DNA from: Hyphomicrobiales bacterium
GTDB taxonomy: Bacteria > Pseudomonadota > Alphaproteobacteria > Rhizobiales > Rhizobiaceae
DNA length: 64,000 nt
NCBI GenBank assembly: GCA_900466875.1
Contig: UBNQ01000020.1
Coordinates: forward strand, 62,001 to 126,000
Reading direction: 5' to 3'
Part shown: one piece after another, positions 1 to 64,000 of the stretch
Position numbering within the stretch: position 1 is the first letter of the stretch
Layout of the letters: the number at the start of each line of letters is the position of its first letter
Notes under the pieces: generated by a model
Told to the model about the DNA's origin: nothing
Seen by the model: only the letters and a program-made list of their open reading frames with translations
The model's database searches: none
Program-made: the position numbers and the translations under genes

Positions 1-2
1 TC

Positions 3-86
3 CTGCTTGTTCTCGCCGCGATCGCATCGCTCGCCAGCAGCCTCACGTCCCGATTGTCCAATAATAAGAAAGCAGCAGCGGCATGA
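3..86 (+). CDS. ABC transporter permease, C-terminal end (partial)
   Basis: The reading frame is open from the window edge to a TGA at 84-86. It encodes about 27 residues, a hydrophobic end of a last membrane segment followed by a short basic, Ala-rich tail. The stop overlaps the ATG of the ABC ATPase at 83 as ATGA, so the genes are translationally coupled. By position this is the C-terminus of an inner-membrane permease of the same importer. The family call rests on context, because too little protein is visible for domain recognition. Confidence 0.6.
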   Translation: MLVLAAIASLASSLTSRLSNNKKAAAA

Positions 87-1162
87 CGCTTAAATACGAA
101 AACGTCAGCTTCACCTATCCGGGCGCCACCACCGGCATTTTCGATATCTCGCTCGAGATCGACAAGGGCGAGCTTCTGGCAATCATCGGCGCCTCCGGCT
201 CCGGCAAGTCGACCATCCTCAAGCTGCTTGCAGGCTTCGTCAGCCCCGATCACGGCCGCATCGTCATCGATGGCAAGGATGTCAGCGCGCTTTCGCCGGA
301 ATCGCGGCGGCTCGGCGTGGTGTTCCAGAACTATGCGCTCTTTCCTCATATGAGACTGTGGGAAAATGTTGCCTATCCCTTGAAGGTGCGTGGTGTCGCC
401 AGGAGCGAAAGACACGCCCGCGCCGTCGAAATGCTCGACCGCGTCGGCATGAAAAGCCGCGCCGACGATCTGCCGGCGGCTCTTTCCGGCGGCCAGCAGC
501 AGCGTGTGGCACTTGCCCGCGCGCTCGTCTTCGAACCGCAGGGTCTGCTCCTGGATGAGCCGCTTTCCGCGCTCGACGCCAGTCTGCGTGTCGAAATGCG
601 TGACGAAATCCTGCGTGTCCAGCGCGCCTCCGGCATCGCCACGCTGCTCGTCACCCACGATCAGGAAGAGGCACTGTCGATCGCCGACAAGATCGCCGTG
701 ATGCGCGACGGGCGACTGATCCAGATCGGCACGCCGCGCGAACTCTATGAGACGCCTGCCAACGCCTATGTCGCCGGTTTTGTCGGTCAGTCCAATCTCT
801 GGCAGGGCAAGGTCCGTTCTGACGGGATGGTGGACACCGAAATCGGCGCTTTTGCCTGCGACACGCAGGGGCATTCGTCCGGCGACGCGGTCACGGTCTT
901 CGTCCGCCCCGAGCGGGTCCTGCCGGCAGCAGCCGGCGGCGAAGGACAGGACGCGGGCGGCGACCGGCCGGCAAGTCATTTCTCCGGTGCCGTGGATGCC
1001 GACCGTTATCTCGGCCCCATCCGCCGTATCGATCTTAAAGTTCCCGGCGGTCTCATCCGTCTTGAAACCCATCTTCGGGATGCCGTGACCTCGGTTCGGG
1101 TTCCAGCGGATGCAATTCGTCTCCTCCCAGCACACCGATCTCAAACAGGGGTATTTCCATGA
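83..1162 (+). CDS. ABC transporter ATP-binding protein (Fe3+/polyamine type)
   Basis: A 359-residue ATPase that powers an inner-membrane importer. The Walker A motif GASGSGKST is at residues 36-44, the Q-loop VFQNYALFPH at about 80-89, the signature LSGGQQQR at about 134-141, and Walker B LLLDEP at about 155-160. The C-terminal 120 residues form a TOBE/OB-like regulatory extension, as in PotA/FbpC-type ATPases. The start overlaps the preceding permease stop, and the stop overlaps the binding-protein start (ATGA at 1159-1162), so this is a tight operon. The substrate could be Fe3+, a polyamine, thiamine or a phosphonate; sequence alone does not decide. Confidence 0.9.
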   Translation: MTLKYENVSFTYPGATTGIFDISLEIDKGELLAIIGASGSGKSTILKLLAGFVSPDHGRIVIDGKDVSALSPESRRLGVVFQNYALFPHMRLWENVAYPLKVRGVARSERHARAVEMLDRVGMKSRADDLPAALSGGQQQRVALARALVFEPQGLLLDEPLSALDASLRVEMRDEILRVQRASGIATLLVTHDQEEALSIADKIAVMRDGRLIQIGTPRELYETPANAYVAGFVGQSNLWQGKVRSDGMVDTEIGAFACDTQGHSSGDAVTVFVRPERVLPAAAGGEGQDAGGDRPASHFSGAVDADRYLGPIRRIDLKVPGGLIRLETHLRDAVTSVRVPADAIRLLPAHRSQTGVFP

Positions 1163-2238
1163 ACAGACGGCAATTCATGACGACCGTAATGGCCGGCGCA
1201 GCGGCTTTCGGCCTTGCAACCAGCGCTTTCGCCTTCGAAGGTGCGGAACTCTATCAGGGCGAAAAGGCTCTTTATGATGCAGCTCTGAAGGAAGGCATCG
1301 TCGTGTCCTTCGACACCGGCCCGACATGGGCCAACTGGGCAGGCCAGTTCAAGGCCTTCCAGAAGCGTTATCCGGGTATCGAAATGGTCTATAACGATAT
1401 CGGCTCGGCAACCACGGTCGTTGCACTCGACAAATCCCGCAACCGCCCGCAGGCCGATACGGCCTATTATTTCGCAGCCTCGGCACTCGATGCCGCAAAA
1501 GCCGGTGTCGTCGAAGGCTACAAGCCGGTCAATTTCGACCGCCTGCCGGAGCAGCTGCGGGAAACCAACGGCGAATGGTTCACCGTTCACACGCTGAGCG
1601 TTGCGTTCCTCGTCAATACCAAGCTCGTCAAGAACGTCCCCAAGACCTGGGCAGACCTTCTCAAATCCGAATACAAGAATTCGATCGTCTACCAGGATCC
1701 CCGTTCGACCGGTCAAGGTCAGGTCGTCACCTTTGCCGCGAGCTTCGGCAATGGCGGCTCGATGGACGACGTCAAGCCGGGCATCGATTATCTCGGCAAG
1801 CTCACCAAGGCCGGCAATGTCCTGCGCACCGTCGGCACCACGCCCTACGCACAGTTCCTCAAAGGCGAAATCCCGATCTGGATCGGCTATGAAAACGATG
1901 GCCTGAAGGCAGAGTTCACCGATGGCATGGCCGACAGCATCGAGGTCGTCATTCCGCAGGAAGCATCGGCCGCGGCTCCTTATGCCATCTCGCTGGTCAA
2001 GAACGGTCCCAACCCGAACTCCGGCAAGCTGTGGCTGAACTTCATCATGAGCGACGAAGGCCAGAAGATCTTCGCGGAAGGTTATGTCCGCCCCTCCGTC
2101 GAAGGCATCAAGCTGCCTGAAGCAGTCGCCGACAAGATGCCGGTTGCCGCTCAGATCCATCCGCTGGACATCGCCAAGTCGACCGCCAAGAAGGCGGAGA
2201 TCGACGCCGGCTGGGCGAAGGCCGTCCTCGGCCAGTAA
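1159..2238 (+). CDS. ABC transporter extracellular solute-binding protein
   Basis: A 359-residue periplasmic binding protein. The N-terminus MNRRQFMTTVMAGAAAFGLA has a twin-Arg-like RR and a hydrophobic core ending in an Ala-rich AFA site, so Tat or Sec export is likely. The mature part resembles the Fe3+/spermidine-type (SBP family 1/8) proteins. It overlaps the ATPase stop by four bases. A strong stem-loop follows at 2314-2349, before the next permease, which suits higher expression of the binding protein than of the membrane subunits. The ligand is unknown. No Tyr pair diagnostic of iron binding could be assigned. Confidence 0.85.
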   Translation: MNRRQFMTTVMAGAAAFGLATSAFAFEGAELYQGEKALYDAALKEGIVVSFDTGPTWANWAGQFKAFQKRYPGIEMVYNDIGSATTVVALDKSRNRPQADTAYYFAASALDAAKAGVVEGYKPVNFDRLPEQLRETNGEWFTVHTLSVAFLVNTKLVKNVPKTWADLLKSEYKNSIVYQDPRSTGQGQVVTFAASFGNGGSMDDVKPGIDYLGKLTKAGNVLRTVGTTPYAQFLKGEIPIWIGYENDGLKAEFTDGMADSIEVVIPQEASAAAPYAISLVKNGPNPNSGKLWLNFIMSDEGQKIFAEGYVRPSVEGIKLPEAVADKMPVAAQIHPLDIAKSTAKKAEIDAGWAKAVLGQ

Positions 2239-2313
2239 CACCTGATCCGGATGACGTCAGCCGTCACCGCCCAGCGAGGCGCAAGGCGGAGATCATCCAC
2301 CATCAGCAAAACA

Positions 2314-2349
2314 GCCGCTCCGGTCGGATGATGATCCGACCGGAGCGGC
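2314..2349 (+). other. Intercistronic stem-loop between binding protein and permease
   Basis: Perfect inverted repeat with 16-bp arms (2314-2329 and 2334-2349) and a 4-base GATG loop. No T-tract follows, so it is less likely to be a simple intrinsic terminator. It is more likely a 3'-end stabilising or attenuating hairpin that raises binding-protein mRNA relative to the downstream permease. That role is inferred from position. Confidence 0.7.
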
Positions 2350-2413
2350 GCAAACCGGCAAGCGCGGTCCGATCGCTTCCCTCTTCCATCGCGCTTCAGC
2401 CAGGAGTTTACCG

Positions 2414-3250
2414 ATGAGCGTCCGCGCTTCCCGAAAAGCACTCGCCGCCTTTGCCTTGCCGGGCTGCATCACGCTTGGCCTGTTTTTCCTTCTTCCCGTC
2501 GGCACCGTCATGACGGGTGCCCTGACCGATGGCGGCGCGTTCGTGCGGCTTGTCAACGATCCGGTGTTCTGGAACGGCCTCAAGGGCACGCTCATCCTTG
2601 GAACTGCAGCGCCGCTGTTCTCGCTTGTCGTCGGGTTCTGTATTGCGCTCACCCTTAACAGGCTTGCGCCGAAGGCAAAAACGGCTGCCTTGATCGCCAT
2701 TTCGCTGCCGCTGACGTTTTCAGGGCTGATCGTTGCCTATGGATTCATCCTTTTGGTCGGCCGCGCCGGCTTCGTGACACTGCTTCTGGCGGAACTTGGC
2801 TTCGATCCCGCCGTCGTCGGCGGCTTCATCTTTTCGCCCTTCGGGCTTGGGCTTGCCTATTCCTATTATCTCGTGCCGCGCGTCGTCCTCATCGTGCTTC
2901 CGGCGATCGGTAATTTCGACCGCAATCAGCTGATCGCCGCCCGTTCGCTGGGTGCCGGCGCGGGCAGGGCCATGATCGATGTGATGCTGCCGCAGATCGC
3001 ACCAAGTCTCGTTGCGGCCTTCTGCCTGACGTCCGCGGTCGCAGTTGGTGCCTATGGTACGGCGCTGGCGCTGGTCGGCACGCAGGTCAATATCCTGCCG
3101 CTTGTCCTCTACAGCAAGATTTCCGAAACAGGCACCGACCTGCCGGCCGCATCCGCCGCATCGCTCGTTCTCATCGCCATATGTGTGCTGATCATCTCGC
3201 TCGGGGAAGCGGTCGGCAGGAAAGGCTCGACCTCAAGAGCCAGGGGCTGA
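2414..3250 (+). CDS. ABC transporter permease (Fe3+/polyamine type)
   Basis: A 278-residue membrane protein with about six hydrophobic segments. A binding-protein-dependent transport inner-membrane domain covers roughly residues 60-265. The coupling (EAA-like) loop is seen around IAARSLGAGAGRAMIDVMLP. The start ATG follows AGGAGTTTACCG, a good ribosome site. It lies downstream of the binding protein, beyond a hairpin. With the permease tail before 86, the set has two permeases split around the ATPase and binding protein. Transported substrate unknown. Confidence 0.85.
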   Translation: MSVRASRKALAAFALPGCITLGLFFLLPVGTVMTGALTDGGAFVRLVNDPVFWNGLKGTLILGTAAPLFSLVVGFCIALTLNRLAPKAKTAALIAISLPLTFSGLIVAYGFILLVGRAGFVTLLLAELGFDPAVVGGFIFSPFGLGLAYSYYLVPRVVLIVLPAIGNFDRNQLIAARSLGAGAGRAMIDVMLPQIAPSLVAAFCLTSAVAVGAYGTALALVGTQVNILPLVLYSKISETGTDLPAASAASLVLIAICVLIISLGEAVGRKGSTSRARG

Positions 3251-3391
3251 CGGCGCGAGGAGGCCCATGAGGCTTCGTGCCGGACCACATCGGCAGCGAC
3301 GCCTGGCTGCACCAGTCGCCACTGTTTTCCCGGTAACACCTGCCTCGACCAATACCAAAGCGGGCGGCATCCCGGCACTGCCGCCGCCAGG

Positions 3392-4144
3392 TTACATGCG
3401 GGTCTCGGCCATCCAGAGCTCGGCATCGGCGCCGCCGGGTATGTGCAGCGGTGCAGATGGATCGGTGGCGGCGCGCCAGACCGCTTCTGCCACGTCGATC
3501 GCATGGGTTACGGGTCCAGTGTCGTCCCGTACCGACTTCACGAAGCCCTGGATAAGCGGTGCGTAGTCCGGATCGTCCAGACCGCGCAAATGGGGACGCG
3601 CGTTTTCCCCGAAACGGGTCTCCGGCGAACGGCCGGGCAAAACGATATGAACCCGCACGCCAAAAGGCTCCATTTCAATCGCCAGGGTCTCGGTAAACGC
3701 ATTCACCGCTGCCTTGCTTGCCCGGTAGACACCGATCACCGGCAGCGCCTTGATCGTCACCGTGGACGTGACGTTGACGATGACGCCCGCCCGGCGCCGG
3801 CGCATCTGCGGCAAGACCGCCTGAACCATGGCCAGGGTTCCGATCGTGTTCGTCTGGAACAACGCTTTTATCGTTTCCGGAGCTGTCAGTTCGACTGGCG
3901 AGGGCGCTCCGAAACCGGCATTGTTGACCAGGACGTCGATCGGACCGGCGACCTTCACGGCCTCCGCGATGCTGGCCGGATCGGTGACGTCGAGCGACAG
4001 AAGCCGCAGACGGTCGGAAACCGGCAACAGCTTGGGGTCAGGTGTGCGCATCGTCGCGATGACATCCCATCCGCGTTGAAGAAACAATTTTGCGGTCTCA
4101 AGGCCAAAACCGGACGAGCAACCGGTGATCAATATCGTGGGCAT
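3392..4144 (-). CDS. SDR family NAD(P)-dependent oxidoreductase
   Basis: A 250-residue classical short-chain dehydrogenase. The Rossmann motif TGCSSGFG is at residues 7-14, NNAG at about 74-77, a Ser/Thr near 127 and the catalytic YRASK at 140-144. It should oxidise or reduce an alcohol/ketone with NAD(P)H in the cytosol; the substrate is not evident. It is transcribed divergently from an AraC-family regulator that starts 100 bp away, a common pairing in which the regulator controls the SDR. It ends convergently with the upstream ABC permease. Confidence 0.9.
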   Translation of the reverse strand: MPTILITGCSSGFGLETAKLFLQRGWDVIATMRTPDPKLLPVSDRLRLLSLDVTDPASIAEAVKVAGPIDVLVNNAGFGAPSPVELTAPETIKALFQTNTIGTLAMVQAVLPQMRRRRAGVIVNVTSTVTIKALPVIGVYRASKAAVNAFTETLAIEMEPFGVRVHIVLPGRSPETRFGENARPHLRGLDDPDYAPLIQGFVKSVRDDTGPVTHAIDVAEAVWRAATDPSAPLHIPGGADAELWMAETRM

Positions 4145-4195
4145 AGTCTTCTCCGAAAAATAGAAGGAACCACGCCATGGTAGTGACAGACAACC

Positions 4196-4218
4196 AGACT
4201 TTATATAGCTTCAAGTCT
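4196..4218. promoter_or_regulatory. Weak inverted repeat in SDR/araC divergent promoter
   Basis: AGACTT and AAGTCT arms (4196-4201, 4213-4218) are separated by 11 bases in the 100-bp divergent region, with a further TAAGTCC half-site near 4233. This could be an AraC-type operator. The arms are short, so chance is a real alternative. Confidence 0.25.
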
Positions 4219-4244
4219 CCATTTCTTTAGCCTAAGTCCTGTTC

Positions 4245-5153
4245 ATGACCGTAGATCCTTTAGCCGAAATCGTCACCCTGCTGCAGCCCGCCGCGCGATT
4301 TTCCAAACTGGTGGAATGCGCCGGCTCGTGGCGCGTTCACCGGCAATCGACTGGAGAACCGTTTTATTGCGCAATCATCGAGGGACAATGCCGCGTCAGG
4401 TTCGAAGGACATCAGCCGCTCATACTCCAGGCGGGTGACTTCGTTCTGGTGCCGGCCATGCGCGATATCGTCAACGAGAATATCGATGCGCCGGCTGACA
4501 TGCCGGCCATGGTTCCGACGCAACTGAGTGAAGGCCATTTTCGTGTCGGCCGCCTCGACGGACCGGCAGATCTGCGCATGCGTATCGGTGTTTGCAGCTT
4601 CGGCTCACCGGACGCAGCCTTGCTCGTTTCCCTCCTGCCTGATGTAGTCGTCGTCCGTGATGAACCGCGGCTTGCAATGCTGATGGAATTGCTCGGCCTG
4701 GAAACACGCGAGCGCCGGCCGGCGCGCGAACTCGTCCTGGAACGACTGCTGGAGGTATTGCTGATCGAGGCGTTACGATCCGGCACGAAAACGACGGCAG
4801 CGCCCGGCCTAAGCCGCGGCCTTGCCGATGAGCGCCTTGCAGCGGCACTGCACGCAATGCATGCCCGGCCCGCCCAAGGCTGGACCGTCGCGGACCTGGC
4901 AACCGAAGCAGCCTTGTCGAGATCGGCATTCTTTGCGCGTTTCAGCCGCATCGTCGGCCTGCCGCCGATGGAATACCTGCTGGCCTGGCGCATGGCGCTC
5001 GCGAAAAAACTCTTGCGCGCCCGAGACATGGGGATGGAGGACGTGGCGGAAAGGGTGGGCTACGGATCGGCAAGCACGTTCAGCGTCGCCTTCGCCCGAC
5101 ATGTCGGCGTGCCGCCTGCACGATATGCCCGGGCCGACCTGGAAGCCGCCTGA
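4245..5153 (+). CDS. AraC family transcriptional regulator with cupin sensor domain
   Basis: A 302-residue regulator. The N-terminal half (about 10-190) resembles the cupin-type AraC ligand-binding domain, with QSTGEPFYCAIIEGQCRVRF near residues 35-55. The C-terminal 100 residues carry two helix-turn-helix units (WTVADLATEAALSRSAFFARF, and MGMEDVAERVGYGSASTFSV). These domains are typical of AraC activators responding to a small molecule. It is divergent from the SDR gene and probably regulates it, and convergent with the sensor kinase downstream. Confidence 0.88.
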   Translation: MTVDPLAEIVTLLQPAARFSKLVECAGSWRVHRQSTGEPFYCAIIEGQCRVRFEGHQPLILQAGDFVLVPAMRDIVNENIDAPADMPAMVPTQLSEGHFRVGRLDGPADLRMRIGVCSFGSPDAALLVSLLPDVVVVRDEPRLAMLMELLGLETRERRPARELVLERLLEVLLIEALRSGTKTTAAPGLSRGLADERLAAALHAMHARPAQGWTVADLATEAALSRSAFFARFSRIVGLPPMEYLLAWRMALAKKLLRARDMGMEDVAERVGYGSASTFSVAFARHVGVPPARYARADLEAA

Positions 5154-5226
5154 GCGCCCCGCCCCGTTCCTCGGCTGGCAGACCCGAATGGCTCGCGCCC
5201 GTGCAAGGCGCGACAAATGCGTCGGC

Positions 5227-6609
5227 TCAAACAGGCTTCGGTTTGATATTCGCCGTCTGCGATGCCCGCTTGATCGGGGAGTTGAGCGTCAGGCGGAAAC
5301 GGGCTCCGAGTATCTGTGGGATGACGGAAACATGTCCGTTATGGGTCTGGGCGATCTGTCTGACGATACTCAGGCCAAGTCCTGCCCCGGTGGATTTGGG
5401 CCTGGACCTGTAGAAAGGCTCGAAAACCTTCTCGCTTTCTTCCTGCGAAATGCCTGGCCCGTCATCGGCGACATCGATCGATCCGTTACGCATCAGCTCG
5501 ACCCGGATGCTTCCCGAACCGCCGCCGTGCTCTATGGCGTTGCGCACCAGATTGCTGATGGCGCGCTCCAGAGAGGCCCGATCGCCGGTGACGGTGACCG
5601 ACGGGCTCTCGGTTTCGAAACCAAGTTCATATCCGGCGGAAATAGCCATCGGCGCGCTGTCCGCGACCACTCTTTGGCAAAGCTCCACGAGATCCACATG
5701 ATCCCATGACTGGATGGCTGCGAAGCGCTGCATGTCGAGCAATTGCTCGGCCGTCTGCGCCAGGCGCGCGACATCCATCAGCAACCTGTCCTTTTCAGGG
5801 CCCGGGGCCGACGCTTCCAGCCTTGTCTGCAGGATCGCGATCGGTGTCCGCAACTCATGGGCGGCATTGGCGAAAAACCGGCGGCGCTGCGTAACGTCTT
5901 CATCGATACGTCCAAGCGCCGAATTGAACGCATCCACCAATGGCTGCAGTTCCAGCACCACATCCTCCCTGGGAAGGCGAATGCCAAGACTGTTCGCATC
6001 GATGGACGACGCCCGATTGATCGTCAGCTTGATACCGGAAAGGGCGCGACCGACCAGGATCGGCAGGGCGAGAAACACGAGCCCGATGGGAACGAGCGTG
6101 AACGGCACATAAAACACGCTCATCCCCAGCATCACCTTGGCCAGATAGGAGCGCACCACGACCGTGCCGCCATACATCACCTTCACAGGGCCCGCAGCGG
6201 TATCGAGTTCGGCAAAATTCGCCGTGAGCACCGAATTGTCGTCGCCCCGTATGTCGATGAAATGGATATCCGCCATGAGGGAAAGAAGGGGGAGATATTG
6301 GTCAGGAACCGTTCCGAAGGTGACATGCCGGCCATCGGTATGTCTTGCGACGAACCAGAATGACGGCGCGCTTTCGGTCAGCGTCTTCAGCTCCTGCGTC
6401 GGCGAGATGACGAGCGCACCGTTTTCCGATCGTATCGCCGCCGCAACTACAGGCCGTCCGGCATCATCCGCATCGTTCTTGGTCGGAAGCAGATAGCCCA
6501 GAAGCGCCAGAAAACCGATGTTCATCACGATCATCAGCACGCCGAGCACGATCGCGAACCGCAATACGAGCTTGCCCTTCAAGGATCGCCGGCTGAACAT
6601 GCTGAACAT
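5227..6609 (-). CDS. Two-component sensor histidine kinase
   Basis: A membrane kinase of about 460 residues. It has a first transmembrane segment near residues 18-42, a periplasmic sensor of about 120 residues, a second membrane segment near 160-188, and a HAMP linker. HisKA follows with AHELRTP (phospho-acceptor His near 252), then HATPase_c with the N-box NLVRNAIEH, G1 DDGPGI and G2 GAGLGLSI. The ATG at 6609 overlaps the regulator stop as TGATG. A GTG at 6612, giving a GTGA overlap, is an alternative start. The signal is unknown. The neighbouring lipoprotein and RND pump suggest envelope or efflux control. Confidence 0.92.
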   Translation of the reverse strand: MFSMFSRRSLKGKLVLRFAIVLGVLMIVMNIGFLALLGYLLPTKNDADDAGRPVVAAAIRSENGALVISPTQELKTLTESAPSFWFVARHTDGRHVTFGTVPDQYLPLLSLMADIHFIDIRGDDNSVLTANFAELDTAAGPVKVMYGGTVVVRSYLAKVMLGMSVFYVPFTLVPIGLVFLALPILVGRALSGIKLTINRASSIDANSLGIRLPREDVVLELQPLVDAFNSALGRIDEDVTQRRRFFANAAHELRTPIAILQTRLEASAPGPEKDRLLMDVARLAQTAEQLLDMQRFAAIQSWDHVDLVELCQRVVADSAPMAISAGYELGFETESPSVTVTGDRASLERAISNLVRNAIEHGGGSGSIRVELMRNGSIDVADDGPGISQEESEKVFEPFYRSRPKSTGAGLGLSIVRQIAQTHNGHVSVIPQILGARFRLTLNSPIKRASQTANIKPKPV

Positions 6610-7280
6610 CACTCGCCCTTCATCAGATAGCCGATGCCCCGTATCGTGTGGATCGTCATCGTGGCGCCCGCATCCGCCAGCTTTCTGCGAAGGCGGGAGA
6701 CATGGCTGTCGAGCGCATTGGACTGTATCTCGTCGTCATACCCGTAAACGGCTTCCTCCAGCGTTCCACGCAGGACGGTCTTTCCCGCCCGCCGCACGAG
6801 AAGCTGGAGAACCAGCATCTCGCGCCGCGTCAGCGCAACCGTCTCGCCATTCACCTTCAGCTCCTGGTGCTCGAGATCGATCTCGACATTTCCCTCGACA
6901 AAGGCCTGGCTGGCATAGATTTCGGACCGACGCACGACGGCCCGAAGCCTAGCCATCAGCTCGTCTGCCAGGAAGGGTTTTCCGAGATAGTCGTCGGCTC
7001 CATCGTCAAGACCGGCAACGCGATCGTCCGGCGCGTTATGCGCTGTCAGCACGATGACCGGCGTCTTGTCGCCGGCATCGCGCATCTCGCGCAGCAGAAC
7101 CATGCCGTCTCCGTCGGGAAGCTGGCGATCAAGAATGACGGCATCGTGGACCTTCGAGCGCAGCGCTTCCCTCGCATGTTCGATCAGGGTCATGTGGTCG
7201 ACGACATGGCTGTGCTGCACCAGGACGGCTGTGAGCGCCCTGGCCATTTCCACTTCGTCTTCCACCAGCAAAAGTCTCAT
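6609..7280 (-). CDS. OmpR/PhoB-family response regulator
   Basis: A 223-residue DNA-binding response regulator. The receiver domain spans residues 1-115, with acidic residues near 8-9, the phospho-acceptor Asp51 in VILDRQLPDGDG and a Lys near 101. A C-terminal winged helix (about 125-220) includes LTRREMLVLQLL and DSHVSRLRRKL. It is the first gene of a two-gene operon with the sensor kinase. Its targets are unknown; the lipoprotein upstream and the RND operon beyond it are plausible. Confidence 0.93.
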   Translation of the reverse strand: MRLLLVEDEVEMARALTAVLVQHSHVVDHMTLIEHAREALRSKVHDAVILDRQLPDGDGMVLLREMRDAGDKTPVIVLTAHNAPDDRVAGLDDGADDYLGKPFLADELMARLRAVVRRSEIYASQAFVEGNVEIDLEHQELKVNGETVALTRREMLVLQLLVRRAGKTVLRGTLEEAVYGYDDEIQSNALDSHVSRLRRKLADAGATMTIHTIRGIGYLMKGE

Positions 7281-7325
7281 GATCCCTACCGTTCAAACGG
7301 GTTCCGCCAATCGCGCCTGCCCGGC

Positions 7326-7574
7326 TCAGCATCTCTCCATGTAGCGCCGACCGTAGCGGTCGCGATAGCTGCATTGCCGCCGCTCGCTTGCATTGCCGAC
7401 CACCGCGCCCGTTGCTCCACCAGCGGCAGCTCCGACGGCAGCACCCCGCCAGTCATTCGTCACCAGGCCGCCGATCACGGCCCCCGAAGCAGCGCCGATG
7501 GCGGCGCTCTTTTCCGTCTTCGAACACGACACCGTCAGCACGGCAAGCGTCGCAAGGACCAAAGCTCTTTTCAT
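7326..7574 (-). CDS. Small glycine-zipper lipoprotein
   Basis: An 82-residue protein with a short signal sequence ending in the lipobox LTVSC (Cys at residue 17). A glycine-zipper stretch follows (AAIGAASGAVIGGLV, AAVGAAAGGATGAVVG), then a Cys-containing basic tail ending YMERC. This is the YMGG/SlyB-like outer-membrane lipoprotein pattern, with envelope-stress or structural roles in related proteins. It lies 45 bp upstream of the response-regulator gene on the same strand and could be co-transcribed with or regulated by it. Confidence 0.8.
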   Translation of the reverse strand: MKRALVLATLAVLTVSCSKTEKSAAIGAASGAVIGGLVTNDWRGAAVGAAAGGATGAVVGNASERRQCSYRDRYGRRYMERC

Positions 7575-7749
7575 TCCAAATCTCCACGCAATGGCCTCAA
7601 GCCATGTCCAATCAGGGTCATTCTTGCGCCGGAAAGGCGCCGGGTTCTGATTTCCAGGACTGACGTTGCAGCAACATTACGCGCTGCCTGATCTGGCGTG
7701 AAAAGCCTCTCGACGGCGGGAAATCGATGTCTCCCGACTTGCGGATCGG

Positions 7750-10700
7750 TCAACCCGGAAGCGTCGCCTTGGCCTTGCCGTCGCGCATCTCGTCTCCAGC
7801 CGGCGCAAACCATCGTTTTACCCTGCGCGCCATGCCGTCGAGATAGGTCAGGACGACCGGAACGAAGACGAGCGTCAGCAGGGTCGAGGAGATCAACCCG
7901 CCGATCACGGCATGCGCCATGGGCGCGCGCTGTTCGCCGCCTTCTCCCAGGCCGAGCGCCATCGGCAACATGCCGAAGATCATCGCAAGCGTCGTCATGA
8001 CGATCGGCCGCAGCCTGACGGCACCGGCATCCGCGAGGCTCTGGCGCAGGCTCTTGCCTTCCCGCACCCCGAGATTGGAATAGTCCACCAGCAGGATGGC
8101 ATTCTTGGTGACGAGGCCCATCAGCATGATGAAGCCGATCATCGAGAACATGTTGAGCGTCGACCCGGTCAAAAGGAGGCCGAGCAAAACACCGATCAGG
8201 GACAGCGGCAGGGTCATCATGATTGCGATCGGCTGGATGAACGAGCCGAATTGAGACGCCAGGATGATGTAGATGAAGATCACCGCCAGCACGAGCGACT
8301 GCAGCGCATAGCCGGTGCTTTCCGCCAGGTTCTCGGCGTCGCCGCCGAGGGAAATCCGGTAACCGACAGGGATCTCCATCTTTGCGATGGCCGCATTGAG
8401 ATCATTGGTGACGTCGCCCAGCGCCCTGCCTTCGATATTGCTCGAGATCCTGACTTCACGCGACAGGTCCTTGCGGGTGATCGCATCCGGCGCGGTGCTT
8501 TCGACCACATCGGCGACCTGATCGAGAAGAACGGTGATCGGCTTGCCGTCATCGTCGGTGCGGCTGGTCGAGATGGTCAGGTTTCGAAGCTGCGCCGCAT
8601 CCTTTCGGCCTGTCGCCGGCAGGCGCACCATGACGTCGTAGGATTCGCCGTCCGGCGCGTTCCACACCGATATCGCATCTCCCGCCACCAGCGGACGCAG
8701 CGTGTCGCCGATCATCGCGATCGACACGCCGAGGTCGCTTGCCGCCTCGCGGCGGACGCGCACGGCGAGCGTCGGTCGCACGTTTTCGATCGAGGATTCC
8801 ACTTCGGTCGCGCCGGGAATGGCGGAAAGTGCGGTGGTGATCTGATCGGAAATGCGGCGCAGGCCCTCGTCTCCATCCCCCAGAATGGACAGCTGCAGCG
8901 GTTTCTGCGATCCACCCACGCCGTCGGATTGCCCGACGGAGATTTTCAGCCCGGCTATCCGCGCCAGCCTCTGCCGGATCGGGTCGATGCTTTGCGACGT
9001 GGTCAGGTTTCGGTCGACGCTCGGCACGAGCTGCACCGCCACCACGGCCTCGTTGAAGCCGCGCGCGCCGCCGGAATTGACCGTCGAATAGATGGTGGCG
9101 ACATAGGGGAACTCGCGCAGCGCCCGTTCCACCTGCCCGACTTTTGCCGCCATATAGTCCAGTGACGCGCCTTCATTGGCTTCCAGCGACACGCTCACCT
9201 CGCCCTGATCGGCAGGCGGCAGGAATTCCGCACCGATCCGCGGCACGAGGGCCAGGCTGCCGAAGAACATCGCAACAACGATGGCAATTGTCGTCTTGCG
9301 GTGATCGAAGGTCCAGTGGATGAGCGAACGATAGCGACCCGCCAGCCCCTCGAACCAGCGATCGAAACGCTCCACCAGCCGGCCGATAAAGCCGCGCTTG
9401 GCACCTTTTTGCGATTGCGGATCGTGCCAGACGCTGGAGAGCATCGGATCGAGCGTGAAGGATACGAACAGCGAGATCATCACCGCCGCGGCCACCGTCA
9501 CGCCGAACTGCAGGAAGAAACGGCCGATCAGCCCGCCCATGAAGGCGACGGGCAAGAAAACCGCGACGATGCAGAGCGTCGTTGCAAGAACGGCAAGCCC
9601 GATCTCGTTGGTGCCGTCAAGCGCTGCCCTGACATGGTCCTTGCCCATCTGCAGGTGGCGGGTGATGTTTTCCCGCACCACGATCGCGTCGTCGATGAGG
9701 ATGCCGATCGACAGCGACAGCGCCATCAGCGTCATCGTATTCAGCGTGAAGCCCAGCGCATAGATGACCGCGAATGTGCCGATGACGGAGATCGGCAGCG
9801 TCAGGCCGGTAATCACCGTCGAGCGCCACGAATTCAGGAAGATGAAGACGATCAGCACGGTCAGGACGCCGCCCTCGATCAGCGTCCGCTGCACTTCCGA
9901 AACCTGAGCGGCGATGGCACGGGAATTGTCGCGGGTGATGGTGAGTTCGATATTCTCCTTGGCGAGCTCGGTGTTCAACGCCGCGATCTCGTCGCGCAGC
10001 GCACGCGCCACCTCCACGGTGTTGGCGCCCTGGACCTTGACGATGTCGAGCCCCAGCGAAGGCGCTCCTTGATAAGTGGCCCGGCTGGTCACCTCGGCGC
10101 CTGTATCGAGAATGCTCGCGACATCGGAAAGATAGACCGGGTAACCGCCGCTCTGCGCCACGATGATGCTGTTGAAACCCGCCGCATCGGCAATACGGCC
10201 CTCCACTGTGACGATACGCTGGTTGATGCCGGAGATCAGCGTGCCGGCTGCGCGGTCCTGGTTCTCGCGCCGGATCGCGTCCATGACGGTTGCGACCCCG
10301 ACGCCGTAGGCCTCCAGCCGGTCCGGGTCGACGACAACCAGCACCTGCCGCTCACTGTCGCCGACAAGCGAGATCTGCCCGACGCCTGAAATCACGTTCA
10401 ACCGGTTGGTGATGATGCGGTTGGCAAGCGTGGTGATCTCGGACAGCGTCCTGTTCGGCGACGAGGCCGCGACAGAAAGGATCGGCTGGTCGTCGGGGTT
10501 GAAGCGGGTGACCTGCGGCGTATCCACCTCATCGGGGAATGTCGCTTCCAGCCTTGCCACCCGGTCGCGAACTTCCTGCGCGGCAACCTGGCTATCGGTA
10601 TCGAGATCGAACTGGACGACCACGATCGAGCGCCCCTCGTAGGATTCCGAGGTGATCGTATCGATGCCACCGATCGTGTTGAGCGAGGATTCGATCGGTC

Positions 10701-10893
10701 GCGAAACCTCGCTTTCCACCGAAGCCGGAGATGCGCCGGTATAGGTAGTGGCGACGACCACGATTGGCAGGTCGGTTTCGGGAAACTGATCGACCCCGAG
10801 GCGACCGTAGGAAAACAGTCCCACGACGAGGATCGTCACCATCATCATGGTGGCGAAAACGGGATGTGCAACGCTGACGCGGGTGAGGAACAT
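7750..10893 (-). CDS. RND efflux transporter permease (HAE-1/AcrB-like)
   Basis: A 1047-residue inner-membrane proton-driven pump. TM1 is near residues 12-32, followed by a large periplasmic porter domain, a TM2-6 cluster (about 335-500), a second TM and porter repeat, and the final TM cluster (about 850-1020). The motif [16 protein letters not shown] in TM4 carries the paired Asp proton-relay residues. The length and two-fold repeat fit HAE-1 multidrug pumps. It starts 3 bp after the adaptor gene stop. No outer-membrane channel gene is nearby, so a TolC encoded elsewhere is likely. Confidence 0.95.
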
Positions 10894-10896
10894 GGC

Positions 10897-12000
10897 TCAG
10901 ATATCCTCGATGCGTACCGACGTGCCGGCAACAAGGTCCGGCAGCGGAGCGGTCACAATCACATCTCCCTCTCCCACGCCCGAAACCTGGACGAGGTTGC
11001 GGTCGGTCCAGCTCGTTCCGAGATCGACCGGCTGACGATGCAGCATGTTACCATCCACCTTGAGCACGAACGTGCCCTCGGAATCATGCCGGATAGAGGC
11101 CGCCGGCAATGCGATGACGCCCTTCTGGTCATCGACCTTCAGGATGCCGGTGGTGAACATGCCGCCGCGCAGAAGTCCCTCGTCATTGTCTATGGCAAGG
11201 AACACCCGCACCGCCCGCGAACCGGCGACGGCCGTCGGCGAAATGCGCACGACTTCGCCCGTGAACGTGCGCCCGGCAAACCCTTCAACATTCAGTTCCA
11301 CCGGTTGCCCGAGCCGCACAAGCGGGATGCGGCTCGTCGGAACACCGGCATCGACTTCCATCCGGCTGAGGTCGACAAGGCTCATCAGTTCGGTGTTGAG
11401 CGGCACCGTCTGCCCCTGATCCACCGCGCGGGACGCAACCACGCCGTCGAATTCCGCCCGAAGTTCCGCATAGGCGAGAGACCGTTCCGCATCCGCCACT
11501 TCGGCCTGCTTCGACCTCAGCTGTGCACGCAGGTTGAGCAGATTGGCCTGTGCCTCAAGCCGCGTTGCCTCCGAGGCTGCGCCGCGTTCTCCAAGCGACG
11601 TGTTCCTCTCCAGCACGACCTCCGCCAGCTCGATCTGCGCGCCCAGCGCGTCGATCTCCGCCTTGCGGGCCGTCACCGCCGACGCAAGCGCTTCGGTGTC
11701 GAAACGCACCAGAAGATCGCCCTTTTTCACCACATCGCCGATCTGTACCGGCAATTCCAGAATGGTCGCGGAGACGCGGGACGTCAGTGTCGAGCGGCGA
11801 ATGGGCGTCAGCGATCCGGCGATCCGCACGTCGGTGGCGACATCCTGGCGAGTCGCGGTGCTGACATCGACCGCGGAGAGTTCGATGGGGGCACTTGCAG
11901 GCTCCTGTCCGGCGACCCGGCCTGCCCCTCCGATGACGCCGATTGCAATGAGGGAGGGGAGCAGGAAGGCATAGCCTAGGCGGCGGATAGCCGTCGTCAT
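10897..12000 (-). CDS. RND efflux periplasmic adaptor (membrane fusion protein)
   Basis: A periplasmic adaptor of about 367 residues from the chosen ATG at 12000, which follows AGAGGTCTCCC. The frame is open to a GTG at 12099, but the extra N-terminus is Cys-rich and unlike a signal peptide. A signal/anchor segment is at residues 5-30, followed by a lipoyl/hairpin region with a coiled coil (about 100-190), then beta-barrel and membrane-proximal domains. It links the RND pump to an outer-membrane channel. It is the first gene of the adaptor-pump operon, with a long palindrome upstream. Confidence 0.9.
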   Translation of the reverse strand: MTTAIRRLGYAFLLPSLIAIGVIGGAGRVAGQEPASAPIELSAVDVSTATRQDVATDVRIAGSLTPIRRSTLTSRVSATILELPVQIGDVVKKGDLLVRFDTEALASAVTARKAEIDALGAQIELAEVVLERNTSLGERGAASEATRLEAQANLLNLRAQLRSKQAEVADAERSLAYAELRAEFDGVVASRAVDQGQTVPLNTELMSLVDLSRMEVDAGVPTSRIPLVRLGQPVELNVEGFAGRTFTGEVVRISPTAVAGSRAVRVFLAIDNDEGLLRGGMFTTGILKVDDQKGVIALPAASIRHDSEGTFVLKVDGNMLHRQPVDLGTSWTDRNLVQVSGVGEGDVIVTAPLPDLVAGTSVRIEDI

Positions 12001-12070
12001 GGGAGACCTCTGTTTCATCTGGCTGCATGTGGTCGCTCGAAAGTGGTCGACACATGGCGAATTGCAAGGG

Positions 12071-12097
12071 GCACACCGATCCGGAGTATCGGTGTGC
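12071..12097. promoter_or_regulatory. Perfect palindrome upstream of RND operon
   Basis: Inverted repeat with 10-bp arms GCACACCGAT (12071-12080) and ATCGGTGTGC (12088-12097) around 7 bases, ending 71 bp upstream of the adaptor start. The size and position fit an operator for a dimeric repressor (TetR- or MarR-like) or a 5' leader hairpin. No such regulator gene is adjacent. Confidence 0.5.
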
Positions 12098-12099
12098 AC

Positions 12100-12425
12100 T
12101 CATCCATCGTGGTTGTGGTCGAATCCAGCAATGGATGCGGTTCAGTTGACTGATGGAGATTGCAGGAACATTACGGTCCCCTCGTGGTGAGCCGCCGAAA
12201 TGTCGTTTCTGCGGCCGAACTGCCCCTCACTATCGCAGCCGGCGACCAAGCGTTCGATGATGTTTCCGAGTTTGGAAGCACTGCGATCCGGGAGACGGCG
12301 CTTCATTCGTGCCCGCGCTTTCAGGTGACGGCCGTGATCCGGCCTCCTGCGAGCCAGCCCGGCAGACTTTCGCGTCATGCCTCGTCCGCCAGAAGGCGTT
12401 TGTGGGGCGGGAAAACGGTCGCGCT
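12100..12425. other. Intergenic region without recognised gene
   Basis: About 330 bases between the RND operon promoter and the adhE terminator region. Short open frames on both strands are overlapping, Arg/Pro/Ser-rich and resemble no family. I see no tRNA or repeat family here. The promoter of the RND operon should lie near its low-coordinate end. Confidence 0.5.
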
Positions 12426-12460
12426 GTATTCCCTGATCCTGTCAATGGATCAGGGAATAC
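12426..12460 (-). terminator. Stem-loop downstream of adhE (distal)
   Basis: Perfect 14-bp arms (12426-12439 and 12447-12460; GTATTCCCTGATCC and its complement) with a 7-base loop, about 70 bp past the adhE stop. It is probably part of a bidirectional or tandem termination structure. No clear T-tract follows on the minus strand. Confidence 0.5.
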
Positions 12461-12473
12461 TTGAAGTCTCGAT

Positions 12474-12507
12474 CACCCGCCGGGGGACAAAAATCCTCCG
12501 GCGGGTG
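12474..12507 (-). terminator. Stem-loop downstream of adhE (proximal)
   Basis: Ten-base GC-rich arms CACCCGCCGG (12474-12483) and CCGGCGGGTG (12498-12507) surround a 14-base loop, 22 bp beyond the adhE stop codon. It is likely the first of two hairpins that end adhE transcription. The T-run lies in the loop rather than after the stem, so strict intrinsic termination is not shown. Confidence 0.5.
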
Positions 12508-12528
12508 TCCTGTCCAGTGTGTCGCCGC

Positions 12529-15186
12529 TCAGGCCTTGGCCTTCAGCGAGATCACCTGATGCTCCTTGGTCTTCGGCGCATCCTTCTGTTCCTCGGTATA
12601 GGCCTCGCCATGATAGCTGGCGATCAGCACGTCGCGGATTTCGGCGATCAGCGGGTAACGCGGATTGGCGCCCGTGCACTGGTCGTCGAAGGCCATTTCG
12701 GCAAGTTTGTCGACCTTGGCCATGAAGTCGGCCTCACCGACACCGGCCGCCTGGATCGAGGCCGGGATATCGAGATCCTTCTTCAACTGCTCCAGCCACT
12801 GAACCAGGTTCTCGACGGATGCGGCATCGTTCTTGCCGCCAAGTCCCAGATGCTGGGCGATCTCGGCATAACGGCAAAGCGCCTTCGGCCGGTCATACTG
12901 ACTGAACGCCGCCTGCTTGCTCGGATTGTCGACCGCGTTGTAGCGGACGACATTGGAGATCAACAGTGCGTTCGACAGGCCGTGCGGGATGTGGAATTCC
13001 GCACCGATCTTGTGCGCCATAGAGTGGCATACGCCGAGGAAGGCGTTGGCAAAGGCGATGCCGGCAAGCGTTGCGGCATTGTGAACCTGTTCGCGAGCCT
13101 TCGGATCCTTGGCACCGTTCTTGTAGGCGGAAGGCAGATAGGTTTTCAGTAGCTTCAATGCCTGCAGCGCCTGGCCATCCGAATATTCGTTGGCCATGAC
13201 CGAGACATAGGCTTCCAGCGCATGCGTCACCGCATCGATACCGCCATGGGCGGTCAATGACTTCGGCATGTTCATCACCAGATTGGCGTCGACGATCGCC
13301 ATATGCGGCGTCAGCTGATAGTCGGCGATCGGGTATTTGATCCCCGTCTGCTCGTCGGTCACCACGGCAAAGGGCGTGACTTCCGAACCGGTACCCGAGG
13401 TCGTCGGAACAGCCACGAACATGGCCTTCTTGCCGAGCGTCGGGAAGCGGTAGATGCGCTTGCGGATATCCATGAAGCGCAGCGCCAGATCGGCGAACTC
13501 GACATCCGGATGCTCGTACATGACCCACATGATCTTGGCCGCATCCATCGGCGAACCGCCACCGACGGCGAGAATCAGGTCCGGCTGGAAGGCGTTGGCG
13601 AGCGCGGTCGCCTTGCGCACGACCGCAAGCGTCGGGTCGGCGCTGACCTCGAAGAAGACCTCGACCTCAAGACCGAGATCCTTGAGGATCCGGATCGTGT
13701 CGTTGACATTGCCGTTCTCGAACAGGAACCGGTCGGTCACGATCAGGCAGCGCTTCCTGTCCTTCAGGTCTTCGAGCGCGAACGGCAGGCTGCCGCGGCG
13801 GAAATAGATCGATGGCGGCAGCTTGTGCCACAGCATGTTTTCGGCGCGCATGGCCACCGTCTTCCTGTTGATCAGATGCTGCGGGCCGACATTTTCCGAG
13901 ATCGAGTTGCCGCCCCAGGAGCCGCAACCGAGCGTCAGCGACGGCGCCAGTCGGAAATTGTAGAGGTCGCCGATACCGCCATGCGAAGCCGGCGAGTTGA
14001 TCAGGATGCGCGAGGTCTTCATCTTCGCGCCATAGATGGCGATACGCTCGGGCTGCAGATCCTGGTCGGTATAAAGAACCGAGGTATGACCGACACCGCC
14101 GAAGGCGACCAGCGCCTCGGCCTTGCCGCAGGCGTCTTCAAAGTTCTTCGCCTTGTACATGGCCAGAAGCGGCGACAGTTTCTCATAGGCAAAGGGTTCG
14201 GTCTCGTCGATCGCATCGACTTCGGCAATCAGCACCTTGGTACCGACCGGAACCTCGAAACCCGCCATCTCGGCAATCCTTGGTGCCGACTGGCCGACGA
14301 TCTCGGCATTGATCGAGCCCTTCTTCAGGATCAGGCTCTTGATCGCGCCTGCCTCATTGCCCGACAGCACATAACCGCCATGGGTGCGGAAACGCTCGCG
14401 CACGGCATTATAGACCGCATCGACCACGACGACCGACTGTTCCGAAGCGCAGACGACGCCGTTGTCGAAAGTCTTCGACATCAGGATCGAGGCGACCGCC
14501 CGCTTGATATCGGCAAACTCGTCGATGACGGCCGGCGTATTGCCCGCGCCGACGCCGATTGCCGGCTTGCCGGACGAATAGGCGGCCTTGACCATGCCCG
14601 GCCCGCCCGTCGCCAGGATCAGGTCGATCGCCGGATGGTGCATCAGCGCATTGGAAAGTTCGACGCTCGGCTCGTCTATCCAGCCGATAATGTCCTTCGG
14701 CGCACCGGCCTTGACGGCGGCATCGAGCACGAGGCGGGCCGCTTCGCAGGTGGCGCGCTTGGCGCGCGGATGCGGTGAAAAGACGATGCCGTTGCGGGTC
14801 TTCAGCGCAATCAGCGCCTTGAAGATCGCCGTCGAGGTCGGGTTGGTGGTCGGCACGATGGCGCAGATCAGGCCGACCGGCTCAGCAACCGTCGCAATCC
14901 CGTATTCCGGCTCCTCGGAGAGAACACCGCAGGTCTTCTCGTCCTTGTATTTATTATAGATATATTCGGAGGCAAAATGGTTCTTCACCACCTTGTCCTC
15001 CATCACGCCCATGCCGGTCTCCTCAACCGCCATCTTGGCAAGTGGAATACGCGCATTCGCCGCGGCAAGCGCCGCATTGCGGAAGATTTCGTCCACCCGT
15101 TCCTGGCTGAAGGTCGCAAAAACCTTCTGCGCCGCCTCAACCCGCGCAACAAGCGCGTCCAGATCCGCAATAGTGCTAACTGTCAT
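12529..15186 (-). CDS. adhE: Bifunctional acetaldehyde-CoA/alcohol dehydrogenase AdhE
   Basis: An 885-residue two-domain enzyme that reduces acetyl-CoA to acetaldehyde and then ethanol with NADH, regenerating NAD+ when oxygen is scarce. The N-terminal CoA-acylating aldehyde dehydrogenase domain (1-440) has the catalytic Cys246 in FDNGVVCASEQ. The C-terminal iron alcohol dehydrogenase domain (about 455-865) has GGGSPMDAAK and the metal-ligand His regions DAVTHALEAY and CHSMAHKIGAEFHIPHG. The start has GAGGTGG upstream. It is a single-gene unit followed by two hairpins. A TTGAC-N4-GTCAT box about 155 bp upstream suggests FNR/FixK-type anaerobic control. Confidence 0.96.
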   Translation of the reverse strand: MTVSTIADLDALVARVEAAQKVFATFSQERVDEIFRNAALAAANARIPLAKMAVEETGMGVMEDKVVKNHFASEYIYNKYKDEKTCGVLSEEPEYGIATVAEPVGLICAIVPTTNPTSTAIFKALIALKTRNGIVFSPHPRAKRATCEAARLVLDAAVKAGAPKDIIGWIDEPSVELSNALMHHPAIDLILATGGPGMVKAAYSSGKPAIGVGAGNTPAVIDEFADIKRAVASILMSKTFDNGVVCASEQSVVVVDAVYNAVRERFRTHGGYVLSGNEAGAIKSLILKKGSINAEIVGQSAPRIAEMAGFEVPVGTKVLIAEVDAIDETEPFAYEKLSPLLAMYKAKNFEDACGKAEALVAFGGVGHTSVLYTDQDLQPERIAIYGAKMKTSRILINSPASHGGIGDLYNFRLAPSLTLGCGSWGGNSISENVGPQHLINRKTVAMRAENMLWHKLPPSIYFRRGSLPFALEDLKDRKRCLIVTDRFLFENGNVNDTIRILKDLGLEVEVFFEVSADPTLAVVRKATALANAFQPDLILAVGGGSPMDAAKIMWVMYEHPDVEFADLALRFMDIRKRIYRFPTLGKKAMFVAVPTTSGTGSEVTPFAVVTDEQTGIKYPIADYQLTPHMAIVDANLVMNMPKSLTAHGGIDAVTHALEAYVSVMANEYSDGQALQALKLLKTYLPSAYKNGAKDPKAREQVHNAATLAGIAFANAFLGVCHSMAHKIGAEFHIPHGLSNALLISNVVRYNAVDNPSKQAAFSQYDRPKALCRYAEIAQHLGLGGKNDAASVENLVQWLEQLKKDLDIPASIQAAGVGEADFMAKVDKLAEMAFDDQCTGANPRYPLIAEIRDVLIASYHGEAYTEEQKDAPKTKEHQVISLKAKA

Positions 15187-15340
15187 GATAATTCCACCTC
15201 AAATTGTATCATGGTACATGGCTGATTGCGCTCACCGCGCGTACTAATCGATTTAGAAGGCTGAATACTGGACCAACGCCGCCAGGAAGCAAGCCTCTCG
15301 CGGGCTCCTGGAAACTATGTCGCGGCGCTAAAAATCCACA

Positions 15341-15354
15341 ATGACGTATGTCAA
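15341..15354 (-). promoter_or_regulatory. FNR/FixK-like box upstream of adhE
   Basis: On the minus strand this reads TTGACATACGTCAT, matching the TTGAY-N4-RTCAA anaerobox at nine of ten conserved positions. It is 155 bp upstream of the adhE start and 135 bp upstream of the divergent amidohydrolase. The oxygen-limited role of AdhE makes this the more likely target. Confidence 0.5.
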
Positions 15355-15488
15355 TTTTCGCCCAATCTCGTCACAAGACAAAAGCGCGGTTGGTAATCAG
15401 GCCCAATGGATTTGAGCGGTTGACTGGCCTCCGTCACGAACTATCACTGCAATCCCGCGACCACTGAAAATGCGACGCAGAGAAGACC

Positions 15489-17354
15489 ATGCCTTTTGAC
15501 ATTCACGACGCCACCATCGACGCCGACACCGAAGTGCGGATCCGCCAGCGCCTGACGCTGGTCGCGCTCGGCAAGGAAAAGGCCGATGTGGGCTTACGCG
15601 TCGGACGGTTGCTGGATGTCGCGACCCGCACATGGGCGGAAGATCAGGAAATCATCATCAAGGACCGCCGCATCGCTTATGTCGGCAAGGCCGGTTCCTA
15701 TCCGGGAGAAGTGGGCACCCGTGTTCACGAACCGGACCTTGCCGCCATTCCTGGCCTCGGCGAAGTGCACAAGCATATCGAAAGCTCGCATCTGACGCCG
15801 GAATGGGAAGCCGCCCTCGTGCTGCCGCGCGGCAATACCTGGACCTGCGAGGCAAGCCACGAGTTTTCCAACGTCAACGGCGCAAAGACGCTGGAATTCT
15901 GGCTGAAGGCCCGCGAAGCCGGTTCGCCGCTGAAGATCTTCCCCCTGCCCGGCTCGGCCGTTCCGCCGACGGCTTACGAACATGGCGGCGGTTATCTCGG
16001 TTACGACGAACAGAAGACATTTCTGAGCCAAAGCCTGATGACGGCGGGTCTCGACGAGGTGATGGACTGGCCGGCGGTCTGGAATCCGGAAAACCCGTCG
16101 CATGAACGTCTCTGGGGCATGATCCGCGCCACATTCGAAAAACGCGCCGTGGTGGAGGGTCATGCCGCCGGCATCCGCGATCTGCCGTCGATCAACGCCT
16201 TTGCCGCCGCAGGCCTTGCCTCCGACCACGAGGCCTGGACGCCGGAAGAGTTCTGGGACAAGCTCACCCACGGCCTGTTCATGGAGCTTCGCCCGCACAG
16301 CCTGCCGGAAGTGATCAAGGGACTTCTCGACCGCGGCCTCGCCGACTGGTCGCAGATCGCGCTCACCACCGACGACCGCTCCGCCTCCGATACGCTGAAA
16401 CTCGGCGCCACCGACCACAATGTGCGGCTGGCGATCGAGGCCGGTCTCGCGCCGGAGATCGCCATCCAGTGCGTGACGATTAACCCCGCCCGCCACATGC
16501 GCCTCACCCCCTGGGTCGGCTCGATCGCACCCGGCCGTTATGCCGATATCGTGCTTCTCTCGGATGTCCAGAAATTCGAGATCGCAAAGGTCTGGGCCGA
16601 TGGCAAACAGGTCTCCGACGGCAAGACCTATCTGCCGGCCGTGCCAAAAATCGACTGGCCGGAATGGGCGACGAAAACCATCAATATCGGCCGCGAGCTG
16701 ACCGCGGAAGATTTCACCATCAAGGCCGAGCCCGGCCGCGAGACGATGACGGCAGCGGTTCTGCGCCCCTTCCACTGGACCGACGACTTTCTGACCTTCG
16801 ATCTGCCAGTCAGGGACGGTCTCGTCCAGCGGGACCACGCCCGCAACATCACCAAATTCTCCGTCATCGACCGTTTTTCCGGCAAGGCTGCCGTGTCGAA
16901 AATGTTCTGGCTCGGCTGCGGCCCGTCGACACCGGACACGGCACTTGCCTGCTCCATGGCGCATGACAAGCATAATGTCTGGTGCGTCGGCTCCTCCGAT
17001 GAAGCGATGGCGAAGGCTGTCAACGCGGTTGCCGAAATCGATGGCGGCTGGGCGCTGGTGCGGCAAGGAAATGTCGTCGCCCGCGTGCGATACGAGGTCG
17101 CCGGCCTGATGAGCTGCCGCCCGGCGGAAGACCTGCATGAAGACATGCAGGCGCTTTATGCCGAGGGCGAAAAGGTCGACTGGATGTACGAGCCGAGCTT
17201 TCATCCGCGCTGGTTTCCCGGCTTCCCGGAGCGCCTCGCCTTCGCCACGCTCACCTGCGCGCCGTGGCGCTGGGTTCTCGTTGCGCCAAGCGATCATGCC
17301 CCGCAGGGCCTCGTCAATGTCGAGACCGGCGCCACCCACCCCGTTGTCTTCTGA
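15489..17354 (+). CDS. Adenine deaminase-like amidohydrolase
   Basis: A 621-residue member of the adenine deaminase (AdeC) family. It has an N-terminal beta-sandwich, a metal-dependent amidohydrolase barrel with VHKHIESS near residues 93-101, SHEFSNVNG, EGHAAGI and TTDDRS, then the adenine deaminase C-terminal domain (about 430-610). AdeC converts adenine to hypoxanthine. Here the usual GFIDxHxHIESS reads GLGEVHKHIESS, so the Asp before the metal His pair is missing and the substrate may differ. An M24 peptidase follows after 48 bp on the same strand, which hints at a purine- or amide-containing compound processed by both. Confidence 0.8.
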   Translation: MPFDIHDATIDADTEVRIRQRLTLVALGKEKADVGLRVGRLLDVATRTWAEDQEIIIKDRRIAYVGKAGSYPGEVGTRVHEPDLAAIPGLGEVHKHIESSHLTPEWEAALVLPRGNTWTCEASHEFSNVNGAKTLEFWLKAREAGSPLKIFPLPGSAVPPTAYEHGGGYLGYDEQKTFLSQSLMTAGLDEVMDWPAVWNPENPSHERLWGMIRATFEKRAVVEGHAAGIRDLPSINAFAAAGLASDHEAWTPEEFWDKLTHGLFMELRPHSLPEVIKGLLDRGLADWSQIALTTDDRSASDTLKLGATDHNVRLAIEAGLAPEIAIQCVTINPARHMRLTPWVGSIAPGRYADIVLLSDVQKFEIAKVWADGKQVSDGKTYLPAVPKIDWPEWATKTINIGRELTAEDFTIKAEPGRETMTAAVLRPFHWTDDFLTFDLPVRDGLVQRDHARNITKFSVIDRFSGKAAVSKMFWLGCGPSTPDTALACSMAHDKHNVWCVGSSDEAMAKAVNAVAEIDGGWALVRQGNVVARVRYEVAGLMSCRPAEDLHEDMQALYAEGEKVDWMYEPSFHPRWFPGFPERLAFATLTCAPWRWVLVAPSDHAPQGLVNVETGATHPVVF

Positions 17355-17402
17355 TTTCAGACCATCCCGAGCCGAGACCGGCCATCGTTCAGGAACAAGA
17401 TC

Positions 17403-18605
17403 ATGACTGCCCCCACCTACAAGTCCTTCGAAAAATCGCTCGCCGAATTTGAAAACATCGCTGCCGTCGTGTCCCCGATCTCGAATGAGGAACTGCAGTC
17501 CCGCATCTCGAAACTGCAGGGGCTGATGCGGGACGCGAACGTCAGGGCCGTCTATCTCGATACCTCGACCAGCCTCACCTATTTCACCGGCATGACGCTC
17601 GGCGCCAGCGAACGCCTGCATGGTGCGATCATCCCGTCTTCCGGTGCGCCGATCTATATCAGCCCGGCCTTCGAGGAACCGAAAACGGTAACCCTGATCA
17701 CGATCGAGGGCGGGATCGCCACCTGGGAAGAACATGAAGACCCGGCTTTGCTCGTCGCAAACCTGATCTGCAACTTGCCGGCAGAAGGCAAGGCGTTGGC
17801 GTTCGACCCGGCTACACCCTTCATGTTCTCAAGCCCGATCACCGCCCATATCGGAGCGAGGCTGAAGATCATCGGCGCGGACGGTCTGATCGCCCAATGC
17901 CGCCAGATCAAGTCGGCCACCGAGATCGCCATCATCCAGACCGCCATGTCCGCCAGCCTGCGCGTCCACAAGGCCGTATGGGAAGGTCTGTACGAGGGCA
18001 TCTCGACAACCGAAGTGACGGATTTCATCGCTGCCGCCCATGCCAAACTCGGCATGCGCCATGTCTTCGCCGCCGCCCAGTTCGGTGAGGCGACCGCCTA
18101 CCCGCATGGCGTGCCCTACGCGCAGACGCTCAACAATGGCGACATGGTGCTGATCGATCTCGGCGCGCATATCCATCGCTATTGCTCGGATATCACCCGC
18201 ACCTATGTCTTCGGCGAAGCGACGGAGCGCCAGCGGGAACTCTGGAATATGGAAAAGAAAGCCCATCGCGCCGCCTTCGAAGCAGCCCGATTGGGTTCAC
18301 CTTGCGAGAACGTCGATGCCGCCGCCCGCAAGGTCCTGACGGATGCCGGTTACGGACCGGACTATCAGGTTCCCGGCCTGCCGCACCGCACCGGCCACGG
18401 CCTCGGCATGGACCTGCACGAAAACCCGTTCATCGTTCGCGGCAACAAGACCCTGCTCCAGCCCGGCATGGTGTTCTCCGACGAACCGATGCTCTGCGTC
18501 TACGGCGAATGCGGCGTCCGTCTCGAAGACATCATCTACATGTCGGAGAACGGCCCGGTCTTCTTCACCGAACCGGCCCATTCGATCGACAAGCCCTTCG
18601 GCTGA
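17403..18605 (+). CDS. M24 family metallopeptidase (Xaa-Pro dipeptidase-like)
   Basis: A 400-residue pita-bread-fold enzyme. The N-terminal creatinase-like domain covers about 35-165 and the catalytic domain 175-395. The dinuclear metal ligands are visible as Asp in VLIDLGAHIHRYCSDITR (two Asp), His in HRTGHGLGMDLHE, and Glu in DEPMLCVYGECGVRLED. The family includes Xaa-Pro dipeptidase, aminopeptidase P, creatinase and ectoine hydrolase, so exact function is open. It follows the AdeC-like gene with no terminator visible and is probably co-transcribed. Confidence 0.88.
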   Translation: MTAPTYKSFEKSLAEFENIAAVVSPISNEELQSRISKLQGLMRDANVRAVYLDTSTSLTYFTGMTLGASERLHGAIIPSSGAPIYISPAFEEPKTVTLITIEGGIATWEEHEDPALLVANLICNLPAEGKALAFDPATPFMFSSPITAHIGARLKIIGADGLIAQCRQIKSATEIAIIQTAMSASLRVHKAVWEGLYEGISTTEVTDFIAAAHAKLGMRHVFAAAQFGEATAYPHGVPYAQTLNNGDMVLIDLGAHIHRYCSDITRTYVFGEATERQRELWNMEKKAHRAAFEAARLGSPCENVDAAARKVLTDAGYGPDYQVPGLPHRTGHGLGMDLHENPFIVRGNKTLLQPGMVFSDEPMLCVYGECGVRLEDIIYMSENGPVFFTEPAHSIDKPFG

Positions 18606-18611
18606 ACGCTT

Positions 18612-18825
18612 GAAGAAGGTCGCCAGCGTCGCGACTTTCAATTGGATCTCCCTCATTCCTGTGCTTGTCACAGGAATCCAGTAGCCCAAGTCCTTGGGCG
18701 GAGAGAGTCTTTTCACGGCGCAGACGCGCCGTGGCTGGATTCCTGTGACAAGCACAGGAATGAGGGTAATCGAAGCGCGGAAGACCGGAAGCGGTCGGAA
18801 GGTCGCCGCGCCAGCGACCTTCTTC
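18612..18825. repeat. Nested palindromic element between convergent genes
   Basis: Outer 12-bp arms (18612-18623, 18814-18825) enclose a perfect 32-bp inverted repeat (18650-18681 and 18735-18766). Its arms contain CCTGTG and CACAGG as a further internal palindrome. The 53-bp centre holds two small hairpins (GCCCAA/TTGGGC near 18683 and CACGGCG/CGCCGTG near 18714). It lies between the M24 gene and the OYE-family gene, so it can serve as a bidirectional terminator. The arm sequence resembles an intergenic repeat I recall from rhizobial genomes; copy number needs a genome search. Confidence 0.7.
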
Positions 18826-18851
18826 TGCAAGCTGACGCTCGCCCGTCGCGT

Positions 18852-19973
18852 TTAAGCCTTGAACAGCGACTTCAGCGTCGAGGGCTGGCTGCGGTGGTAC
18901 TGCGGCGCAGCCGAGACCTCGCCACCCAAAGCGGCAGCGGCATGCCACGGCCAGCGCGGATCGTAGAGGATCGTGCGGGCCAGACCGACGAGATCGGCAT
19001 CGCCCGTAGCAATGATTGCTTCCGCCTGCGAAGGCTCGGTGATCAACCCGACGGCAACGACCGGCATTTTCACCGCAGCCTTGACGGCACGCGCAAACGG
19101 CACCTGATAGCTCGGCGACACAGGAATTTTCTGATCGACATGCAGCCCGCCGGTCGAGACGTTGATCGCATCGCAACCGCGCTGATCCAGCGCCTTGGCA
19201 AATTCGATCGTCTCGTCGAGGTTCCAGCCGCCATCGTACCAGTCAGTTGCCGAAACACGAACCGAGACGACCTTGTCGGCCGGGAAAGCAGCTCGTACCG
19301 CATCGAACACTTCCAGCGGAAAACGCATCCGATTTTCGAGGCTGCCGCCATATTCGTCGGTCCGCTGGTTGGCGAGCGGCGAGAGGAAGGAATGCAACAG
19401 ATAGCCATGAGCCGCATGGATCTGCACGGCATCGACCCCGATGCGCGCCGCGCGAATCGCCGCGTCCACAAAGGCGTCACGAATCTCGTTCATGCGCTCG
19501 CGGGATAGCTCGGTCGGCACCGTATCGGTTGACTTGAACGGAGCCGCCGACGGTGCCTCGGTCTGCCAACCGTTGTCATGGTCGGCCGGAAGCTGCGCGC
19601 CGCCAAGCCACGGCAGGTCGGATGATGCCTTGCGTCCGGCATGGGCAAGCTGCACGGCGATCGGAATGTTCGACCACTTGCCGATGCTCTCCAGCGTCCG
19701 GCGCATCGCCTCTTCCGTTGCGTCGTCGTACAATCCGACATCCGCATAGCTGATGCGACCTTCGGGGACGACAGCCGTTGCCTCGATCGTCAGAAGACCG
19801 GCACCGGAAAGTGCCAGCTGCCCCAGATGGATGAGATGCCAGTCGGTCATGCATCCATCCACGGCGGAATAGGTGCACATCGGGGCGATGGTGATGCGGT
19901 TCTCAAGCTCGAGATTGCGGATCTTGAACGGCGTGAAAAGCTGTGGCTGAGGCATTTGGCTCACTTTCGACAT
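18852..19973 (-). CDS. NADH:flavin oxidoreductase (old yellow enzyme, YqjM-like)
   Basis: A 373-residue FMN TIM-barrel reductase. It has APMCTYS with Cys33, as in the thermophilic-like/YqjM OYE class, plus QLAHAGRKA, IHAAHGYLLHSFLSP and a phosphate-binding GLAR near the C-terminus. These enzymes reduce activated C=C bonds of enones, quinones or nitro compounds using NAD(P)H. It is divergent from an ArsR-type repressor, with three repeated operator-like boxes between them, which suggests induction by an electrophile. Confidence 0.92.
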   Translation of the reverse strand: MSKVSQMPQPQLFTPFKIRNLELENRITIAPMCTYSAVDGCMTDWHLIHLGQLALSGAGLLTIEATAVVPEGRISYADVGLYDDATEEAMRRTLESIGKWSNIPIAVQLAHAGRKASSDLPWLGGAQLPADHDNGWQTEAPSAAPFKSTDTVPTELSRERMNEIRDAFVDAAIRAARIGVDAVQIHAAHGYLLHSFLSPLANQRTDEYGGSLENRMRFPLEVFDAVRAAFPADKVVSVRVSATDWYDGGWNLDETIEFAKALDQRGCDAINVSTGGLHVDQKIPVSPSYQVPFARAVKAAVKMPVVAVGLITEPSQAEAIIATGDADLVGLARTILYDPRWPWHAAAALGGEVSAAPQYHRSQPSTLKSLFKA

Positions 19974-20071
19974 GGCAGGTTTGAAACCGCTTTCGACGAA
20001 AAAACGCCGGCGGCTTCACATTAATTCAACCGATATCCGTAGGTCCAGGAGAGGCGCTGGTATGGTTGCGG

Positions 20072-20117
20072 ACATACCTATGCCTCCAAAAGGTATGCGT
20101 CAAGACATACCTTTGCC
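20072..20117. promoter_or_regulatory. Three operator-like boxes between OYE and ArsR genes
   Basis: ACATACCTATGCC at 20072-20084 and ACATACCTTTGCC at 20105-20117 are near-identical direct copies. Between them AAAGGTATGCGTC (20089-20101) is the inverted form. The common core is AGGTATG/CATACCT. The set lies 36 bp upstream of the ArsR-type start and 98 bp upstream of the divergent OYE gene, as expected for an autoregulated divergent operator. Confidence 0.6.
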
Positions 20118-20152
20118 TTGCATTCGGATGCTGATTTTCATAGATTTGTCCT

Positions 20153-20512
20153 ATGCCAGACCTGCTTCCTCAGCCCGCGCGAGACGAGATCGACCTCAGC
20201 GCCGTCTTCTCGACGCTGTCCGACCCGCTTCGCCGCACCGCAATCGCCATTCTGGCGACGCTGCCGGACTGCACGGAACGCAATTGCGCCTCCTTCGGCT
20301 TTCCGGTGGCCAAGGCCTCGCTGACCCACCATTTCAAGATCTTACGCGAAGCCGGCCTGATCAGCCAGATCGATTACGGAAACCGCCGCGCCTCCTCGCT
20401 TCGCCGAGAAGACATCGATGCACGCTTTCCCGGTCTTCTCGCCATGCTGGTGAAGGAGCTTGAGCAGGATGGCGGCGCCGAAAAGGCAGTCACTGCCGCC
20501 GGAAAACGCTGA
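20153..20512 (+). CDS. ArsR-family helix-turn-helix transcriptional regulator
   Basis: A 119-residue winged-helix protein. VFSTLSDPLRRTAIAILATL at about 18-37 is the typical ArsR N-terminal helix pair, and PVAKASLTHHFKILREAGLI is the recognition helix region. It lacks the CVC metal box of SmtB/ArsR, so it probably senses something other than As/Cd. It is divergent from the OYE gene and is the obvious binder of the three boxes in between. Confidence 0.85.
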   Translation: MPDLLPQPARDEIDLSAVFSTLSDPLRRTAIAILATLPDCTERNCASFGFPVAKASLTHHFKILREAGLISQIDYGNRRASSLRREDIDARFPGLLAMLVKELEQDGGAEKAVTAAGKR

Positions 20513-20634
20513 TTTCGACCCGATCGGGAGCCGGCTAACGACTGGAAGTAGTAAGGCGCTGGCATGGGTTGGATTCGCCCTTCCAAGGAGGGCTTCCCCC
20601 GCAGGATCTGTTTACCGAGTCCTTGAACGACAAC

Positions 20635-20663
20635 GGCCCGGGAAGGTTTTGCCTTCCCGGGCC
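20635..20663 (-). terminator. Stem-loop downstream of acnB
   Basis: Perfect 12-bp GC-rich arms (20635-20646 and 20652-20663) with a 5-base loop, 29 bp beyond the acnB stop. On the minus strand it is followed by the weakly T-rich GTTGTCGTT. It is also the likely end for the convergent ArsR transcript. Confidence 0.65.
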
Positions 20664-20691
20664 GCAGCGTATCAGGCCTTGAGCCCAAGTC

Positions 20692-23481
20692 TTAGTAGTG
20701 GACCGACAGGCTGTCGATCGGCGTCGTCTTCGGCGGCGCGAACTTCGTCAGGTTGATGCCTTCAACCGCGACGCGGTATTCCTCGATGCTCGGCGTACGG
20801 CCGAGGATCGCCGACAGCACAACCAGCGGCGTGGAGGCGAGCAGCGACTCACCCTTCTTCTCCGAGGTGTCTTCAACGACGCGGCCCTGGAACAGACGGG
20901 TCGAGGTAGCAAGAACCGTGTCACCCTTTTCAGCCTTTTCCTGGTTGCCCATGCAAAGGTTGCAGCCCGGGCGCTCGAGATAGAGAATGTTCTCGTATTC
21001 GGTGCGGTTGGACGTCTTCGGCTTCAGGTCGTCGAACTCGAAGCCCGAATACTTCTGCAGGATTTCCCAGTCACCTTCGGCCTTCAGCTCGTCGATGATG
21101 TTGTAGGTCGGTGCGGCAACGACGAGCGGTGCCTTGAATTCGACCTTGCCTTCAGCCTTTTCGAGGTTCTTCAGCATCTGGGCGACGATCTTGATATCGC
21201 CCTTGTGAACCATGCAGGAACCGACGAAGCCGAGGTCCACCTTCTTGGTGCCGCCGTAATAGGAAACCGGGCGGATCGTGTCGTGGGTGTAGCGGCGCGA
21301 AACGTCGGCATTGTTGACGTCCGGGTCGGCGATCATCGGCTCGTTGATCAGGTCCAGATCGACGACGACTTCGGCGAAGTATTTTGCGTTATCGTCCGGC
21401 TTCAGCGCCGGCTTTTCGCCCGAGCGGATCTCGGCAATGCGGGAATCCGCCTTGTCGATCAGGCCCTGCAGCGTCTGGGCTGCATTGTCCATGCCCTTGT
21501 TGATCATGATCTGGATACGCGACTTGGCGATTTCGAGGCTCTCGATCAGCGTCTCGTCTTCCGAGATACAGATCGACGCCTTGGCCTTCATCTCGGCCGT
21601 CCAGTCGGTAAACGTGAAGGCCTGGTCGGCGAGAAGCGTGCCGATATGGACTTCGATGATGCGGCCCTGGAAGACGTTGTCACCATGCTGCTTGAGCATC
21701 TGCGCCTGGGTGGCATGCACCACGTCGCGGAAATCCATGTAAGGCTGCATCGTGCCCTTGAAGGTCACCTTGACCGACTGCGGGATCGGCATGGTCGCTT
21801 CGCCGGTGGCAAGCGCCAGTGCAACGGTGCCCGAATCCGCACCGAAAGCGACGCCCTTGGACATGCGGGTATGGCTGTCGCCGCCGATGATGATCGCCCA
21901 GTCGTCCACAGTGATGTCGTTCAGGACCTTATGGATGACGTCGGTCATCGAATGATAGACGCCCTTCGGGTCACGCGCGGTGATGACGCCGAAATTGTTC
22001 ATGAAGGACATCAGCTTGGGAATGTTGACCTGAGCCTTCTTGTCCCAGACGGATGCCGTGTGGCAACCCGACTGATAGGCGCCATCGACCAGCGGCGAAA
22101 TGACGGTTGCCGCCATCGCTTCCAGTTCCTGCGCCGTCATCAGGCCGGTCGTATCCTGCGAGCCGACGATGTTGACCGTGACGCGAACGTCAGAACCGGC
22201 ATGCAGAACCTTGCCCGGCGTCACGCCGACGGCATTGCGGTTGAAGATCTTCTCGACCGCGGTCAGGCCCTGGCCTTCGACCGAGAGTTCCTTGTTCGGA
22301 GCAAAGACCGGGGTAGCCTCGACGCCCAGCGTCTGGGCCGCAAACGTCTGCAGCTTCTTGCCGAAGACGATGGCGTAGGACGAACCCGCCTTCATGAACT
22401 CCATCTTCTGCGGCGTAAACGCGGCCGCGACGTCGACCAGCTCTTCGCCGGTCTCGTCACAGAGCTTCTTGTTCTTGGCGTCGATCTTCAGAACCGTGCC
22501 GGTCGCGACCGAATATTTCTGCTCGAGGATCGGGTTGCCTTCGTTGTTGAGGATCGGCTTGCCGTTCTCGTCGAGCTTCTTGACCCAGTTCTTCAGGTTG
22601 ACGCCGATACCGCCCGTCACGTCGACCGTGGTCGCGAAGATCGGCGAAATGCCGTTGGTGCCGGCAACGACTGGCGCGAAGTTGACGAAGGGCACGTAGG
22701 GGCTGGACTGCTTGCCGGTCCACAGCGCGACGTTGTTGACGCCGGACATGCGCGACGAGCCGACGCCCATCGTGCCCTTTTCGGCAATCATCATCACCCG
22801 CTTGTCGGGATGCTGCTTCTGAAGCGCGACGATTTCAGCCTGCGCTTCCGGCGTGATCATACACTGACCATGCAGTTCGCGGTCGGAGCGCGAATGCGCC
22901 TGGTTACCCGGCGACAGAAGGTCGGTCGAGATATCGCCTTCGGCGGCGATGAAGGTCACGACCTTGATCTCGTCCTCGACATCGGGAAGCTTGGTGAAGA
23001 ACTCGGCCTTGGCGTAGCTTTCCAGAACTTCCTTGGCGATGGCGTTGCCGGCCTTGTAGGCATCGCGCAGGCGGAACATGTCGGCGTCATAAAGGAAGAC
23101 CTGCGTCTTCAGAACTTCGCCCGCCTGTTTGGCAATTTCCGCGTCATTGCCGAGCGTGATGTCGAGCAGCACTCCGATCGAAGGGCCGCCTTTCATATGC
23201 GACAGCAGTTCGAGAGCAAAGGTCGGCGTGATCTCAGGGACGAGTGTTTCGCCCAGGATGATCTGCTTCAGGAAGGCCGCCTTGATACCCGCGGCGCTCG
23301 TGGTGCCGGGCAGGGTGTTGTAAATGAAGAACTTCAGGGCGTCTTTCCGGTGTTCGTTTCCGGTATCCCTGATCAGGGTGATGATTTCTGCGACGAGCGC
23401 GCCATCATCGATCGGCTTGGGGGCAAGCCCTTGAGTTTCTCTGCTTTTAATTTCAGCCAGGTAATCGGAATACAGGTTCAT
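20692..23481 (-). CDS. acnB: Bifunctional aconitate hydratase 2 / 2-methylisocitrate dehydratase
   Basis: A protein of about 929 residues in the AcnB architecture: an N-terminal HEAT-like domain (about 1-160), a swivel domain (about 165-375) and the [4Fe-4S] catalytic domains. The cluster motif GCNLCMGN is near residue 770. It interconverts citrate and isocitrate in the TCA cycle and can hydrate 2-methyl-cis-aconitate. A GTG at 23484 precedes the ATG at 23481. It is a single transcription unit ended by a strong hairpin. AcnB rather than AcnA is somewhat unexpected in this family, since rhizobial aconitases are usually described as AcnA-type. Confidence 0.95.
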   Translation of the reverse strand: MNLYSDYLAEIKSRETQGLAPKPIDDGALVAEIITLIRDTGNEHRKDALKFFIYNTLPGTTSAAGIKAAFLKQIILGETLVPEITPTFALELLSHMKGGPSIGVLLDITLGNDAEIAKQAGEVLKTQVFLYDADMFRLRDAYKAGNAIAKEVLESYAKAEFFTKLPDVEDEIKVVTFIAAEGDISTDLLSPGNQAHSRSDRELHGQCMITPEAQAEIVALQKQHPDKRVMMIAEKGTMGVGSSRMSGVNNVALWTGKQSSPYVPFVNFAPVVAGTNGISPIFATTVDVTGGIGVNLKNWVKKLDENGKPILNNEGNPILEQKYSVATGTVLKIDAKNKKLCDETGEELVDVAAAFTPQKMEFMKAGSSYAIVFGKKLQTFAAQTLGVEATPVFAPNKELSVEGQGLTAVEKIFNRNAVGVTPGKVLHAGSDVRVTVNIVGSQDTTGLMTAQELEAMAATVISPLVDGAYQSGCHTASVWDKKAQVNIPKLMSFMNNFGVITARDPKGVYHSMTDVIHKVLNDITVDDWAIIIGGDSHTRMSKGVAFGADSGTVALALATGEATMPIPQSVKVTFKGTMQPYMDFRDVVHATQAQMLKQHGDNVFQGRIIEVHIGTLLADQAFTFTDWTAEMKAKASICISEDETLIESLEIAKSRIQIMINKGMDNAAQTLQGLIDKADSRIAEIRSGEKPALKPDDNAKYFAEVVVDLDLINEPMIADPDVNNADVSRRYTHDTIRPVSYYGGTKKVDLGFVGSCMVHKGDIKIVAQMLKNLEKAEGKVEFKAPLVVAAPTYNIIDELKAEGDWEILQKYSGFEFDDLKPKTSNRTEYENILYLERPGCNLCMGNQEKAEKGDTVLATSTRLFQGRVVEDTSEKKGESLLASTPLVVLSAILGRTPSIEEYRVAVEGINLTKFAPPKTTPIDSLSVHY

Positions 23482-23774
23482 CACAGTCCCAACGTCATTA
23501 GCTTTTGGCGCTGAAACGCAGCGCCACCGAACGATTTATGCGGCCCGAGGCCTTCGGATTTGGAGTACGTCAACCGAGCCCGTGTGACAAGATACCGCAT
23601 TCCGGTAAATGTAGTCCTTCGGCGTCAGTCTTGCCCGGTCAACAACGGCCGGGCGCATTCTTAGCGGACCCGATTTGCGGAAGCCATAGGTTTCGGCCGG
23701 TTCAGCGTTGCGAAAGGGTCGGGAACGCGACGAGCCGGCAACACGCGCCGCGGCTGTTGGCGTAGCGCCTGCCC

Positions 23775-24551
23775 TCAGCGGTCGAACATGTCCTGCCATT
23801 GCTTTTCACCAACCATGCAATCGCTTTTGACCGGCTTGTCGGCAATACGGCGAATGAGCGGCCGGGGTTCGATCCCGCTGACTTCCATGACCAGCTTGCG
23901 GCGGACAGCGACGCCGAAATCGTCAATGTCATGCACCGGCAGAACGAACGAGCCCGGCCCGCCCGCAACGCAGTCGCTGTAGTATTGGTCGAGCCCGCCC
24001 GGCGTTCCCGAAGGCCTGAGCATGATCGCCAGACCATTGATGACGATACCCGCCTCGACAGCCTTGTCGCGTGCCGGCGTAACCGGATTGCCCGAATTGT
24101 TCGGCCCGTCACCCGAGACATCGATCACCTGGCGAAAACCATGGTAGGAATTGGAGACCAGCATGGTCGCGCCCTGAACGATTGCCGCCGAGATCGATGT
24201 TCGGCGCTGCATCTCGATCGGTCGTGCCTCGACCTTGTTGGCAAAGGCGATCGCATCCTCTTCGTTCTCGATGACCTGCCAGTCGATCACCGAGCCCTGC
24301 ACCACACCGCCCGCCCATTCGAAATAGCTGATGGCGATGCGCCCCGTCAGCCCGTTCTTCACCGCGTCGATGAATTCCTTGTGCTTGAGGGCGGAGACAT
24401 ATCCTTCCCGCTGGATACGGGCTTCTTCCGTGTCCATGGATCGGGACGTGTCGACCGCAAGCACGAGTTCGACATCCACTTCCTGCCCGCCTTGCACGAT
24501 TGCCGCATTGGTCGCGGACAGGGACATTAACATTGCAAGTGTCGTGAGCAT
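23775..24551 (-). CDS. DUF1194 / von Willebrand factor A domain protein
   Basis: About 258 residues from the chosen ATG at 24551, which begins a signal peptide MLTTLAMLMSLSATNA. The frame extends upstream to 24593. The mature part is a VWA fold with a MIDAS motif VDTSRSM (DxSxS) and later DVSGDGPNNSG. The DUF1194 family is widespread in alphaproteobacteria; molecular role unknown, probably periplasmic protein binding dependent on a divalent metal. It stands alone; no MoxR ATPase or partner VWA gene is adjacent. Confidence 0.85.
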   Translation of the reverse strand: MLTTLAMLMSLSATNAAIVQGGQEVDVELVLAVDTSRSMDTEEARIQREGYVSALKHKEFIDAVKNGLTGRIAISYFEWAGGVVQGSVIDWQVIENEEDAIAFANKVEARPIEMQRRTSISAAIVQGATMLVSNSYHGFRQVIDVSGDGPNNSGNPVTPARDKAVEAGIVINGLAIMLRPSGTPGGLDQYYSDCVAGGPGSFVLPVHDIDDFGVAVRRKLVMEVSGIEPRPLIRRIADKPVKSDCMVGEKQWQDMFDR

Positions 24552-24661
24552 GGCAATCCATTCACTGCAGTGTCGAATGCCGGACTGTAACACAGGATAT
24601 CGTCGGAGCTATCCCCTCTACTCGAGCGGACACCTCTCAAAACTCAAATTTCAGTGATGCC

Positions 24662-24904
24662 TTATTCAGCAGCCGTCGGATAAGGGCCATCCTTCATCGC
24701 CTCGATCAGGCATTCCATGATCGCCGCGCGAAGGGCATAAGTATTGGCGCTTGTCTGTTTCCGGTCCAGGCTTTGAGCGGCCTCGACGAGCCGCATGCCC
24801 TGATGCACCACGATCTGGTGCGCGCGATTCATGGCCCAGTGCTCAATTGAACTGCCATGATCGAGTACATGACTGTGTGCGTTCAATGTAACCTCGCTAA
24901 TCAT
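24662..24904 (-). CDS. Hypothetical protein, 80 residues
   Basis: Small open frame with a plausible but weak start; no clear Shine-Dalgarno precedes the ATG at 24904. The product is mostly helical and charged (NRAHQIVVHQGMRLVEAAQ, ANTYALRAAIMECLIEAMKD), with no membrane or signal segment. I recognise no family. It reads in the same direction as the VWA gene, 111 bp upstream of it. It could be a genuine small rhizobial protein or chance. Confidence 0.4.
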   Translation of the reverse strand: MISEVTLNAHSHVLDHGSSIEHWAMNRAHQIVVHQGMRLVEAAQSLDRKQTSANTYALRAAIMECLIEAMKDGPYPTAAE

Positions 24905-25240
24905 CAGCGTTACTGCGAATCATCTCGCAAGGCCGATGCTAATACAGGTTCATGTTCCCGTGAATCCTCAACGCTTCACAGTATTGGCAAAAATCAAGAA
25001 AAAACCGAGTATTTTCAAAGGTGCCAAGTTTTCATTGGTAAAAACCTAGCCCCGAAACCGGAAAATGATCCCATTTGTCAATACGTTTCTCAATCAGAAC
25101 AGGTATTTCCTCGCACGACGCTCGGCATCCTCGATTTTCTGCTTGAAGCCACATTCCGATCACGGACCTACCGATAGAAAACTCTGATTTCAGTCACCCA
25201 TTCTTCGGCATCCCTCCCTATAAACAAGCAAAGCGGCAGT
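24905..25240. other. Intergenic region without recognised gene
   Basis: About 336 bases, noticeably more AT-rich than the neighbouring coding DNA, between the small hypothetical gene and the end of the carnitine dehydrogenase gene. Only a short plus-strand frame without family resemblance crosses it. No hairpin with long arms or tRNA was seen. Confidence 0.4.
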
Positions 25241-26731
25241 TCACGTCTTCTGTCCCACTGACCGTCCAGCCCCATCCGGCACCGGCAACCTCGCATGGGC
25301 TTCGGCAATCGGCCTCAGTCTCGCAAGTATATCCTTCGGTGCGGCAGTCGCTTTTCCGGCACCGGAGTCCACATGCAGCATCAGTTGCTCGGCAGTCGCA
25401 AGCGCATCGCCGGTCTGCGCATCATGAAGGGTGGTAAAATACCGGATGCGCTTTTCATCGAAGCTGAGCACCTGCAGCACCGTATAAAGCGCCTGCCCGA
25501 GCTTCGCCTCGCCAAGATGCCGGATATGGGTCTCGACCGTATAATAGCTGTGCCCCTTCTCGACATAGGCAAAGTCGACGCCGATCAGCCGCAGCAGCGC
25601 ATCCGACGTATCCCCGAAAATCTGCAGGTAACGGTGCTCGGTCATGTGGCCATTATAATCCACCCAGGCGGCACTGACCTTGGTATCGACCAGCCGCAGC
25701 GGCTGCGAAAAGTCCGGCATCTCTCTCTTGCCGCCCCCCTTCGCCCAGAGATGCTTTTCAAAATCGGCCAGCACCTTTCCAGACCCCCAGCCCTTTCCGC
25801 CATCGCCACCTTTCAGCGCCTGCATGATGCCGACGAGGTTTTCGTCACGGATCCGTTCCAGTTCGCGGATCCCGCGGGAGCCCGATTGCGCATCCGATTG
25901 CGCCGCGATCTTGTCGACCAGAGCGTCGTTAAGATCGACCACATCCGTCAGCTTCGTCCATGGCCATGACAAGCAGGGACCGAACTGCGCCAGGAAATGG
26001 CGCATGCCCGCCTCGCCGCCGGCGATGCGATAGGTCTCGAACAGGCCCATCTGCGCCCAGCGCATGCCGAAGGAATATCGGATCACGTCGTCCAGCGTCT
26101 CGGTATCGCAGATATCGTCATGGATGAGCCACAGCCCCTCGCGCCATATCGCTTCCAGCAGCCGGTCGCCGACAAAGGCCTCGATCTCCTTTTTCAGGAT
26201 GACACCCTTCATCCCGATCGGCGCGAGCATGGCTTTGGCCAGTTCCAACGTCTCGGGTGACGTTCTTTCTCCGCCAACCAGTTCGGCCAGCGGCAGAAGA
26301 TAGACCGGGTTATAGGGATGCGCGACGAACATCCGCTCGGGATGTTTCATGTCCCGCTGCAACTCGGTCGGCATGATGCCGGAGGTGGACGAACCGATCA
26401 GCGCCTTTGGATCGGCATATCTGTCGATCTCGGTAATCACCCCGCGCTTGAGATCGAGGCGCTCGGGAACGCTTTCCTGTATCCAGTCCGCCCCCGCAAC
26501 AGCCTCCTTGAGACTTTCGGAGAACGTCAGCCTCCCCCTCGCCAGCAACGGCGCCATGGTCAGCATCGCATAGGCCCGCTCGGCATTCGCCAGCACCTCG
26601 CCAACGATCCGTTTCGCCTCCGGATGCGGATCGTACATCGACACATCGATCCCACCGAGCAGAAGCCGCGCCGCCCACGCCCCGCCGATCACACCGCCAC
26701 CGATGCAGGCTGCTTTTCTGATAGCCGTCAT
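25241..26731 (-). CDS. lcdH: L-carnitine 3-dehydrogenase fused to betainyl-CoA thioesterase
   Basis: A 496-residue fusion. Residues 1-320 form a 3-hydroxyacyl-CoA-dehydrogenase-like NAD enzyme with the nucleotide motif GGGVIGG (11-17) and HPYNPVY (138-144); it oxidises L-carnitine to 3-dehydrocarnitine. Residues about 345-485 form a hot-dog thioesterase with DYNGHM (358-363) and should hydrolyse betainyl-CoA to glycine betaine. The next gene encodes the cleavage enzyme that makes betainyl-CoA, so one fusion protein supplies the first and third steps. The fused form is known in alphaproteobacteria. Start ATG at 26731. Confidence 0.9.
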   Translation of the reverse strand: MTAIRKAACIGGGVIGGAWAARLLLGGIDVSMYDPHPEAKRIVGEVLANAERAYAMLTMAPLLARGRLTFSESLKEAVAGADWIQESVPERLDLKRGVITEIDRYADPKALIGSSTSGIMPTELQRDMKHPERMFVAHPYNPVYLLPLAELVGGERTSPETLELAKAMLAPIGMKGVILKKEIEAFVGDRLLEAIWREGLWLIHDDICDTETLDDVIRYSFGMRWAQMGLFETYRIAGGEAGMRHFLAQFGPCLSWPWTKLTDVVDLNDALVDKIAAQSDAQSGSRGIRELERIRDENLVGIMQALKGGDGGKGWGSGKVLADFEKHLWAKGGGKREMPDFSQPLRLVDTKVSAAWVDYNGHMTEHRYLQIFGDTSDALLRLIGVDFAYVEKGHSYYTVETHIRHLGEAKLGQALYTVLQVLSFDEKRIRYFTTLHDAQTGDALATAEQLMLHVDSGAGKATAAPKDILARLRPIAEAHARLPVPDGAGRSVGQKT

Positions 26732-26765
26732 GAATTCTTCCCCTGTTTCGTCTGACCTAACCGCT

Positions 26766-26923
26766 GCCCCTCACCTAGAGCACAGCTTTCTGCGCTCCAC
26801 CTCTCCCCGCAAGCGGGGGGAGTGTACGTGCCCTGCGCGGCCTCAGATCTGGACGGGAGGCTGCGGCACAGGTCCTTCTCCCCGTGACTACGGGGAGAAG
26901 GTGCCGGCAGGCGGATGAGGGGC
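26766..26923. repeat. Rhizobial-type intergenic palindromic repeat
   Basis: About 158 bp bounded by GCCCCTCA (26766-26773) and TGAGGGGC (26916-26923). It contains two GC-rich hairpins: CTCCCCGC/GCGGGGGGAG near 26802, and CTTCTCCCCGT/ACGGGGAGAAG with 11-bp arms at 26875-26885 and 26890-26900. The structure resembles dispersed palindromic elements I recall from Rhizobiales genomes. It separates two co-directional carnitine genes and may be carried in their common mRNA. Confidence 0.65.
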
Positions 26924-26948
26924 AAAACTCCGCCTCAGCCTCTCTGTC

Positions 26949-27851
26949 CTACCGCTTCGTCAGCCTCAGCTTCTCGCGCACCGCATCCGGACCGATCACC
27001 TTCGCCCCCATACCCTCGATCACCCCGACCGCCTTCTCCACCAGTTGCGCATTGGTCGCGAGCTGCCCCTTGCCAGCGTAGAGATTGTCCTCAAGCCCGA
27101 CCCGCACATTCCCCCCGGCAAGAACTGCTGCCGCCGGATAGGCAAGCGCATTGCGCCCGATCGAGAAGGCCGAAAACGTCCAGCTCTTCGGCACGTTGTT
27201 GACCATCGCCATGAAGGTGTTGAGATCGTCCGGCGCACCCCATGGGATACCCATGCAGAGCTGGATCAGCACCGGATCCTCGATCAACCCCTCCTCCACC
27301 AGCTGCTTGGCAAACCAAAGATGCCCGGTATCGAAAGCCTCGATCTCGGGACGCACGCCAAGCGCCGTCATCTGCCGCGCCATCTCGCGCAGCATCGACG
27401 GCGTGTTGGTCATCACATAATCCCCGAGCGAAAAGTTCATCGTGCCGCAATCGAGCGTGCAGATTTCCGGCAGGCATTCGGCGACATGCGCAACCCGCTC
27501 GGTCGCCCCCGCCATATCGGTGCCATCGGGATTGTAAGGCAACGGCGCTTCGACATTGCCGAACACGAGATCGCCGCCCATGCCGGCCGTCAGATTCAGG
27601 ACGACATCGACATCCGCAGACCGGATACGATCGGTCACTTCCCTGTAAAGTTCGAGATTGCGCGCCGCCGCCCCGTTCTCGGGGTTGCGGACATGACAGT
27701 GCACCACCGCTGCCCCCGCCTTGGCGGCATCGATCGCCGAGTCCGCAATCTGCTTCGGCGTGATCGGAACGTGGCCGGATTTTCCGGTCGTATCGCCTGC
27801 ACCGGTCACGGCACAGGTAATGAAAATCTCGCGGTTCATCTCGAGCGGCAT
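26949..27851 (-). CDS. BKACE (DUF849) 3-dehydrocarnitine cleavage enzyme
   Basis: A 300-residue beta-keto acid cleavage enzyme. The family condenses a beta-keto acid with acetyl-CoA to give acetoacetate and a new CoA ester, using a divalent metal in a TIM barrel. Metal-ligand histidines sit in VVHCHVRN (His51, His53), with GTMNFS and MGIPWG downstream. Next to carnitine dehydrogenase, the substrate is most likely 3-dehydrocarnitine, giving betainyl-CoA plus acetoacetate. The ATG at 27851 follows AAGGAGGGAAGA, an ideal ribosome site. It is divergent from the GlxA-type regulator and probably the first gene of the carnitine operon. Confidence 0.9.
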   Translation of the reverse strand: MPLEMNREIFITCAVTGAGDTTGKSGHVPITPKQIADSAIDAAKAGAAVVHCHVRNPENGAAARNLELYREVTDRIRSADVDVVLNLTAGMGGDLVFGNVEAPLPYNPDGTDMAGATERVAHVAECLPEICTLDCGTMNFSLGDYVMTNTPSMLREMARQMTALGVRPEIEAFDTGHLWFAKQLVEEGLIEDPVLIQLCMGIPWGAPDDLNTFMAMVNNVPKSWTFSAFSIGRNALAYPAAAVLAGGNVRVGLEDNLYAGKGQLATNAQLVEKAVGVIEGMGAKVIGPDAVREKLRLTKR

Positions 27852-27893
27852 TCTTCCCTCCTTTTCACTGCCGCCATTACGGGCGAGGAAAAA

Positions 27894-27907
27894 GGAAAAT
27901 GCTTTCC
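27894..27907. promoter_or_regulatory. Short palindrome in the carnitine divergent promoter
   Basis: GGAAAATGCTTTCC (5-bp arms, 4-base centre) lies 43 bp upstream of the cleavage-enzyme start in the 106-bp region shared with the regulator. A candidate activator site only; the arms are short. Confidence 0.25.
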
Positions 27908-27957
27908 ACCATCGGCACCCGCCTATACATTATCGGAACAGGGGCGAAGGTGGCTGA

Positions 27958-28965
27958 ATGGGCGAGAACCAGCATATCGACATTCTCGTTCTGCCGGAGA
28001 CCAACCTCATCCTGCTCGCCTCGGTGATCGAACCCTTGCGCGCCGCCAACCGCATCACAGGCAAAAATCTCTATCGCTGGACGCTTCACTCCCCTGACGG
28101 CCGACCGGTCGAAACGACATCCGGTGTCCCTATTCCCGTCAGCGCCGCATTCCGCCCTGCCCGCGAAACCGATCCGCTTTTCGTTCTGGCAAGCTACAAC
28201 TGGAAAAGCGCCGCCACCCGCGACCTGAAATTCCTCCTGTCGCAAACCGCCCGGCACCGGGCATCGATCGCCGGCATCGAGAGCGGTTCCTTCATCCTCG
28301 CCGAAGCGAGCCTGCTCGATAACGTTTCCGCCACGACCCATTGGGAGGATTTTGACGACTTTTCGCGCGCCTATCCGCAGGTCGGCCTGGTCCGCGAACG
28401 CTTCGTCATCGACGCCAAGCGCATCACCACCGGCGGGCCGCTGCCGACGCTAGATCTCATGCTGGAACTGATCCGCCGCGCGCACGGCCATTCACTGGCG
28501 CTCGAAGTCTCGCGCCTGTTCATCTACGAACAGGAGCCCATTCAGAATGAGCCCCAAGACCGCCCGACGATCGGCAACACGGGAAGCGTGGACCCGCGCG
28601 TGCAGACGGCGGTGAAGCTGATGGAGAACACGGTGGAAGCGCCCCTGCCTCTCGCGCGGCTTGCCAGACGATCCGGCGTCAGCATCCGCCATCTGCAGGA
28701 TCTGTTTCGCCAGACAATGGGCGTCGCACCGCATACCCATTATCTCGCGCTGCGGCTCAACGCCGCCCGCCGCAAGGTCATCGAAACCAGAGCCAGCTTT
28801 GCCGATATCGCCGCCGAAACCGGCTTCAACTCCGCCTCGGCCTTCTCGCGCAGCTACCGCGCAAGCTACGCCGAAAGCCCGAGCGAGACACGTCGCCGCT
28901 TGAGGCTCACACCCAGGCATTGGGCGGGCAGGAACAGCCTGCAAACCGAGCGGACGAACATATAG
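27958..28965 (+). CDS. GlxA-family AraC-type regulator (CdhR/GbdR-like)
   Basis: A 335-residue regulator. The N-terminal DJ-1/PfpI-like amidotransferase fold (about 8-180) carries AGIESGSFILAEA, and the C-terminal AraC DNA-binding domain (about 225-320) carries PLARLARRSGVSIRHLQDLF and FADIAAETGFNSASAFSR. This is the architecture of the carnitine and glycine betaine regulators CdhR and GbdR. It is divergent from the dehydrocarnitine cleavage and carnitine dehydrogenase genes, so it is the likely carnitine-responsive activator. Ligand specificity is inferred from neighbours. Confidence 0.88.
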   Translation: MGENQHIDILVLPETNLILLASVIEPLRAANRITGKNLYRWTLHSPDGRPVETTSGVPIPVSAAFRPARETDPLFVLASYNWKSAATRDLKFLLSQTARHRASIAGIESGSFILAEASLLDNVSATTHWEDFDDFSRAYPQVGLVRERFVIDAKRITTGGPLPTLDLMLELIRRAHGHSLALEVSRLFIYEQEPIQNEPQDRPTIGNTGSVDPRVQTAVKLMENTVEAPLPLARLARRSGVSIRHLQDLFRQTMGVAPHTHYLALRLNAARRKVIETRASFADIAAETGFNSASAFSRSYRASYAESPSETRRRLRLTPRHWAGRNSLQTERTNI

Positions 28966-29500
28966 AGAAACGGAGGCATGCCGCGACGATCCTCAATGGG
29001 GTGTTGGATGTCCTTGCCGTGACGCGCGGCGCTTCTGCTCAAATTCGTCGCCCATCATCTGTGGTATCCGCGAAAAGCGGACCACCGATTCCCTGCACGG
29101 CATGCCCGAACTTGTCGGTCGGTTCAGCAGGCGTCGAGCTATTACCAACCACGCAACACACCGTAGCGGTTGAGCGGCTCGAATGCTTTGAAGTCTGGAG
29201 AAGACGAAACAGGCCTCGGAAACAGCAGAAGGGCTTGATGTTCGTTTCCACCCGACCTGTAGCTGAAGTTCATCTGGCTGCGATGCGAGCCTCGGCGTTT
29301 TTTGATAAGCCAGATGGCGGGGTGGGAACAACCGGCGGAAACGCGAAGCTTCCACATTGCGTAGCATCGGCGCCGGTCGTGACTGATTGTAAGCAAAGAA
29401 GGACGCTGGCAACTGGGGATAGGGAATGGCGCAATCTTCCCCAGCAAAGAGGATTGCGACACTCCGACTCATCAAGATAAACTTTGTTCGGCACCTAAGG
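28966..29500. other. Gene-poor region, possible decayed sequence
   Basis: About 535 bases with several overlapping open frames, none with a ribosome site or recognisable domain. The predicted peptides are rich in Arg, Cys, Ser and Pro. It lies between the carnitine regulator end and the end of the sugar ABC operon. It may be a decayed mobile element or gene remnant, but I could not recognise one. Confidence 0.4.
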
Positions 29501-30664
29501 TTAAGACAAAGGATTCGCTGCAACCGTCAGGTTCAATCCCGTATCCAAGTCAAATATGTGCGCCTTGCCCATGATGAAGCTGAGTTCGATGGGTTGGCCA
29601 CGCTCGGCCCTGTCGATCTCACCGGCGAAGTCTGTTGGAATACGGGCTGCGAATTCATGGCCGCCCAGTTCGAAGTAGGTATAAACTTCATTGCCCATAT
29701 GTTCACGCAGGCGGAAAGTGCCTTTAACGGTCGCAAGGTTGCCATGCTGGGCGGCACCAAGCACACTCTGAGGTGTTCCTATATGCTCCGGACGAATGCC
29801 GAACTGAACTTTCTGCCCGACCCGATTGCTTAGGACATCGGCAAAACTGGCGGGCAGCGGCAGCAGCGTGTCGCCGAGTTCGACGCCCAACCCACCATCA
29901 TGGGCCACCACTGTCGCATTGCGGATATTCATTTCCGGCGAGCCAATGAAACCGGCGACAAAGGCGTTGACCGGACGGTCGTAGAGCGTCGTCGGGCTAT
30001 CGACCTGCTGGATGGTGCCGTCCTTCAAGACGCAGATGCGCTCGCCCATAGTCATGGCCTCGACCTGATCGTGGGTGACGTAGATCGCTGTCGATGGCTC
30101 GCCGCGTTCCCGCAACTCGCGGTGCAGTTCGGTCAGGCGTACACGCATGGAGGCCCGTAGCTTGGCATCGAGGTTCGACAACGGTTCGTCGAACAGAAAC
30201 ACTTCCGGCCGTTTGACGATGCATCGGCCAACGGCCACGCGTTGTGCCTGGCCGCCCGAAAGCTGGCGCGGCAACCGGTCGAGAAGATGTTCCATCTCCA
30301 GCATTTGCGCCGCCTGCGTCACACGCTCGTGGATTTCCTGCTTGGGAAGGCCTGCGAGTTTCAGGCCGAAGGCCATGTTGTCATAGACCTTCATATGCGG
30401 ATAAAGCGCATAGTTCTGGAACACCATGGCAATGCCGCGTTCCTTGGCGCGCAGGTTGTTGACGACGGTGTTGCCGATTTTCAGTTCGCCGCCCGAGATC
30501 GATTCCAGCCCGGCGATCATGCGCAGGATAGTGCTCTTCGAGCAGCCAGACGGACCGACAAAGACCATGAACTCGCCGTCGCGCACTTCGAGATCGACGC
30601 CGTGCACCGCTTCGAAACCGTTCGGATATGTCTTGACGATTTTTTCGAGATTTACGCTGGCCAT
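29501..30664 (-). CDS. Sugar ABC transporter ATP-binding protein (MalK/UgpC-like)
   Basis: A 387-residue ATPase for a carbohydrate importer. Walker A at residues 37-45 reads GPSGCSKST, with Ser42 in place of the usual Gly. The Q-loop VFQNYALYPHM, the signature LSGGQAQR (135-142), Walker B VFLFDEP (155-161), D-loop SNLDAKLR and switch His in YVTHDQ are intact. A TOBE/OB regulatory tail spans about 245-385. It is the last gene of the GH88/DUF2264/ABC operon, 16 bp after the second permease. The substitution may lower activity but related Ala variants appear to occur. Confidence 0.92.
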   Translation of the reverse strand: MASVNLEKIVKTYPNGFEAVHGVDLEVRDGEFMVFVGPSGCSKSTILRMIAGLESISGGELKIGNTVVNNLRAKERGIAMVFQNYALYPHMKVYDNMAFGLKLAGLPKQEIHERVTQAAQMLEMEHLLDRLPRQLSGGQAQRVAVGRCIVKRPEVFLFDEPLSNLDAKLRASMRVRLTELHRELRERGEPSTAIYVTHDQVEAMTMGERICVLKDGTIQQVDSPTTLYDRPVNAFVAGFIGSPEMNIRNATVVAHDGGLGVELGDTLLPLPASFADVLSNRVGQKVQFGIRPEHIGTPQSVLGAAQHGNLATVKGTFRLREHMGNEVYTYFELGGHEFAARIPTDFAGEIDRAERGQPIELSFIMGKAHIFDLDTGLNLTVAANPLS

Positions 30665-30680
30665 GATTGGCTCCTTCTCC

Positions 30681-31604
30681 TCAACCCTTGATGCCGCTCG
30701 AGGTCGCGCCCTCGATGAAATAGCGCTGCGCCAGGAAGAACACTGTCAGTGACGGCAGCAGGGCTACGATGGAAATTGCGATGATGTTGGCCCAGTCGAC
30801 CTCGCCGCTGACGTCCATGCTCATCTTGAGAGCGAGCGACACCGGGTATTTTTCGACAGTGGAAATGTAGATCAGCGGCCCGATGAAGTCGTTCATTGTC
30901 CAAATGAACTGGAAGAGCGCAACCGAGATGAGGGCCGGCTTCAACAGCGGCACGACGATGTGCCACAGCAGTTGCAGCGCGTTGCAGCCGTCGATGATTG
31001 CCGCCTCTTCCATGTCGCGGGGAATACCGCGCAGGAATTGGACGACAAGGAAGGTAAAAAACGTATCGATGGCGAAGGCTGACGGCAGGATCAACGGCCA
31101 GTAGGTGTCGATCATGCCCAATTCCTTGAACATCAGGTATTGCGGCACGCGCAGCACGATCGGAGGCAGAAGCATGGTGCCGATCATGATGGAAAACAGG
31201 AATTTCTTTCCCGGATATTCGAAGCGTGCAAACGAATAGGCAACCAGTGTGCAGGAGATCAGCGTCACGATCACGCGCGGAACGACGATCAGAAACGAGT
31301 TCAGGAAATAGGTGGCGAAGGTGAACTCGGTGCGCGTCATCCAGCCATTGTAATAGGCGCTGAAGTCGAGCAGTTGCGTGAGATCCTTGGGCAAGAACCA
31401 GATGGTGGTAAAAATCTCCTGGTTCGATTTGAAGGATGCACCCAGCAGCCAGAACAGCGGGTAAAGCATCAACAGACCGACGCCGCTGAGGATGATGTAA
31501 CGTAGCGCAAGGGAAATACGCTCGCGGCGTTGCGTGCGCAGAACTTCGGCACTGGATGGCAGCCGTCTTCTCGGCCGCGCACCCATGGTTTTTGAACTGC
31601 TCAT
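30681..31604 (-). CDS. Sugar ABC transporter permease (MalG type)
   Basis: A 307-residue inner-membrane subunit. TM1 is near 38-58, a long periplasmic segment follows, then about five further membrane spans. The EAA loop is EEAAIIDGCNALQLLWHIVVPLLKPAL near residues 210-235. It overlaps the preceding MalF-type permease by four bases. It belongs to the CUT1 family importing oligosaccharides. In this operon the cargo is probably an unsaturated uronic-acid disaccharide or oligosaccharide. Confidence 0.92.
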   Translation of the reverse strand: MSSSKTMGARPRRRLPSSAEVLRTQRRERISLALRYIILSGVGLLMLYPLFWLLGASFKSNQEIFTTIWFLPKDLTQLLDFSAYYNGWMTRTEFTFATYFLNSFLIVVPRVIVTLISCTLVAYSFARFEYPGKKFLFSIMIGTMLLPPIVLRVPQYLMFKELGMIDTYWPLILPSAFAIDTFFTFLVVQFLRGIPRDMEEAAIIDGCNALQLLWHIVVPLLKPALISVALFQFIWTMNDFIGPLIYISTVEKYPVSLALKMSMDVSGEVDWANIIAISIVALLPSLTVFFLAQRYFIEGATSSGIKG

Positions 31605-32488
31605 CGCGCTCTCTCCTTTTCACCGGAATAGAAGACCCAGTATTTCGAGGACCAGAACAGGACGCCGGCGATCGAGACGATCAGGAAGAACAGAACCCAG
31701 GAAAGGGCGCTGGCATATCCCATGTTGAAGTATTTGAACGCTTCGTCGTAAATGTAGATGGCCATGAAATAGGTTGAATAAAGCGGCCCGCCTTCGGTGA
31801 TCATGTATGGCGCGTTGAACTCCTGGAAGCAGTTCACGATCTGCATGACCATGTTGAAGAAGATGACCGGTGTGATCAGCGGCAGGGTGACATTGCGAAA
31901 CTGCTGCCAGAATGAAGCGCCGTCGATTTCAGCCGCTTCGTAAAGCGATTTGGGCACGCCCTGCAGGGCCGCAAGAAAGATGACCATGGCTGCGCCGAAC
32001 TGCCATGTGTTGAGTGCAACAATCGTCCATACCGCATAACGCTCGCTCGCCAGCCACGGGATAGGGTCGATGCCGACCGTGTCCAGGATGATGTTGACGA
32101 GACCCTTCTGCTGGAAAAGGAATTTCCACAGGACGGAGATGGCAATCGATCCGCCTAGGATGGTTGGCAGGTAATAGGCGGCGCGGAAAAAGTTGATGCC
32201 GCGCAGCTTGAAGTTCAAAACCTGCGCAATGAAAAGAGCGACGGCCAACCGCGCCGGAACGACGATGACGGCAAAAGAAACGGTTACCGTCAGGGATTTC
32301 CAGAACAGGTCATCGTCAAAAACCATCTTTTCGTAGTTTTCGAGCCCGATATAGGTCGGCGCCCCGATCAGCGGATAATCCGTAAAACTTAACGCGAACG
32401 AGGCCGCAAAGGGAAAGAGATTGAAGGCGAGGATGCCCAGAATAAAGGGCAGCACAAAAAGGTATCCTAGGCGTTTGCTTTCATACAT
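31601..32488 (-). CDS. Sugar ABC transporter permease (MalF type)
   Basis: About 295 residues from the ATG at 32488, which follows AGGTGACGCGG; the frame remains open to 32608, but that extension has no ribosome site or membrane start. Six membrane spans are visible, and the EAA loop reads YEAAEIDGASFWQQFRNVTLPLITP. It partners the MalG-type permease through a four-base overlap. A hairpin at 32577-32608 separates it from the binding-protein gene. Confidence 0.9.
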   Translation of the reverse strand: MYESKRLGYLFVLPFILGILAFNLFPFAASFALSFTDYPLIGAPTYIGLENYEKMVFDDDLFWKSLTVTVSFAVIVVPARLAVALFIAQVLNFKLRGINFFRAAYYLPTILGGSIAISVLWKFLFQQKGLVNIILDTVGIDPIPWLASERYAVWTIVALNTWQFGAAMVIFLAALQGVPKSLYEAAEIDGASFWQQFRNVTLPLITPVIFFNMVMQIVNCFQEFNAPYMITEGGPLYSTYFMAIYIYDEAFKYFNMGYASALSWVLFFLIVSIAGVLFWSSKYWVFYSGEKERAR

Positions 32489-32576
32489 CCGCGTCACCTG
32501 AGAAATGTTCGGCCACTGGCCGCGTGGAAGGGGAAGTGCAAAAGAAAAAGCTGCTGCACTCTTCCGGTTTAAGTCG

Positions 32577-32608
32577 GTGTTCTGCGGTCCATACAGACTG
32601 CAGAACAC
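32577..32608 (-). other. Intercistronic stem-loop after sugar binding protein
   Basis: GTGTTCTGC (32577-32585) and GCAGAACAC (32600-32608) form a 9-bp stem, extended by a mismatch and a further three pairs. It lies 15 bp past the binding-protein stop and before the permeases. It likely stabilises or partially terminates the upstream mRNA. Confidence 0.6.
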
Positions 32609-32623
32609 TTTCTTTCCGAAGCT

Positions 32624-33919
32624 TCAGAGGCGGGAAAGAATCCGATTGGCTTCCTTGATCAGCTTCGGGGCCGCCTCCTCCGGCGTGGTCTTGTCGAAGG
32701 AGAGTTCCTCAAAGGTGTTGAACAGAAGCTTGTAGATCAGCGGGTGCTCGAAATAGAGCGAGAAGCGCGGTACAAGCCCCTTCTCGTCAAGTTCCATGAT
32801 CTGCCCCGTACCGATCTCCTGGATCTTCGGGATCAGTTGCTCTTTGGTGAGGACATCCCATTGGGTCTTGGAGGCCGGGATGGCACGCGACGTGCCGATG
32901 ATACGGGCGGCTTCCGGATCGGTCGCGAGGAAGTTGACGAACTTTGCCGCCGCTTCGGGTGCCTCGCTATGTTTGCTGATCGAGTATATGAAGCCAGTGC
33001 GGCTCATCGTGCCGGCCGTCTTGGCGTCGGGCAGCATGATATACGGGCCGACTTCCAGCTGATTCAGACCACCCGTCAGCGTATCGGCGCGCGATGTCAG
33101 TGTGGAGTCCTGCGAATAGACGCCGCCCCACTTGCCTTCCACCCAGTCGGGCATTTGCGAGGTCGGTTTCGAGGCCCCGCCCATGGCGGTGCGCGCCTTG
33201 ATGCTGACCAGCGCGTGGTCGTTTTCGAGCTTCTTGAAGAAACGCAGCCAGTCAGCCACCTGTTCTTCGCTCATGGCGACCTTCGGTTCGTTGGCATCGA
33301 TGAAGTTGACATTGTATTTCTGCATAGCCCAGGACAGCGAAATCAGGAAACTGCCCTGCGTCGTCGGATCCAGCGGGTAATATTCGTCGCCCAGCTTTTC
33401 TTGCATCAGCTTTGCGGCTTCGAACAGTTCGTCCCAGGTCTTGGGGTATGGAATTCCGGCCTTCTGCCACGGTTCCTTGTTGTAAAGGAACAGGAAGCCG
33501 GTGGAGCCGATCGGCACGCCCTGAAGCTTGCCGTTGACGGTGACCTGATCGAGCGTGCTCTTGGGGAATTCATCGAGCTTGATCAGGCTTGAAAACTGGT
33601 TGATGTCGCTGAACCCGTCGCCATTTTTCGAGAACATCGGCAACCAGGCCAGCAGTATTTGCATGATGTCGGGTTCGGTGCCGCCCGCAAACTGCGTGCT
33701 CAGACGGGTCTGGTAACCGTCATAGCCGGAATATTCGGCCTTCACTTTGATACCCGGATTCTTTTCCTCGAAAAGCTTGATGACTTTCAAGGTGTTGGCG
33801 GCACGCGCCTCATTGCCCCACCAGGCAAAGCGGATCGTGGCGTCTTCCGCCAGCGCCACGGAAGTCAATGAAACAAGTGCGGTAAATGTCAGTGCTGCTA
33901 ATGTCTTTCGTTTGAACAT
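32624..33919 (-). CDS. Sugar ABC transporter solute-binding protein
   Basis: A 431-residue family-1 (CUT1) binding protein with a clear signal peptide MFKRKTLAALTFTALVSLTS ending near ALAED. The mature protein has the two-lobe pattern, with WWGNEARAANTLKVIKLFEE near residue 33 and TGFLFLYNKEPWQKAG in the middle. It captures a carbohydrate in the periplasm for the following permeases. It sits immediately downstream of the GH88 and DUF2264 genes, so a uronic-acid oligosaccharide is the favoured ligand. Confidence 0.92.
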   Translation of the reverse strand: MFKRKTLAALTFTALVSLTSVALAEDATIRFAWWGNEARAANTLKVIKLFEEKNPGIKVKAEYSGYDGYQTRLSTQFAGGTEPDIMQILLAWLPMFSKNGDGFSDINQFSSLIKLDEFPKSTLDQVTVNGKLQGVPIGSTGFLFLYNKEPWQKAGIPYPKTWDELFEAAKLMQEKLGDEYYPLDPTTQGSFLISLSWAMQKYNVNFIDANEPKVAMSEEQVADWLRFFKKLENDHALVSIKARTAMGGASKPTSQMPDWVEGKWGGVYSQDSTLTSRADTLTGGLNQLEVGPYIMLPDAKTAGTMSRTGFIYSISKHSEAPEAAAKFVNFLATDPEAARIIGTSRAIPASKTQWDVLTKEQLIPKIQEIGTGQIMELDEKGLVPRFSLYFEHPLIYKLLFNTFEELSFDKTTPEEAAPKLIKEANRILSRL

Positions 33920-33950
33920 GGTCTCTCCTCCTACTGTCCTCTTCAGCTTG

Positions 33951-35696
33951 TTATGATCGCCCTCCGGCGGTCAGGTGTGTCCGCAGCAGAGTGCTGCCTG
34001 CGGCAATTTCACCGTACAGTGCAGGCACCGCGGAATGGGGGTGAACGAGGTTGGTGTTTGGCGCGCTTGGCAGCACGCAGCGCGACAGCCGCGCATCGAG
34101 ATCGCGCAGATTGCTGAACAGCGTCGCTCCTTCGACCGCTGACGCATTCTCGGCATTTTGGAAATCTGCGACGGCACGCTGCAATGGTTTCGGAGCTATC
34201 CACAGATCTGCCGAGTGACCCGTCGCCAGAACTTGAAGTGGAAAACCGGTCTCGATGGTGCTTTCGCGCAACTCACCCATTTCGGTCAGGCGCTGTTTCG
34301 TTGTCACGCGGCAATCGGCAAATGGCGACCACACGGTTGTCAAAACGCCGTCTTCGAGGCCGGCGTTCTCCACGTCCGTGCGAAAGGCCCAGGTGACACC
34401 ATCACGGCTGAAGGCGAGCATGTTGTCGCCCGCAAAACCACAGGCGATCCAATCGAGCGACTCCACGCAAAAGCCGTGATGGGACGAATAGGCGAACTTG
34501 CAGTATTTGTCGGAAACGCGTCGTATCTCGCGGTGTTTCGGCGGCGGCGCGACGAGGTAGGCAACGCCGGCATTGTGCCATGTCATCTGACGTGTCGTCG
34601 CAACGCTGTGATAACCGGGTGGATTGCAAGGCTCTTCCGCTTCTGTCCAGAACGGATGATCGGCGGGAAGCGAAAGCGGGGCGAAGGCTTTCAGCGCCCA
34701 TAGTGGCGACTGCGCACTGTTGTAGAACTCGCTCATCAACAGATTGGGGTAAGCGTAACCGACAGTCAGGCAGCCTTCCGCGTCAAATATCGGCTGTTCC
34801 AGCCACCAGCGCATCGAGCGCGACCACAGGCCGCGCAACTCGCCGGCGCTCATGTCAGGATGGCCGGCTTCGGCCAGGAGGCCCCAGAAGCCGGCCACGC
34901 CGAACCGGTATGTCATGGATCGGCCATAGGCAATTGCCGCGCCGTCCGCTGCAAACCAGTGGCGATAGGAACGTGCGAATGCGCGCGCCCGCTCGACGTA
35001 ACGCGCCGCCCGATCAGGATCATCGACGGCATGCCACCGTGCGTAAAGCAGGCCATAAAAATGGAAGGCGAAGGGATTGTAATAATCGAACCGCCCCACT
35101 TCTGCGCCGTCCTGATACCAACCCTCACCGATATACTGGGTGTCGATAAAATGGAGTTCCTGCGCCAATCGCTGCTGATCGATCGGCCAACCGCTGCTAG
35201 AAAGCGCATCCAGCACAAGAATGCGGAAAAATCGCCAGTTGCTGGGGTTTATGCGGGCGTCCTGTATCCTTGCCAGCCAGCGGAGAAAATTGTCCTTGGC
35301 GGGCTGCGGCATCAGCCGTGACAATACGTCCGGCGCTTCCTTTATGAACACGGCAAGCGAGGCCATCTCGACCAGCCGCTGATCCATATCCCCGGCCTCA
35401 CCCCAATAGGCAGGATGCGCCGGGTCCGTGCCATTTGTCAGGCCTTCGACGATCGCCTCCAGGCCTGATACGGCATATCCGCCCCTGATCGCAGGCACGA
35501 CACCCCACATCAGCCGCGAAAGCCCCTCGAGGCGTGCTGCATCCTCATCATAGGCCGCAACGCTAGGCCCGACCTTCAGTCCGGCATTGCCCTGCGTGAA
35601 AGCGGTGAGATGGTTTTCAACCAGCCAGGACAAAAGATGCGCGGCGGCATCCCGGTCGATGGAAGCTTTTGGATCGATTGGCAGGCGTGAGCGCAT
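33951..35696 (-). CDS. DUF2264 family protein (putative glycoside hydrolase)
   Basis: A protein of about 581 residues; an upstream GTG at 35708 (GTGA overlap with GH88) is an alternative start. It covers the DUF2264 family: an (alpha/alpha)6-type N-terminal region with RLEGLSRLMWGVVPAI, WRFFRILVLDAL and DGAEVGRFDYYNPFAFHFYG, then a C-terminal beta region. I recall DUF2264 being assigned to a CAZy family with beta-glucuronidase members (GH154), which would match GH88 as partner. No signal peptide is visible, so it probably acts on imported sugar in the cytosol. Confidence 0.8.
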   Translation of the reverse strand: MRSRLPIDPKASIDRDAAAHLLSWLVENHLTAFTQGNAGLKVGPSVAAYDEDAARLEGLSRLMWGVVPAIRGGYAVSGLEAIVEGLTNGTDPAHPAYWGEAGDMDQRLVEMASLAVFIKEAPDVLSRLMPQPAKDNFLRWLARIQDARINPSNWRFFRILVLDALSSSGWPIDQQRLAQELHFIDTQYIGEGWYQDGAEVGRFDYYNPFAFHFYGLLYARWHAVDDPDRAARYVERARAFARSYRHWFAADGAAIAYGRSMTYRFGVAGFWGLLAEAGHPDMSAGELRGLWSRSMRWWLEQPIFDAEGCLTVGYAYPNLLMSEFYNSAQSPLWALKAFAPLSLPADHPFWTEAEEPCNPPGYHSVATTRQMTWHNAGVAYLVAPPPKHREIRRVSDKYCKFAYSSHHGFCVESLDWIACGFAGDNMLAFSRDGVTWAFRTDVENAGLEDGVLTTVWSPFADCRVTTKQRLTEMGELRESTIETGFPLQVLATGHSADLWIAPKPLQRAVADFQNAENASAVEGATLFSNLRDLDARLSRCVLPSAPNTNLVHPHSAVPALYGEIAAGSTLLRTHLTAGGRS

Positions 35697-35704
35697 GACC
35701 GGTC

Positions 35705-36886
35705 TCACCAGCAGAAACGCGAATGGCCGAGCGACCGCATCAGCGCTTCCATGAAATAATAATCGCCGTAAGGCAGCATGTTGCGCACCGAACCGCGCCG
35801 CACATGCGCCGCGCCGTTGTCGAGCAATCCTTGTGCGCCTTCGGTGAGGGTCAGGTCGCAGGTGTCGATTAGCCCATCGAGCAACCGCTCTGCAAAAGCC
35901 CGCCAGTGGGTCCGTTCTTCTCCAATGGTCGCATCCGCCAGAATGAACAGCCCTGCCGAAAGAATGGCGCCAGCCGAGCTGTCGAGATATTGCGGTTCAT
36001 GCGGCGGAATGCGGAAGTCCCAGAGGGGTACCCGATCGTCACCCAGCAATTCCTCGGCCCTCGCAGCGATCTTGCGGGCCGTCTCGAGATAAACAGGGTT
36101 GCCGGTGGTGCGATAGCACTGGGCAAAGCCGTGAACCAGCCAAGCCTGACCGCGCGACCAGCAGGAATCGTGTGCATAACCCTGATGTGTTTCGCCACGC
36201 AGGGGTGCGCCGGTCGTGGGATCGAACACGAAAGTATGGAACGAGGTGCCGTCTTCCCGCACCAGGTAATTGTGGGTCGTCTCTGCGTGGGCATCTGCAA
36301 TGGTCTTGAAATCGGATATACCAGTCTCGTCATTCGCCCAATAAAGCAAAGCAAGGTTTTGCATCGTGTCGGCGATGATGCGCCCGGCAACGAATGTGGA
36401 ACGCGCGGCGTCAGCGGTTCCTCTCGGATTCCACGCTTGAATATATCCGCCATTCGGTTTGAACCGCGCACGCAGCGCCTCCGCAGCGCGCAATGCCATC
36501 AGCCGGGCAGTATGTGAGCCCGTGAATTTCCAGTCAGCGACGCAATTCAGCGAAAAGATGAAGCCGAGATCATGATCCTGAGCGGCCAGATTGGACAGCA
36601 GAATATTGAGATCCGCCTGGCGAGCGCGGGCGAGATTGGCTAGTCCCTGGTCGCCATTGAACTGATAAGCAAGCCAAAGCTGGCCGGCATAAAAGCTGAT
36701 GACCCAGTCGAACGGCTGGCAATATTCCCAGCCGTATTCAGCATTGCCGATCTGGGGATTTCGCAAGCCAAAGATGCGAGATGTTGACCGTACCCGCTCG
36801 ACGCACCGCTCAAGAACCTCCTGGCGATTGTTTGCTATCGCTGCAACGGGAGTCGGGTCGCTGTGAGAGAGGGTGGCGTTGCGCAT
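35705..36886 (-). CDS. Glycoside hydrolase family 88 (unsaturated glucuronyl hydrolase)
   Basis: A 393-residue cytosolic (alpha/alpha)6 enzyme. GH88 removes the 4,5-unsaturated uronic acid left at the non-reducing end by polysaccharide lyases, by hydrating the double bond. Candidate catalytic Asp residues are Asp106 in HDLGFIFS and Asp173 in IADTMQNLALLYWA. HQGYAHDSCWSRGQAW (234-249) is the conserved substrate loop. It is the first gene of a six-gene operon (GH88, DUF2264, binding protein, two permeases, ATPase) facing a divergent LacI repressor. GH105 is a related alternative. Confidence 0.9.
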   Translation of the reverse strand: MRNATLSHSDPTPVAAIANNRQEVLERCVERVRSTSRIFGLRNPQIGNAEYGWEYCQPFDWVISFYAGQLWLAYQFNGDQGLANLARARQADLNILLSNLAAQDHDLGFIFSLNCVADWKFTGSHTARLMALRAAEALRARFKPNGGYIQAWNPRGTADAARSTFVAGRIIADTMQNLALLYWANDETGISDFKTIADAHAETTHNYLVREDGTSFHTFVFDPTTGAPLRGETHQGYAHDSCWSRGQAWLVHGFAQCYRTTGNPVYLETARKIAARAEELLGDDRVPLWDFRIPPHEPQYLDSSAGAILSAGLFILADATIGEERTHWRAFAERLLDGLIDTCDLTLTEGAQGLLDNGAAHVRRGSVRNMLPYGDYYFMEALMRSLGHSRFCW

Positions 36887-36924
36887 GCTTATTATCCTCG
36901 CTGATATTGACCGGATGTTGGCAT

Positions 36925-36960
36925 GAGCGAAAATTTTGTCAATTAAGAAAAGTTTTCGTA
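36925..36960. promoter_or_regulatory. Two LacI-type operator candidates upstream of GH88 operon
   Basis: AGCGAAAATTTTGTCA (36926-36941) and AAGAAAAGTTTTCGTA (36945-36960) are adjacent AT-rich palindrome-like sites. The second, read on the minus strand, shares ACGAAAACTTT with the perfect palindrome at 37086. They lie 40-75 bp upstream of the GH88 start, where repressor binding would block its promoter. Confidence 0.5.
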
Positions 36961-37085
36961 TTTTTGCGATAACCCATTTTAAATCTCAAAGTCTTGATGC
37001 AAGCTTCCACACAATCAAAAGACACAACCATTGATTTTAATAGGAAAAAAGATGCCGGTATCAGCTTGAGGACCATGACTATCGG

Positions 37086-37101
37086 CACGAAAACTTTCGT
37101 G
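37086..37101. promoter_or_regulatory. Perfect 16-bp operator palindrome upstream of lacI-type gene
   Basis: CACGAAAACTTTCGTG has 7-bp arms around a 2-base centre and lies 60 bp upstream of the LacI-family start. It shares its core with two sites nearer the GH88 start, fitting an autoregulating repressor that binds cooperatively across the divergent region. Confidence 0.55.
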
Positions 37102-37161
37102 ATAGGCATTATGTCGCGGGGTGCCGCGAGAGGATACCAACTGCAGAAGCAAGGTTAAGCG

Positions 37162-38217
37162 ATGAGCGATCCCGACCTTTATCTTTCGACGGCGACACTA
37201 CAGGATGTTGCGGCTGCTGCCGGCGTGTCGGTCGGGACAGTGTCGAAGGCGCTTAATCGGCGTGATGGTGTCAGTCCGACAGTGGCGGCGCAAATCATCG
37301 ATACGGCCCGCCGACTCGGTTATCAGAAACGGCAGCTACCGCCCGAACCGGCCTATGCCGTGGCTACGACGACGATCGTCACCTTCGATCGTTTCGTCGT
37401 CAGCGGTCAGTTCTATGGCGAAATTCTCGACTCCATTCTGAAGGAGTCCGAAAGGCGCGGGCTCGCCACTCGTGTGGAGCTTCTGCCCTCTGTCGAAATC
37501 TCGACATTGCTGGCCCAGAAGCACTGGTTCGGGCGCGAACGGCCGGAAAGCCTGATTGTTCTCGGCATCGATACGCCGGAACTGCTCGATGCAATCACCG
37601 AATTGGGTTGCCCGGCAGTCATCGTCAACGGCACCGACCGGCGCATGCGGATCCCCAGTGTTTCACCCGATTATCATTTCGGCGGCTGGCTGGCAGCCCG
37701 GCATCTGCTGGAGCAGGGGCATCGCAAGATCGTACATGTCACCCATCCTTGGCGCGTATCCTTTGCGCTGCGTCTCGATGGTTTCCGCGATGCGTTGGCC
37801 GATTTCGGCATCACCTACGATCCGGCCGTGCATCTCATCGATACGCAAAGTCGAGCCCTGATGAGTTTTGACGCGCGTCGGGCGGTGGAGGAGCGGCTGG
37901 GTGCCGGCACGCTTGATTGCACCGGCTTCGTATGCGCTGCCGACATGCTCGCCGTTGGGGTGATGCAGGCCGCGACTGCGGCGGGTCTTTCTGTGCCCGA
38001 CGACATATCCGTTATCGGATTTGATGACCTGCCGGTAAGCAGCCATTGCACGCCGCCCCTTAGCTCCATCCGCATCGACCGGCAGGAAATGGGGCGTACA
38101 GCGATTGACCTGCTTCTGGAACGTGCTGCCATTCCGGATCGCGTTGCGCGCCGTGTCGGCATCGGTGTTTCGCTTGTCTCCCGCGCATCTGTCGAACGTG
38201 TCAGCGCAGAGAGGTGA
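37162..38217 (+). CDS. LacI family transcriptional regulator
   Basis: A 351-residue repressor. The N-terminal LacI helix-turn-helix and hinge are at about 12-60 (LQDVAAAAGVSVGTVSKALN, RRLGYQKR). A periplasmic-binding-protein-like sensor domain covers about 70-345, with FVCAADMLAVGVMQAATAAG and SVIGFDDLPVSS. It is divergent from the GH88/DUF2264/sugar-ABC operon. Three matching operator-like sites lie between them, so it most likely represses that operon until a uronic-acid product is present. Confidence 0.92.
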   Translation: MSDPDLYLSTATLQDVAAAAGVSVGTVSKALNRRDGVSPTVAAQIIDTARRLGYQKRQLPPEPAYAVATTTIVTFDRFVVSGQFYGEILDSILKESERRGLATRVELLPSVEISTLLAQKHWFGRERPESLIVLGIDTPELLDAITELGCPAVIVNGTDRRMRIPSVSPDYHFGGWLAARHLLEQGHRKIVHVTHPWRVSFALRLDGFRDALADFGITYDPAVHLIDTQSRALMSFDARRAVEERLGAGTLDCTGFVCAADMLAVGVMQAATAAGLSVPDDISVIGFDDLPVSSHCTPPLSSIRIDRQEMGRTAIDLLLERAAIPDRVARRVGIGVSLVSRASVERVSAER

Positions 38218-38442
38218 TCTCGGCGGTCAACTGGCGGCGGAACCGAGCTTCGAGCCGACCATCGGCAGGCGGACCAAGTTCGCCGACGGCGCTCAACGTG
38301 ACCGTTGACGACACCGGTGCCCACCATGCCCACCGCAACATCTATGCGACGCATATCGGAAGCGAGCATATTAGCGCCTTTCGCAGGGTCCCGTCGAAAT
38401 CGAGCTTGAACTTTCTGGCACTGCTGCGCAGCAACTATCAGG

Positions 38443-38494
38443 ACGCTGCGCGTCACGTGCAGGTTGCGAGACCAGCGCGCGTGACGCGCAGCGT
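38443..38494. terminator. Bidirectional stem-loop between LacI gene and cupin operon
   Basis: Perfect 15-bp arms ACGCTGCGCGTCACG (38443-38457) and its complement (38480-38494) with a 22-base loop, ending 6 bp from the cupin stop. It lies between convergent genes and probably ends both transcripts. The rest of 38218-38442 holds no recognisable gene. Confidence 0.6.
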
Positions 38495-38500
38495 GCAAAG

Positions 38501-38911
38501 TTAGCAGTCACGGGCTTTTCCGTGTTCGGCATCGATCGTTTTCGTCTCACCCGTCGCGATCATCGTTCTCGTGGCGTCAATCGAGGCGTAGGTCCAAAAG
38601 ATACGCATCGGCTTATCCGAGGCGTTGATGAAGCGATGCGGAACGTTGGCGGGAATCCACGTCGTGTCGTTGGTATCGAGATGGTGCTGCACGCCTTCGA
38701 TCTCCGCGATCGCCTGGCCTTCGATGACCATCACGGATTCCTCGCAATTATGCTGATGAAGACCGATCGCCGCACCCGGATCAAAGGCCGTAATGCCGTT
38801 TATCATGGACTTCGATCCACATCCGCGCGTTACCAACGGCGTCGTTCGAGCTCCCCCTCCCCGGTCATTGGTCTTGAGTTCTTTCGGACGGAGGATGGCA
38901 GTTCCTGTCAT
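38501..38911 (-). CDS. Cupin domain-containing protein, copy 1
   Basis: A 136-residue single-domain cupin. Metal-binding motif 1 is GLHQHNCEESVMVIEGQ (about 51-67), with His/His/Glu ligands, and motif 2 is PANVPHRFIN. It is near-identical to the second cupin at 50015-50422, with only about ten differences along the shared length. It is the last gene of operon copy 1 (transporter, Ldh, isomerase-like, aldehyde dehydrogenase, cupin). Role unknown; it may be a small isomerase, dioxygenase or lyase acting on a pathway intermediate. Confidence 0.85.
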   Translation of the reverse strand: MTGTAILRPKELKTNDRGGGARTTPLVTRGCGSKSMINGITAFDPGAAIGLHQHNCEESVMVIEGQAIAEIEGVQHHLDTNDTTWIPANVPHRFINASDKPMRIFWTYASIDATRTMIATGETKTIDAEHGKARDC

Positions 38912-38922
38912 GGTGTTCTTCC

Positions 38923-40323
38923 TTATTCCGGAGCCTTGGGGGTAGGGGCCGCGGCAATCGCCGGACCAATCCAGACGGTCTTGATGTTCACGAATTCGCG
39001 AATGCCGTAGACACCGAGCTCGCGTCCATAGCCCGAGCGCTTGATGCCCCCGAACGGATAACGTGGATCGGAGGCGACCATCCCGTTGATGAATACGGCA
39101 CCTGCTTCGATTTGCCGGGCAAGCTTTCGAGCGCGGTCCATGTCCGTCGTCCAGAGCGCGGAACCCAGACCGAACTCGGTCTGGTTTGCGAGACGGACTG
39201 CCTCGTCGGCATCCTTGGCACGGACGATAGCGGCAACCGGTCCAAAGGTTTCTTCGCAGAAGGCGACCATGTCGGACGTTACATGGTCGAGTACCGTCGC
39301 CGGGTAATAAAAGCCCTCGCCTTCCAGCGGCTTGCCGCCTGCCTTGAGAGTTGCACCCGCTGCGATCGTCTTCTCGACCTGTGCGTGGAGACCGGTCATC
39401 AGGTTCTCGCGAGCCATCGGGCCGATGTTTGTATCGCGCTCGGTCGGGTCGCCGATCTTGAGCTCGGCGACCTTCTCCACAAAGAGCTCGACAAAGCGAT
39501 CAGCGATTACGTCTTCCACGATGAACCGCTTGGCGTTCACGCATGACTGGCCGACGTTAATGTAGCGGGCCTTCACTGCCACTGTTGCCGCCTGCTCTAG
39601 ATCGGCGTCGGCGAGGACGATGAACGGGTCCGAGCCACCGAGTTCCAGAACCTGCTTCTTGAGGGCGGTACCAGCCTGCGACGCGACGATCGCGCCCACT
39701 TCCGTCGATCCGGTGAGGGTGACCGCGGCGATGCGATCATCAGCGATCAGGCCTGCGACCTTGGACGGCTGGATCAAAAGGGTGGCGAACAGACCTTCAG
39801 GTGCGCCAGCCTCTCGCACGATCTCTTCAACCGCAAGTGCGCATTGCGGCACGTTGTTGGCATGCTTGAGGATAGCGCCGTTGCCCGCAGCGAAAGCCGG
39901 CGCCGCGAAGCGGAAGAACTGCCAGAACGGATAGTTCCAGGGCATGATAGCGAGGACAACGCCGAGCGGATCGAAGGCAACGACGCTCTCCGTTGCGTTC
40001 GACGGCACGGCTTCGTCTGCAAGGTACCGGGCAGCGTGCTCGGCGTAGAAATCACAGTTGTAGGCGCACTTTTCGATTTCGCCCTCGGACTCGACGATCG
40101 GCTTGCCCATCTCCGCCGTGATCATGGCCGCATACTTTGCCTTGCCTGCGCGAAGCACACGGGCCATCGAGATGAGAAGCTTCACGCGTTCCTCTACCGG
40201 AACCTTGCGCCACTCCTTCTGGGCGTTTGCGGCCGCGGTCAGCGCTGCGTCCACATACGCGTCGGTGTGTTCGGCGTATTCGCCGATGGCCTGCCCGTTA
40301 GCAGGATTGATGGCGGTGATCAT
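38923..40323 (-). CDS. NAD(P)-dependent aldehyde dehydrogenase, copy 1 (succinate-semialdehyde type)
   Basis: A 466-residue aldehyde dehydrogenase. It has MPWNYPFWQFFRFAAPAFAAGN, the nucleotide motif LTGSTEVG, the catalytic Glu in LELGGSDP and the catalytic Cys in NVGQSCVNAKR. The overall type resembles GabD/Sad-like succinate-semialdehyde dehydrogenases. It oxidises an aldehyde to an acid. It is very similar (by eye about three quarters identical) to the dehydrogenase at 50431-51801, in the same order beside a cupin and a TIM-barrel isomerase. It ends 11 bp before the cupin start. Confidence 0.9.
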   Translation of the reverse strand: MITAINPANGQAIGEYAEHTDAYVDAALTAAANAQKEWRKVPVEERVKLLISMARVLRAGKAKYAAMITAEMGKPIVESEGEIEKCAYNCDFYAEHAARYLADEAVPSNATESVVAFDPLGVVLAIMPWNYPFWQFFRFAAPAFAAGNGAILKHANNVPQCALAVEEIVREAGAPEGLFATLLIQPSKVAGLIADDRIAAVTLTGSTEVGAIVASQAGTALKKQVLELGGSDPFIVLADADLEQAATVAVKARYINVGQSCVNAKRFIVEDVIADRFVELFVEKVAELKIGDPTERDTNIGPMARENLMTGLHAQVEKTIAAGATLKAGGKPLEGEGFYYPATVLDHVTSDMVAFCEETFGPVAAIVRAKDADEAVRLANQTEFGLGSALWTTDMDRARKLARQIEAGAVFINGMVASDPRYPFGGIKRSGYGRELGVYGIREFVNIKTVWIGPAIAAAPTPKAPE

Positions 40324-40343
40324 GGTAATCTCCTGTTTTCAAC

Positions 40344-41141
40344 TCAGCGAATTTCTGAAGCAAGCCGTTTCCATGTGGGAAGGAACCCAAGCGTCTGGTT
40401 TGTTGGTTTCGACGGGATGTACTCGAACCCGATCGCGCCCTTGTATCCCCCTTGGAAAAGTGCCGAGAGCAGCGGCTCGAACTTGATTGTCCCCGTCCCC
40501 GGTTCATGGCGGCCGGGATTGTCTGCGATGTGGACGTGCCCAATTCGCTCGATATTCTTTTCCACCCAAGGCAGAAGATCGAAGCCATTGGCTGCCGCGT
40601 GGTAGGTATCGACCAGAAGCTTCACCTCCTCGGTACCGAAAAGATCCTGTATCTCGACAGCCCGCTCGATCGTCGACATGTAGTAGCCGGGGACCGCGGC
40701 GTGCGAGATCGCTTCGATGAGAATGGTCTGGCCGAGGCGGTGTGTTGCCTCGACGGCAAACTCGATGTTTCGGCGGTAGACCTTTGCGACTTCGTGCGCG
40801 ACCGCCTCCTTGGGAGGTACGCCCGCCATCGGGTGGACGAACGGACAATCCACGTCGGTTGCGTAGATCAGCGATTTCGAGAACGCCGACCGGAAGTCTC
40901 CCTCTCGGCCCGGCAGGGCGGTGATCCCCTTCTCTCCCTTCGAGCTGTCTCCGACCGCCGCTGCGATCTGGGAGAAAACCAGATCGCATGCCGCAAGCGA
41001 CGAGTTCATATCCGCAGGAGATATCGCGAAAGGATTGGGATGCTCTACGGCGGTGAACCCCGCCGCAGCGGCCGCCGCCACGCGATCCTCCAGCGAGACT
41101 TCATTGAAGAGGTATCCGAGATGGGCAGAGAACCTGATCAT
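40344..41141 (-). CDS. Hydroxypyruvate isomerase-like TIM-barrel protein, copy 1
   Basis: About 265 residues from the ATG at 41141, one base after the Ldh stop. It belongs to the xylose-isomerase-like TIM-barrel/Hyi family, with GFTAVEHPNPF, IEAISHAAVPGYYMS, LVDTYHAAANG, GHVHIADNPGRHEPGTG and GFEYIP as metal and substrate positions. Hyi interconverts hydroxypyruvate and tartronate semialdehyde. The next gene is an aldehyde dehydrogenase, so a ketone-to-aldehyde isomerisation followed by oxidation is plausible. A paralogue lies at 51798-52640 in the second operon. Confidence 0.87.
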   Translation of the reverse strand: MIRFSAHLGYLFNEVSLEDRVAAAAAAGFTAVEHPNPFAISPADMNSSLAACDLVFSQIAAAVGDSSKGEKGITALPGREGDFRSAFSKSLIYATDVDCPFVHPMAGVPPKEAVAHEVAKVYRRNIEFAVEATHRLGQTILIEAISHAAVPGYYMSTIERAVEIQDLFGTEEVKLLVDTYHAAANGFDLLPWVEKNIERIGHVHIADNPGRHEPGTGTIKFEPLLSALFQGGYKGAIGFEYIPSKPTNQTLGFLPTWKRLASEIR

Positions 41142-41142
41142 G

Positions 41143-42225
41143 TCACGCGGCTTCGTTGAGCGGCTTGTTGTCATAAGCCGGGAGTTCCAGACCCTTGCGG
41201 TCTGCCTCGGCCTGAAGGTCCTTGATCACGTTCTCGGTGATCGGTAGGCCAGTCCTCAGGCGCTCCTCTTCGCGGCGCTGCTCCGGCTCGCCCGGCAACA
41301 TGATCTCGTTGACGCCCGCAGCCTTCGGGAGTTGCTTGATACGCTCGTAGAACTCGTCCATGCGGGCGTCGAAGTTCTCGAGCGACATGAACAGGTCAGG
41401 CTTGATCGCGAAGAAGAGGTGGCCGACGTTCTGCGGCTCCGAGTGATCGAAGTACAGGCTCTTCACGTCTCCGCCGAAATTCGCGCCCGTCAGGACGCCG
41501 GACATCAGGTCCATCAGGGTCGCGAGCACTGAACCCTTTACGCCGCCGAAAGGAAGACAAACACCCTCAAACGCCTTCGCCGCGTCGGTCGTCGGATGCC
41601 CGTCCACATCCAGCGCCAGGCCTTCGGGAATTGGCTCGCCCTTCATCGCCGCCAGCCGAATTTTGCCCCGAGCGATAACGGTCATCGCCATATCCATCAC
41701 GTAGGGGGCGTATTTGCCGCCGGGAATGCCTGCGGCGATCGGCGACGCGCCGAGGAACGTCGTGCGACCGCCCCACATCGGAATCGCGGGAGACGAGTTG
41801 GTAAACACCATTGTGATGTACCCGGCCTCGATCGCCTGGAGTGCGTACAACGCGCCCATGCCGAAATGCGTGCTGCGGTGGACGCCGACCAGTCCGATGC
41901 CGTTCTTCTCGGCAAGCCGAACTGCTTCGTCGGTGGCGCGATGCGACGGAATGAAGCCCATTCCGTTGTCTCCGTCTACGATGGAGACCGCACCTGCTAC
42001 CTCCTTGACGGTGATGTTGGGCCTCGGGTTGACGAGCCCGCGATCCAGACGTTCGAGATACATCGGGATGCGGGAGACGCCGTGCGAGTCGATGCCGCGC
42101 AGGTTTGCCTTGACCAGGTCGTGGCCAATTGTCTCGGCGTCGGCACGGGTCATTCCCGTCTTCTCGAAGATGTCGGATGCGAACGCCGTCATTGCCTTGG
42201 CGTCGAAATAAAAGGTCTCAGTCAT
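41143..42225 (-). CDS. Ldh family (malate/L-lactate/ureidoglycolate-type) oxidoreductase
   Basis: A 360-residue NAD(P)-dependent 2-hydroxyacid dehydrogenase of the YlbC/malate-DH-2 family. GIDSHGVSRIP contains the conserved His48. GGRTTFLGASPIAAGIP and a C-terminal MLPGEPEQRREEERLRTG also match the family. It should oxidise a 2-hydroxy acid to its 2-oxo acid. It is encoded between a CitMHS transporter and the isomerase-like gene, which suggests that it performs the first oxidation of the imported hydroxycarboxylate. Confidence 0.9.
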   Translation of the reverse strand: MTETFYFDAKAMTAFASDIFEKTGMTRADAETIGHDLVKANLRGIDSHGVSRIPMYLERLDRGLVNPRPNITVKEVAGAVSIVDGDNGMGFIPSHRATDEAVRLAEKNGIGLVGVHRSTHFGMGALYALQAIEAGYITMVFTNSSPAIPMWGGRTTFLGASPIAAGIPGGKYAPYVMDMAMTVIARGKIRLAAMKGEPIPEGLALDVDGHPTTDAAKAFEGVCLPFGGVKGSVLATLMDLMSGVLTGANFGGDVKSLYFDHSEPQNVGHLFFAIKPDLFMSLENFDARMDEFYERIKQLPKAAGVNEIMLPGEPEQRREEERLRTGLPITENVIKDLQAEADRKGLELPAYDNKPLNEAA

Positions 42226-42252
42226 TTTGTTTCCTCGATCCCGAGTTGAGAG

Positions 42253-43566
42253 TTACCAGATCGTCACAGCGCCGGTGAGGAGCGCCGGGATCAGCATGAG
42301 CAGGCACAACAGCGCCGCCCATTTGATTGAGAATTTCTGGTGGTCACCGAACTCCACCTTCGACAATCCGGTGAGGACATAGGTGGCGGCGACGAGCGGG
42401 CTCAACTGATGGATCGGTTGGCCAATGAGGGATGCCCGGGCGATGACCTCCGGCGCGATGCCATAGGTCTTTGCTGCTTCTGCAAGGACCGGGACGACGC
42501 CGAAATAGAAAGCGTCGTTCGAAAGGAAGAAGGTAAAGGGAGCGCTGATCACAGCCGTGATAAGCGGGAGCCAATTTCCGTGACCTTCCGGGATCAACCA
42601 GACAATGCTTTGTGCCAAGGCTTCCGTCATGCCGGTACCTTTCAGGATGCCTGTGAAGACGCCTGCGGCAAAAATGACGGACACCACAGCGAGAACGCTC
42701 GACGAATGCGATGCGATGCGGTCTCGCTGATCTTTCACATTCGGGAAATTGACCGTGATGGCAATCGCGAAAGCGATCATGAAAAGGACCGCGAGAGGGG
42801 CGACGTCCAGGATCAGCAAAAGCATCAGCCCGACAGTCAAAGCGATGTTGAACGCTGAACGCCAAGCCGGAACGTTGAACTCATTCTCCATGGGATTGAC
42901 CCAGTCGGAATTTTCTCCGTGGACTTGGCCGGTGCTGTCATCATATTTTAGGTGGCCCAGCCGACGGCGCTCGCGAATACCGAGATACCAAGCGATGGCG
43001 AACGCTCCGAGGGTCGAGACTGCCAAAGAGGGGATCAGCGGGGTGAAGACCTGGCTCGCATCGAGGTGCAAGGCAGCCATTACGCGTGCTGTGGGACCGC
43101 CCCAAGGAGCCACATTCATGATGCTGTTTGGCAGCATGAGCACACACGGCAGAATAAGCGGATTTATACCGAGCTTACGGTGAAGCGGCAGCATAGCGCT
43201 TACGCACAGCAGGTAAGTTGTCGAGCCGTCGCCATCGAGCGAGATCACCGCACAAAGGATTGCGGAGCCCACAATCACTCGGACTGGATCGCCGCGGCAT
43301 ACACGAACGACGAAACGGACGATTGGGTTGAACAGCCCGAGATCAATCATCAGTCCGAAATAGAGGATCGCGAAAAGAAGAAGCACGCCTGTAGGAGCGA
43401 TCGACTTGATTCCGTCGATCATCATAGGCGGTATTTCAGGGCCGAACCCGGCAAAAACTGCAAATACGGAAGGCACCAGGATCAGCGCAATAAGCGCCGA
43501 AAGGTACCCGAACATGATGGCAGCCATGAAGACCACGATCATTGTGTAGGCAAGAATGGTTATCAC
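42253..43566 (-). CDS. CitMHS family citrate/dicarboxylate transporter
   Basis: About 437 residues from a GTG at 43566 preceded by GGAGTTCGAT; the frame is open to 43707 but the extra N-terminus is basic and Cys-rich. There are twelve or so membrane segments. The family motif SLDGDGSTTYLL is near residue 115, with NVAPWGGPTARVMAAL. CitMHS carriers import metal-citrate complexes or related carboxylates with protons. It is the first gene of operon copy 1 and faces the relic of a GntR regulator. The iron-citrate-type Fec genes lie just beyond that relic. Confidence 0.88.
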   Translation of the reverse strand: MITILAYTMIVVFMAAIMFGYLSALIALILVPSVFAVFAGFGPEIPPMMIDGIKSIAPTGVLLLFAILYFGLMIDLGLFNPIVRFVVRVCRGDPVRVIVGSAILCAVISLDGDGSTTYLLCVSAMLPLHRKLGINPLILPCVLMLPNSIMNVAPWGGPTARVMAALHLDASQVFTPLIPSLAVSTLGAFAIAWYLGIRERRRLGHLKYDDSTGQVHGENSDWVNPMENEFNVPAWRSAFNIALTVGLMLLLILDVAPLAVLFMIAFAIAITVNFPNVKDQRDRIASHSSSVLAVVSVIFAAGVFTGILKGTGMTEALAQSIVWLIPEGHGNWLPLITAVISAPFTFFLSNDAFYFGVVPVLAEAAKTYGIAPEVIARASLIGQPIHQLSPLVAATYVLTGLSKVEFGDHQKFSIKWAALLCLLMLIPALLTGAVTIW

Positions 43567-43722
43567 ATCGAACTCCAACCGGACCAAGCCGGGTTTCCCA
43601 TCGATTCTCCGCAGACATGACAGGCGAGGCATCTGACTTGCCCTAAGCGCACAATCTCCGCGAAGCCTCCTCAGACACCGGACGCAAGGATCTTGCATTC
43701 GGCACATTTTATTGTACTAATG

Positions 43723-43738
43723 ATTGACATATGACAAT
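43723..43738. promoter_or_regulatory. Imperfect palindrome upstream of CitMHS operon
   Basis: ATTGACATATGACAAT is centred on CATATG with ATTG/CAAT ends and one mismatched pair. It lies 157 bp upstream of the CitMHS GTG and just before the GntR relic. The style fits a GntR/FCD dimer site; the TTGACAT part could equally be a -35 element. Confidence 0.35.
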
Positions 43739-43767
43739 TTTAAAAACGATGCAATAGGATCTCGGCA

Positions 43768-44342
43768 CTGCCTATCGCAAATCATCCGCACAGATCATTG
43801 GCCGCGAAAATCCAGAAACTGGGGGGGTGGGATGAAGGGCTACAGATGCGGACGCCATGTGACGGAGGCATCGCTCGAAGAATTCCTCGGGACGTCGCAG
43901 GCTCCGATTCGGGCAGCACTTTTGCATCTCGCCAACGTAGGTGTGTTGGAGCGTATCCCTAAGCTTCAGGCTGGATCGGCGAGCCGTAGGCAGTTCTCAG
44001 AACACAGCTAAAAATGTTCGCTATGGCGGATTATCCACGTTTAGCTCGTTAGAGCTGTTCGAGGCCGACTCCAATTTTCATCAGGGTATCGCGGCCATTT
44101 CCGGCAATCGATTTCTGCAGGATACGAACGCACGCCAAAATCGGTTGAGGCGGCTCGTTGAAGACCGCCAGACGCTCGATCGGGATCAGGTTCGAGGACG
44201 GAACATCGAGCATATCGAATTGCTGGATGTCCTGGAGCGAGGCGACGGCTTCAAAGCAGAGCAGCCTTTGCGACATCATCTAGGTCATGCCAAGACACGC
44301 AAGGCGACGAATCGCATCTTCTTTTCACAACATGCCGATTAA
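43768..44342 (+). pseudogene. GntR/FCD regulator pseudogene (frameshifted, internally deleted)
   Basis: Pieces of this stretch match the intact regulator at 58315-59211. PIANHPHRSLAAKI near 43770 aligns with its start. After a frameshift near the G-run at 43824, GRHVTEASLEEFLGTSQAPI (from 43847) aligns with the first winged helix. After another shift and a large deletion, FHQGIAAISGNRFL through NIEHIELLDVLERGDGF matches the C-terminal FCD domain to a stop at 44342. The second helix and early FCD, roughly 120 residues, are missing. It is presumably the dead former regulator of the adjacent CitMHS operon. Confidence 0.85.
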
Positions 44343-44447
44343 TGTCTTATATGTTCATTTGATACTATTGTGCTGACCTCAATCTTGACTGTTGAAATCC
44401 ACTTCTGTATTGGCGGAGGCGGGAGGAAGTTCAGATGAGGTTCTCGC

Positions 44448-45359
44448 ATGCTCTCCCTACCAAAACTACTGATGGCCGTCGTCGTAGCCGGACTGGCCTC
44501 TCCCCTCTCCGCCACCGAAATCAAGGTTGATGACGGCCAGCATGTCATAACGTTGCCCGATGCGCCGAAACGCGTTGTCGTTCTCGAATTCTCCTTCGCG
44601 GATGCACTTGCCTCGGTGAATGTATCACCCGTGGGTGTCGCCGATGACAAGGACGAGAATCGCTTGCCGCCTGAAGTCAGAGCCATCATCGGCAAGTGGA
44701 CGTCTGTCGGCACCCGTGGCCAGCCAAGCATCGAGGCTATCGCGAACCTGAAGCCTGATCTGATCGTCGCGGACCTCGACCGTCATCGGGCCGTATACGA
44801 TCAGCTTAGTGCGATCGCACCGACAATGCTTCTGGCATCACGGGGAGAGAACTACGAGGGAAGTCTCAAGTCAGCAGCCAAGATCGCGGAGGCGCTCGGT
44901 AAGACTGATGAGATGAATTCCCGCCTGGAAAAGCATCGCGAGATAATGGCCGAATTAGCATCGAAAGTTCCGGATGGCGCTTCGATGATGTTCGGGGCGT
45001 CGCGTGAGGACAGTTTCTCTGCCCATGGTCCGGAGTCCTACGACGGCTCCGTACTCTTGAGCCTTGGCATCAAAGTCCCAGAGGTCCAGGGGAAGGGTAA
45101 AGATGCCTACAACTTCGTGAGTATCGAGCAGCTTCTTGCATTGAACCCTGACTACCTCCTTGTTGGCCACTACCGTCGTCCATCGATCGTGGACAAGTGG
45201 TCAAAGGAGCCGCTCTGGTCCGCACTCAAGGCCTCGAAGGACAAGGTGTATGCGGTGGACGAAAACGTGTGGGCTCGCAACAGAGGAATCATCGCCGCCG
45301 AGAAGATCGCGGCCGACACGCTGGCAATTCTGCACGGCTCGTACAAAAGCGTCGAGTAG
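44448..45359 (+). CDS. fecB: Fe3+-siderophore/citrate ABC transporter substrate-binding protein (FecB-like)
   Basis: A 303-residue class III periplasmic binding protein with a signal peptide ending near PLSATE. The domain starts HVITLPDAPKRVVVLEFSFA and includes PSIEAIANLKPDLIVAD and NPDYLLVGHY, a FecB/FepB-type pattern. It delivers an Fe3+ chelate to the FecCD permeases encoded next, 3 bp downstream. No TonB receptor or FecIR regulators are nearby. Proximity to a CitMHS carrier favours ferric citrate, though another hydroxycarboxylate siderophore is possible. Confidence 0.85.
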   Translation: MLSLPKLLMAVVVAGLASPLSATEIKVDDGQHVITLPDAPKRVVVLEFSFADALASVNVSPVGVADDKDENRLPPEVRAIIGKWTSVGTRGQPSIEAIANLKPDLIVADLDRHRAVYDQLSAIAPTMLLASRGENYEGSLKSAAKIAEALGKTDEMNSRLEKHREIMAELASKVPDGASMMFGASREDSFSAHGPESYDGSVLLSLGIKVPEVQGKGKDAYNFVSIEQLLALNPDYLLVGHYRRPSIVDKWSKEPLWSALKASKDKVYAVDENVWARNRGIIAAEKIAADTLAILHGSYKSVE

Positions 45360-45362
45360 TCA

Positions 45363-46370
45363 ATGCACCGGCTTGCAAAACTGGCTCCGATCCTGGTGAT
45401 TGGGGCCTCGCTGTTCGTACTCACCGCACTCTTTGCGGTGAGTTTGCGAATCTATTCGCCGATCGCGATCCAATGGCGTGATGTTTGGGATGCGATGCGG
45501 CCCGGTGCCGAAGTCACGACGATTGGCACTCAGGTCATTCAGCTCGTGCGTGTTCCTCGCGCTATTGGCGCGATAGTTGTCGGTGCGGCTCTCGCGCTGT
45601 GCGGCCTCCTGATGCAGGGAGCCACTCGCAACAAGTTGGCGTCGCCCGCTCTGCTGGGCGTCACCAGCGGGGCAAGCCTTGGTCTCGCGTTGGTATCAAG
45701 CGGAGTGCTTGGTGTGGCGGGCGAAACATCGTCGGGAGTGTCTGCCGTTATTGGTGGGGCACTGGCATGGTCGCTCGTCTTTCTACTCGGAAGCGCATGG
45801 TCGATTGATGGCTCCAAGGGCCGCCTGATCCTCGCCGGAATGACCATGGCGGCTCTATGTGCGGGGCTTACTCGCCTGGTTGTCCTTCTGGCAGAGGAAC
45901 GGGCCCTTGGTGTCCTCAACTGGTTGGCTGGCAGCCTTGCCAATATAAGGTATGACGACCTTCCGGTGCCGTCCGCAGTTCTATTGATGAGCCTTGCTGT
46001 CGGCGCGCTTCTGGCCCCGAAACTCAACCTTATAAATCTTGGCGACGAAACTGCTCAAGCGCTGGGTGTCAGGGTTCATTTCGTCCGCCTAGTGATCTTT
46101 TTCGTCGGATGTATCATCGTCGGCGCAACCGTTGCCGTGACGGGGCCTATCGCTTTCATCGGCCTCATGGCACCGAACATCTCACGCGTTTTGGTAGGCA
46201 GCGACTACAGACTATTGGTTCCCGTCTCTGCCCTGCTGGGAGCAATATTGCTTCTCGCATCGGACATCGTGGCCAAAGGTGTAGCTTATCCGGCCGAGAT
46301 AGCCGCGGGCGCGGTGACCGCTTTGGTCGGCGCACCGTTTTTCCTCGTTTTGGCTAGGCGGTTACTATGA
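45363..46370 (+). CDS. fecC: Fe3+-siderophore ABC transporter permease (FecC-like)
   Basis: A 335-residue FecCD/BtuC-family permease with about ten membrane segments. Family motifs are RVPRAIGAIVVGAALALCGLLMQ, NKLASPALLGVTSGAS and TGPIAFIGLMAPNISR. It forms the channel heterodimer with FecD. The stop overlaps the fecD start by four bases. The export pathway is inner membrane, driven by FecE. It is assigned by family and gene order; FecC and FecD are hard to tell apart beyond order. Confidence 0.88.
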   Translation: MHRLAKLAPILVIGASLFVLTALFAVSLRIYSPIAIQWRDVWDAMRPGAEVTTIGTQVIQLVRVPRAIGAIVVGAALALCGLLMQGATRNKLASPALLGVTSGASLGLALVSSGVLGVAGETSSGVSAVIGGALAWSLVFLLGSAWSIDGSKGRLILAGMTMAALCAGLTRLVVLLAEERALGVLNWLAGSLANIRYDDLPVPSAVLLMSLAVGALLAPKLNLINLGDETAQALGVRVHFVRLVIFFVGCIIVGATVAVTGPIAFIGLMAPNISRVLVGSDYRLLVPVSALLGAILLLASDIVAKGVAYPAEIAAGAVTALVGAPFFLVLARRLL

Positions 46371-47323
46371 GCCGCTATGCATCCACAATCCTCATTCTCC
46401 TCCTCATCGTCATGTTCCTCGCGTCATTGATGTTCGGGGCGACGACGCTGTCTCTGGGACGCATCCTGGAATTACTGATCGAACAAGACCACCAGGATTT
46501 CGAAATTTGGAACCATAGGCTACCCCGTACGATAATCGCGATGCTTGTCGGGGCGGGAATGGGGGCCGCCGGGGCGTTGATACAAGGCGTCGTTCGTAAC
46601 CCCCTTGCATCACCGGATATCCTCGGCGTTACTCAAGGGGCGGGCCTCGTGCTCACCATCGCAATGCTTCTCTTTCCGCAGCTCCCCGTGGGCTACATTG
46701 CGCCCCTTGCGTGCTTGGGCGGGGCCGCCGGGGCTGGAATGCTTCTACTCTACAACGTCGGAGGTTTCTCTCCTCTGCGTTTTGCGCTTTCTGGGGTCGC
46801 CGTGAGTGTAACCTTGAGCAGTGTCACCGAATACCTGCTCCTGGCGAACCCCACGGAAATTAACACGACACTGTTGAGCCTGACGGGAAGCATCTGGGGG
46901 CGTGGATGGATGCATATCTTCCCGCTGCTCCCAATTCCAGCGCTGATCGCCCTAACGCTTCTGATATCCAAACACCTGGACCTGATCGGACTAGGTGACG
47001 ATACCGCGACGGCCCTGGGAGCGCGCCTGAAGCTTACCCGATGGGTAGCAATCGCTTTTGCAGTGGTCCTGACAAGTCTGGCGGTGTCGGTCGCCGGACC
47101 AATCAGCTTCGTGGGCCTTGTCGCCCCGCATATCGCCCGACGTGTTTTCGCTGGCGCGCATCATACCCTTATTCCTGCCGCCGCGGTCGTCGGCGCCTTG
47201 ATGGTGGTTTTTGCCGATACGCTTGGCCGTACGATAGCCCCTCCGATGGAAATCCCGGTCGGAGTACTGACCGCAGTCGTCGGTGCTCCCTATTTCCTCT
47301 GGCTTCTCTTCAGGATCAGATAA
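46367..47323 (+). CDS. fecD: Fe3+-siderophore ABC transporter permease (FecD-like)
   Basis: A 318-residue permease of the FecCD family. It has RLPRTIIAMLVGAGMGAAGALIQ, NPLASPDILGVTQGAGL and AGPISFVGLVAPHIARR, matching the FecC motifs at the same places. It pairs with FecC and overlaps it by four bases. The TAA stop overlaps the ATG of fecE (TAATG at 47321-47325), so all four genes are translationally coupled. Confidence 0.88.
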   Translation: MSRYASTILILLLIVMFLASLMFGATTLSLGRILELLIEQDHQDFEIWNHRLPRTIIAMLVGAGMGAAGALIQGVVRNPLASPDILGVTQGAGLVLTIAMLLFPQLPVGYIAPLACLGGAAGAGMLLLYNVGGFSPLRFALSGVAVSVTLSSVTEYLLLANPTEINTTLLSLTGSIWGRGWMHIFPLLPIPALIALTLLISKHLDLIGLGDDTATALGARLKLTRWVAIAFAVVLTSLAVSVAGPISFVGLVAPHIARRVFAGAHHTLIPAAAVVGALMVVFADTLGRTIAPPMEIPVGVLTAVVGAPYFLWLLFRIR

Positions 47324-48111
47324 TGTCTAAGGATAGTGCGATCCGCACGGAAAATCTCTCTTTGGGATACGACGGTAAAACTGTCGTGTCCGACCTCTCG
47401 CTTTCGATATCCAAAGGCAAGTTCTCGGTCCTGATCGGCCCGAATGGATGCGGAAAGTCGACCCTCCTACGCAGTTTCATTCGTGGACAACGAAGGCTTT
47501 CAGGTCGCATCCTGATAGAAGAACGTGCGATCGATACCTTCCCGGCCAATGCCCTCGCCCGCCGGTTGTCGATGCTTGCTCAGGTACTTCCTGTTCCCGA
47601 AGGTGTCACGGTCAGACAACTGATCGCCTATGGTCGGAGCCCCTACAACGGGATTTGGGGCCGCCTGCGAAGCTCGGACGGTGAAGTCATCCAGGCTGTG
47701 ATGAAGCGACTGGACATCGCCGCTCTCGCAGACGTCAATGTCGATAGCCTCTCCGGCGGCCAGAGGCAGCGTGCATGGATCGCAATGGTCCTTGCCCAGG
47801 AAACACCCATTGTACTTCTGGATGAGCCGACAACATTCCTCGACATCAGCCATCAAGTGGAACTTCTGGAAATTGCGCGCGGCCTTGTTGCAGGTGGCCG
47901 AACTGTCGTAGCTGTACTCCACGACATCAACATGGCTTTGCGCTACGCCGACGAGGTGATCGTGCTTGATAACGGCAGGCTCGTAGCGAGCGGTCCTCCG
48001 GTACAGATCGCGGAGCGATCCCTCTTTTCTGATGTATTCAATATCGACGTTCGGATTGTCGAGGACCCTGCGGTTGGTACGCCGATGATCGTACTGGAAC
48101 AGAAAATATGA
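47323..48111 (+). CDS. fecE: Fe3+-siderophore ABC transporter ATP-binding protein (FecE-like)
   Basis: About 262 residues from the ATG at 47323; the frame extends far upstream inside fecD but that part is an artefact. Walker A GPNGCGKST is at residues 39-47, the signature LSGGQRQR at 143-150, Walker B VLLDEPT near 164-170, and the switch His in VLHDINMAL. It is the typical FecE/FhuC-size ATPase of ferric-chelate importers and the last gene of the fecBCDE operon. Confidence 0.92.
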   Translation: MSKDSAIRTENLSLGYDGKTVVSDLSLSISKGKFSVLIGPNGCGKSTLLRSFIRGQRRLSGRILIEERAIDTFPANALARRLSMLAQVLPVPEGVTVRQLIAYGRSPYNGIWGRLRSSDGEVIQAVMKRLDIAALADVNVDSLSGGQRQRAWIAMVLAQETPIVLLDEPTTFLDISHQVELLEIARGLVAGGRTVVAVLHDINMALRYADEVIVLDNGRLVASGPPVQIAERSLFSDVFNIDVRIVEDPAVGTPMIVLEQKI

Positions 48112-48596
48112 AGTGTAGGCAGGCGTGGCAGCGAACTAACGTAATCGGCGCGATACCTCTGCTGACACCCACAAATTGCGGGCTCACCGTGTTTCCGCAT
48201 TACCCGGCATAGAAAAGCAGGATTGCGCAATATTTGCGCAGGCCACGGGCAAGCCCATCGTGCCACGCATAGCTACACTGAGAAATCAGCTCTCGTTTCA
48301 AAGTGCATCGTTCGGTATGTTATGGTCATTAGATGCCGGAGATATAGCAATGCTTGAACGTAGCCATTTGACCAATGCCCTTTCACGCGTGTTCATCCAG
48401 CGCGACCTGCAGACCAGCCGCTATTCGAACGTGGCCATCGCAGACTTTGTCGAGCCTCGGAGCGCCAAGCCGCGCAACAGCCGCAACGGCTGAGCTGCGA
48501 TTTCATAATTAGCGTGGTTACGAAGTCTGCATGCGCAGCCTTTTCTCTCGCGAATGGAGAGACCAAGCATCACTTTCAGCCATTTCAGAAAATACG
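48112..48596. other. Intergenic region with possible gene fragment
   Basis: About 485 bases between fecE and the AbrB-type gene. A plus-strand frame from 48176 to a stop at 48493 encodes 105 residues whose last 60 (from LWSLDAGDIAMLERSHLTNA) look protein-like, whereas the first part does not. This could be the C-terminal remnant of a regulator or enzyme that has lost its start. I cannot name the family. Confidence 0.35.
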
Positions 48597-49673
48597 TCAG
48601 CGACGTTGGCCACCCAGCAAATTGAAGAGTGCACTCGACCCGGCAACGACGAGGAGCACGCGCGTCAGGTGATGCACCACAACAAAAACGACACTGACGT
48701 TTAGCGAAAGAGCAATAAGACTCATCTCTGGCAGTCCGCCGGGCGAGTAGGCGACTGCCAGCGCCTCCGGATTCAATCCCGTGAGATATGCGATGCCGAT
48801 AGAGAAGATGACTGACAATGTGAGGAGCAGTGTCGTCGCTCCGATCGACAGTGCGAACACTCGCGCGATCAGGATGGGAGGCACACCTGAAAACCGACAT
48901 CCGATACTGCTGCCGATAACGACCTGTGCGACCGCGATGATGCCAGACGGGAGTTTGAAATCGGTGACGCCAAGGACGTGAAGTCCGGCGCTGATCAACA
49001 TCGGCCCAAGGAGATATCGAGCAGGAAGTCGAAATAAATGGCCAGCACCGATCCCGACAGCCATGCTGACGGCGAACCAACCTACGCTAGATGATGTCAC
49101 GATCGACAGCGGGACCCAATTAGCCGAACCGCGCGCGATCGGGACGCCGGATAGCCACTCAACGATAAACGGCGTGCTCATGACGACGAGGAAGATACGT
49201 GCACCGTGGATGAGCGAGATCATCCGCTCGTCGCCTCCGCGCTCCGCCCCCAGCGTAACCATCTCGACCACACCGCCCGGCATGCCGGAAAAGAATGCCG
49301 TCGGATGATCCAGCTTCCCGACATAGCGAAAATAGAGATATCCCACCAAGCCCGCAGTGGCCACATAAAGCACCACGCCGATGAGCGGTATGGGCCAGGC
49401 TCCCATTTGCCGGAAGACTTCGATGGTGAAACTCGAACCTAGCATTGTCCCGATGACCGCGGTCATCGGGAACCTCGCAAGTTGCGGGATCGCTACTGGA
49501 AGGCGAACCATAGAACATAGCCCGCACAGCAGCATGGACCCAAGCATCCAGGGGAGCGGTAGATGGAGGTAGAAGAAAAGCAGGCCACCGAATGAGCCCG
49601 CGACTGCCGCCAGGGTAAAGCGCCCGACAGAACGCCAATGATGGGTATTCGGTGTCGGGGCACTCATCAGCAT
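48597..49673 (-). CDS. AbrB family (duplicated) membrane protein
   Basis: A 358-residue integral membrane protein with about ten hydrophobic segments and an internal repeat: PWMLGSMLLCGL and later YLLGPMLISAGLHVLG; FFSGMPGGVVEMVTLG and later YSPGGLPEMSLIAL. This is the AbrB/AmoA-like membrane family. It is often labelled a regulator in databases but is more like a transporter. It is the distal gene after the ABM gene in operon copy 2, 54 bp downstream. It may move a pathway product or related acid. Confidence 0.78.
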   Translation of the reverse strand: MLMSAPTPNTHHWRSVGRFTLAAVAGSFGGLLFFYLHLPLPWMLGSMLLCGLCSMVRLPVAIPQLARFPMTAVIGTMLGSSFTIEVFRQMGAWPIPLIGVVLYVATAGLVGYLYFRYVGKLDHPTAFFSGMPGGVVEMVTLGAERGGDERMISLIHGARIFLVVMSTPFIVEWLSGVPIARGSANWVPLSIVTSSSVGWFAVSMAVGIGAGHLFRLPARYLLGPMLISAGLHVLGVTDFKLPSGIIAVAQVVIGSSIGCRFSGVPPILIARVFALSIGATTLLLTLSVIFSIGIAYLTGLNPEALAVAYSPGGLPEMSLIALSLNVSVVFVVVHHLTRVLLVVAGSSALFNLLGGQRR

Positions 49674-49727
49674 GCACTTTCGATCTTCGACGCACAGAGG
49701 AATGTCGGCAGCAGGGCCGACATCGGA

Positions 49728-50018
49728 TTAGGCCACTTTCTGCAGATGCTCAACTTCTGGCGGCGAAGCAAAATGGGGGCCTGCCAAGCGCCTCCACTCC
49801 TGGAAGTCCTCCGTTGCGCGAAAGGTCACCGTGTGGTCTTCCAATTGTTCCCAATCGACAACCAGCACGTAGACCTCCGGAGCCTCGAGGACGCGCTCGA
49901 TGCGGACACCTTTGCAGCCTTGTGCCTTGAGGAAAAGAGGTGCCGCCTTGGCGAACGCCGCCTCGAATGCCGCTTCTTCACCGCTCTTGATGGTCAGTCT
50001 GGCGCGTTCGATTATCAT
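49728..50018 (-). CDS. Antibiotic biosynthesis monooxygenase (ABM) domain protein
   Basis: About 96 residues from the ATG at 50018, which overlaps the cupin stop as ATGA. It is a single ABM ferredoxin-like domain (MIIERARLTIKSGEEAAFEA, VYVLVVDWEQLEDHTVTF, GPHFASPPEVEHLQ). Family members act as cofactor-free quinol monooxygenases, haem-degrading enzymes or small lyase-like partners. It is translationally coupled to the cupin, so both probably act on the same intermediate. It has no counterpart in operon copy 1. Confidence 0.83.
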   Translation of the reverse strand: MIIERARLTIKSGEEAAFEAAFAKAAPLFLKAQGCKGVRIERVLEAPEVYVLVVDWEQLEDHTVTFRATEDFQEWRRLAGPHFASPPEVEHLQKVA

Positions 50019-50422
50019 TGAGTAGCCTTTCCATGTTCCGCGTCGATGGTTTTGGTCTCCCCGGTTGCGATCATCGTGCGGGTGGCATCGATGGAGGCGT
50101 AGGTCCAGAAGATGCGCATCGGCTTGTCCGAGTTGTTGATGAAACGGTGCGGGACATTCGCGGGAATCCATGTCGTGTCATTGGTATCGAGGTGATGCTG
50201 AACGCCATCGATCTCGGCGATACCTTGGCCCTCGATGACCATGACAGACTCTTCGCAGTTATGCTGATGGAGCCCGATGGCCGCGCCAGGGTCAAATGCC
50301 GTGATGCCGTTGATCATGCTCGTCGATCCGCAGCTTCGCGTGACGAGCGGGGTAGTGCGAGCACCACCACCGCGATCGTTGGTCTTGAGCTCCTTTGGGC
50401 GGAGGATTGCAGGCTGTGTCAT
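50015..50422 (-). CDS. Cupin domain-containing protein, copy 2
   Basis: About 135 residues from the ATG at 50422, preceded by GAGGTCCAGC. The cupin motifs GLHQHNCEESVMVIEGQ and PANVPHRFIN are as in copy 1 at 38501-38911, with near-identity throughout (for example TTPLVTRSCG against TTPLVTRGCG). It starts 8 bp after the aldehyde dehydrogenase stop and overlaps the ABM gene. Such high conservation, compared with about half identity of the isomerase-like neighbours, implies strong constraint or recent conversion. Confidence 0.87.
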   Translation of the reverse strand: MTQPAILRPKELKTNDRGGGARTTPLVTRSCGSTSMINGITAFDPGAAIGLHQHNCEESVMVIEGQGIAEIDGVQHHLDTNDTTWIPANVPHRFINNSDKPMRIFWTYASIDATRTMIATGETKTIDAEHGKATQ

Positions 50423-50430
50423 GCTGGACC

Positions 50431-51801
50431 TCACTTTGCGGGACCGATCCATACGGTCTTGATGTTGACGAATTCTCGGATGCCGTAGACGCCGAGTTCT
50501 CGGCCGTAGCCCGACCGCTTGATGCCGCCGAATGGGTAGCGGGGGTCAGAAGCTGTCATGCCGTTGATGAAGACAGCTCCGGCCTCAATACGGCGGGAGA
50601 GCTGTTTTGCCTTTACGATATCACCGGTCCAAAGAGCGGCGCCGAGACCAAATTCTGTGTCGTTGGCGACAGCGATGGCCTCATCAGCGCCGTTGACCCG
50701 GATGATCGCCGCGACCGGACCGAATGTCTCCTCGCAGGCCGCAACCATCCCAGGCTTGACGTTGTCGAGCACCGTCGGCGGGTAGTAGAACCCCTCGCCT
50801 TCTACGGGCTTCCCGCCGAGCTTGAGGACCGCGCCTTGTGCGACGGAGCGCTCGACCTGGGAATGCAGTGTATCCCGGAGATTGGCTCGAGCCATCGGCC
50901 CGATCTTCGTGTCGCGCTCCATCGGATCGCCGATTTTCAGAGCGGCCGCTTTCTCCACGAACAATTCCACGAAGCGATCTGCAACTGCGTTGTCTACGAT
51001 AAAGCGTTTGGCGTTGACGCAGGACTGGCCGACGTTGACGTATCGCGCCTTGACCGCAGTTTCCGCAGCTGCCTCGAGATCAGCGTCGGCCAGAACGATA
51101 AACGGATCAGAGCCACCCAGTTCAAGGACCTGCTTCTTGAGCGCCTTACCCGCTTGCGAGGCCACGATCGCGCCGACTTCGGTGGAACCAGTCAGGGTGA
51201 TCGCGGCAATGCGATCATCTTCTATGAGGCGTGCCACCTTCGAGGCGTCGATCATCAAAGTGGCCGTGAGGCCGCTGGGTGCTCCGGCCTTTTCCATCAC
51301 TTCCTGGACCGCCAGCGCGCACTCGGGCACATTGTTCGCGTGCTTGAGAATCGCGCCGTTGCCCGCAGCGAGTGCCGGAGCTGCAAACCGGAAATACTGC
51401 CAGAACGGGTAATTCCATGGCATGATTGCAAGCACCACACCAAGCGGATCGAAAGCGACCACACTTTCAGTGGCATTAGAAGGGACGTCCTCATCAGCGA
51501 GATACCGCACCGCATGTTCCGCGTAGAAGTCGCAATTGTAGGCGCACTTCTCGACTTCGCCTTCGGCCTCGACCAAGGGCTTGCCCATTTCGCGGACAAT
51601 CATCTCCGCATATCTGTCTTTACCGTCGCGAAGAACAGCTGCCACCCTGGTGAGTAGCTCAGCCCTTTCGCCAACTGGCTTGCGTGCCCACTCCTTCTGG
51701 GCCGCCGCGGCAGCGTTGAGAGCCGCGTCTACGAATGCGTCGTCATGAAGCGGATAGGTGCCGACGTCCTGACCCGTGGCGGGATTGATGGCAGTGATCA
51801 T
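50431..51801 (-). CDS. NAD(P)-dependent aldehyde dehydrogenase, copy 2
   Basis: About 456 residues from the ATG at 51801, preceded by AGAGGCCAAAT, overlapping the isomerase-like stop as ATGA. It shares the motifs of copy 1: MPWNYPFWQYFRFAAPALAA, LTGSTEVG, LELGGSDP, and catalytic Cys in NVGQSCVNAKR. It is succinate-semialdehyde-dehydrogenase-like in type. The actual aldehyde is probably the product of the adjacent isomerase-like enzyme. The frame extends to 52062, but that region overlaps the isomerase gene and is not coding here. Confidence 0.9.
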   Translation of the reverse strand: MITAINPATGQDVGTYPLHDDAFVDAALNAAAAAQKEWARKPVGERAELLTRVAAVLRDGKDRYAEMIVREMGKPLVEAEGEVEKCAYNCDFYAEHAVRYLADEDVPSNATESVVAFDPLGVVLAIMPWNYPFWQYFRFAAPALAAGNGAILKHANNVPECALAVQEVMEKAGAPSGLTATLMIDASKVARLIEDDRIAAITLTGSTEVGAIVASQAGKALKKQVLELGGSDPFIVLADADLEAAAETAVKARYVNVGQSCVNAKRFIVDNAVADRFVELFVEKAAALKIGDPMERDTKIGPMARANLRDTLHSQVERSVAQGAVLKLGGKPVEGEGFYYPPTVLDNVKPGMVAACEETFGPVAAIIRVNGADEAIAVANDTEFGLGAALWTGDIVKAKQLSRRIEAGAVFINGMTASDPRYPFGGIKRSGYGRELGVYGIREFVNIKTVWIGPAK

Positions 51802-52640
51802 ATTTGGCCTCTTGCTGTTATGTCGAACCCCGGGGCCGCGATTGAGCTCGCCGGGTGTTGCTTCCAGGCTCGGAGAAATCCAAGGCCGGAGTTCGTGTCG
51901 GTGCGGGGGATGTATTCGAACCCGATCGCGCCTTCGTATTCCTCGGTCACCAGTGCCTGCAGGAACTGTTCGAAGGGAAATTGACCTGTTCCTGGCTCGT
52001 GCCGCCCAGGGTGATCCGCTATGTGGACGTGCCCAATTCGGTACGCGTTCGCTGCGACCCAAGGGATTAGGTCGACGCCATTTGCGGCGGCGTGAAAGGT
52101 GTCGACGAGAAGTGAAACGTTCCCGGGGCCGTAGATGTCTTGAACGATGACGGCGTCGTCTAGCTTTGACATGTAGTATCCCGGAACCGCGGCATGACTG
52201 ATCGCTTCAATCAATACCTTTACCGGCAGGCCCGATGTCTGCTCGACTGCGTAATCGACATTTTTCAGGTACGTCCGTTTTGCCTCGGCGGGGTCGATCC
52301 GACCTGGTACTCCCGCCATCGGATGGATCAGAGGGCATCCGACCCGCAAGGCATACTCGAGGGATTGATGGAAGCTGTCTCGAAACTCGCCCTCCCGCCC
52401 CGGCAATGCGGCCAATCCTTTCTCACCCTTCACTGGATCACCCGTTCCGGCTGCGATCTGGGAAAAGACCATGCCGTGCAACTTGAGATCGAGGAACATC
52501 TGGTCCGCTTCGACACCAAAGGGCTGTGGATGTTCGACGGCCGTAAAGCCTGCCTCTGCGGCTGCCGCCACTCGTTCGGGGAATGGAAGCTCGGTTAACA
52601 AATAACCAATATGGGCAGAAAGGCGCTGCTTTAGCATCAT
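51798..52640 (-). CDS. Hydroxypyruvate isomerase-like TIM-barrel protein, copy 2
   Basis: About 280 residues from the ATG at 52640 (a second ATG follows directly). The same motifs as copy 1 are present: GFTAVEHPQPF, IEAISHAAVPGYYMS, LVDTFHAAANG, GHVHIADHPGRHEPGTG, GFEYIP. By eye it is roughly half identical to copy 1, far less than the cupins and aldehyde dehydrogenases, so the two copies may have different substrate preferences. It lies between TctA and the aldehyde dehydrogenase. Confidence 0.86.
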   Translation of the reverse strand: MMLKQRLSAHIGYLLTELPFPERVAAAAEAGFTAVEHPQPFGVEADQMFLDLKLHGMVFSQIAAGTGDPVKGEKGLAALPGREGEFRDSFHQSLEYALRVGCPLIHPMAGVPGRIDPAEAKRTYLKNVDYAVEQTSGLPVKVLIEAISHAAVPGYYMSKLDDAVIVQDIYGPGNVSLLVDTFHAAANGVDLIPWVAANAYRIGHVHIADHPGRHEPGTGQFPFEQFLQALVTEEYEGAIGFEYIPRTDTNSGLGFLRAWKQHPASSIAAPGFDITARGQI

Positions 52641-52766
52641 GTTGCTTCCGTGGACGGGGCTACGGGACCGGCCGGCGAAATGAGAGGCAGGGCATGTGCG
52701 ATCGGCGGAGATGAGCTCGTAGCCAACTCCCGTTCGCACCTCATCCCTCGCTTGGAGTATGCGGCC

Positions 52767-54308
52767 TTAGACATTTTCCGCTTTCGTCGAATGTGTCGCG
52801 TCGAGGGATGCCTGTGCACGCTCGTCACGCAAAGACTTCCAGCGGAAGAAGGTTGGAAGAAGGACAAGCAGTGCGGCGACCAAAAGCAGTGCGAGCGAGA
52901 TCGGGTGGGTGACGAAGATCGTCGCATCGCCCTGACTGATCGTTAGCGCGCGACGGAACTGCTGCTCGGCCAACGGTCCAAGGATAAGGCCGACGATACA
53001 AGGAGCTACGGGAACGTTGAACACTCGCATGCCGAAGCCGATGATGCCGATGATCCAGAGGATCGCTACGTCTACGATATTGTTGTTCAGCGTGTAGGCA
53101 CCCATGGTCGCGAACAACAGGATACCGGAGAAGAGCCATGGGCGCGGGATTGCAAGGAGTTTAACCCAGACGCCTGCAAGCGGAAGGTTCAGCATCAGCA
53201 GCATGACATTGCCGATGTAGAGGCTTGCGATCAGGCCCCAGACAAGTTCTGGGTTGTTATCGAACAGCAACGGTCCCGGCTGCAGTCCGTATTGCTGGAA
53301 AGCGGCCAGCATGATGGCAGCTGTCGCAGACGTTGGGAGACCGAGCGCCAGGAGCGGAGCGAGCACGCCCGCTGCACTCGCGTTGTTGGCGGCTTCGGGG
53401 CCGGCAACTGCCTCAATAGCGCCATGACCAAACTCCTCCGGATTCTTCGAGAGACGCTTCTCCGTCAGATACGACAGAAATGTCGGGATCTCACTGCCGC
53501 CAGCGGGAAGCGCACCGATCGGAAAGCCGAGCAGAGTGCCGCGAAGCCACGGCTTCCACGAACGGCTCCAGTCCTCCTTGGACATCCATTTCGAACCTTT
53601 GAGATCGTAAAGCTCTTCAGTCTCGAAGCGGTGTCGTGAAACCGTGAACAGTGTCTCGCCGACAGCAAACAAGCCAACCGCCACGATCACGACATCGATG
53701 CCGTCGAGGAGTTCTGGGATGCCCAGGGAGAAACGGGCCTGGCCTGTCTGGAGGTCGATGCCCACGAGGCCGAGGGCCAAGCCAAAAAGGAGGCTTGCGA
53801 GACCTCTAGAAAGCGAAGCACCGAGGACCGCGGTAACGGTTGTCAGTGCCAGAACCATCAGCGCAAAGTATTCGGCCGGGCCGAAGAGAAGAGCAAGCTT
53901 CACCATAAGAGGCGCAACAAACGTCAAAGCGATCGTTGCGATCGTTCCAGCGACGAACGATCCGATGGCCGCCGTTGCAAGAGCCTGAGCTCCTCGCCCC
54001 TTCCGCGCCATGGCATGCCCATCGAGAGCAGTGACGATCGAGGCCGATTCTCCCGGCGTGTTGAGCAGGATCGACGTCGTCGATCCTCCATACATCGCAC
54101 CGTAGTAGATGCCCGCAAACATGATGAAGGCTGAAGTCGGCTCCAGGCCGTAGGTCACGGGAAGGAGCAAGGCGACGGTCAGAGCCGGGCCGATACCCGG
54201 AAGGACGCCGATCGCGGTACCAAGAGTAACCCCGATCAAGGACCACATCAGGTTATAAGGGGTGATAGCAACGGCGAAGCCGTGCATCAATGCTGCAAAA
54301 GTATCCAT
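52767..54308 (-). CDS. tctA: Tripartite tricarboxylate transporter permease TctA
   Basis: A 513-residue large membrane subunit with about twelve segments. Signature regions are [32 protein letters not shown] and [40 protein letters not shown], typical of TctA. It forms the inner-membrane carrier driven by ion gradient, with TctB as small subunit and TctC as binding protein. It lies downstream of tctC and tctB in the same orientation, ahead of the isomerase-like gene. The substrate class is di/tricarboxylates. Confidence 0.93.
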
Positions 54309-54362
54309 GTCACTTCGCCCTTGCGGCTTGGTGTTTTGTGGCGTGGAGGCTCGACGCGACGG

Positions 54363-54851
54363 TCATTCCGTCGGCGCGATCACATCCTCGATGAGACTTC
54401 CCGTCGGCAGGTCGAGATCGAGCCCATAGTCGAAGACGAGGTACGTCACCGAGGTGAGCAGGAGGCCAAACACGACATTGAGAACATGGCGGCGGCTGCC
54501 GAAAGCCATCGCCGCCACGGTGAACACGACCGTTCCGCAGATAATCCAGCCGAGAGGTTCCAACAGGAAAATCTGCGACGCCAACGCTGCGGCAACGATG
54601 CCTACGGCCCGCCAGTCGAGGTCTGGGATGTCCTCCTCGGCGAACCGATGAAGGTATCCTTCCCACAGTAGCTGAAGCCCAACGATCCCCATTCCGATCG
54701 CGATAAGTGTGGGAAACATGCCAGGGCCGACGACGGCAACCGCAGCAGAAGGAGGCGTCCTCCATGTGTCGATTGCGAGAAACATGCCGATGCCAAGGGT
54801 GAATAGGCCTACGACCGTTTCTCCGACGCGGAGACGAGCGGATTTGTACAT
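54363..54851 (-). CDS. tctB: Tripartite tricarboxylate transporter small subunit TctB
   Basis: A 162-residue membrane protein with four hydrophobic segments (about 10-30, 38-55, 75-115, 120-145), the usual TctB layout. It follows tctC after 24 bp and precedes tctA by 54 bp. TctB sequences are poorly conserved, so the assignment depends on topology and gene order as well as sequence. Confidence 0.88.
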   Translation of the reverse strand: MYKSARLRVGETVVGLFTLGIGMFLAIDTWRTPPSAAVAVVGPGMFPTLIAIGMGIVGLQLLWEGYLHRFAEEDIPDLDWRAVGIVAAALASQIFLLEPLGWIICGTVVFTVAAMAFGSRRHVLNVVFGLLLTSVTYLVFDYGLDLDLPTGSLIEDVIAPTE

Positions 54852-54875
54852 GGCGAATACCTCCCTGCCTGGCCG

Positions 54876-55847
54876 TTACAGCAAGCCGACTTCCTTGAGC
54901 GCCGTCTCGACTCGCTTCTGCTCGTCAGCGAGGAAGCTGCCGAATTCCTTGGCGGGCAGATACGTGTCGATCCAGCCGCGCTTGGCCAAGGCATCCTTCC
55001 ACTGCGGGGTCTTAACGAGATCGCCAATTGCTTTCTCAAGAGCCGCCCGCTCTGCTTCCGTGGCTTTCGGGTGAGCCATAATCCCACGCCAATTCATGAC
55101 GGCCAGATCGACGCCACCTTCCTTGAGCGTCGGTACGGCGACGCCTGGAATGCGTTCCTCACCCGTGACTGCAAGTGCGCGAAGCTGTCCGGCATCGACC
55201 TGGGCTCGGAATTCCTCGTAGCCGCTGATCCCGACGGTTGCGTGGCCGCCGAGCGTGGAGGCCAGGACTTCGCCACCGCCCGCATGCACAACGTAGTTGA
55301 TCTTTTTGGGGTCGACACCGACGGTCTTGGCGATCAGACCCGCTGCGACGTGGTCGACGCCTCCGATGGAACCACCAGCCCACGATACCTTGGTCGGATC
55401 GGCCTTGAGGCGCTCGATGAGATCGGCAAGCGTCTTGATGTCGGAACCCGCAGGAACGACAATGGCATCCGCCTCGCCCATCAGGCGTGCCACGGGGACG
55501 GTCTGATCGAGAGTAACGGCAGACTTCGTGGTGAGCACACCACCTACGAGCGCGAAGCCGATGACCATGCCGCTTGGATGGCGAGGACGCGTCGTAATGA
55601 ATTGTGAAAGTCCAACAGTGCCGCCGCCGCCCGCGACGTTCTGCACTTCCACGGGACCGGTCAACTTATTGTCCTGCAGGATGATCTGGATGGTCCGCGC
55701 AAGCTGGTCATAGCCGCTGCCCGGAGAACTCGGGGCCATCAGGTGGAGCGACTTAAGCTCCTGCGCCTGCGCCGGATTCTGCATAAGCAGAGCGGCGGTC
55801 GTTGCGGTGGCGATCAGAGTCGCGAATGCTCGTCTTGAAATTTGCAT
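54876..55847 (-). CDS. tctC: Tripartite tricarboxylate transporter substrate-binding protein TctC
   Basis: About 323 residues from the ATG at 55847, preceded by AGGAGGAACTCAC; the frame runs back to 55925. The signal peptide MQISRRAFATLIATATTAAL, with an RR pair, ends near AQAQE. The mature Bug/TctC domain includes APSSPGSGYDQLARTIQ, NVAGGGGTVGL and GGVDHVAAGLIAKTVG. It binds a carboxylate in the periplasm. Bug-family ligands vary (citrate, tartrate, nicotinate and others), so the cargo is unknown. Confidence 0.92.
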   Translation of the reverse strand: MQISRRAFATLIATATTAALLMQNPAQAQELKSLHLMAPSSPGSGYDQLARTIQIILQDNKLTGPVEVQNVAGGGGTVGLSQFITTRPRHPSGMVIGFALVGGVLTTKSAVTLDQTVPVARLMGEADAIVVPAGSDIKTLADLIERLKADPTKVSWAGGSIGGVDHVAAGLIAKTVGVDPKKINYVVHAGGGEVLASTLGGHATVGISGYEEFRAQVDAGQLRALAVTGEERIPGVAVPTLKEGGVDLAVMNWRGIMAHPKATEAERAALEKAIGDLVKTPQWKDALAKRGWIDTYLPAKEFGSFLADEQKRVETALKEVGLL

Positions 55848-55959
55848 GTGAGTTCCTCCTCTTATGCCGTGTTTTCGATCCCTGGTGGTCGACGATCGAC
55901 CCCTCCTCCAGGACCACCGGAACACGCCCGGTAATTGGATACAGGGCTCCTCGCCTACT

Positions 55960-57051
55960 TCAGGCAGCGCTGTAGGTGGGTCCCGTGCGCTTGATCGTTT
56001 CGGTCACCCTGCGGGTGAAGGCATCGGTATCGAGTTGGCCGCCAAGATCGCGTGTTCTCGATGTCGGATCACCGATCACGGATTCAACCGCGTTCTCGAT
56101 GAGGGACGATGCCTGTGTCAGGCGCTGGTCATTGCGCCTGCGGCCCAGCCATTCCAGGAGCATGGATGCTGAAAGCATAAGGGATGTCGGGTTTGCCACA
56201 TTGCGACCTGCAATATCGGGTGCCGAGCCGTGTTGCGCCTGGGCGACGCAGATATTGTCACCCGTGTTTACCGATCCGCCGAGACCAAGACTGCCGCAGA
56301 GTTCCGACGCTTCGTCGGACAGAATGTCACCAAACATGTTCGTGGTTACGATGACATCGAATCGGTCCGGAGAGCGGATGAGATGCGCAGCGGCGGCATC
56401 GACGATCAGTTCCTCAAGCTCGATATCCGGGAACTCCTCCGCGATTTTGCGCACTTCACGAAGGAAAAGTCCGTCAGATAGCTTAACGACATTCGCCTTA
56501 TGGACGGCCGTGACTTTCTTCCTCCGTCCCCGCGCGATCTCGAACGCCGCGCGAGCGACTCTGGAGGAAGCCTTCGCTGTGATTTTGCGGATCGAAAAGG
56601 CCATGTCCGGGTCTGGCATGAACTCTCCTGCCCCAGCGAACATGTTGCGGTCGGAGTAAAACCCTTCCGTGTTTTCCCGAACGATAACGAGGTCCATCGG
56701 TTTCCTGAGGATGGATAGGCCTTCGCGGGAGCGGCACGGACGGATGTTGGCAAATAGTTCGAACTTGGTCCGAAGCTCACCCGACGGATTGATCCCGCCC
56801 TTATCCCTGCTCGGATATTCGTAATGGGAGACCGGACCAAGAATGACGCCGTCAGCTTGCGGAACCATATCCATAACATCGGCGGTCAGCGTGGTGCCGA
56901 GCTCGGCCAATGACTTAAGACCGATATCCCGGTGCTCGTACTCGAAGCCAATGCTGAGTACCTCATCGACTGCACCGATGACTTCGAGGGTTGCCTTGGT
57001 AATCTCCGGACCAATCCCATCACCTGGCAGTACAAGAAGTTTTATAGACAT
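55960..57051 (-). CDS. Isocitrate/isopropylmalate family dehydrogenase
   Basis: About 363 residues from the ATG at 57051, preceded by GAGGAACGC; the longer frame to 57330 crosses the promoter region. It is an NAD-type beta-decarboxylating dehydrogenase: PGDGIGPE (9-16), substrate loop NPSGELRTKFELFANIRP (88-105), RENTEGFYSDRNMF (125-138), Lys185, NMFGDILSDE (238-247) and the NAD+ motif HGSAPDIAG (274-282). The substrate loop fits neither standard isocitrate nor isopropylmalate enzymes; tartrate, malate or a homologue is possible. It is the first gene of operon copy 2, facing the GntR genes. Confidence 0.88.
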   Translation of the reverse strand: MSIKLLVLPGDGIGPEITKATLEVIGAVDEVLSIGFEYEHRDIGLKSLAELGTTLTADVMDMVPQADGVILGPVSHYEYPSRDKGGINPSGELRTKFELFANIRPCRSREGLSILRKPMDLVIVRENTEGFYSDRNMFAGAGEFMPDPDMAFSIRKITAKASSRVARAAFEIARGRRKKVTAVHKANVVKLSDGLFLREVRKIAEEFPDIELEELIVDAAAAHLIRSPDRFDVIVTTNMFGDILSDEASELCGSLGLGGSVNTGDNICVAQAQHGSAPDIAGRNVANPTSLMLSASMLLEWLGRRRNDQRLTQASSLIENAVESVIGDPTSRTRDLGGQLDTDAFTRRVTETIKRTGPTYSAA

Positions 57052-57141
57052 GCGTTCCTCACCAAAAGTGGGAGAGCCCATAAGGCGGTCAGCCTCCACC
57101 GACCTGATCCTACGAATGAACGTCGGATCGTCTGTCTCCTC

Positions 57142-57200
57142 AAAGACCAATGTGGTCTTTCTCTCCTCAAAAAAACCAAGTATATTAGCACGTGGTCTTT
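57142..57200. promoter_or_regulatory. Operator candidates between IDH-like gene and GntR gene
   Basis: A perfect palindrome AAAGACCA-ATG-TGGTCTTT lies at 57142-57160. A second pair of half-sites, AAAAACCA (57171-57178) and TGGTCTTT (57193-57200), follows. Both lie in the 228-bp divergent region, 90-150 bp upstream of the IDH-like start and 80-140 bp upstream of the GntR GTG. ACCA/TGGT half-sites are in keeping with GntR-family dimers. Confidence 0.6.
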
Positions 57201-57279
57201 TGCAAGCCATAAATACCAAAAGCCAAGTTTGCACTGAATCGGTTATGTGTGAGATGTGACGAAACTTCGGAGCTAGACC

Positions 57280-58170
57280 GTGCAACCTACGCCGTTGATC
57301 AATGCCTTGGCGGACCAGATCGTCTCCCATATCCAGACTGATAGTTTGGAGGTCGGTGACCGGCTAATTGAGCGCAAACTGGCGGAGCAGTTCCGTGTCT
57401 CTCGGTCTCCGATCCGAAACGCAATGAAGTTGCTGCAAGACATAGGGGTACTGAGACAAAGCGATGCCGGCGGCTATGAGATTGCAGATGTCCGCGCGGC
57501 AGAGAGGCTTTCTCTTGAAAACGTGAGCTCTGAAGAAGATGAGAAAATCTATCTGACAATCGCTGACGATCGGCTACATGAGAGACTACCCGAACGTATT
57601 ACGGCGAGCGAACTGCAGCGCCGCTACGACCTCACGAAGGGGCAACTATCCAAAATCTTATCTCGGATGACGAACGAAGGATGGATAGAACGCTTGCCCG
57701 GCAATGGCTGGGAATTTCTTCCGGTGCTGACGTCACTGCAAGCATATGAAGATAGCTATCGTTTTAGGTTGCTCATTGAGCCTGCCGCTCTCCTCGAACC
57801 AAACTTCAAACTCAACAGGCCAGTCCTCGAACGCTGTCGCCGCGAGCAAGAATGGCTGGTTAATGGAGGGATCTGGGATGTGCAGGACGCCAAGCTGTTT
57901 GAGCTCAACAGCGGCATGCATGAGGCGATAATAGAATGTTGCAATAACAGCTTCTTTATCGATGCCCTGAAACGCCTTGATCGGGTCCGCCGACTGATCG
58001 ATTACCGTCAGATGCTGGAACGAGAAAATGCTCGCAGTCGGTGCCTTGAGCACGTCGAATTGCTTGATCTGGTGCTTGATGGCAAAAATGCAGAGGCCGC
58101 TAAATTCATGACCCGACACCTTACTGATCTAAGCCGGCTCAAAACCATCGCCCGAGAGAAGCGGGCTTAG
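57280..58170 (+). CDS. GntR/FCD family regulator with apparent second winged helix, copy A
   Basis: A 296-residue protein starting at GTG with GGAG 8 bp upstream. The first winged helix is at about 5-70 (KLAEQFRVSRSPIRNAMKLL). A second helix-turn-helix-like unit lies at about 88-150 (RITASELQRRYDLTKGQLSK, MTNEGWIERL). An FCD ligand domain spans about 155-290, with His214, His258 and His280 and Asn210 where Asp is usual. Ordinary FCD regulators are about 230-250 residues, so an extra domain is present. It is divergent from operon copy 2 and is its likely regulator. Confidence 0.85.
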   Translation: MQPTPLINALADQIVSHIQTDSLEVGDRLIERKLAEQFRVSRSPIRNAMKLLQDIGVLRQSDAGGYEIADVRAAERLSLENVSSEEDEKIYLTIADDRLHERLPERITASELQRRYDLTKGQLSKILSRMTNEGWIERLPGNGWEFLPVLTSLQAYEDSYRFRLLIEPAALLEPNFKLNRPVLERCRREQEWLVNGGIWDVQDAKLFELNSGMHEAIIECCNNSFFIDALKRLDRVRRLIDYRQMLERENARSRCLEHVELLDLVLDGKNAEAAKFMTRHLTDLSRLKTIAREKRA

Positions 58171-58314
58171 AGGTTACGAATTAGCATCATCCGAAGTTTT
58201 GAATCACGACACGCAGGAGCAAATCCCAACCATTCAAAACGGGCGAGCCCTTTCAAGAAGTTTGCTACGAGAATCCTGATCGGTGTAAGGATGGAGCGAC
58301 GAATGGGTGGATGA

Positions 58315-59211
58315 ATGGCTAACCAGCTTCACAGGGCGCTTGCTGCCAAGATAATTAGACACGCGCGGACAAGTGGGCTTAAGCCGGGGCACCACTTAAC
58401 GGAAGTGTCTCTCCAGGATGTGCTGGGGACGTCGCGGGGACCCATCCGTGCGGCGTTGGCGCATCTGACCGAAGATGGCTTCGTCGAGAAACAGCCCAAC
58501 CGAGGTTTTTTTCTAGTCAGGACTGATGATGCCGGCGACGTTCACTCAACCAACCGGGAAGCGACTTGCGACGACGAGACTCTCTACCTCGCGATCGCCG
58601 ACAGTCGCCTTGTAAGGTCGATCCCAGAGACGGTGTCCGAGCCGGAGCTCATGCGACGGTTCGACATCAGCCGCCTGAGACTTCGCAGGATTCTGACGCG
58701 AATTGCGACCGAGGGCTGGATCGAACGCCGGGAGGGGCGAGGCTGGTCATTCGTCCAGCTGATTGATTCGATTGAGGCTTACAGAGAAAGCTATGAGCTT
58801 CGACAGATGCTGGAACCTGCCGGGCTGCTGCATGACTCCTTCACTATCGATCATACGATCGTGGAGCGGCTTCGAAATCAGCAACACATGGTGCGCGACG
58901 GGGGATGGAAAACGCTCGGTCAGATTGAGCTGTTTGAAACTAACGCGCATTTCCACGAGGGCTTGGCAGCAATGTCAGGCAACCGCTTTCTTCTCGGTAC
59001 AATCGAGCGTCAAAACCAACTGAGACGACTCGTGGAGTACCGCCAGATCCTGAACCGTGACCAAGTCCGGGGTCAGAACGACGAACATCTTAAGATTCTG
59101 GATGCATTAGCACAGGGTAACCGCTTCGAGGCGGCGCAACTCCTTTCGTTTCATCTAGGTAATGCAAAGAACCGCAAAGCCAGAACATCAATTTTTTCCA
59201 GTGACAATTAA
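58315..59211 (+). CDS. GntR/FCD family regulator with apparent second winged helix, copy B
   Basis: A 298-residue paralogue of copy A with the same layout: first winged helix about 5-70 (SLQDVLGTSRGPIRAALAHL), second about 90-148 (ELMRRFDISRLRLRRILTRI), FCD about 155-295 with FETNAHFHEGL, DEHLKIL and LLSFHLG. It follows copy A by 144 bp. The GntR relic at 43768-44342 is closer to this copy than to copy A. It may control prpF downstream, operon copy 2, or, after loss of its local regulator, the CitMHS operon. Confidence 0.86.
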   Translation: MANQLHRALAAKIIRHARTSGLKPGHHLTEVSLQDVLGTSRGPIRAALAHLTEDGFVEKQPNRGFFLVRTDDAGDVHSTNREATCDDETLYLAIADSRLVRSIPETVSEPELMRRFDISRLRLRRILTRIATEGWIERREGRGWSFVQLIDSIEAYRESYELRQMLEPAGLLHDSFTIDHTIVERLRNQQHMVRDGGWKTLGQIELFETNAHFHEGLAAMSGNRFLLGTIERQNQLRRLVEYRQILNRDQVRGQNDEHLKILDALAQGNRFEAAQLLSFHLGNAKNRKARTSIFSSDN

Positions 59212-59245
59212 ACGACCTCGATCACCCATGGTGCTAAAACGACAT

Positions 59246-59260
59246 AGTACCGTCGGTACT
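59246..59260. promoter_or_regulatory. Perfect 15-bp palindrome upstream of prpF-like gene
   Basis: AGTACCGTCGGTACT has 7-bp arms and a 1-base centre. It lies 35 bp past the GntR copy B stop and 274 bp upstream of the PrpF-like start. It could be an operator for one of the two GntR proteins. Confidence 0.4.
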
Positions 59261-59327
59261 CTGTCAAACTTCTTGAGACGGACACATCGGTCCCGCGTCG
59301 CGCTCCGCGCCAAATATTTTTGAAAAA

Positions 59328-59341
59328 TACCCTACGGGGTA
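59328..59341. promoter_or_regulatory. Second small palindrome in prpF-like leader
   Basis: TACCCTACGGGGTA (5-bp arms, 4-base centre) lies within an AT-rich stretch (TAATATATTAAA follows), about 190 bp before the PrpF-like start. A promoter-proximal site is possible. The 322-bp region 59212-59533 has no gene that I can support. Confidence 0.3.
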
Positions 59342-59533
59342 ATTGTAATATATTAAACTTTGCAACAATAACTTTGGCGCTGCTGCTTATGTCAATCGTG
59401 CGCCCCGACAAGGCAATCTCGTAAATTTTCGTGTTTTTGGTCGGCCATCTGACAAATGCGACTTATTTCTAAGGTAGGTCGGGGCAACCTGAGTCCAAGC
59501 GCCAATGCTTGGCATTGTAAGGAAGGCATAGTA

Positions 59534-60751
59534 ATGACAAAAGGCCTAAATGTGCCGCAGATACTGGTTCGACACGACACCATCGAGTTCCCAGTGCATC
59601 ATATGCGTGGTGGAACATCAACAGGTTTGGTGCTTTGGGAAGATCACCTGCCGCCTGAAAATGAGCTGCGCGAGGAGCTTCTGCGGCACCTTATGGGTGT
59701 GCCGACCGCTGGGGAACTTCGGGGCAACAGGCAGATTACGGGATTGGGTCGTGGTCCGGCGACAAGCAACAAGGTTTTCCTCGTTGACGTCATAGACCCG
59801 GATCGAGCAGAGATACGCTGTACGTTGGCCCAGTTAGCAAGCGACCACGGGAATATAGACTGGAGCGTCAATTGTGGAAATATGTCTGCGGCGATCCCTC
59901 TTTGGGCTTACGATGTGGGCCTATGGACAACTCGCTCCGATCAGCAGTACGAATGTGATATCTTCAACACGAATACGAACGTTCATAGCACCGCACGCCT
60001 GAGTGCGGACGACCGCGGACTTTCTCTTGCTACGATACCTGGGGTGGACGGCGCATTTCCCGCAGTTGACCTTTTCATTCTCGACCCAGTTGGAGCCAAG
60101 ACTGGCCAGTTGCTTCCTACTGGTCAGGTCGTCGAGCAAATTCACGGCTACACCATCTCTTGTGTCGATGTCGCGGTGCCAATGGTGATCGCAGATGCGA
60201 CACAATTCGGAAAGACCGCCCATGAACCGATTGCCGAATTGCAGGCTGACGCAGATTTCATGGCAAAATTCCATGAGATCTGGGTAGCAGCTGGCTTGAG
60301 GATGGGCCTGCGTAAGCGTGACGGAAATCTCATGACCGAGAGCGAAATTCGCGGCAGTGAGACGATCCCCAAGGCGTGCATCGTCGGTCGACCACAAAAA
60401 GGAGGAAACATATCTGTCAGGTACTTTACGCCACAGCAACCGCACTCTTCAATGGCGGTATCTGGGGCCTGTTGCCTATCTGCCGCTGCCCTCATACCCG
60501 GATCCGTTGCGCACAATGTCGCGGAAGGCCTTCCGAAGCTTAGTCAAACTCCAGGGGAAATTGTCGTCGGCGTCGAAAACCCAGCCGGGATTCTGGAAGC
60601 TACAATCGACGCCAGATCGACAGATGGGCACCTGCAGATCTCGAAAGCCGCCTACCGTCGGAATGCACAGATCATCGCCCGCGGGCATGTTCCGTTGTAC
60701 CGTGCCTCCTCGGCGTTACGTGAGGCACTTTTGGCCCGTTTGGGGGCATAG
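59534..60751 (+). CDS. PrpF family protein (4-oxalomesaconate tautomerase / aconitate isomerase-like)
   Basis: About 405 residues from the ATG at 59534, preceded by AAGGAAGGCATAGTA; the frame opens at 59456. PrpF fold motifs: HHMRGGTSTG (22-31), SNK with Lys80, and VNCGNMSAA with Cys114. The Lys-Cys spacing of 34 matches that recalled for PrpF (Lys73/Cys107). Family members isomerise 2-methylaconitate, trans/cis-aconitate or 4-oxalomesaconate by proton shift. Its place beside a tricarboxylate carrier and isocitrate-type dehydrogenase suggests isomerisation of an unsaturated tricarboxylate. Confidence 0.87.
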   Translation: MTKGLNVPQILVRHDTIEFPVHHMRGGTSTGLVLWEDHLPPENELREELLRHLMGVPTAGELRGNRQITGLGRGPATSNKVFLVDVIDPDRAEIRCTLAQLASDHGNIDWSVNCGNMSAAIPLWAYDVGLWTTRSDQQYECDIFNTNTNVHSTARLSADDRGLSLATIPGVDGAFPAVDLFILDPVGAKTGQLLPTGQVVEQIHGYTISCVDVAVPMVIADATQFGKTAHEPIAELQADADFMAKFHEIWVAAGLRMGLRKRDGNLMTESEIRGSETIPKACIVGRPQKGGNISVRYFTPQQPHSSMAVSGACCLSAAALIPGSVAHNVAEGLPKLSQTPGEIVVGVENPAGILEATIDARSTDGHLQISKAAYRRNAQIIARGHVPLYRASSALREALLARLGA

Positions 60752-60923
60752 AAGAAGGGTAGTCGTGCGCTGCCCAGTCACGGCTCGACGCTAATGGCGT
60801 GTTCCGGCATCGAGAGGACGCAGATCGTGCCTGCATTTGGTCAAGCGTAAAGCGGACGGCTCTGTTGACGGCGGACGGCGGCAATGTCATTGGTCCGCCC
60901 AGCCTGATCAAAGAGGCCTTTCG

Positions 60924-61913
60924 TTGGACCGCTCGACCTACCAGAAGATCGCAGCCCTTGCGGGCGTGAGCGTTAGCACTGTCGATCGCGTGATCAATGA
61001 GCGCGGTGGCGTGAAACTCGAAAAAGGCCGACGCGTTCTGGAGGCGGCGAGAACGCTGGGATTCGGGCGCAATCTTCCGGATCTTTGGCACTCTACCCGC
61101 CGCATTGAAGTCATCCTTCCCCGCAACCCCACCCCATTCTGGCAATCGCTGGACCGCGCGTTCGTACGCCATGGCGCAACCCTTCCACGCCATTACATCC
61201 TTCAGAGGACACATCTGCGGGAGAACGATCTCGGCCTTTGGAAACGAGCAATACTCAACCCGCCCGCGCCACGCACGGCATTGATCATCGCGGCCGATGC
61301 CGGCACGGAAATCGCTCCTGTCCTGAAGCAGGCGGCCGATCGGGGAGAAACGGTCGTGACCCTGACCACCGAAGTTCCCGGCTTTCCCGGACACAGCCAT
61401 TCAGGCATCGACAATGTTGCGGCCGGCCGCACGGCCGGGCATCTGATGAGCGGCCTGCTTCGCCGCGAGGGCCAGCTGGCCATACTGCCCCCTCATGAAC
61501 GGCGCACGGAGCACAGCCAGCGGATTAACGGGTTTCGGGAGATCGTTGGAGATCGATTTGCCGTTCTGATTTACCCCACCCACGATCTATCCCACCGCCT
61601 GTCTGCGATTGTCTCACACCTTATCGATCGCGAGGGCGTTGTTGGCATCTATGATACCGGACACGACTCCATGGAGATTGGCGAGACGTTACGGCGACGA
61701 AGCGAACGGCCGATATGGATCGCCCATGAAAAAAGCGAGGTCCACCAGCGCTATCTTCGTGACGGGATTCTGGATTTTGTTCTCGATCAGGACCCCGATG
61801 CGCAGGCTGCGCGCGCGATCTTCGAGATTCTACGACGCGACCGGGAAGGCATCGATCTCCTGCCTGCGCAAAAGCAGCCGGAATTGCGAATATACTGTCG
61901 CGAAAATCTGTAG
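60924..61913 (+). CDS. LacI family transcriptional regulator
   Basis: About 329 residues from a TTG at 60924 with GAGG upstream, chosen because the helix-turn-helix begins at once (STYQKIAALAGVSVSTVDRVIN); the frame is open from 60837, also a TTG. The sensor domain is a sugar-binding periplasmic-like fold (TALIIAADAGTEIAP, EGVVGIYDTGHDSMEIG). It precedes the FAD-dependent sugar/polyol dehydrogenase genes in the same orientation, with an 18-bp palindrome between, so it is their likely regulator. Confidence 0.87.
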   Translation: MDRSTYQKIAALAGVSVSTVDRVINERGGVKLEKGRRVLEAARTLGFGRNLPDLWHSTRRIEVILPRNPTPFWQSLDRAFVRHGATLPRHYILQRTHLRENDLGLWKRAILNPPAPRTALIIAADAGTEIAPVLKQAADRGETVVTLTTEVPGFPGHSHSGIDNVAAGRTAGHLMSGLLRREGQLAILPPHERRTEHSQRINGFREIVGDRFAVLIYPTHDLSHRLSAIVSHLIDREGVVGIYDTGHDSMEIGETLRRRSERPIWIAHEKSEVHQRYLRDGILDFVLDQDPDAQAARAIFEILRRDREGIDLLPAQKQPELRIYCRENL

Positions 61914-62097
61914 GGCGCACCTACAGATTCGCCGACCTGGCAATAGTCAATTTTGACGGCTTCCTGCCAAAGACGGTGTTGCCGGGCATCATGTCGCAGC
62001 ATAGTTCTTCTGTCGCACCGCAAGCGACAGGTTTGATCCCGCCACAGGCAATTCCAAGGCTCAAGTTCGAGAACATCAGCTCCTGCCGGATCTGATG

Positions 62098-62115
62098 ACG
62101 GAAACTGTTTTCCGT
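62098..62115. promoter_or_regulatory. 18-bp palindrome upstream of dehydrogenase operon
   Basis: ACGGAAA and TTTCCGT arms flank CTGT, 57 bp upstream of the small-subunit start. The length and symmetry fit a LacI-family operator for the regulator encoded just upstream. Confidence 0.5.
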
Positions 62116-62171
62116 TTTCGCTGCTTGGCAGAAACATGATTATAGCTATGAAAAACACAGCAGTTTTGAGT

Positions 62172-62684
62172 ATGAACAGGCGTACCGTCATCGGCCTGGG
62201 CGCTGTTAGCCTCGCAGCTACTATGCTTGGCCTCTGTCCCGTCACCGCTTTCGCGCAACAAGAGATTGATGAAGCCGCTTTTCTCGCGCTTTCCCAGCGA
62301 TTGACCGGACGGAACGAACTCAACGCGACGATCTCAGCGCGCGCCCTGGCCGCTCTTTCTGCGGGCGACGAGGCGTTCTTGAAAACTGCAATGCGTCTTG
62401 CGCAGGCAATCGACCAGTTCGGCCTTACCGACATGCGCCGCTTTCGGGATTTTGCCGCGGCGCATCCCGATCTCTCGCCGGCCGCAATGAAGATCATTTC
62501 CGCCTGGTACCTCGGCTACACTGGAACGCCCGAAGGCGAGGCCAATCACGACGACGCCCGCTTCGTCTCCTTTGCCGGTGCACTCATGTACGAGCCGACC
62601 ATAGATGTCACGATCGTCCCCACCTACGCTCGCGGCAAGACAGACTATTGGGTGACCCCGCCCGCGTCCCTCGCGTCTGACTGA
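62172..62684 (+). CDS. FAD-dependent sugar/polyol dehydrogenase small (gamma) subunit, Tat-exported
   Basis: About 170 residues from the ATG at 62172; ATGs at 62136 and 62148 are alternatives. The N-terminus MNRRTVIGLGAVSLAATMLG is a twin-arginine-type signal ending near AFAQQ. The mature part matches the membrane-bound D-sorbitol/gluconate dehydrogenase small-subunit family, with AWYLGYTGTPEG and VSFAGALMYEPTIDVTIVPTYARG. It escorts the flavoprotein encoded 67 bp downstream to the periplasm. A cytochrome c subunit is expected beyond the window. Confidence 0.85.
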   Translation: MNRRTVIGLGAVSLAATMLGLCPVTAFAQQEIDEAAFLALSQRLTGRNELNATISARALAALSAGDEAFLKTAMRLAQAIDQFGLTDMRRFRDFAAAHPDLSPAAMKIISAWYLGYTGTPEGEANHDDARFVSFAGALMYEPTIDVTIVPTYARGKTDYWVTPPASLASD

Positions 62685-62751
62685 AAACCTTCTTCCCCTC
62701 ACTACATTTTCAGGCCGGCGCCAAAGCCACCGGCCCAAGCAGGATATACCC

Positions 62752-64000
62752 ATGGCCTCCCAATTCGACGCCGATGTGATTGTCATCGGCTCGGGTGCTA
62801 TCGGCACCAATGCCGCGCATCTGCTCGCCCAGCGCGGCAAATCCGTCATCATTCTCGAAGCAGGCGAGTGGATACCGCGCTGGAAGATCGTCGAAAACTT
62901 CCGCTCCTCGCCGCGCAAGAACAATTTGAACGATCCCTACCCGAATTTCCCCTGGGGCATGTCCTCGTTTGACGAGGACTACATCGAGAACACCGGCAAC
63001 TTCAACTACGTGCCCTATCAGTTGCAGCTCGTAGGCGGCACCACATGGCATTGGGCTGCGGCGACCTGGCGATTTTTGCCGAACGACATGAAGATGAAGT
63101 CGCTTTATGGCGTCAGCAATGACTGGCCGATGGAATATTCCGAGCTTGAGCCATGGTACGATCTGGCTGAGCGCAACCTTGGCGTGGCAGGCAGCGATAC
63201 CGACGACCAGTCGGGAAGAAGTGGGCCAGCACATCCGCCTCGCTCTGCACCCTATCCGGTACCGGCTGAAGGAGAGACTTATTATTTCCAGCGTCTCAAA
63301 GCGCGGATCGGAGCGGAAGGCTATAGCTTCATCCACGAGCCCAACGGACGTACAAACAAGCCATATGACGGCCGCCCGGCCTGCTCAGGCAACAACAACT
63401 GCATGCCGGTCTGTCCGATCGGCGCCATGTATTCTGGCGACGTACACGCACGCCACGCGGAAAAAGCCGGCGCGAAGATCATCACCGATGCCACTGCCTA
63501 CAAGCTGGAAAAGGGCGAAGGCGGCAAAATCATTGCCGTGCATTATCGCTCGTCGACAGGTGCGGATGTTCGCCTGACGGCCAAGACCTTTGTTGTTGCG
63601 GCCAACGGCATCGAGACGCCGAAGCTGCTGCTGCTTTCCGACGTTGCCAATTCCAATGATCTCGTCGGACGGCACCTGATGGACCATTCTGGCATCAGCC
63701 TGATCTTTACCGCCGACGAACCGCTATGGCCCGGCCGTGGGCAGGTGCAGCAGGGTGCCATTTTCAAATGGCGCGACGGTGATTTCCGCGGCCAGCATTC
63801 GGCTATAAAGCATGCACCGCACAACAATGTCCCGAACCGCGATGTGGCCGAGCTACTGCTGAGACAGGGCGTCGTCGGCCCTGAACTCGACGAGCGGATC
63901 CGGCACATGTCGGCGCGCTGGGTCGTTATCGAAAGCATGTTTGAAACCCTGCCACATGCCACCAACCGGGTGACGCTTTCCAAGACGAAGAAGGACGCGC
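62752..64000 (+). CDS. GMC family FAD-dependent dehydrogenase large subunit (partial)
   Basis: 416 codons are visible, with no stop before the window edge. The FAD motif VIGSGAIGTNAAHLLAQRGK is near residues 11-30, and GGTTWHWAAATWRFLPND is typical of the gluconate/sorbitol dehydrogenase group. The Cys-rich ACSGNNNCMPVCPIGAMY near 222-239 is the feature of this group tied to an iron-sulphur centre. The full protein should be about 530-590 residues. It oxidises a sugar, sugar acid or polyol in the periplasm and passes electrons to a cytochrome c. The exact substrate is unknown. Confidence 0.9.
   Translation, partial: MASQFDADVIVIGSGAIGTNAAHLLAQRGKSVIILEAGEWIPRWKIVENFRSSPRKNNLNDPYPNFPWGMSSFDEDYIENTGNFNYVPYQLQLVGGTTWHWAAATWRFLPNDMKMKSLYGVSNDWPMEYSELEPWYDLAERNLGVAGSDTDDQSGRSGPAHPPRSAPYPVPAEGETYYFQRLKARIGAEGYSFIHEPNGRTNKPYDGRPACSGNNNCMPVCPIGAMYSGDVHARHAEKAGAKIITDATAYKLEKGEGGKIIAVHYRSSTGADVRLTAKTFVVAANGIETPKLLLLSDVANSNDLVGRHLMDHSGISLIFTADEPLWPGRGQVQQGAIFKWRDGDFRGQHSAIKHAPHNNVPNRDVAELLLRQGVVGPELDERIRHMSARWVVIESMFETLPHATNRVTLSKTKKDA

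Follow-up and report, generated by a model that had tools for sequence, protein, structure and literature searches.

Tandem winged helices and widely spaced candidate operators in two neighboring GntR/FCD regulators

GntR regulators with an FCD domain are ordinarily built on a simple plan, in which one winged helix connects straight to FCD. Two neighboring genes in a 64,000-nucleotide stretch of DNA from a Hyphomicrobiales bacterium (the whole stretch analyzed is referred to here as "the window") encode proteins, P0001 and P0002, that depart from this plan: a second winged helix (wH2), at residues 85–147, lies between the N-terminal winged helix (wH1) and FCD. The original prediction, made from the letters of the sequence, gave both proteins about 297 residues and a second block with an ELxRRxD...L..IL.RM/I...GWIER-type pattern. 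The open reading frames encode 296 and 298 aa, and the pattern is present in both proteins, as ELQRRYDLTKGQLSKILSRMTNEGWIER and ELMRRFDISRLRLRRILTRIATEGWIER. Both are, most likely, GntR-superfamily regulators of the FadR/VanR (FCD) type that respond to a ligand. Their genes, domains, and surroundings are listed in Table 1.

Table 1. Features discussed in the text, by position in the window
Feature	Position	Strand	Description
CitMHS citrate-transporter gene	42253..43707	-	
Candidate P0002-type operator	43711..43738	.	Between CitMHS gene and relic regulator
Relic of P0002-like regulator	43724..44342	+	wH1 and FCD fragments in different frames, wH2 missing
TctC, TctB, TctA (tripartite tricarboxylate transporter)	52767..55925	-	Behind Iso_dh dehydrogenase
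Isocitrate/isopropylmalate-type dehydrogenase (Iso_dh)	55960..57057	-	Divergent from P0001
Candidate P0001 operator, dyad 1	57153..57178	.	TGGT-N18-ACCA; promoter alignment and motif searches
Candidate P0001 operator, dyad 2	57193..57218	.	TGGT-N18-ACCA; 40 bp from dyad 1
P0001 gene	57280..58170	+	296 aa, GTG start; tandem-winged-helix GntR/FCD regulator
P0001 wH1	57292..57483	+	Residues 5–68, canonical GntR winged helix, extra N-terminal head; Pfam GntR 8–65, model, structural re-alignment
P0001 wH2	57532..57720	+	Residues 85–147, second winged helix, canonical place beside FCD; domain search, model, re-alignment, profile comparison
P0001 FCD	57736..58134	+	Residues 153–285, six helices, N210/H214/H258/H280; domain search, model, conservation
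P0002 gene	58315..59211	+	298 aa, ATG start; tandem-winged-helix GntR/FCD regulator
P0002 wH2	58567..58755	+	Residues 85–147; domain searches, model
Candidate P0002-type operator	59342..59369	.	TTGT-N18-ACAA, upstream of PrpF, in gap after P0002
PrpF-family gene	59456..60751	+	Follows P0002; start probably near 59534

Domain organization of the two proteins

Pfam places a GntR winged helix at residues 8–65 and FCD at residues 160–282 of P0001, and P0002 has the same plan. The winged helix scores 56.7 bits in P0001 and 62.7 bits in P0002 (cut-off 27), and FCD scores 50.2 and 52.4 bits (cut-off 24.3); N-terminal GntR and FCD matches are each found in 35/35 family members at E <= 0.001. When the block between these domains is searched alone, as had been proposed, it matches winged-helix families in both proteins. 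Residues 82–163 of P0001 match MarR-type families best (MarR_2, 7e-6; GntR, 0.009; both under their cut-offs), and residues 83–163 of P0002 match GntR at 1.6e-6, with 28.1 bits against the 27-bit cut-off. In profile comparisons, the wH2 block of the 35 family members has a homology probability of 98.4% with the winged helices of 36 FCD regulators of the ordinary kind and of 97.4% with wH1. As a negative control, wH2 and FCD gave 0.3%, with wH1 and wH2 each at ~1% or less against FCD. Of the two heads, wH1 is closer to the canonical sequence (99.8% vs 98.4% for wH2). The NCBIfam model TIGR03338 describes an ordinary regulator, and its alignment to P0002 runs unbroken over residues 106–287.

AlphaFold models of both proteins, built from 10-sequence alignments, have mean pLDDT values of 80.9 (P0001) and 80.5 (P0002) and pTM values of 0.60 and 0.62. 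Each contains a complete second winged helix, and in neither are residues 85–150 merely FCD helices. In P0001 numbering, wH1 consists of helices 5–20, 31–38, and 42–54 with a wing at 58–68, and wH2 of helices 85–99, 109–115, and 120–133 with a wing at 136–146. Regulators of the VanR subgroup have six FCD helices, and FadR has seven. Both models have six after residue 152, i.e., the VanR number. The linker between wH1 and wH2 has pLDDT below 50, and the relative placing of the heads is thus not fixed by the models.

Structural re-alignment indicates which head is the additional one. The best-ranked full-length ordinary FCD chains lie on residues 82–295 of the P0001 model, the best matches being Lar/Lmo0651 (6ep3_B, residues 4–220 on model residues 82–295; Z 18.7, rmsd 3.3 Å, 209 residues) and TM0439 (3sxy_A; Z 16.8, 4.4 Å, 197 residues), neither of which has a counterpart of wH1. 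Atu1419 of Agrobacterium fabrum, a VanR-subgroup regulator (6z74, 6za0, 6za3, 6za7), also superposes on wH2 plus FCD (6za7_B; Z 15.9, 3.9 Å, 207 residues). One exception is 2di3_A, which was superposed on residues 4–294 at 8.7 Å and not on wH2 plus FCD alone. Residues 2–81 of the model match other GntR DNA-binding domains, BusR and AraR, with Z about 10–11 (VIA-align). Since ordinary chains superpose on wH2 plus FCD, this part corresponds to a complete ordinary regulator, and wH1 to a surplus N-terminal head. No two-headed GntR-FCD chain is among the matches listed in the fold searches, and none of the 56 PDB sequences listed (best stretches only) in a profile search with the 35 family members is described as two-headed.

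Sequence and predicted structure together confirm P0001 and P0002 as GntR/FCD regulators with two GntR-type winged helices, and we treat them as a variant of the FadR/FCD subfamily, not as standard members. The four DNA-binding heads per dimer that had been proposed are likewise well supported by sequence and model, with dimerization expected from the FCD domain.

The second head is as conserved as the rest of the protein, with a mean entropy of 1.80 for wH2, 1.84 for wH1, and 1.92 for FCD. wH1 keeps the GntR signature (S41 in 35/35, R42 in 34/35, and R46 in 32/35 family members), and wH2 has R or K at residues 120 and 129 in 35/35. Across the 35 members, the third helix has a mean charge of +2.4 in wH2 and +1.3 in wH1; the whole head has a mean net charge of −0.2 in wH2 and +2.8 in wH1. 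In P0001 itself, the net charges are −2 (wH1) and −3 (wH2). wH2 has no counterpart of the conserved R46 of wH1: residue 124 is basic in 9% of members and residue 46 in 91%. This position is the counterpart of Arg49 of FadR. Residue 110 of wH2 is basic in 0%, and its wH1 counterpart, residue 32, in only 12%.

Residue 210, in the FCD metal site, was originally singled out as Asn in place of Asp. Both proteins do have Asn, and the relic at 44 kb keeps Asp, but the substitution is not unusual: column 210 of the family is D in 13, N in 11, and G in 11 of 35 members. H214, H258, and H280 are invariant (35/35), and in P0001 and P0002 the site has, at the sequence level, the expected Asp/Asn and three His. 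In Atu1419, FCD binds zinc through Asn137 and three His, as seen crystallographically (excerpts of PMC7797058). Because Asn is a zinc ligand in that protein, Asn210 does not argue for loss of the metal. We reject metal loss through Asn210 on these three grounds, i.e., the frequency of Asn in the column, the invariant His triad, and the Atu1419 precedent; by sequence and analogy, nothing suggests that P0001 and P0002 have lost metal.

Within the order, 58 of the 397 genomes searched, from 35 of 141 genera, have a match to P0001 at E <= 1e-25, and all the matches listed but one (G085, 10–239) span both winged helices and FCD. Near full-length matches in so many genomes indicate that the two-headed layout is more than chance. 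For P0002, with a limit of E <= 1e-20, matches occur in 16 of the 289 genomes searched from the class and in 20 of the 398 from the phylum, these sets overlapping. A search of a plasmid collection found matches to P0001 in 144 records, and in 133 the match covers at least 80% of the protein; 85 of the 144 are from Agrobacterium, Sinorhizobium, Rhizobium, Shinella, Ensifer, and Neorhizobium, and 13 from Pantoea. The 40 plasmid matches listed also include Cupriavidus, Comamonas, Variovorax, Paraburkholderia, and Caballeronia, and are annotated, where an annotation is given, as "GntR family transcriptional regulator" or "transcriptional regulator". The host genome has no close members other than P0001, P0002, and the relic at 43.7–44.3 kb. 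No tandem-winged-helix GntR/FCD regulator is named in the open-licence PubMed Central text that was searched, in excerpt, and the excerpts of PMC5882156, a paper on domain architecture, do not mention one. In the searches made, the two-headed layout is an established, widespread family, undescribed as far as the literature was covered.

Candidate operators and their box spacing

The genes around P0001 and P0002 include the Iso_dh-type dehydrogenase, tricarboxylate and citrate transporters, and PrpF, which makes organic acids the likely signals. The dehydrogenase also adjoins P0001 orthologues at other loci, confirmed by Pfam in L013, L014, L016, L017, and L019 and by motif in L015. TctA and TctC are found beside the orthologue by Pfam in L013, and TctA in L014–L017 by likeness of the ORF start only. 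A P0002 orthologue of A. larrymoorei (76% identity) is divergent from an operon of Tct, citrate symporter, and Ldh genes, and in the window the CitMHS transporter is accompanied by an Ldh_2 dehydrogenase (41.1–43.7 kb). In the wH1 fragment of the relic, SQ replaces the usual SR. Directly after PrpF lies a LacI-type regulator with a periplasmic-binding-protein-like domain (60837–61913).

When the promoter between the dehydrogenase and P0001 is compared with those of five relatives, the boxes of two dyads, TGGTnTTT-N10-AAAnACCA, are kept, 40 bp apart, giving at least four alternating boxes. In the host genome, these are the sole matches to the P0001 pattern at <=1 mismatch. With up to two mismatches, a reversed control is commoner than the pattern (11 vs 7 per strand), and with up to three, the matches in the window are near chance (3 vs 0.68 expected). 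Dyads were also sought upstream of P0001-type genes at 18 other loci, using 14 scored positions. Both are exact in six orthologous promoters (L013–L017 and L070) and imperfectly kept in L019 (14 and 11 of 14) and L060 (13 and 13). One dyad scores 13/14 and the second 10–11 in L062, L063, and L068, and a dyad is found at 12/14 in L061, L065, and L067. Scores in the remainder are at background level (10/14 in L064 and L069, 9 in L066, none in L018), the window itself holding a stray 10: no convincing P0001-type dyad lies upstream of L064 or L066, and L018 and L069, where the upstream DNA is unrelated to that of the other loci, have no dyad array. The dyads persist in L061–L063 and L065 although the annotated neighbors differ (an alcohol-dehydrogenase fragment, a second GntR gene, and an amidohydrolase), the L061 site lying inside the alcohol-dehydrogenase fragment, which ends 37 bases before the regulator. 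A site that stays constant while the neighbors differ points to autoregulation of P0001-type genes. An inverted pair, AAAGACCA-N3-TGGTCTTT, at 57142–57160 overlaps the left box of dyad 1, and a similar compact pair occurs in L014. A motif search of viral contigs gave no match.

The P0002 orthologues L116 and L117, from Agrobacterium, bear ATTGTTATAAATATTTACTTACGACAAT and ATTGTCATAAATAACGATTTACGACAAT, whose letters differ from those of the P0001 site; the distance from GT to AC is again 18. A P0002-type pattern was made from these two sites and the similar site that the relic promoter still bears. At <=1 mismatch, it has two matches in the host genome, 43711–43738, which had been used in the pattern, and 59342–59369, which had not been seen beforehand; 0.01 matches are expected per shuffled window. 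With up to two mismatches, there are 4 matches in the host genome vs 3 for the reversed control. The P0001- and P0002-type motifs thus have two host-genome matches each at <=1 mismatch, all within this window. Neither type of dyad was found directly upstream of P0002 in the window, and no convincing P0002-type dyad lies upstream of L118. The inner part of the L117 operator is itself symmetric (TAAAT...ATTTA). P0001- and P0002-type genes co-occur in L019, L062, L063, and L068, and the P0002-type dyad at these loci is mixed (TTGT-N18-ACCA). The two genes are mutually divergent in L062, L063, and L068, with both kinds of dyad in the common promoter, and in L062 and L063 the pair adjoins AtuA-like and DUF4387 genes.

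Operators of the FadR subfamily are reported to have the form TKGT-N2-3-ACMA, GT and AC being 3 nt apart, and 2 nt apart in certain groups (excerpts of PMC4494728). We counted T[GT]GT-Nd-AC[AC]A in 315-base upstream regions of 62 family genes and of 36 single-headed FCD genes picked by script. At d=18, there are 18/62 family regions, with 0.75 expected from shuffles, vs 0/36 ordinary ones. Ordinary regions peak at d=2 (5/36, with 0.38 expected), with 2 at d=17, and family regions at compact spacing number 0 at d=2 and 3 at d=3 (L034, L044, and L058). Smaller family excesses occur at d=11 (7/62), d=23 (5), and d=29 (5). The N23 and N29 sites share no one sequence across groups, and the d=11 pairs fall inside wide dyads: in L060, L062, L063, and L068 (P0001 strand), the partners are the outer left box and an ACAA further in; in L058, they are a TTGT further in and the outer right box. 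In these five loci, a second GT/AC-like box thus sits ~7 bases inside the outer box, where wH2 would sit, an observation made after the fact.

With 14 added loci, two of which (L116 and L117) had yielded the dyad beforehand, TKGT-N18-ACMA is found in 20/76 family regions and 0/36 ordinary ones. The 20 comprise 18 regions of the P0001 and P0002 groups and the distant members L058 and L059. L019, L062, and L063 are counted twice in both the 62- and 76-region sets since two family genes share one promoter there, and because members of an orthologous group are related, their counts are not independent. Strict N18 boxes occur in only 2/38 distant family regions. A fixed half-site matrix from P0001-type dyads was scanned over these 38 regions at spans of 23–27: it finds 10/38 distant family vs 0/36 ordinary regions at 10 bits, a cut chosen on the same 38-region data, 6 vs 0 at 12 bits, and 12/38 vs 3/36 at 8 bits, where 100 column-permuted matrices find a mean of 3.4 and a maximum of 10. 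A held-out set, the only one of these tests to be fixed beforehand, has a wide dyad in 2/11 (L112 and L114). In five of its nine misses, an annotated gene on the same strand lies no more than 90 bp upstream, and these five may lack a promoter of their own. Wide N18 spacing is therefore solid, at the level of sequence, among the P0001 and P0002 orthologues; for the other members it is no more than suggestive.

Dyads of 24 bp occur in another branch (L112, L114, and L024), e.g., TGATTTTTAATATTCAAAAAGCCA in L114, with L112 adjoining an aconitase gene. Compact palindromes, TGCACATATTTGTGCA and GCGACATATCTGTCGC, lie near the distant members L046, L047, and L048; some branches may thus have an operator of a different kind. 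A general search of the 38 distant regions for perfect 8-bp inverted repeats found 2–4 regions per span from 20 to 24 (<=0.5 expected); we rejected these as operators, as they are mostly G+C-rich hairpins, probably terminators.

The FadR recognition rule (excerpts of PMC4494728) offers a guide to which head reads which bases. Arg at HTH position 28 prefers G/C at the K of TKGT, and Asn at position 59 tends, not significantly, to A/T. Among P0001-type proteins with the dyad, wH1 has the Arg and no Asn, and the boxes are TGGT; P0002-type proteins have Val or Ala with Asn in wH1, and TTGT boxes. Both agree with the rule. L058 and L059 have Gln/His and Asn/Asn in wH1 and TTGT boxes. Two observations count against it: wH1 of L032 is Gln/Asn, yet its dyad is TGGT-N16-ACCA, and Pro at position 40, reported to avoid G/C (same excerpts), is found in wH1 of both groups, which speaks against the TGGT assignment.

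Possible readings of the wide operators

The best explanation, and in our view a fairly probable one, is that an FCD-joined dimer sets its four heads on one continuous predicted operator of 26–28 bp, with wH1 on the outer boxes. FCD and wH2 would form the usual dimer, with the wH2 pair close to the dyad axis and the wH1 pair displaced outwards. wH1 would read the outer TKGT/ACMA boxes (TGGT for P0001 and TTGT for P0002), and wH2 the inner part. Four heads with wH1 outermost would explain why GT and AC are 18 nt apart instead of 2–3. We infer this mode of DNA reading from sequence and models. Via the two tandem dyads, P0001 would probably control, besides its own gene, the divergent operon of dehydrogenase and tricarboxylate-transporter genes; the probable targets of P0002 are PrpF and, at 43.7 kb, the operon of citrate-transporter type. 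A metal-held organic acid binding to FCD would presumably alter DNA affinity, as in other FCD regulators.

Our confidences in the rival explanations overlap with one another and with that in the best one. wH2 might be a structural spacer, or relay the ligand signal off the DNA, with wH1 alone binding and the operator widened all the same. The missing Arg49 counterpart and the near-neutral charge of wH2 as a whole would suit this; the invariant basic residues 120 and 129, the strongly positive third helix, and the inner symmetry of the L117 site argue the other way, leaving the idea doubtful. It is also unlikely that two or more dimers share a dyad, one per TGGTnTTT/TTGT box, with the second winged helix mediating dimer–dimer contacts. 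Such an arrangement has a precedent in NanR of Escherichia coli, which resembles these regulators in its TGGTAT-type boxes and its use of an extra N-terminal part on a multi-box operator, and which sets three dimers on a (GGTATA)3 operator (excerpts of PMC8012715); the four or more alternating boxes at the P0001 promoter would fit it. Unlike here, the NanR boxes are direct repeats, and its N-terminal part is a 32-residue extension rather than a second winged helix. In the candidate operators, the boxes form inverted pairs across a constant gap of 18 nt, each P0002-type site consists of one dyad, and the third helix of wH2 is strongly basic.

The original prediction went further, suggesting that four heads could bridge distant operators. 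Atu1419, which shares with P0001 and P0002 the Asn and three His of the FCD metal site and four heads per functional unit, does loop two sites: its heads come from an FCD tetramer of single-head subunits bound to 10-bp palindromes 190 bp apart (excerpts of PMC7797058). If each subunit here used its two heads on separate operators, the P0002-type sites of the window, about 15.6 kb apart, could be joined in the same fashion. We looked for separate compact sites and found wide single dyads instead. Every site found is a complete, continuous dyad of 26–28 bp that could seat a whole dimer, and the tandem pair at the P0001 promoter, 40 bp apart, would be too close for an easy loop. This layout speaks against an Atu1419-type tetramer bridging two palindromes, and we consider looping very improbable. 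There is slightly more to be said for the view that the dyads are sites of a different regulator and precede these genes by chance, given that their assignment to P0001 and P0002 is made from sequence and that spaced dyads also serve LysR-type and other regulators. Against it, the array is found with P0001 orthologues whose annotated neighbors differ, its boxes are GntR TKGT/ACMA boxes, and two paralogous groups have a common spacing with different sequence, which makes this reading improbable.

Setting the four heads of one dimer on a single wide dyad keeps much of what is known of the FadR subfamily (FadR, LldR, PdhR, and DgoR), i.e., a GntR winged helix with the SR.P.R signature, an FCD domain, TKGT/ACMA boxes, and a divergent position beside catabolic genes. 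The differences are the two winged helices per subunit, in proteins about 55–60 residues longer, and the GT–AC spacing, 18 nt in the candidate operators vs 2–3 nt in the subfamily, which makes the candidate sites ~15 bases wider than those of ordinary relatives. The fixed 18-nt spacing in two paralogous groups is the most useful new observation. On balance, we are evenly divided as to whether these regulators represent an undescribed, widespread GntR branch that uses two successive winged helices per subunit on DNA, with a 26–28 bp operator of ~10–12 bp half-sites, the spacing acting as a ruler of the extra head and TGGT/TTGT paralogues splitting control of one catabolic cluster. GntR is a very large family of bacterial regulators, and searches that assume 2–3 nt would overlook a branch with 18-nt spacing. 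If the link between heads and spacing holds, operators could be read from protein architecture by a simple rule, and these proteins would illustrate how a dimeric regulator in nature gains specificity by doubling its heads.
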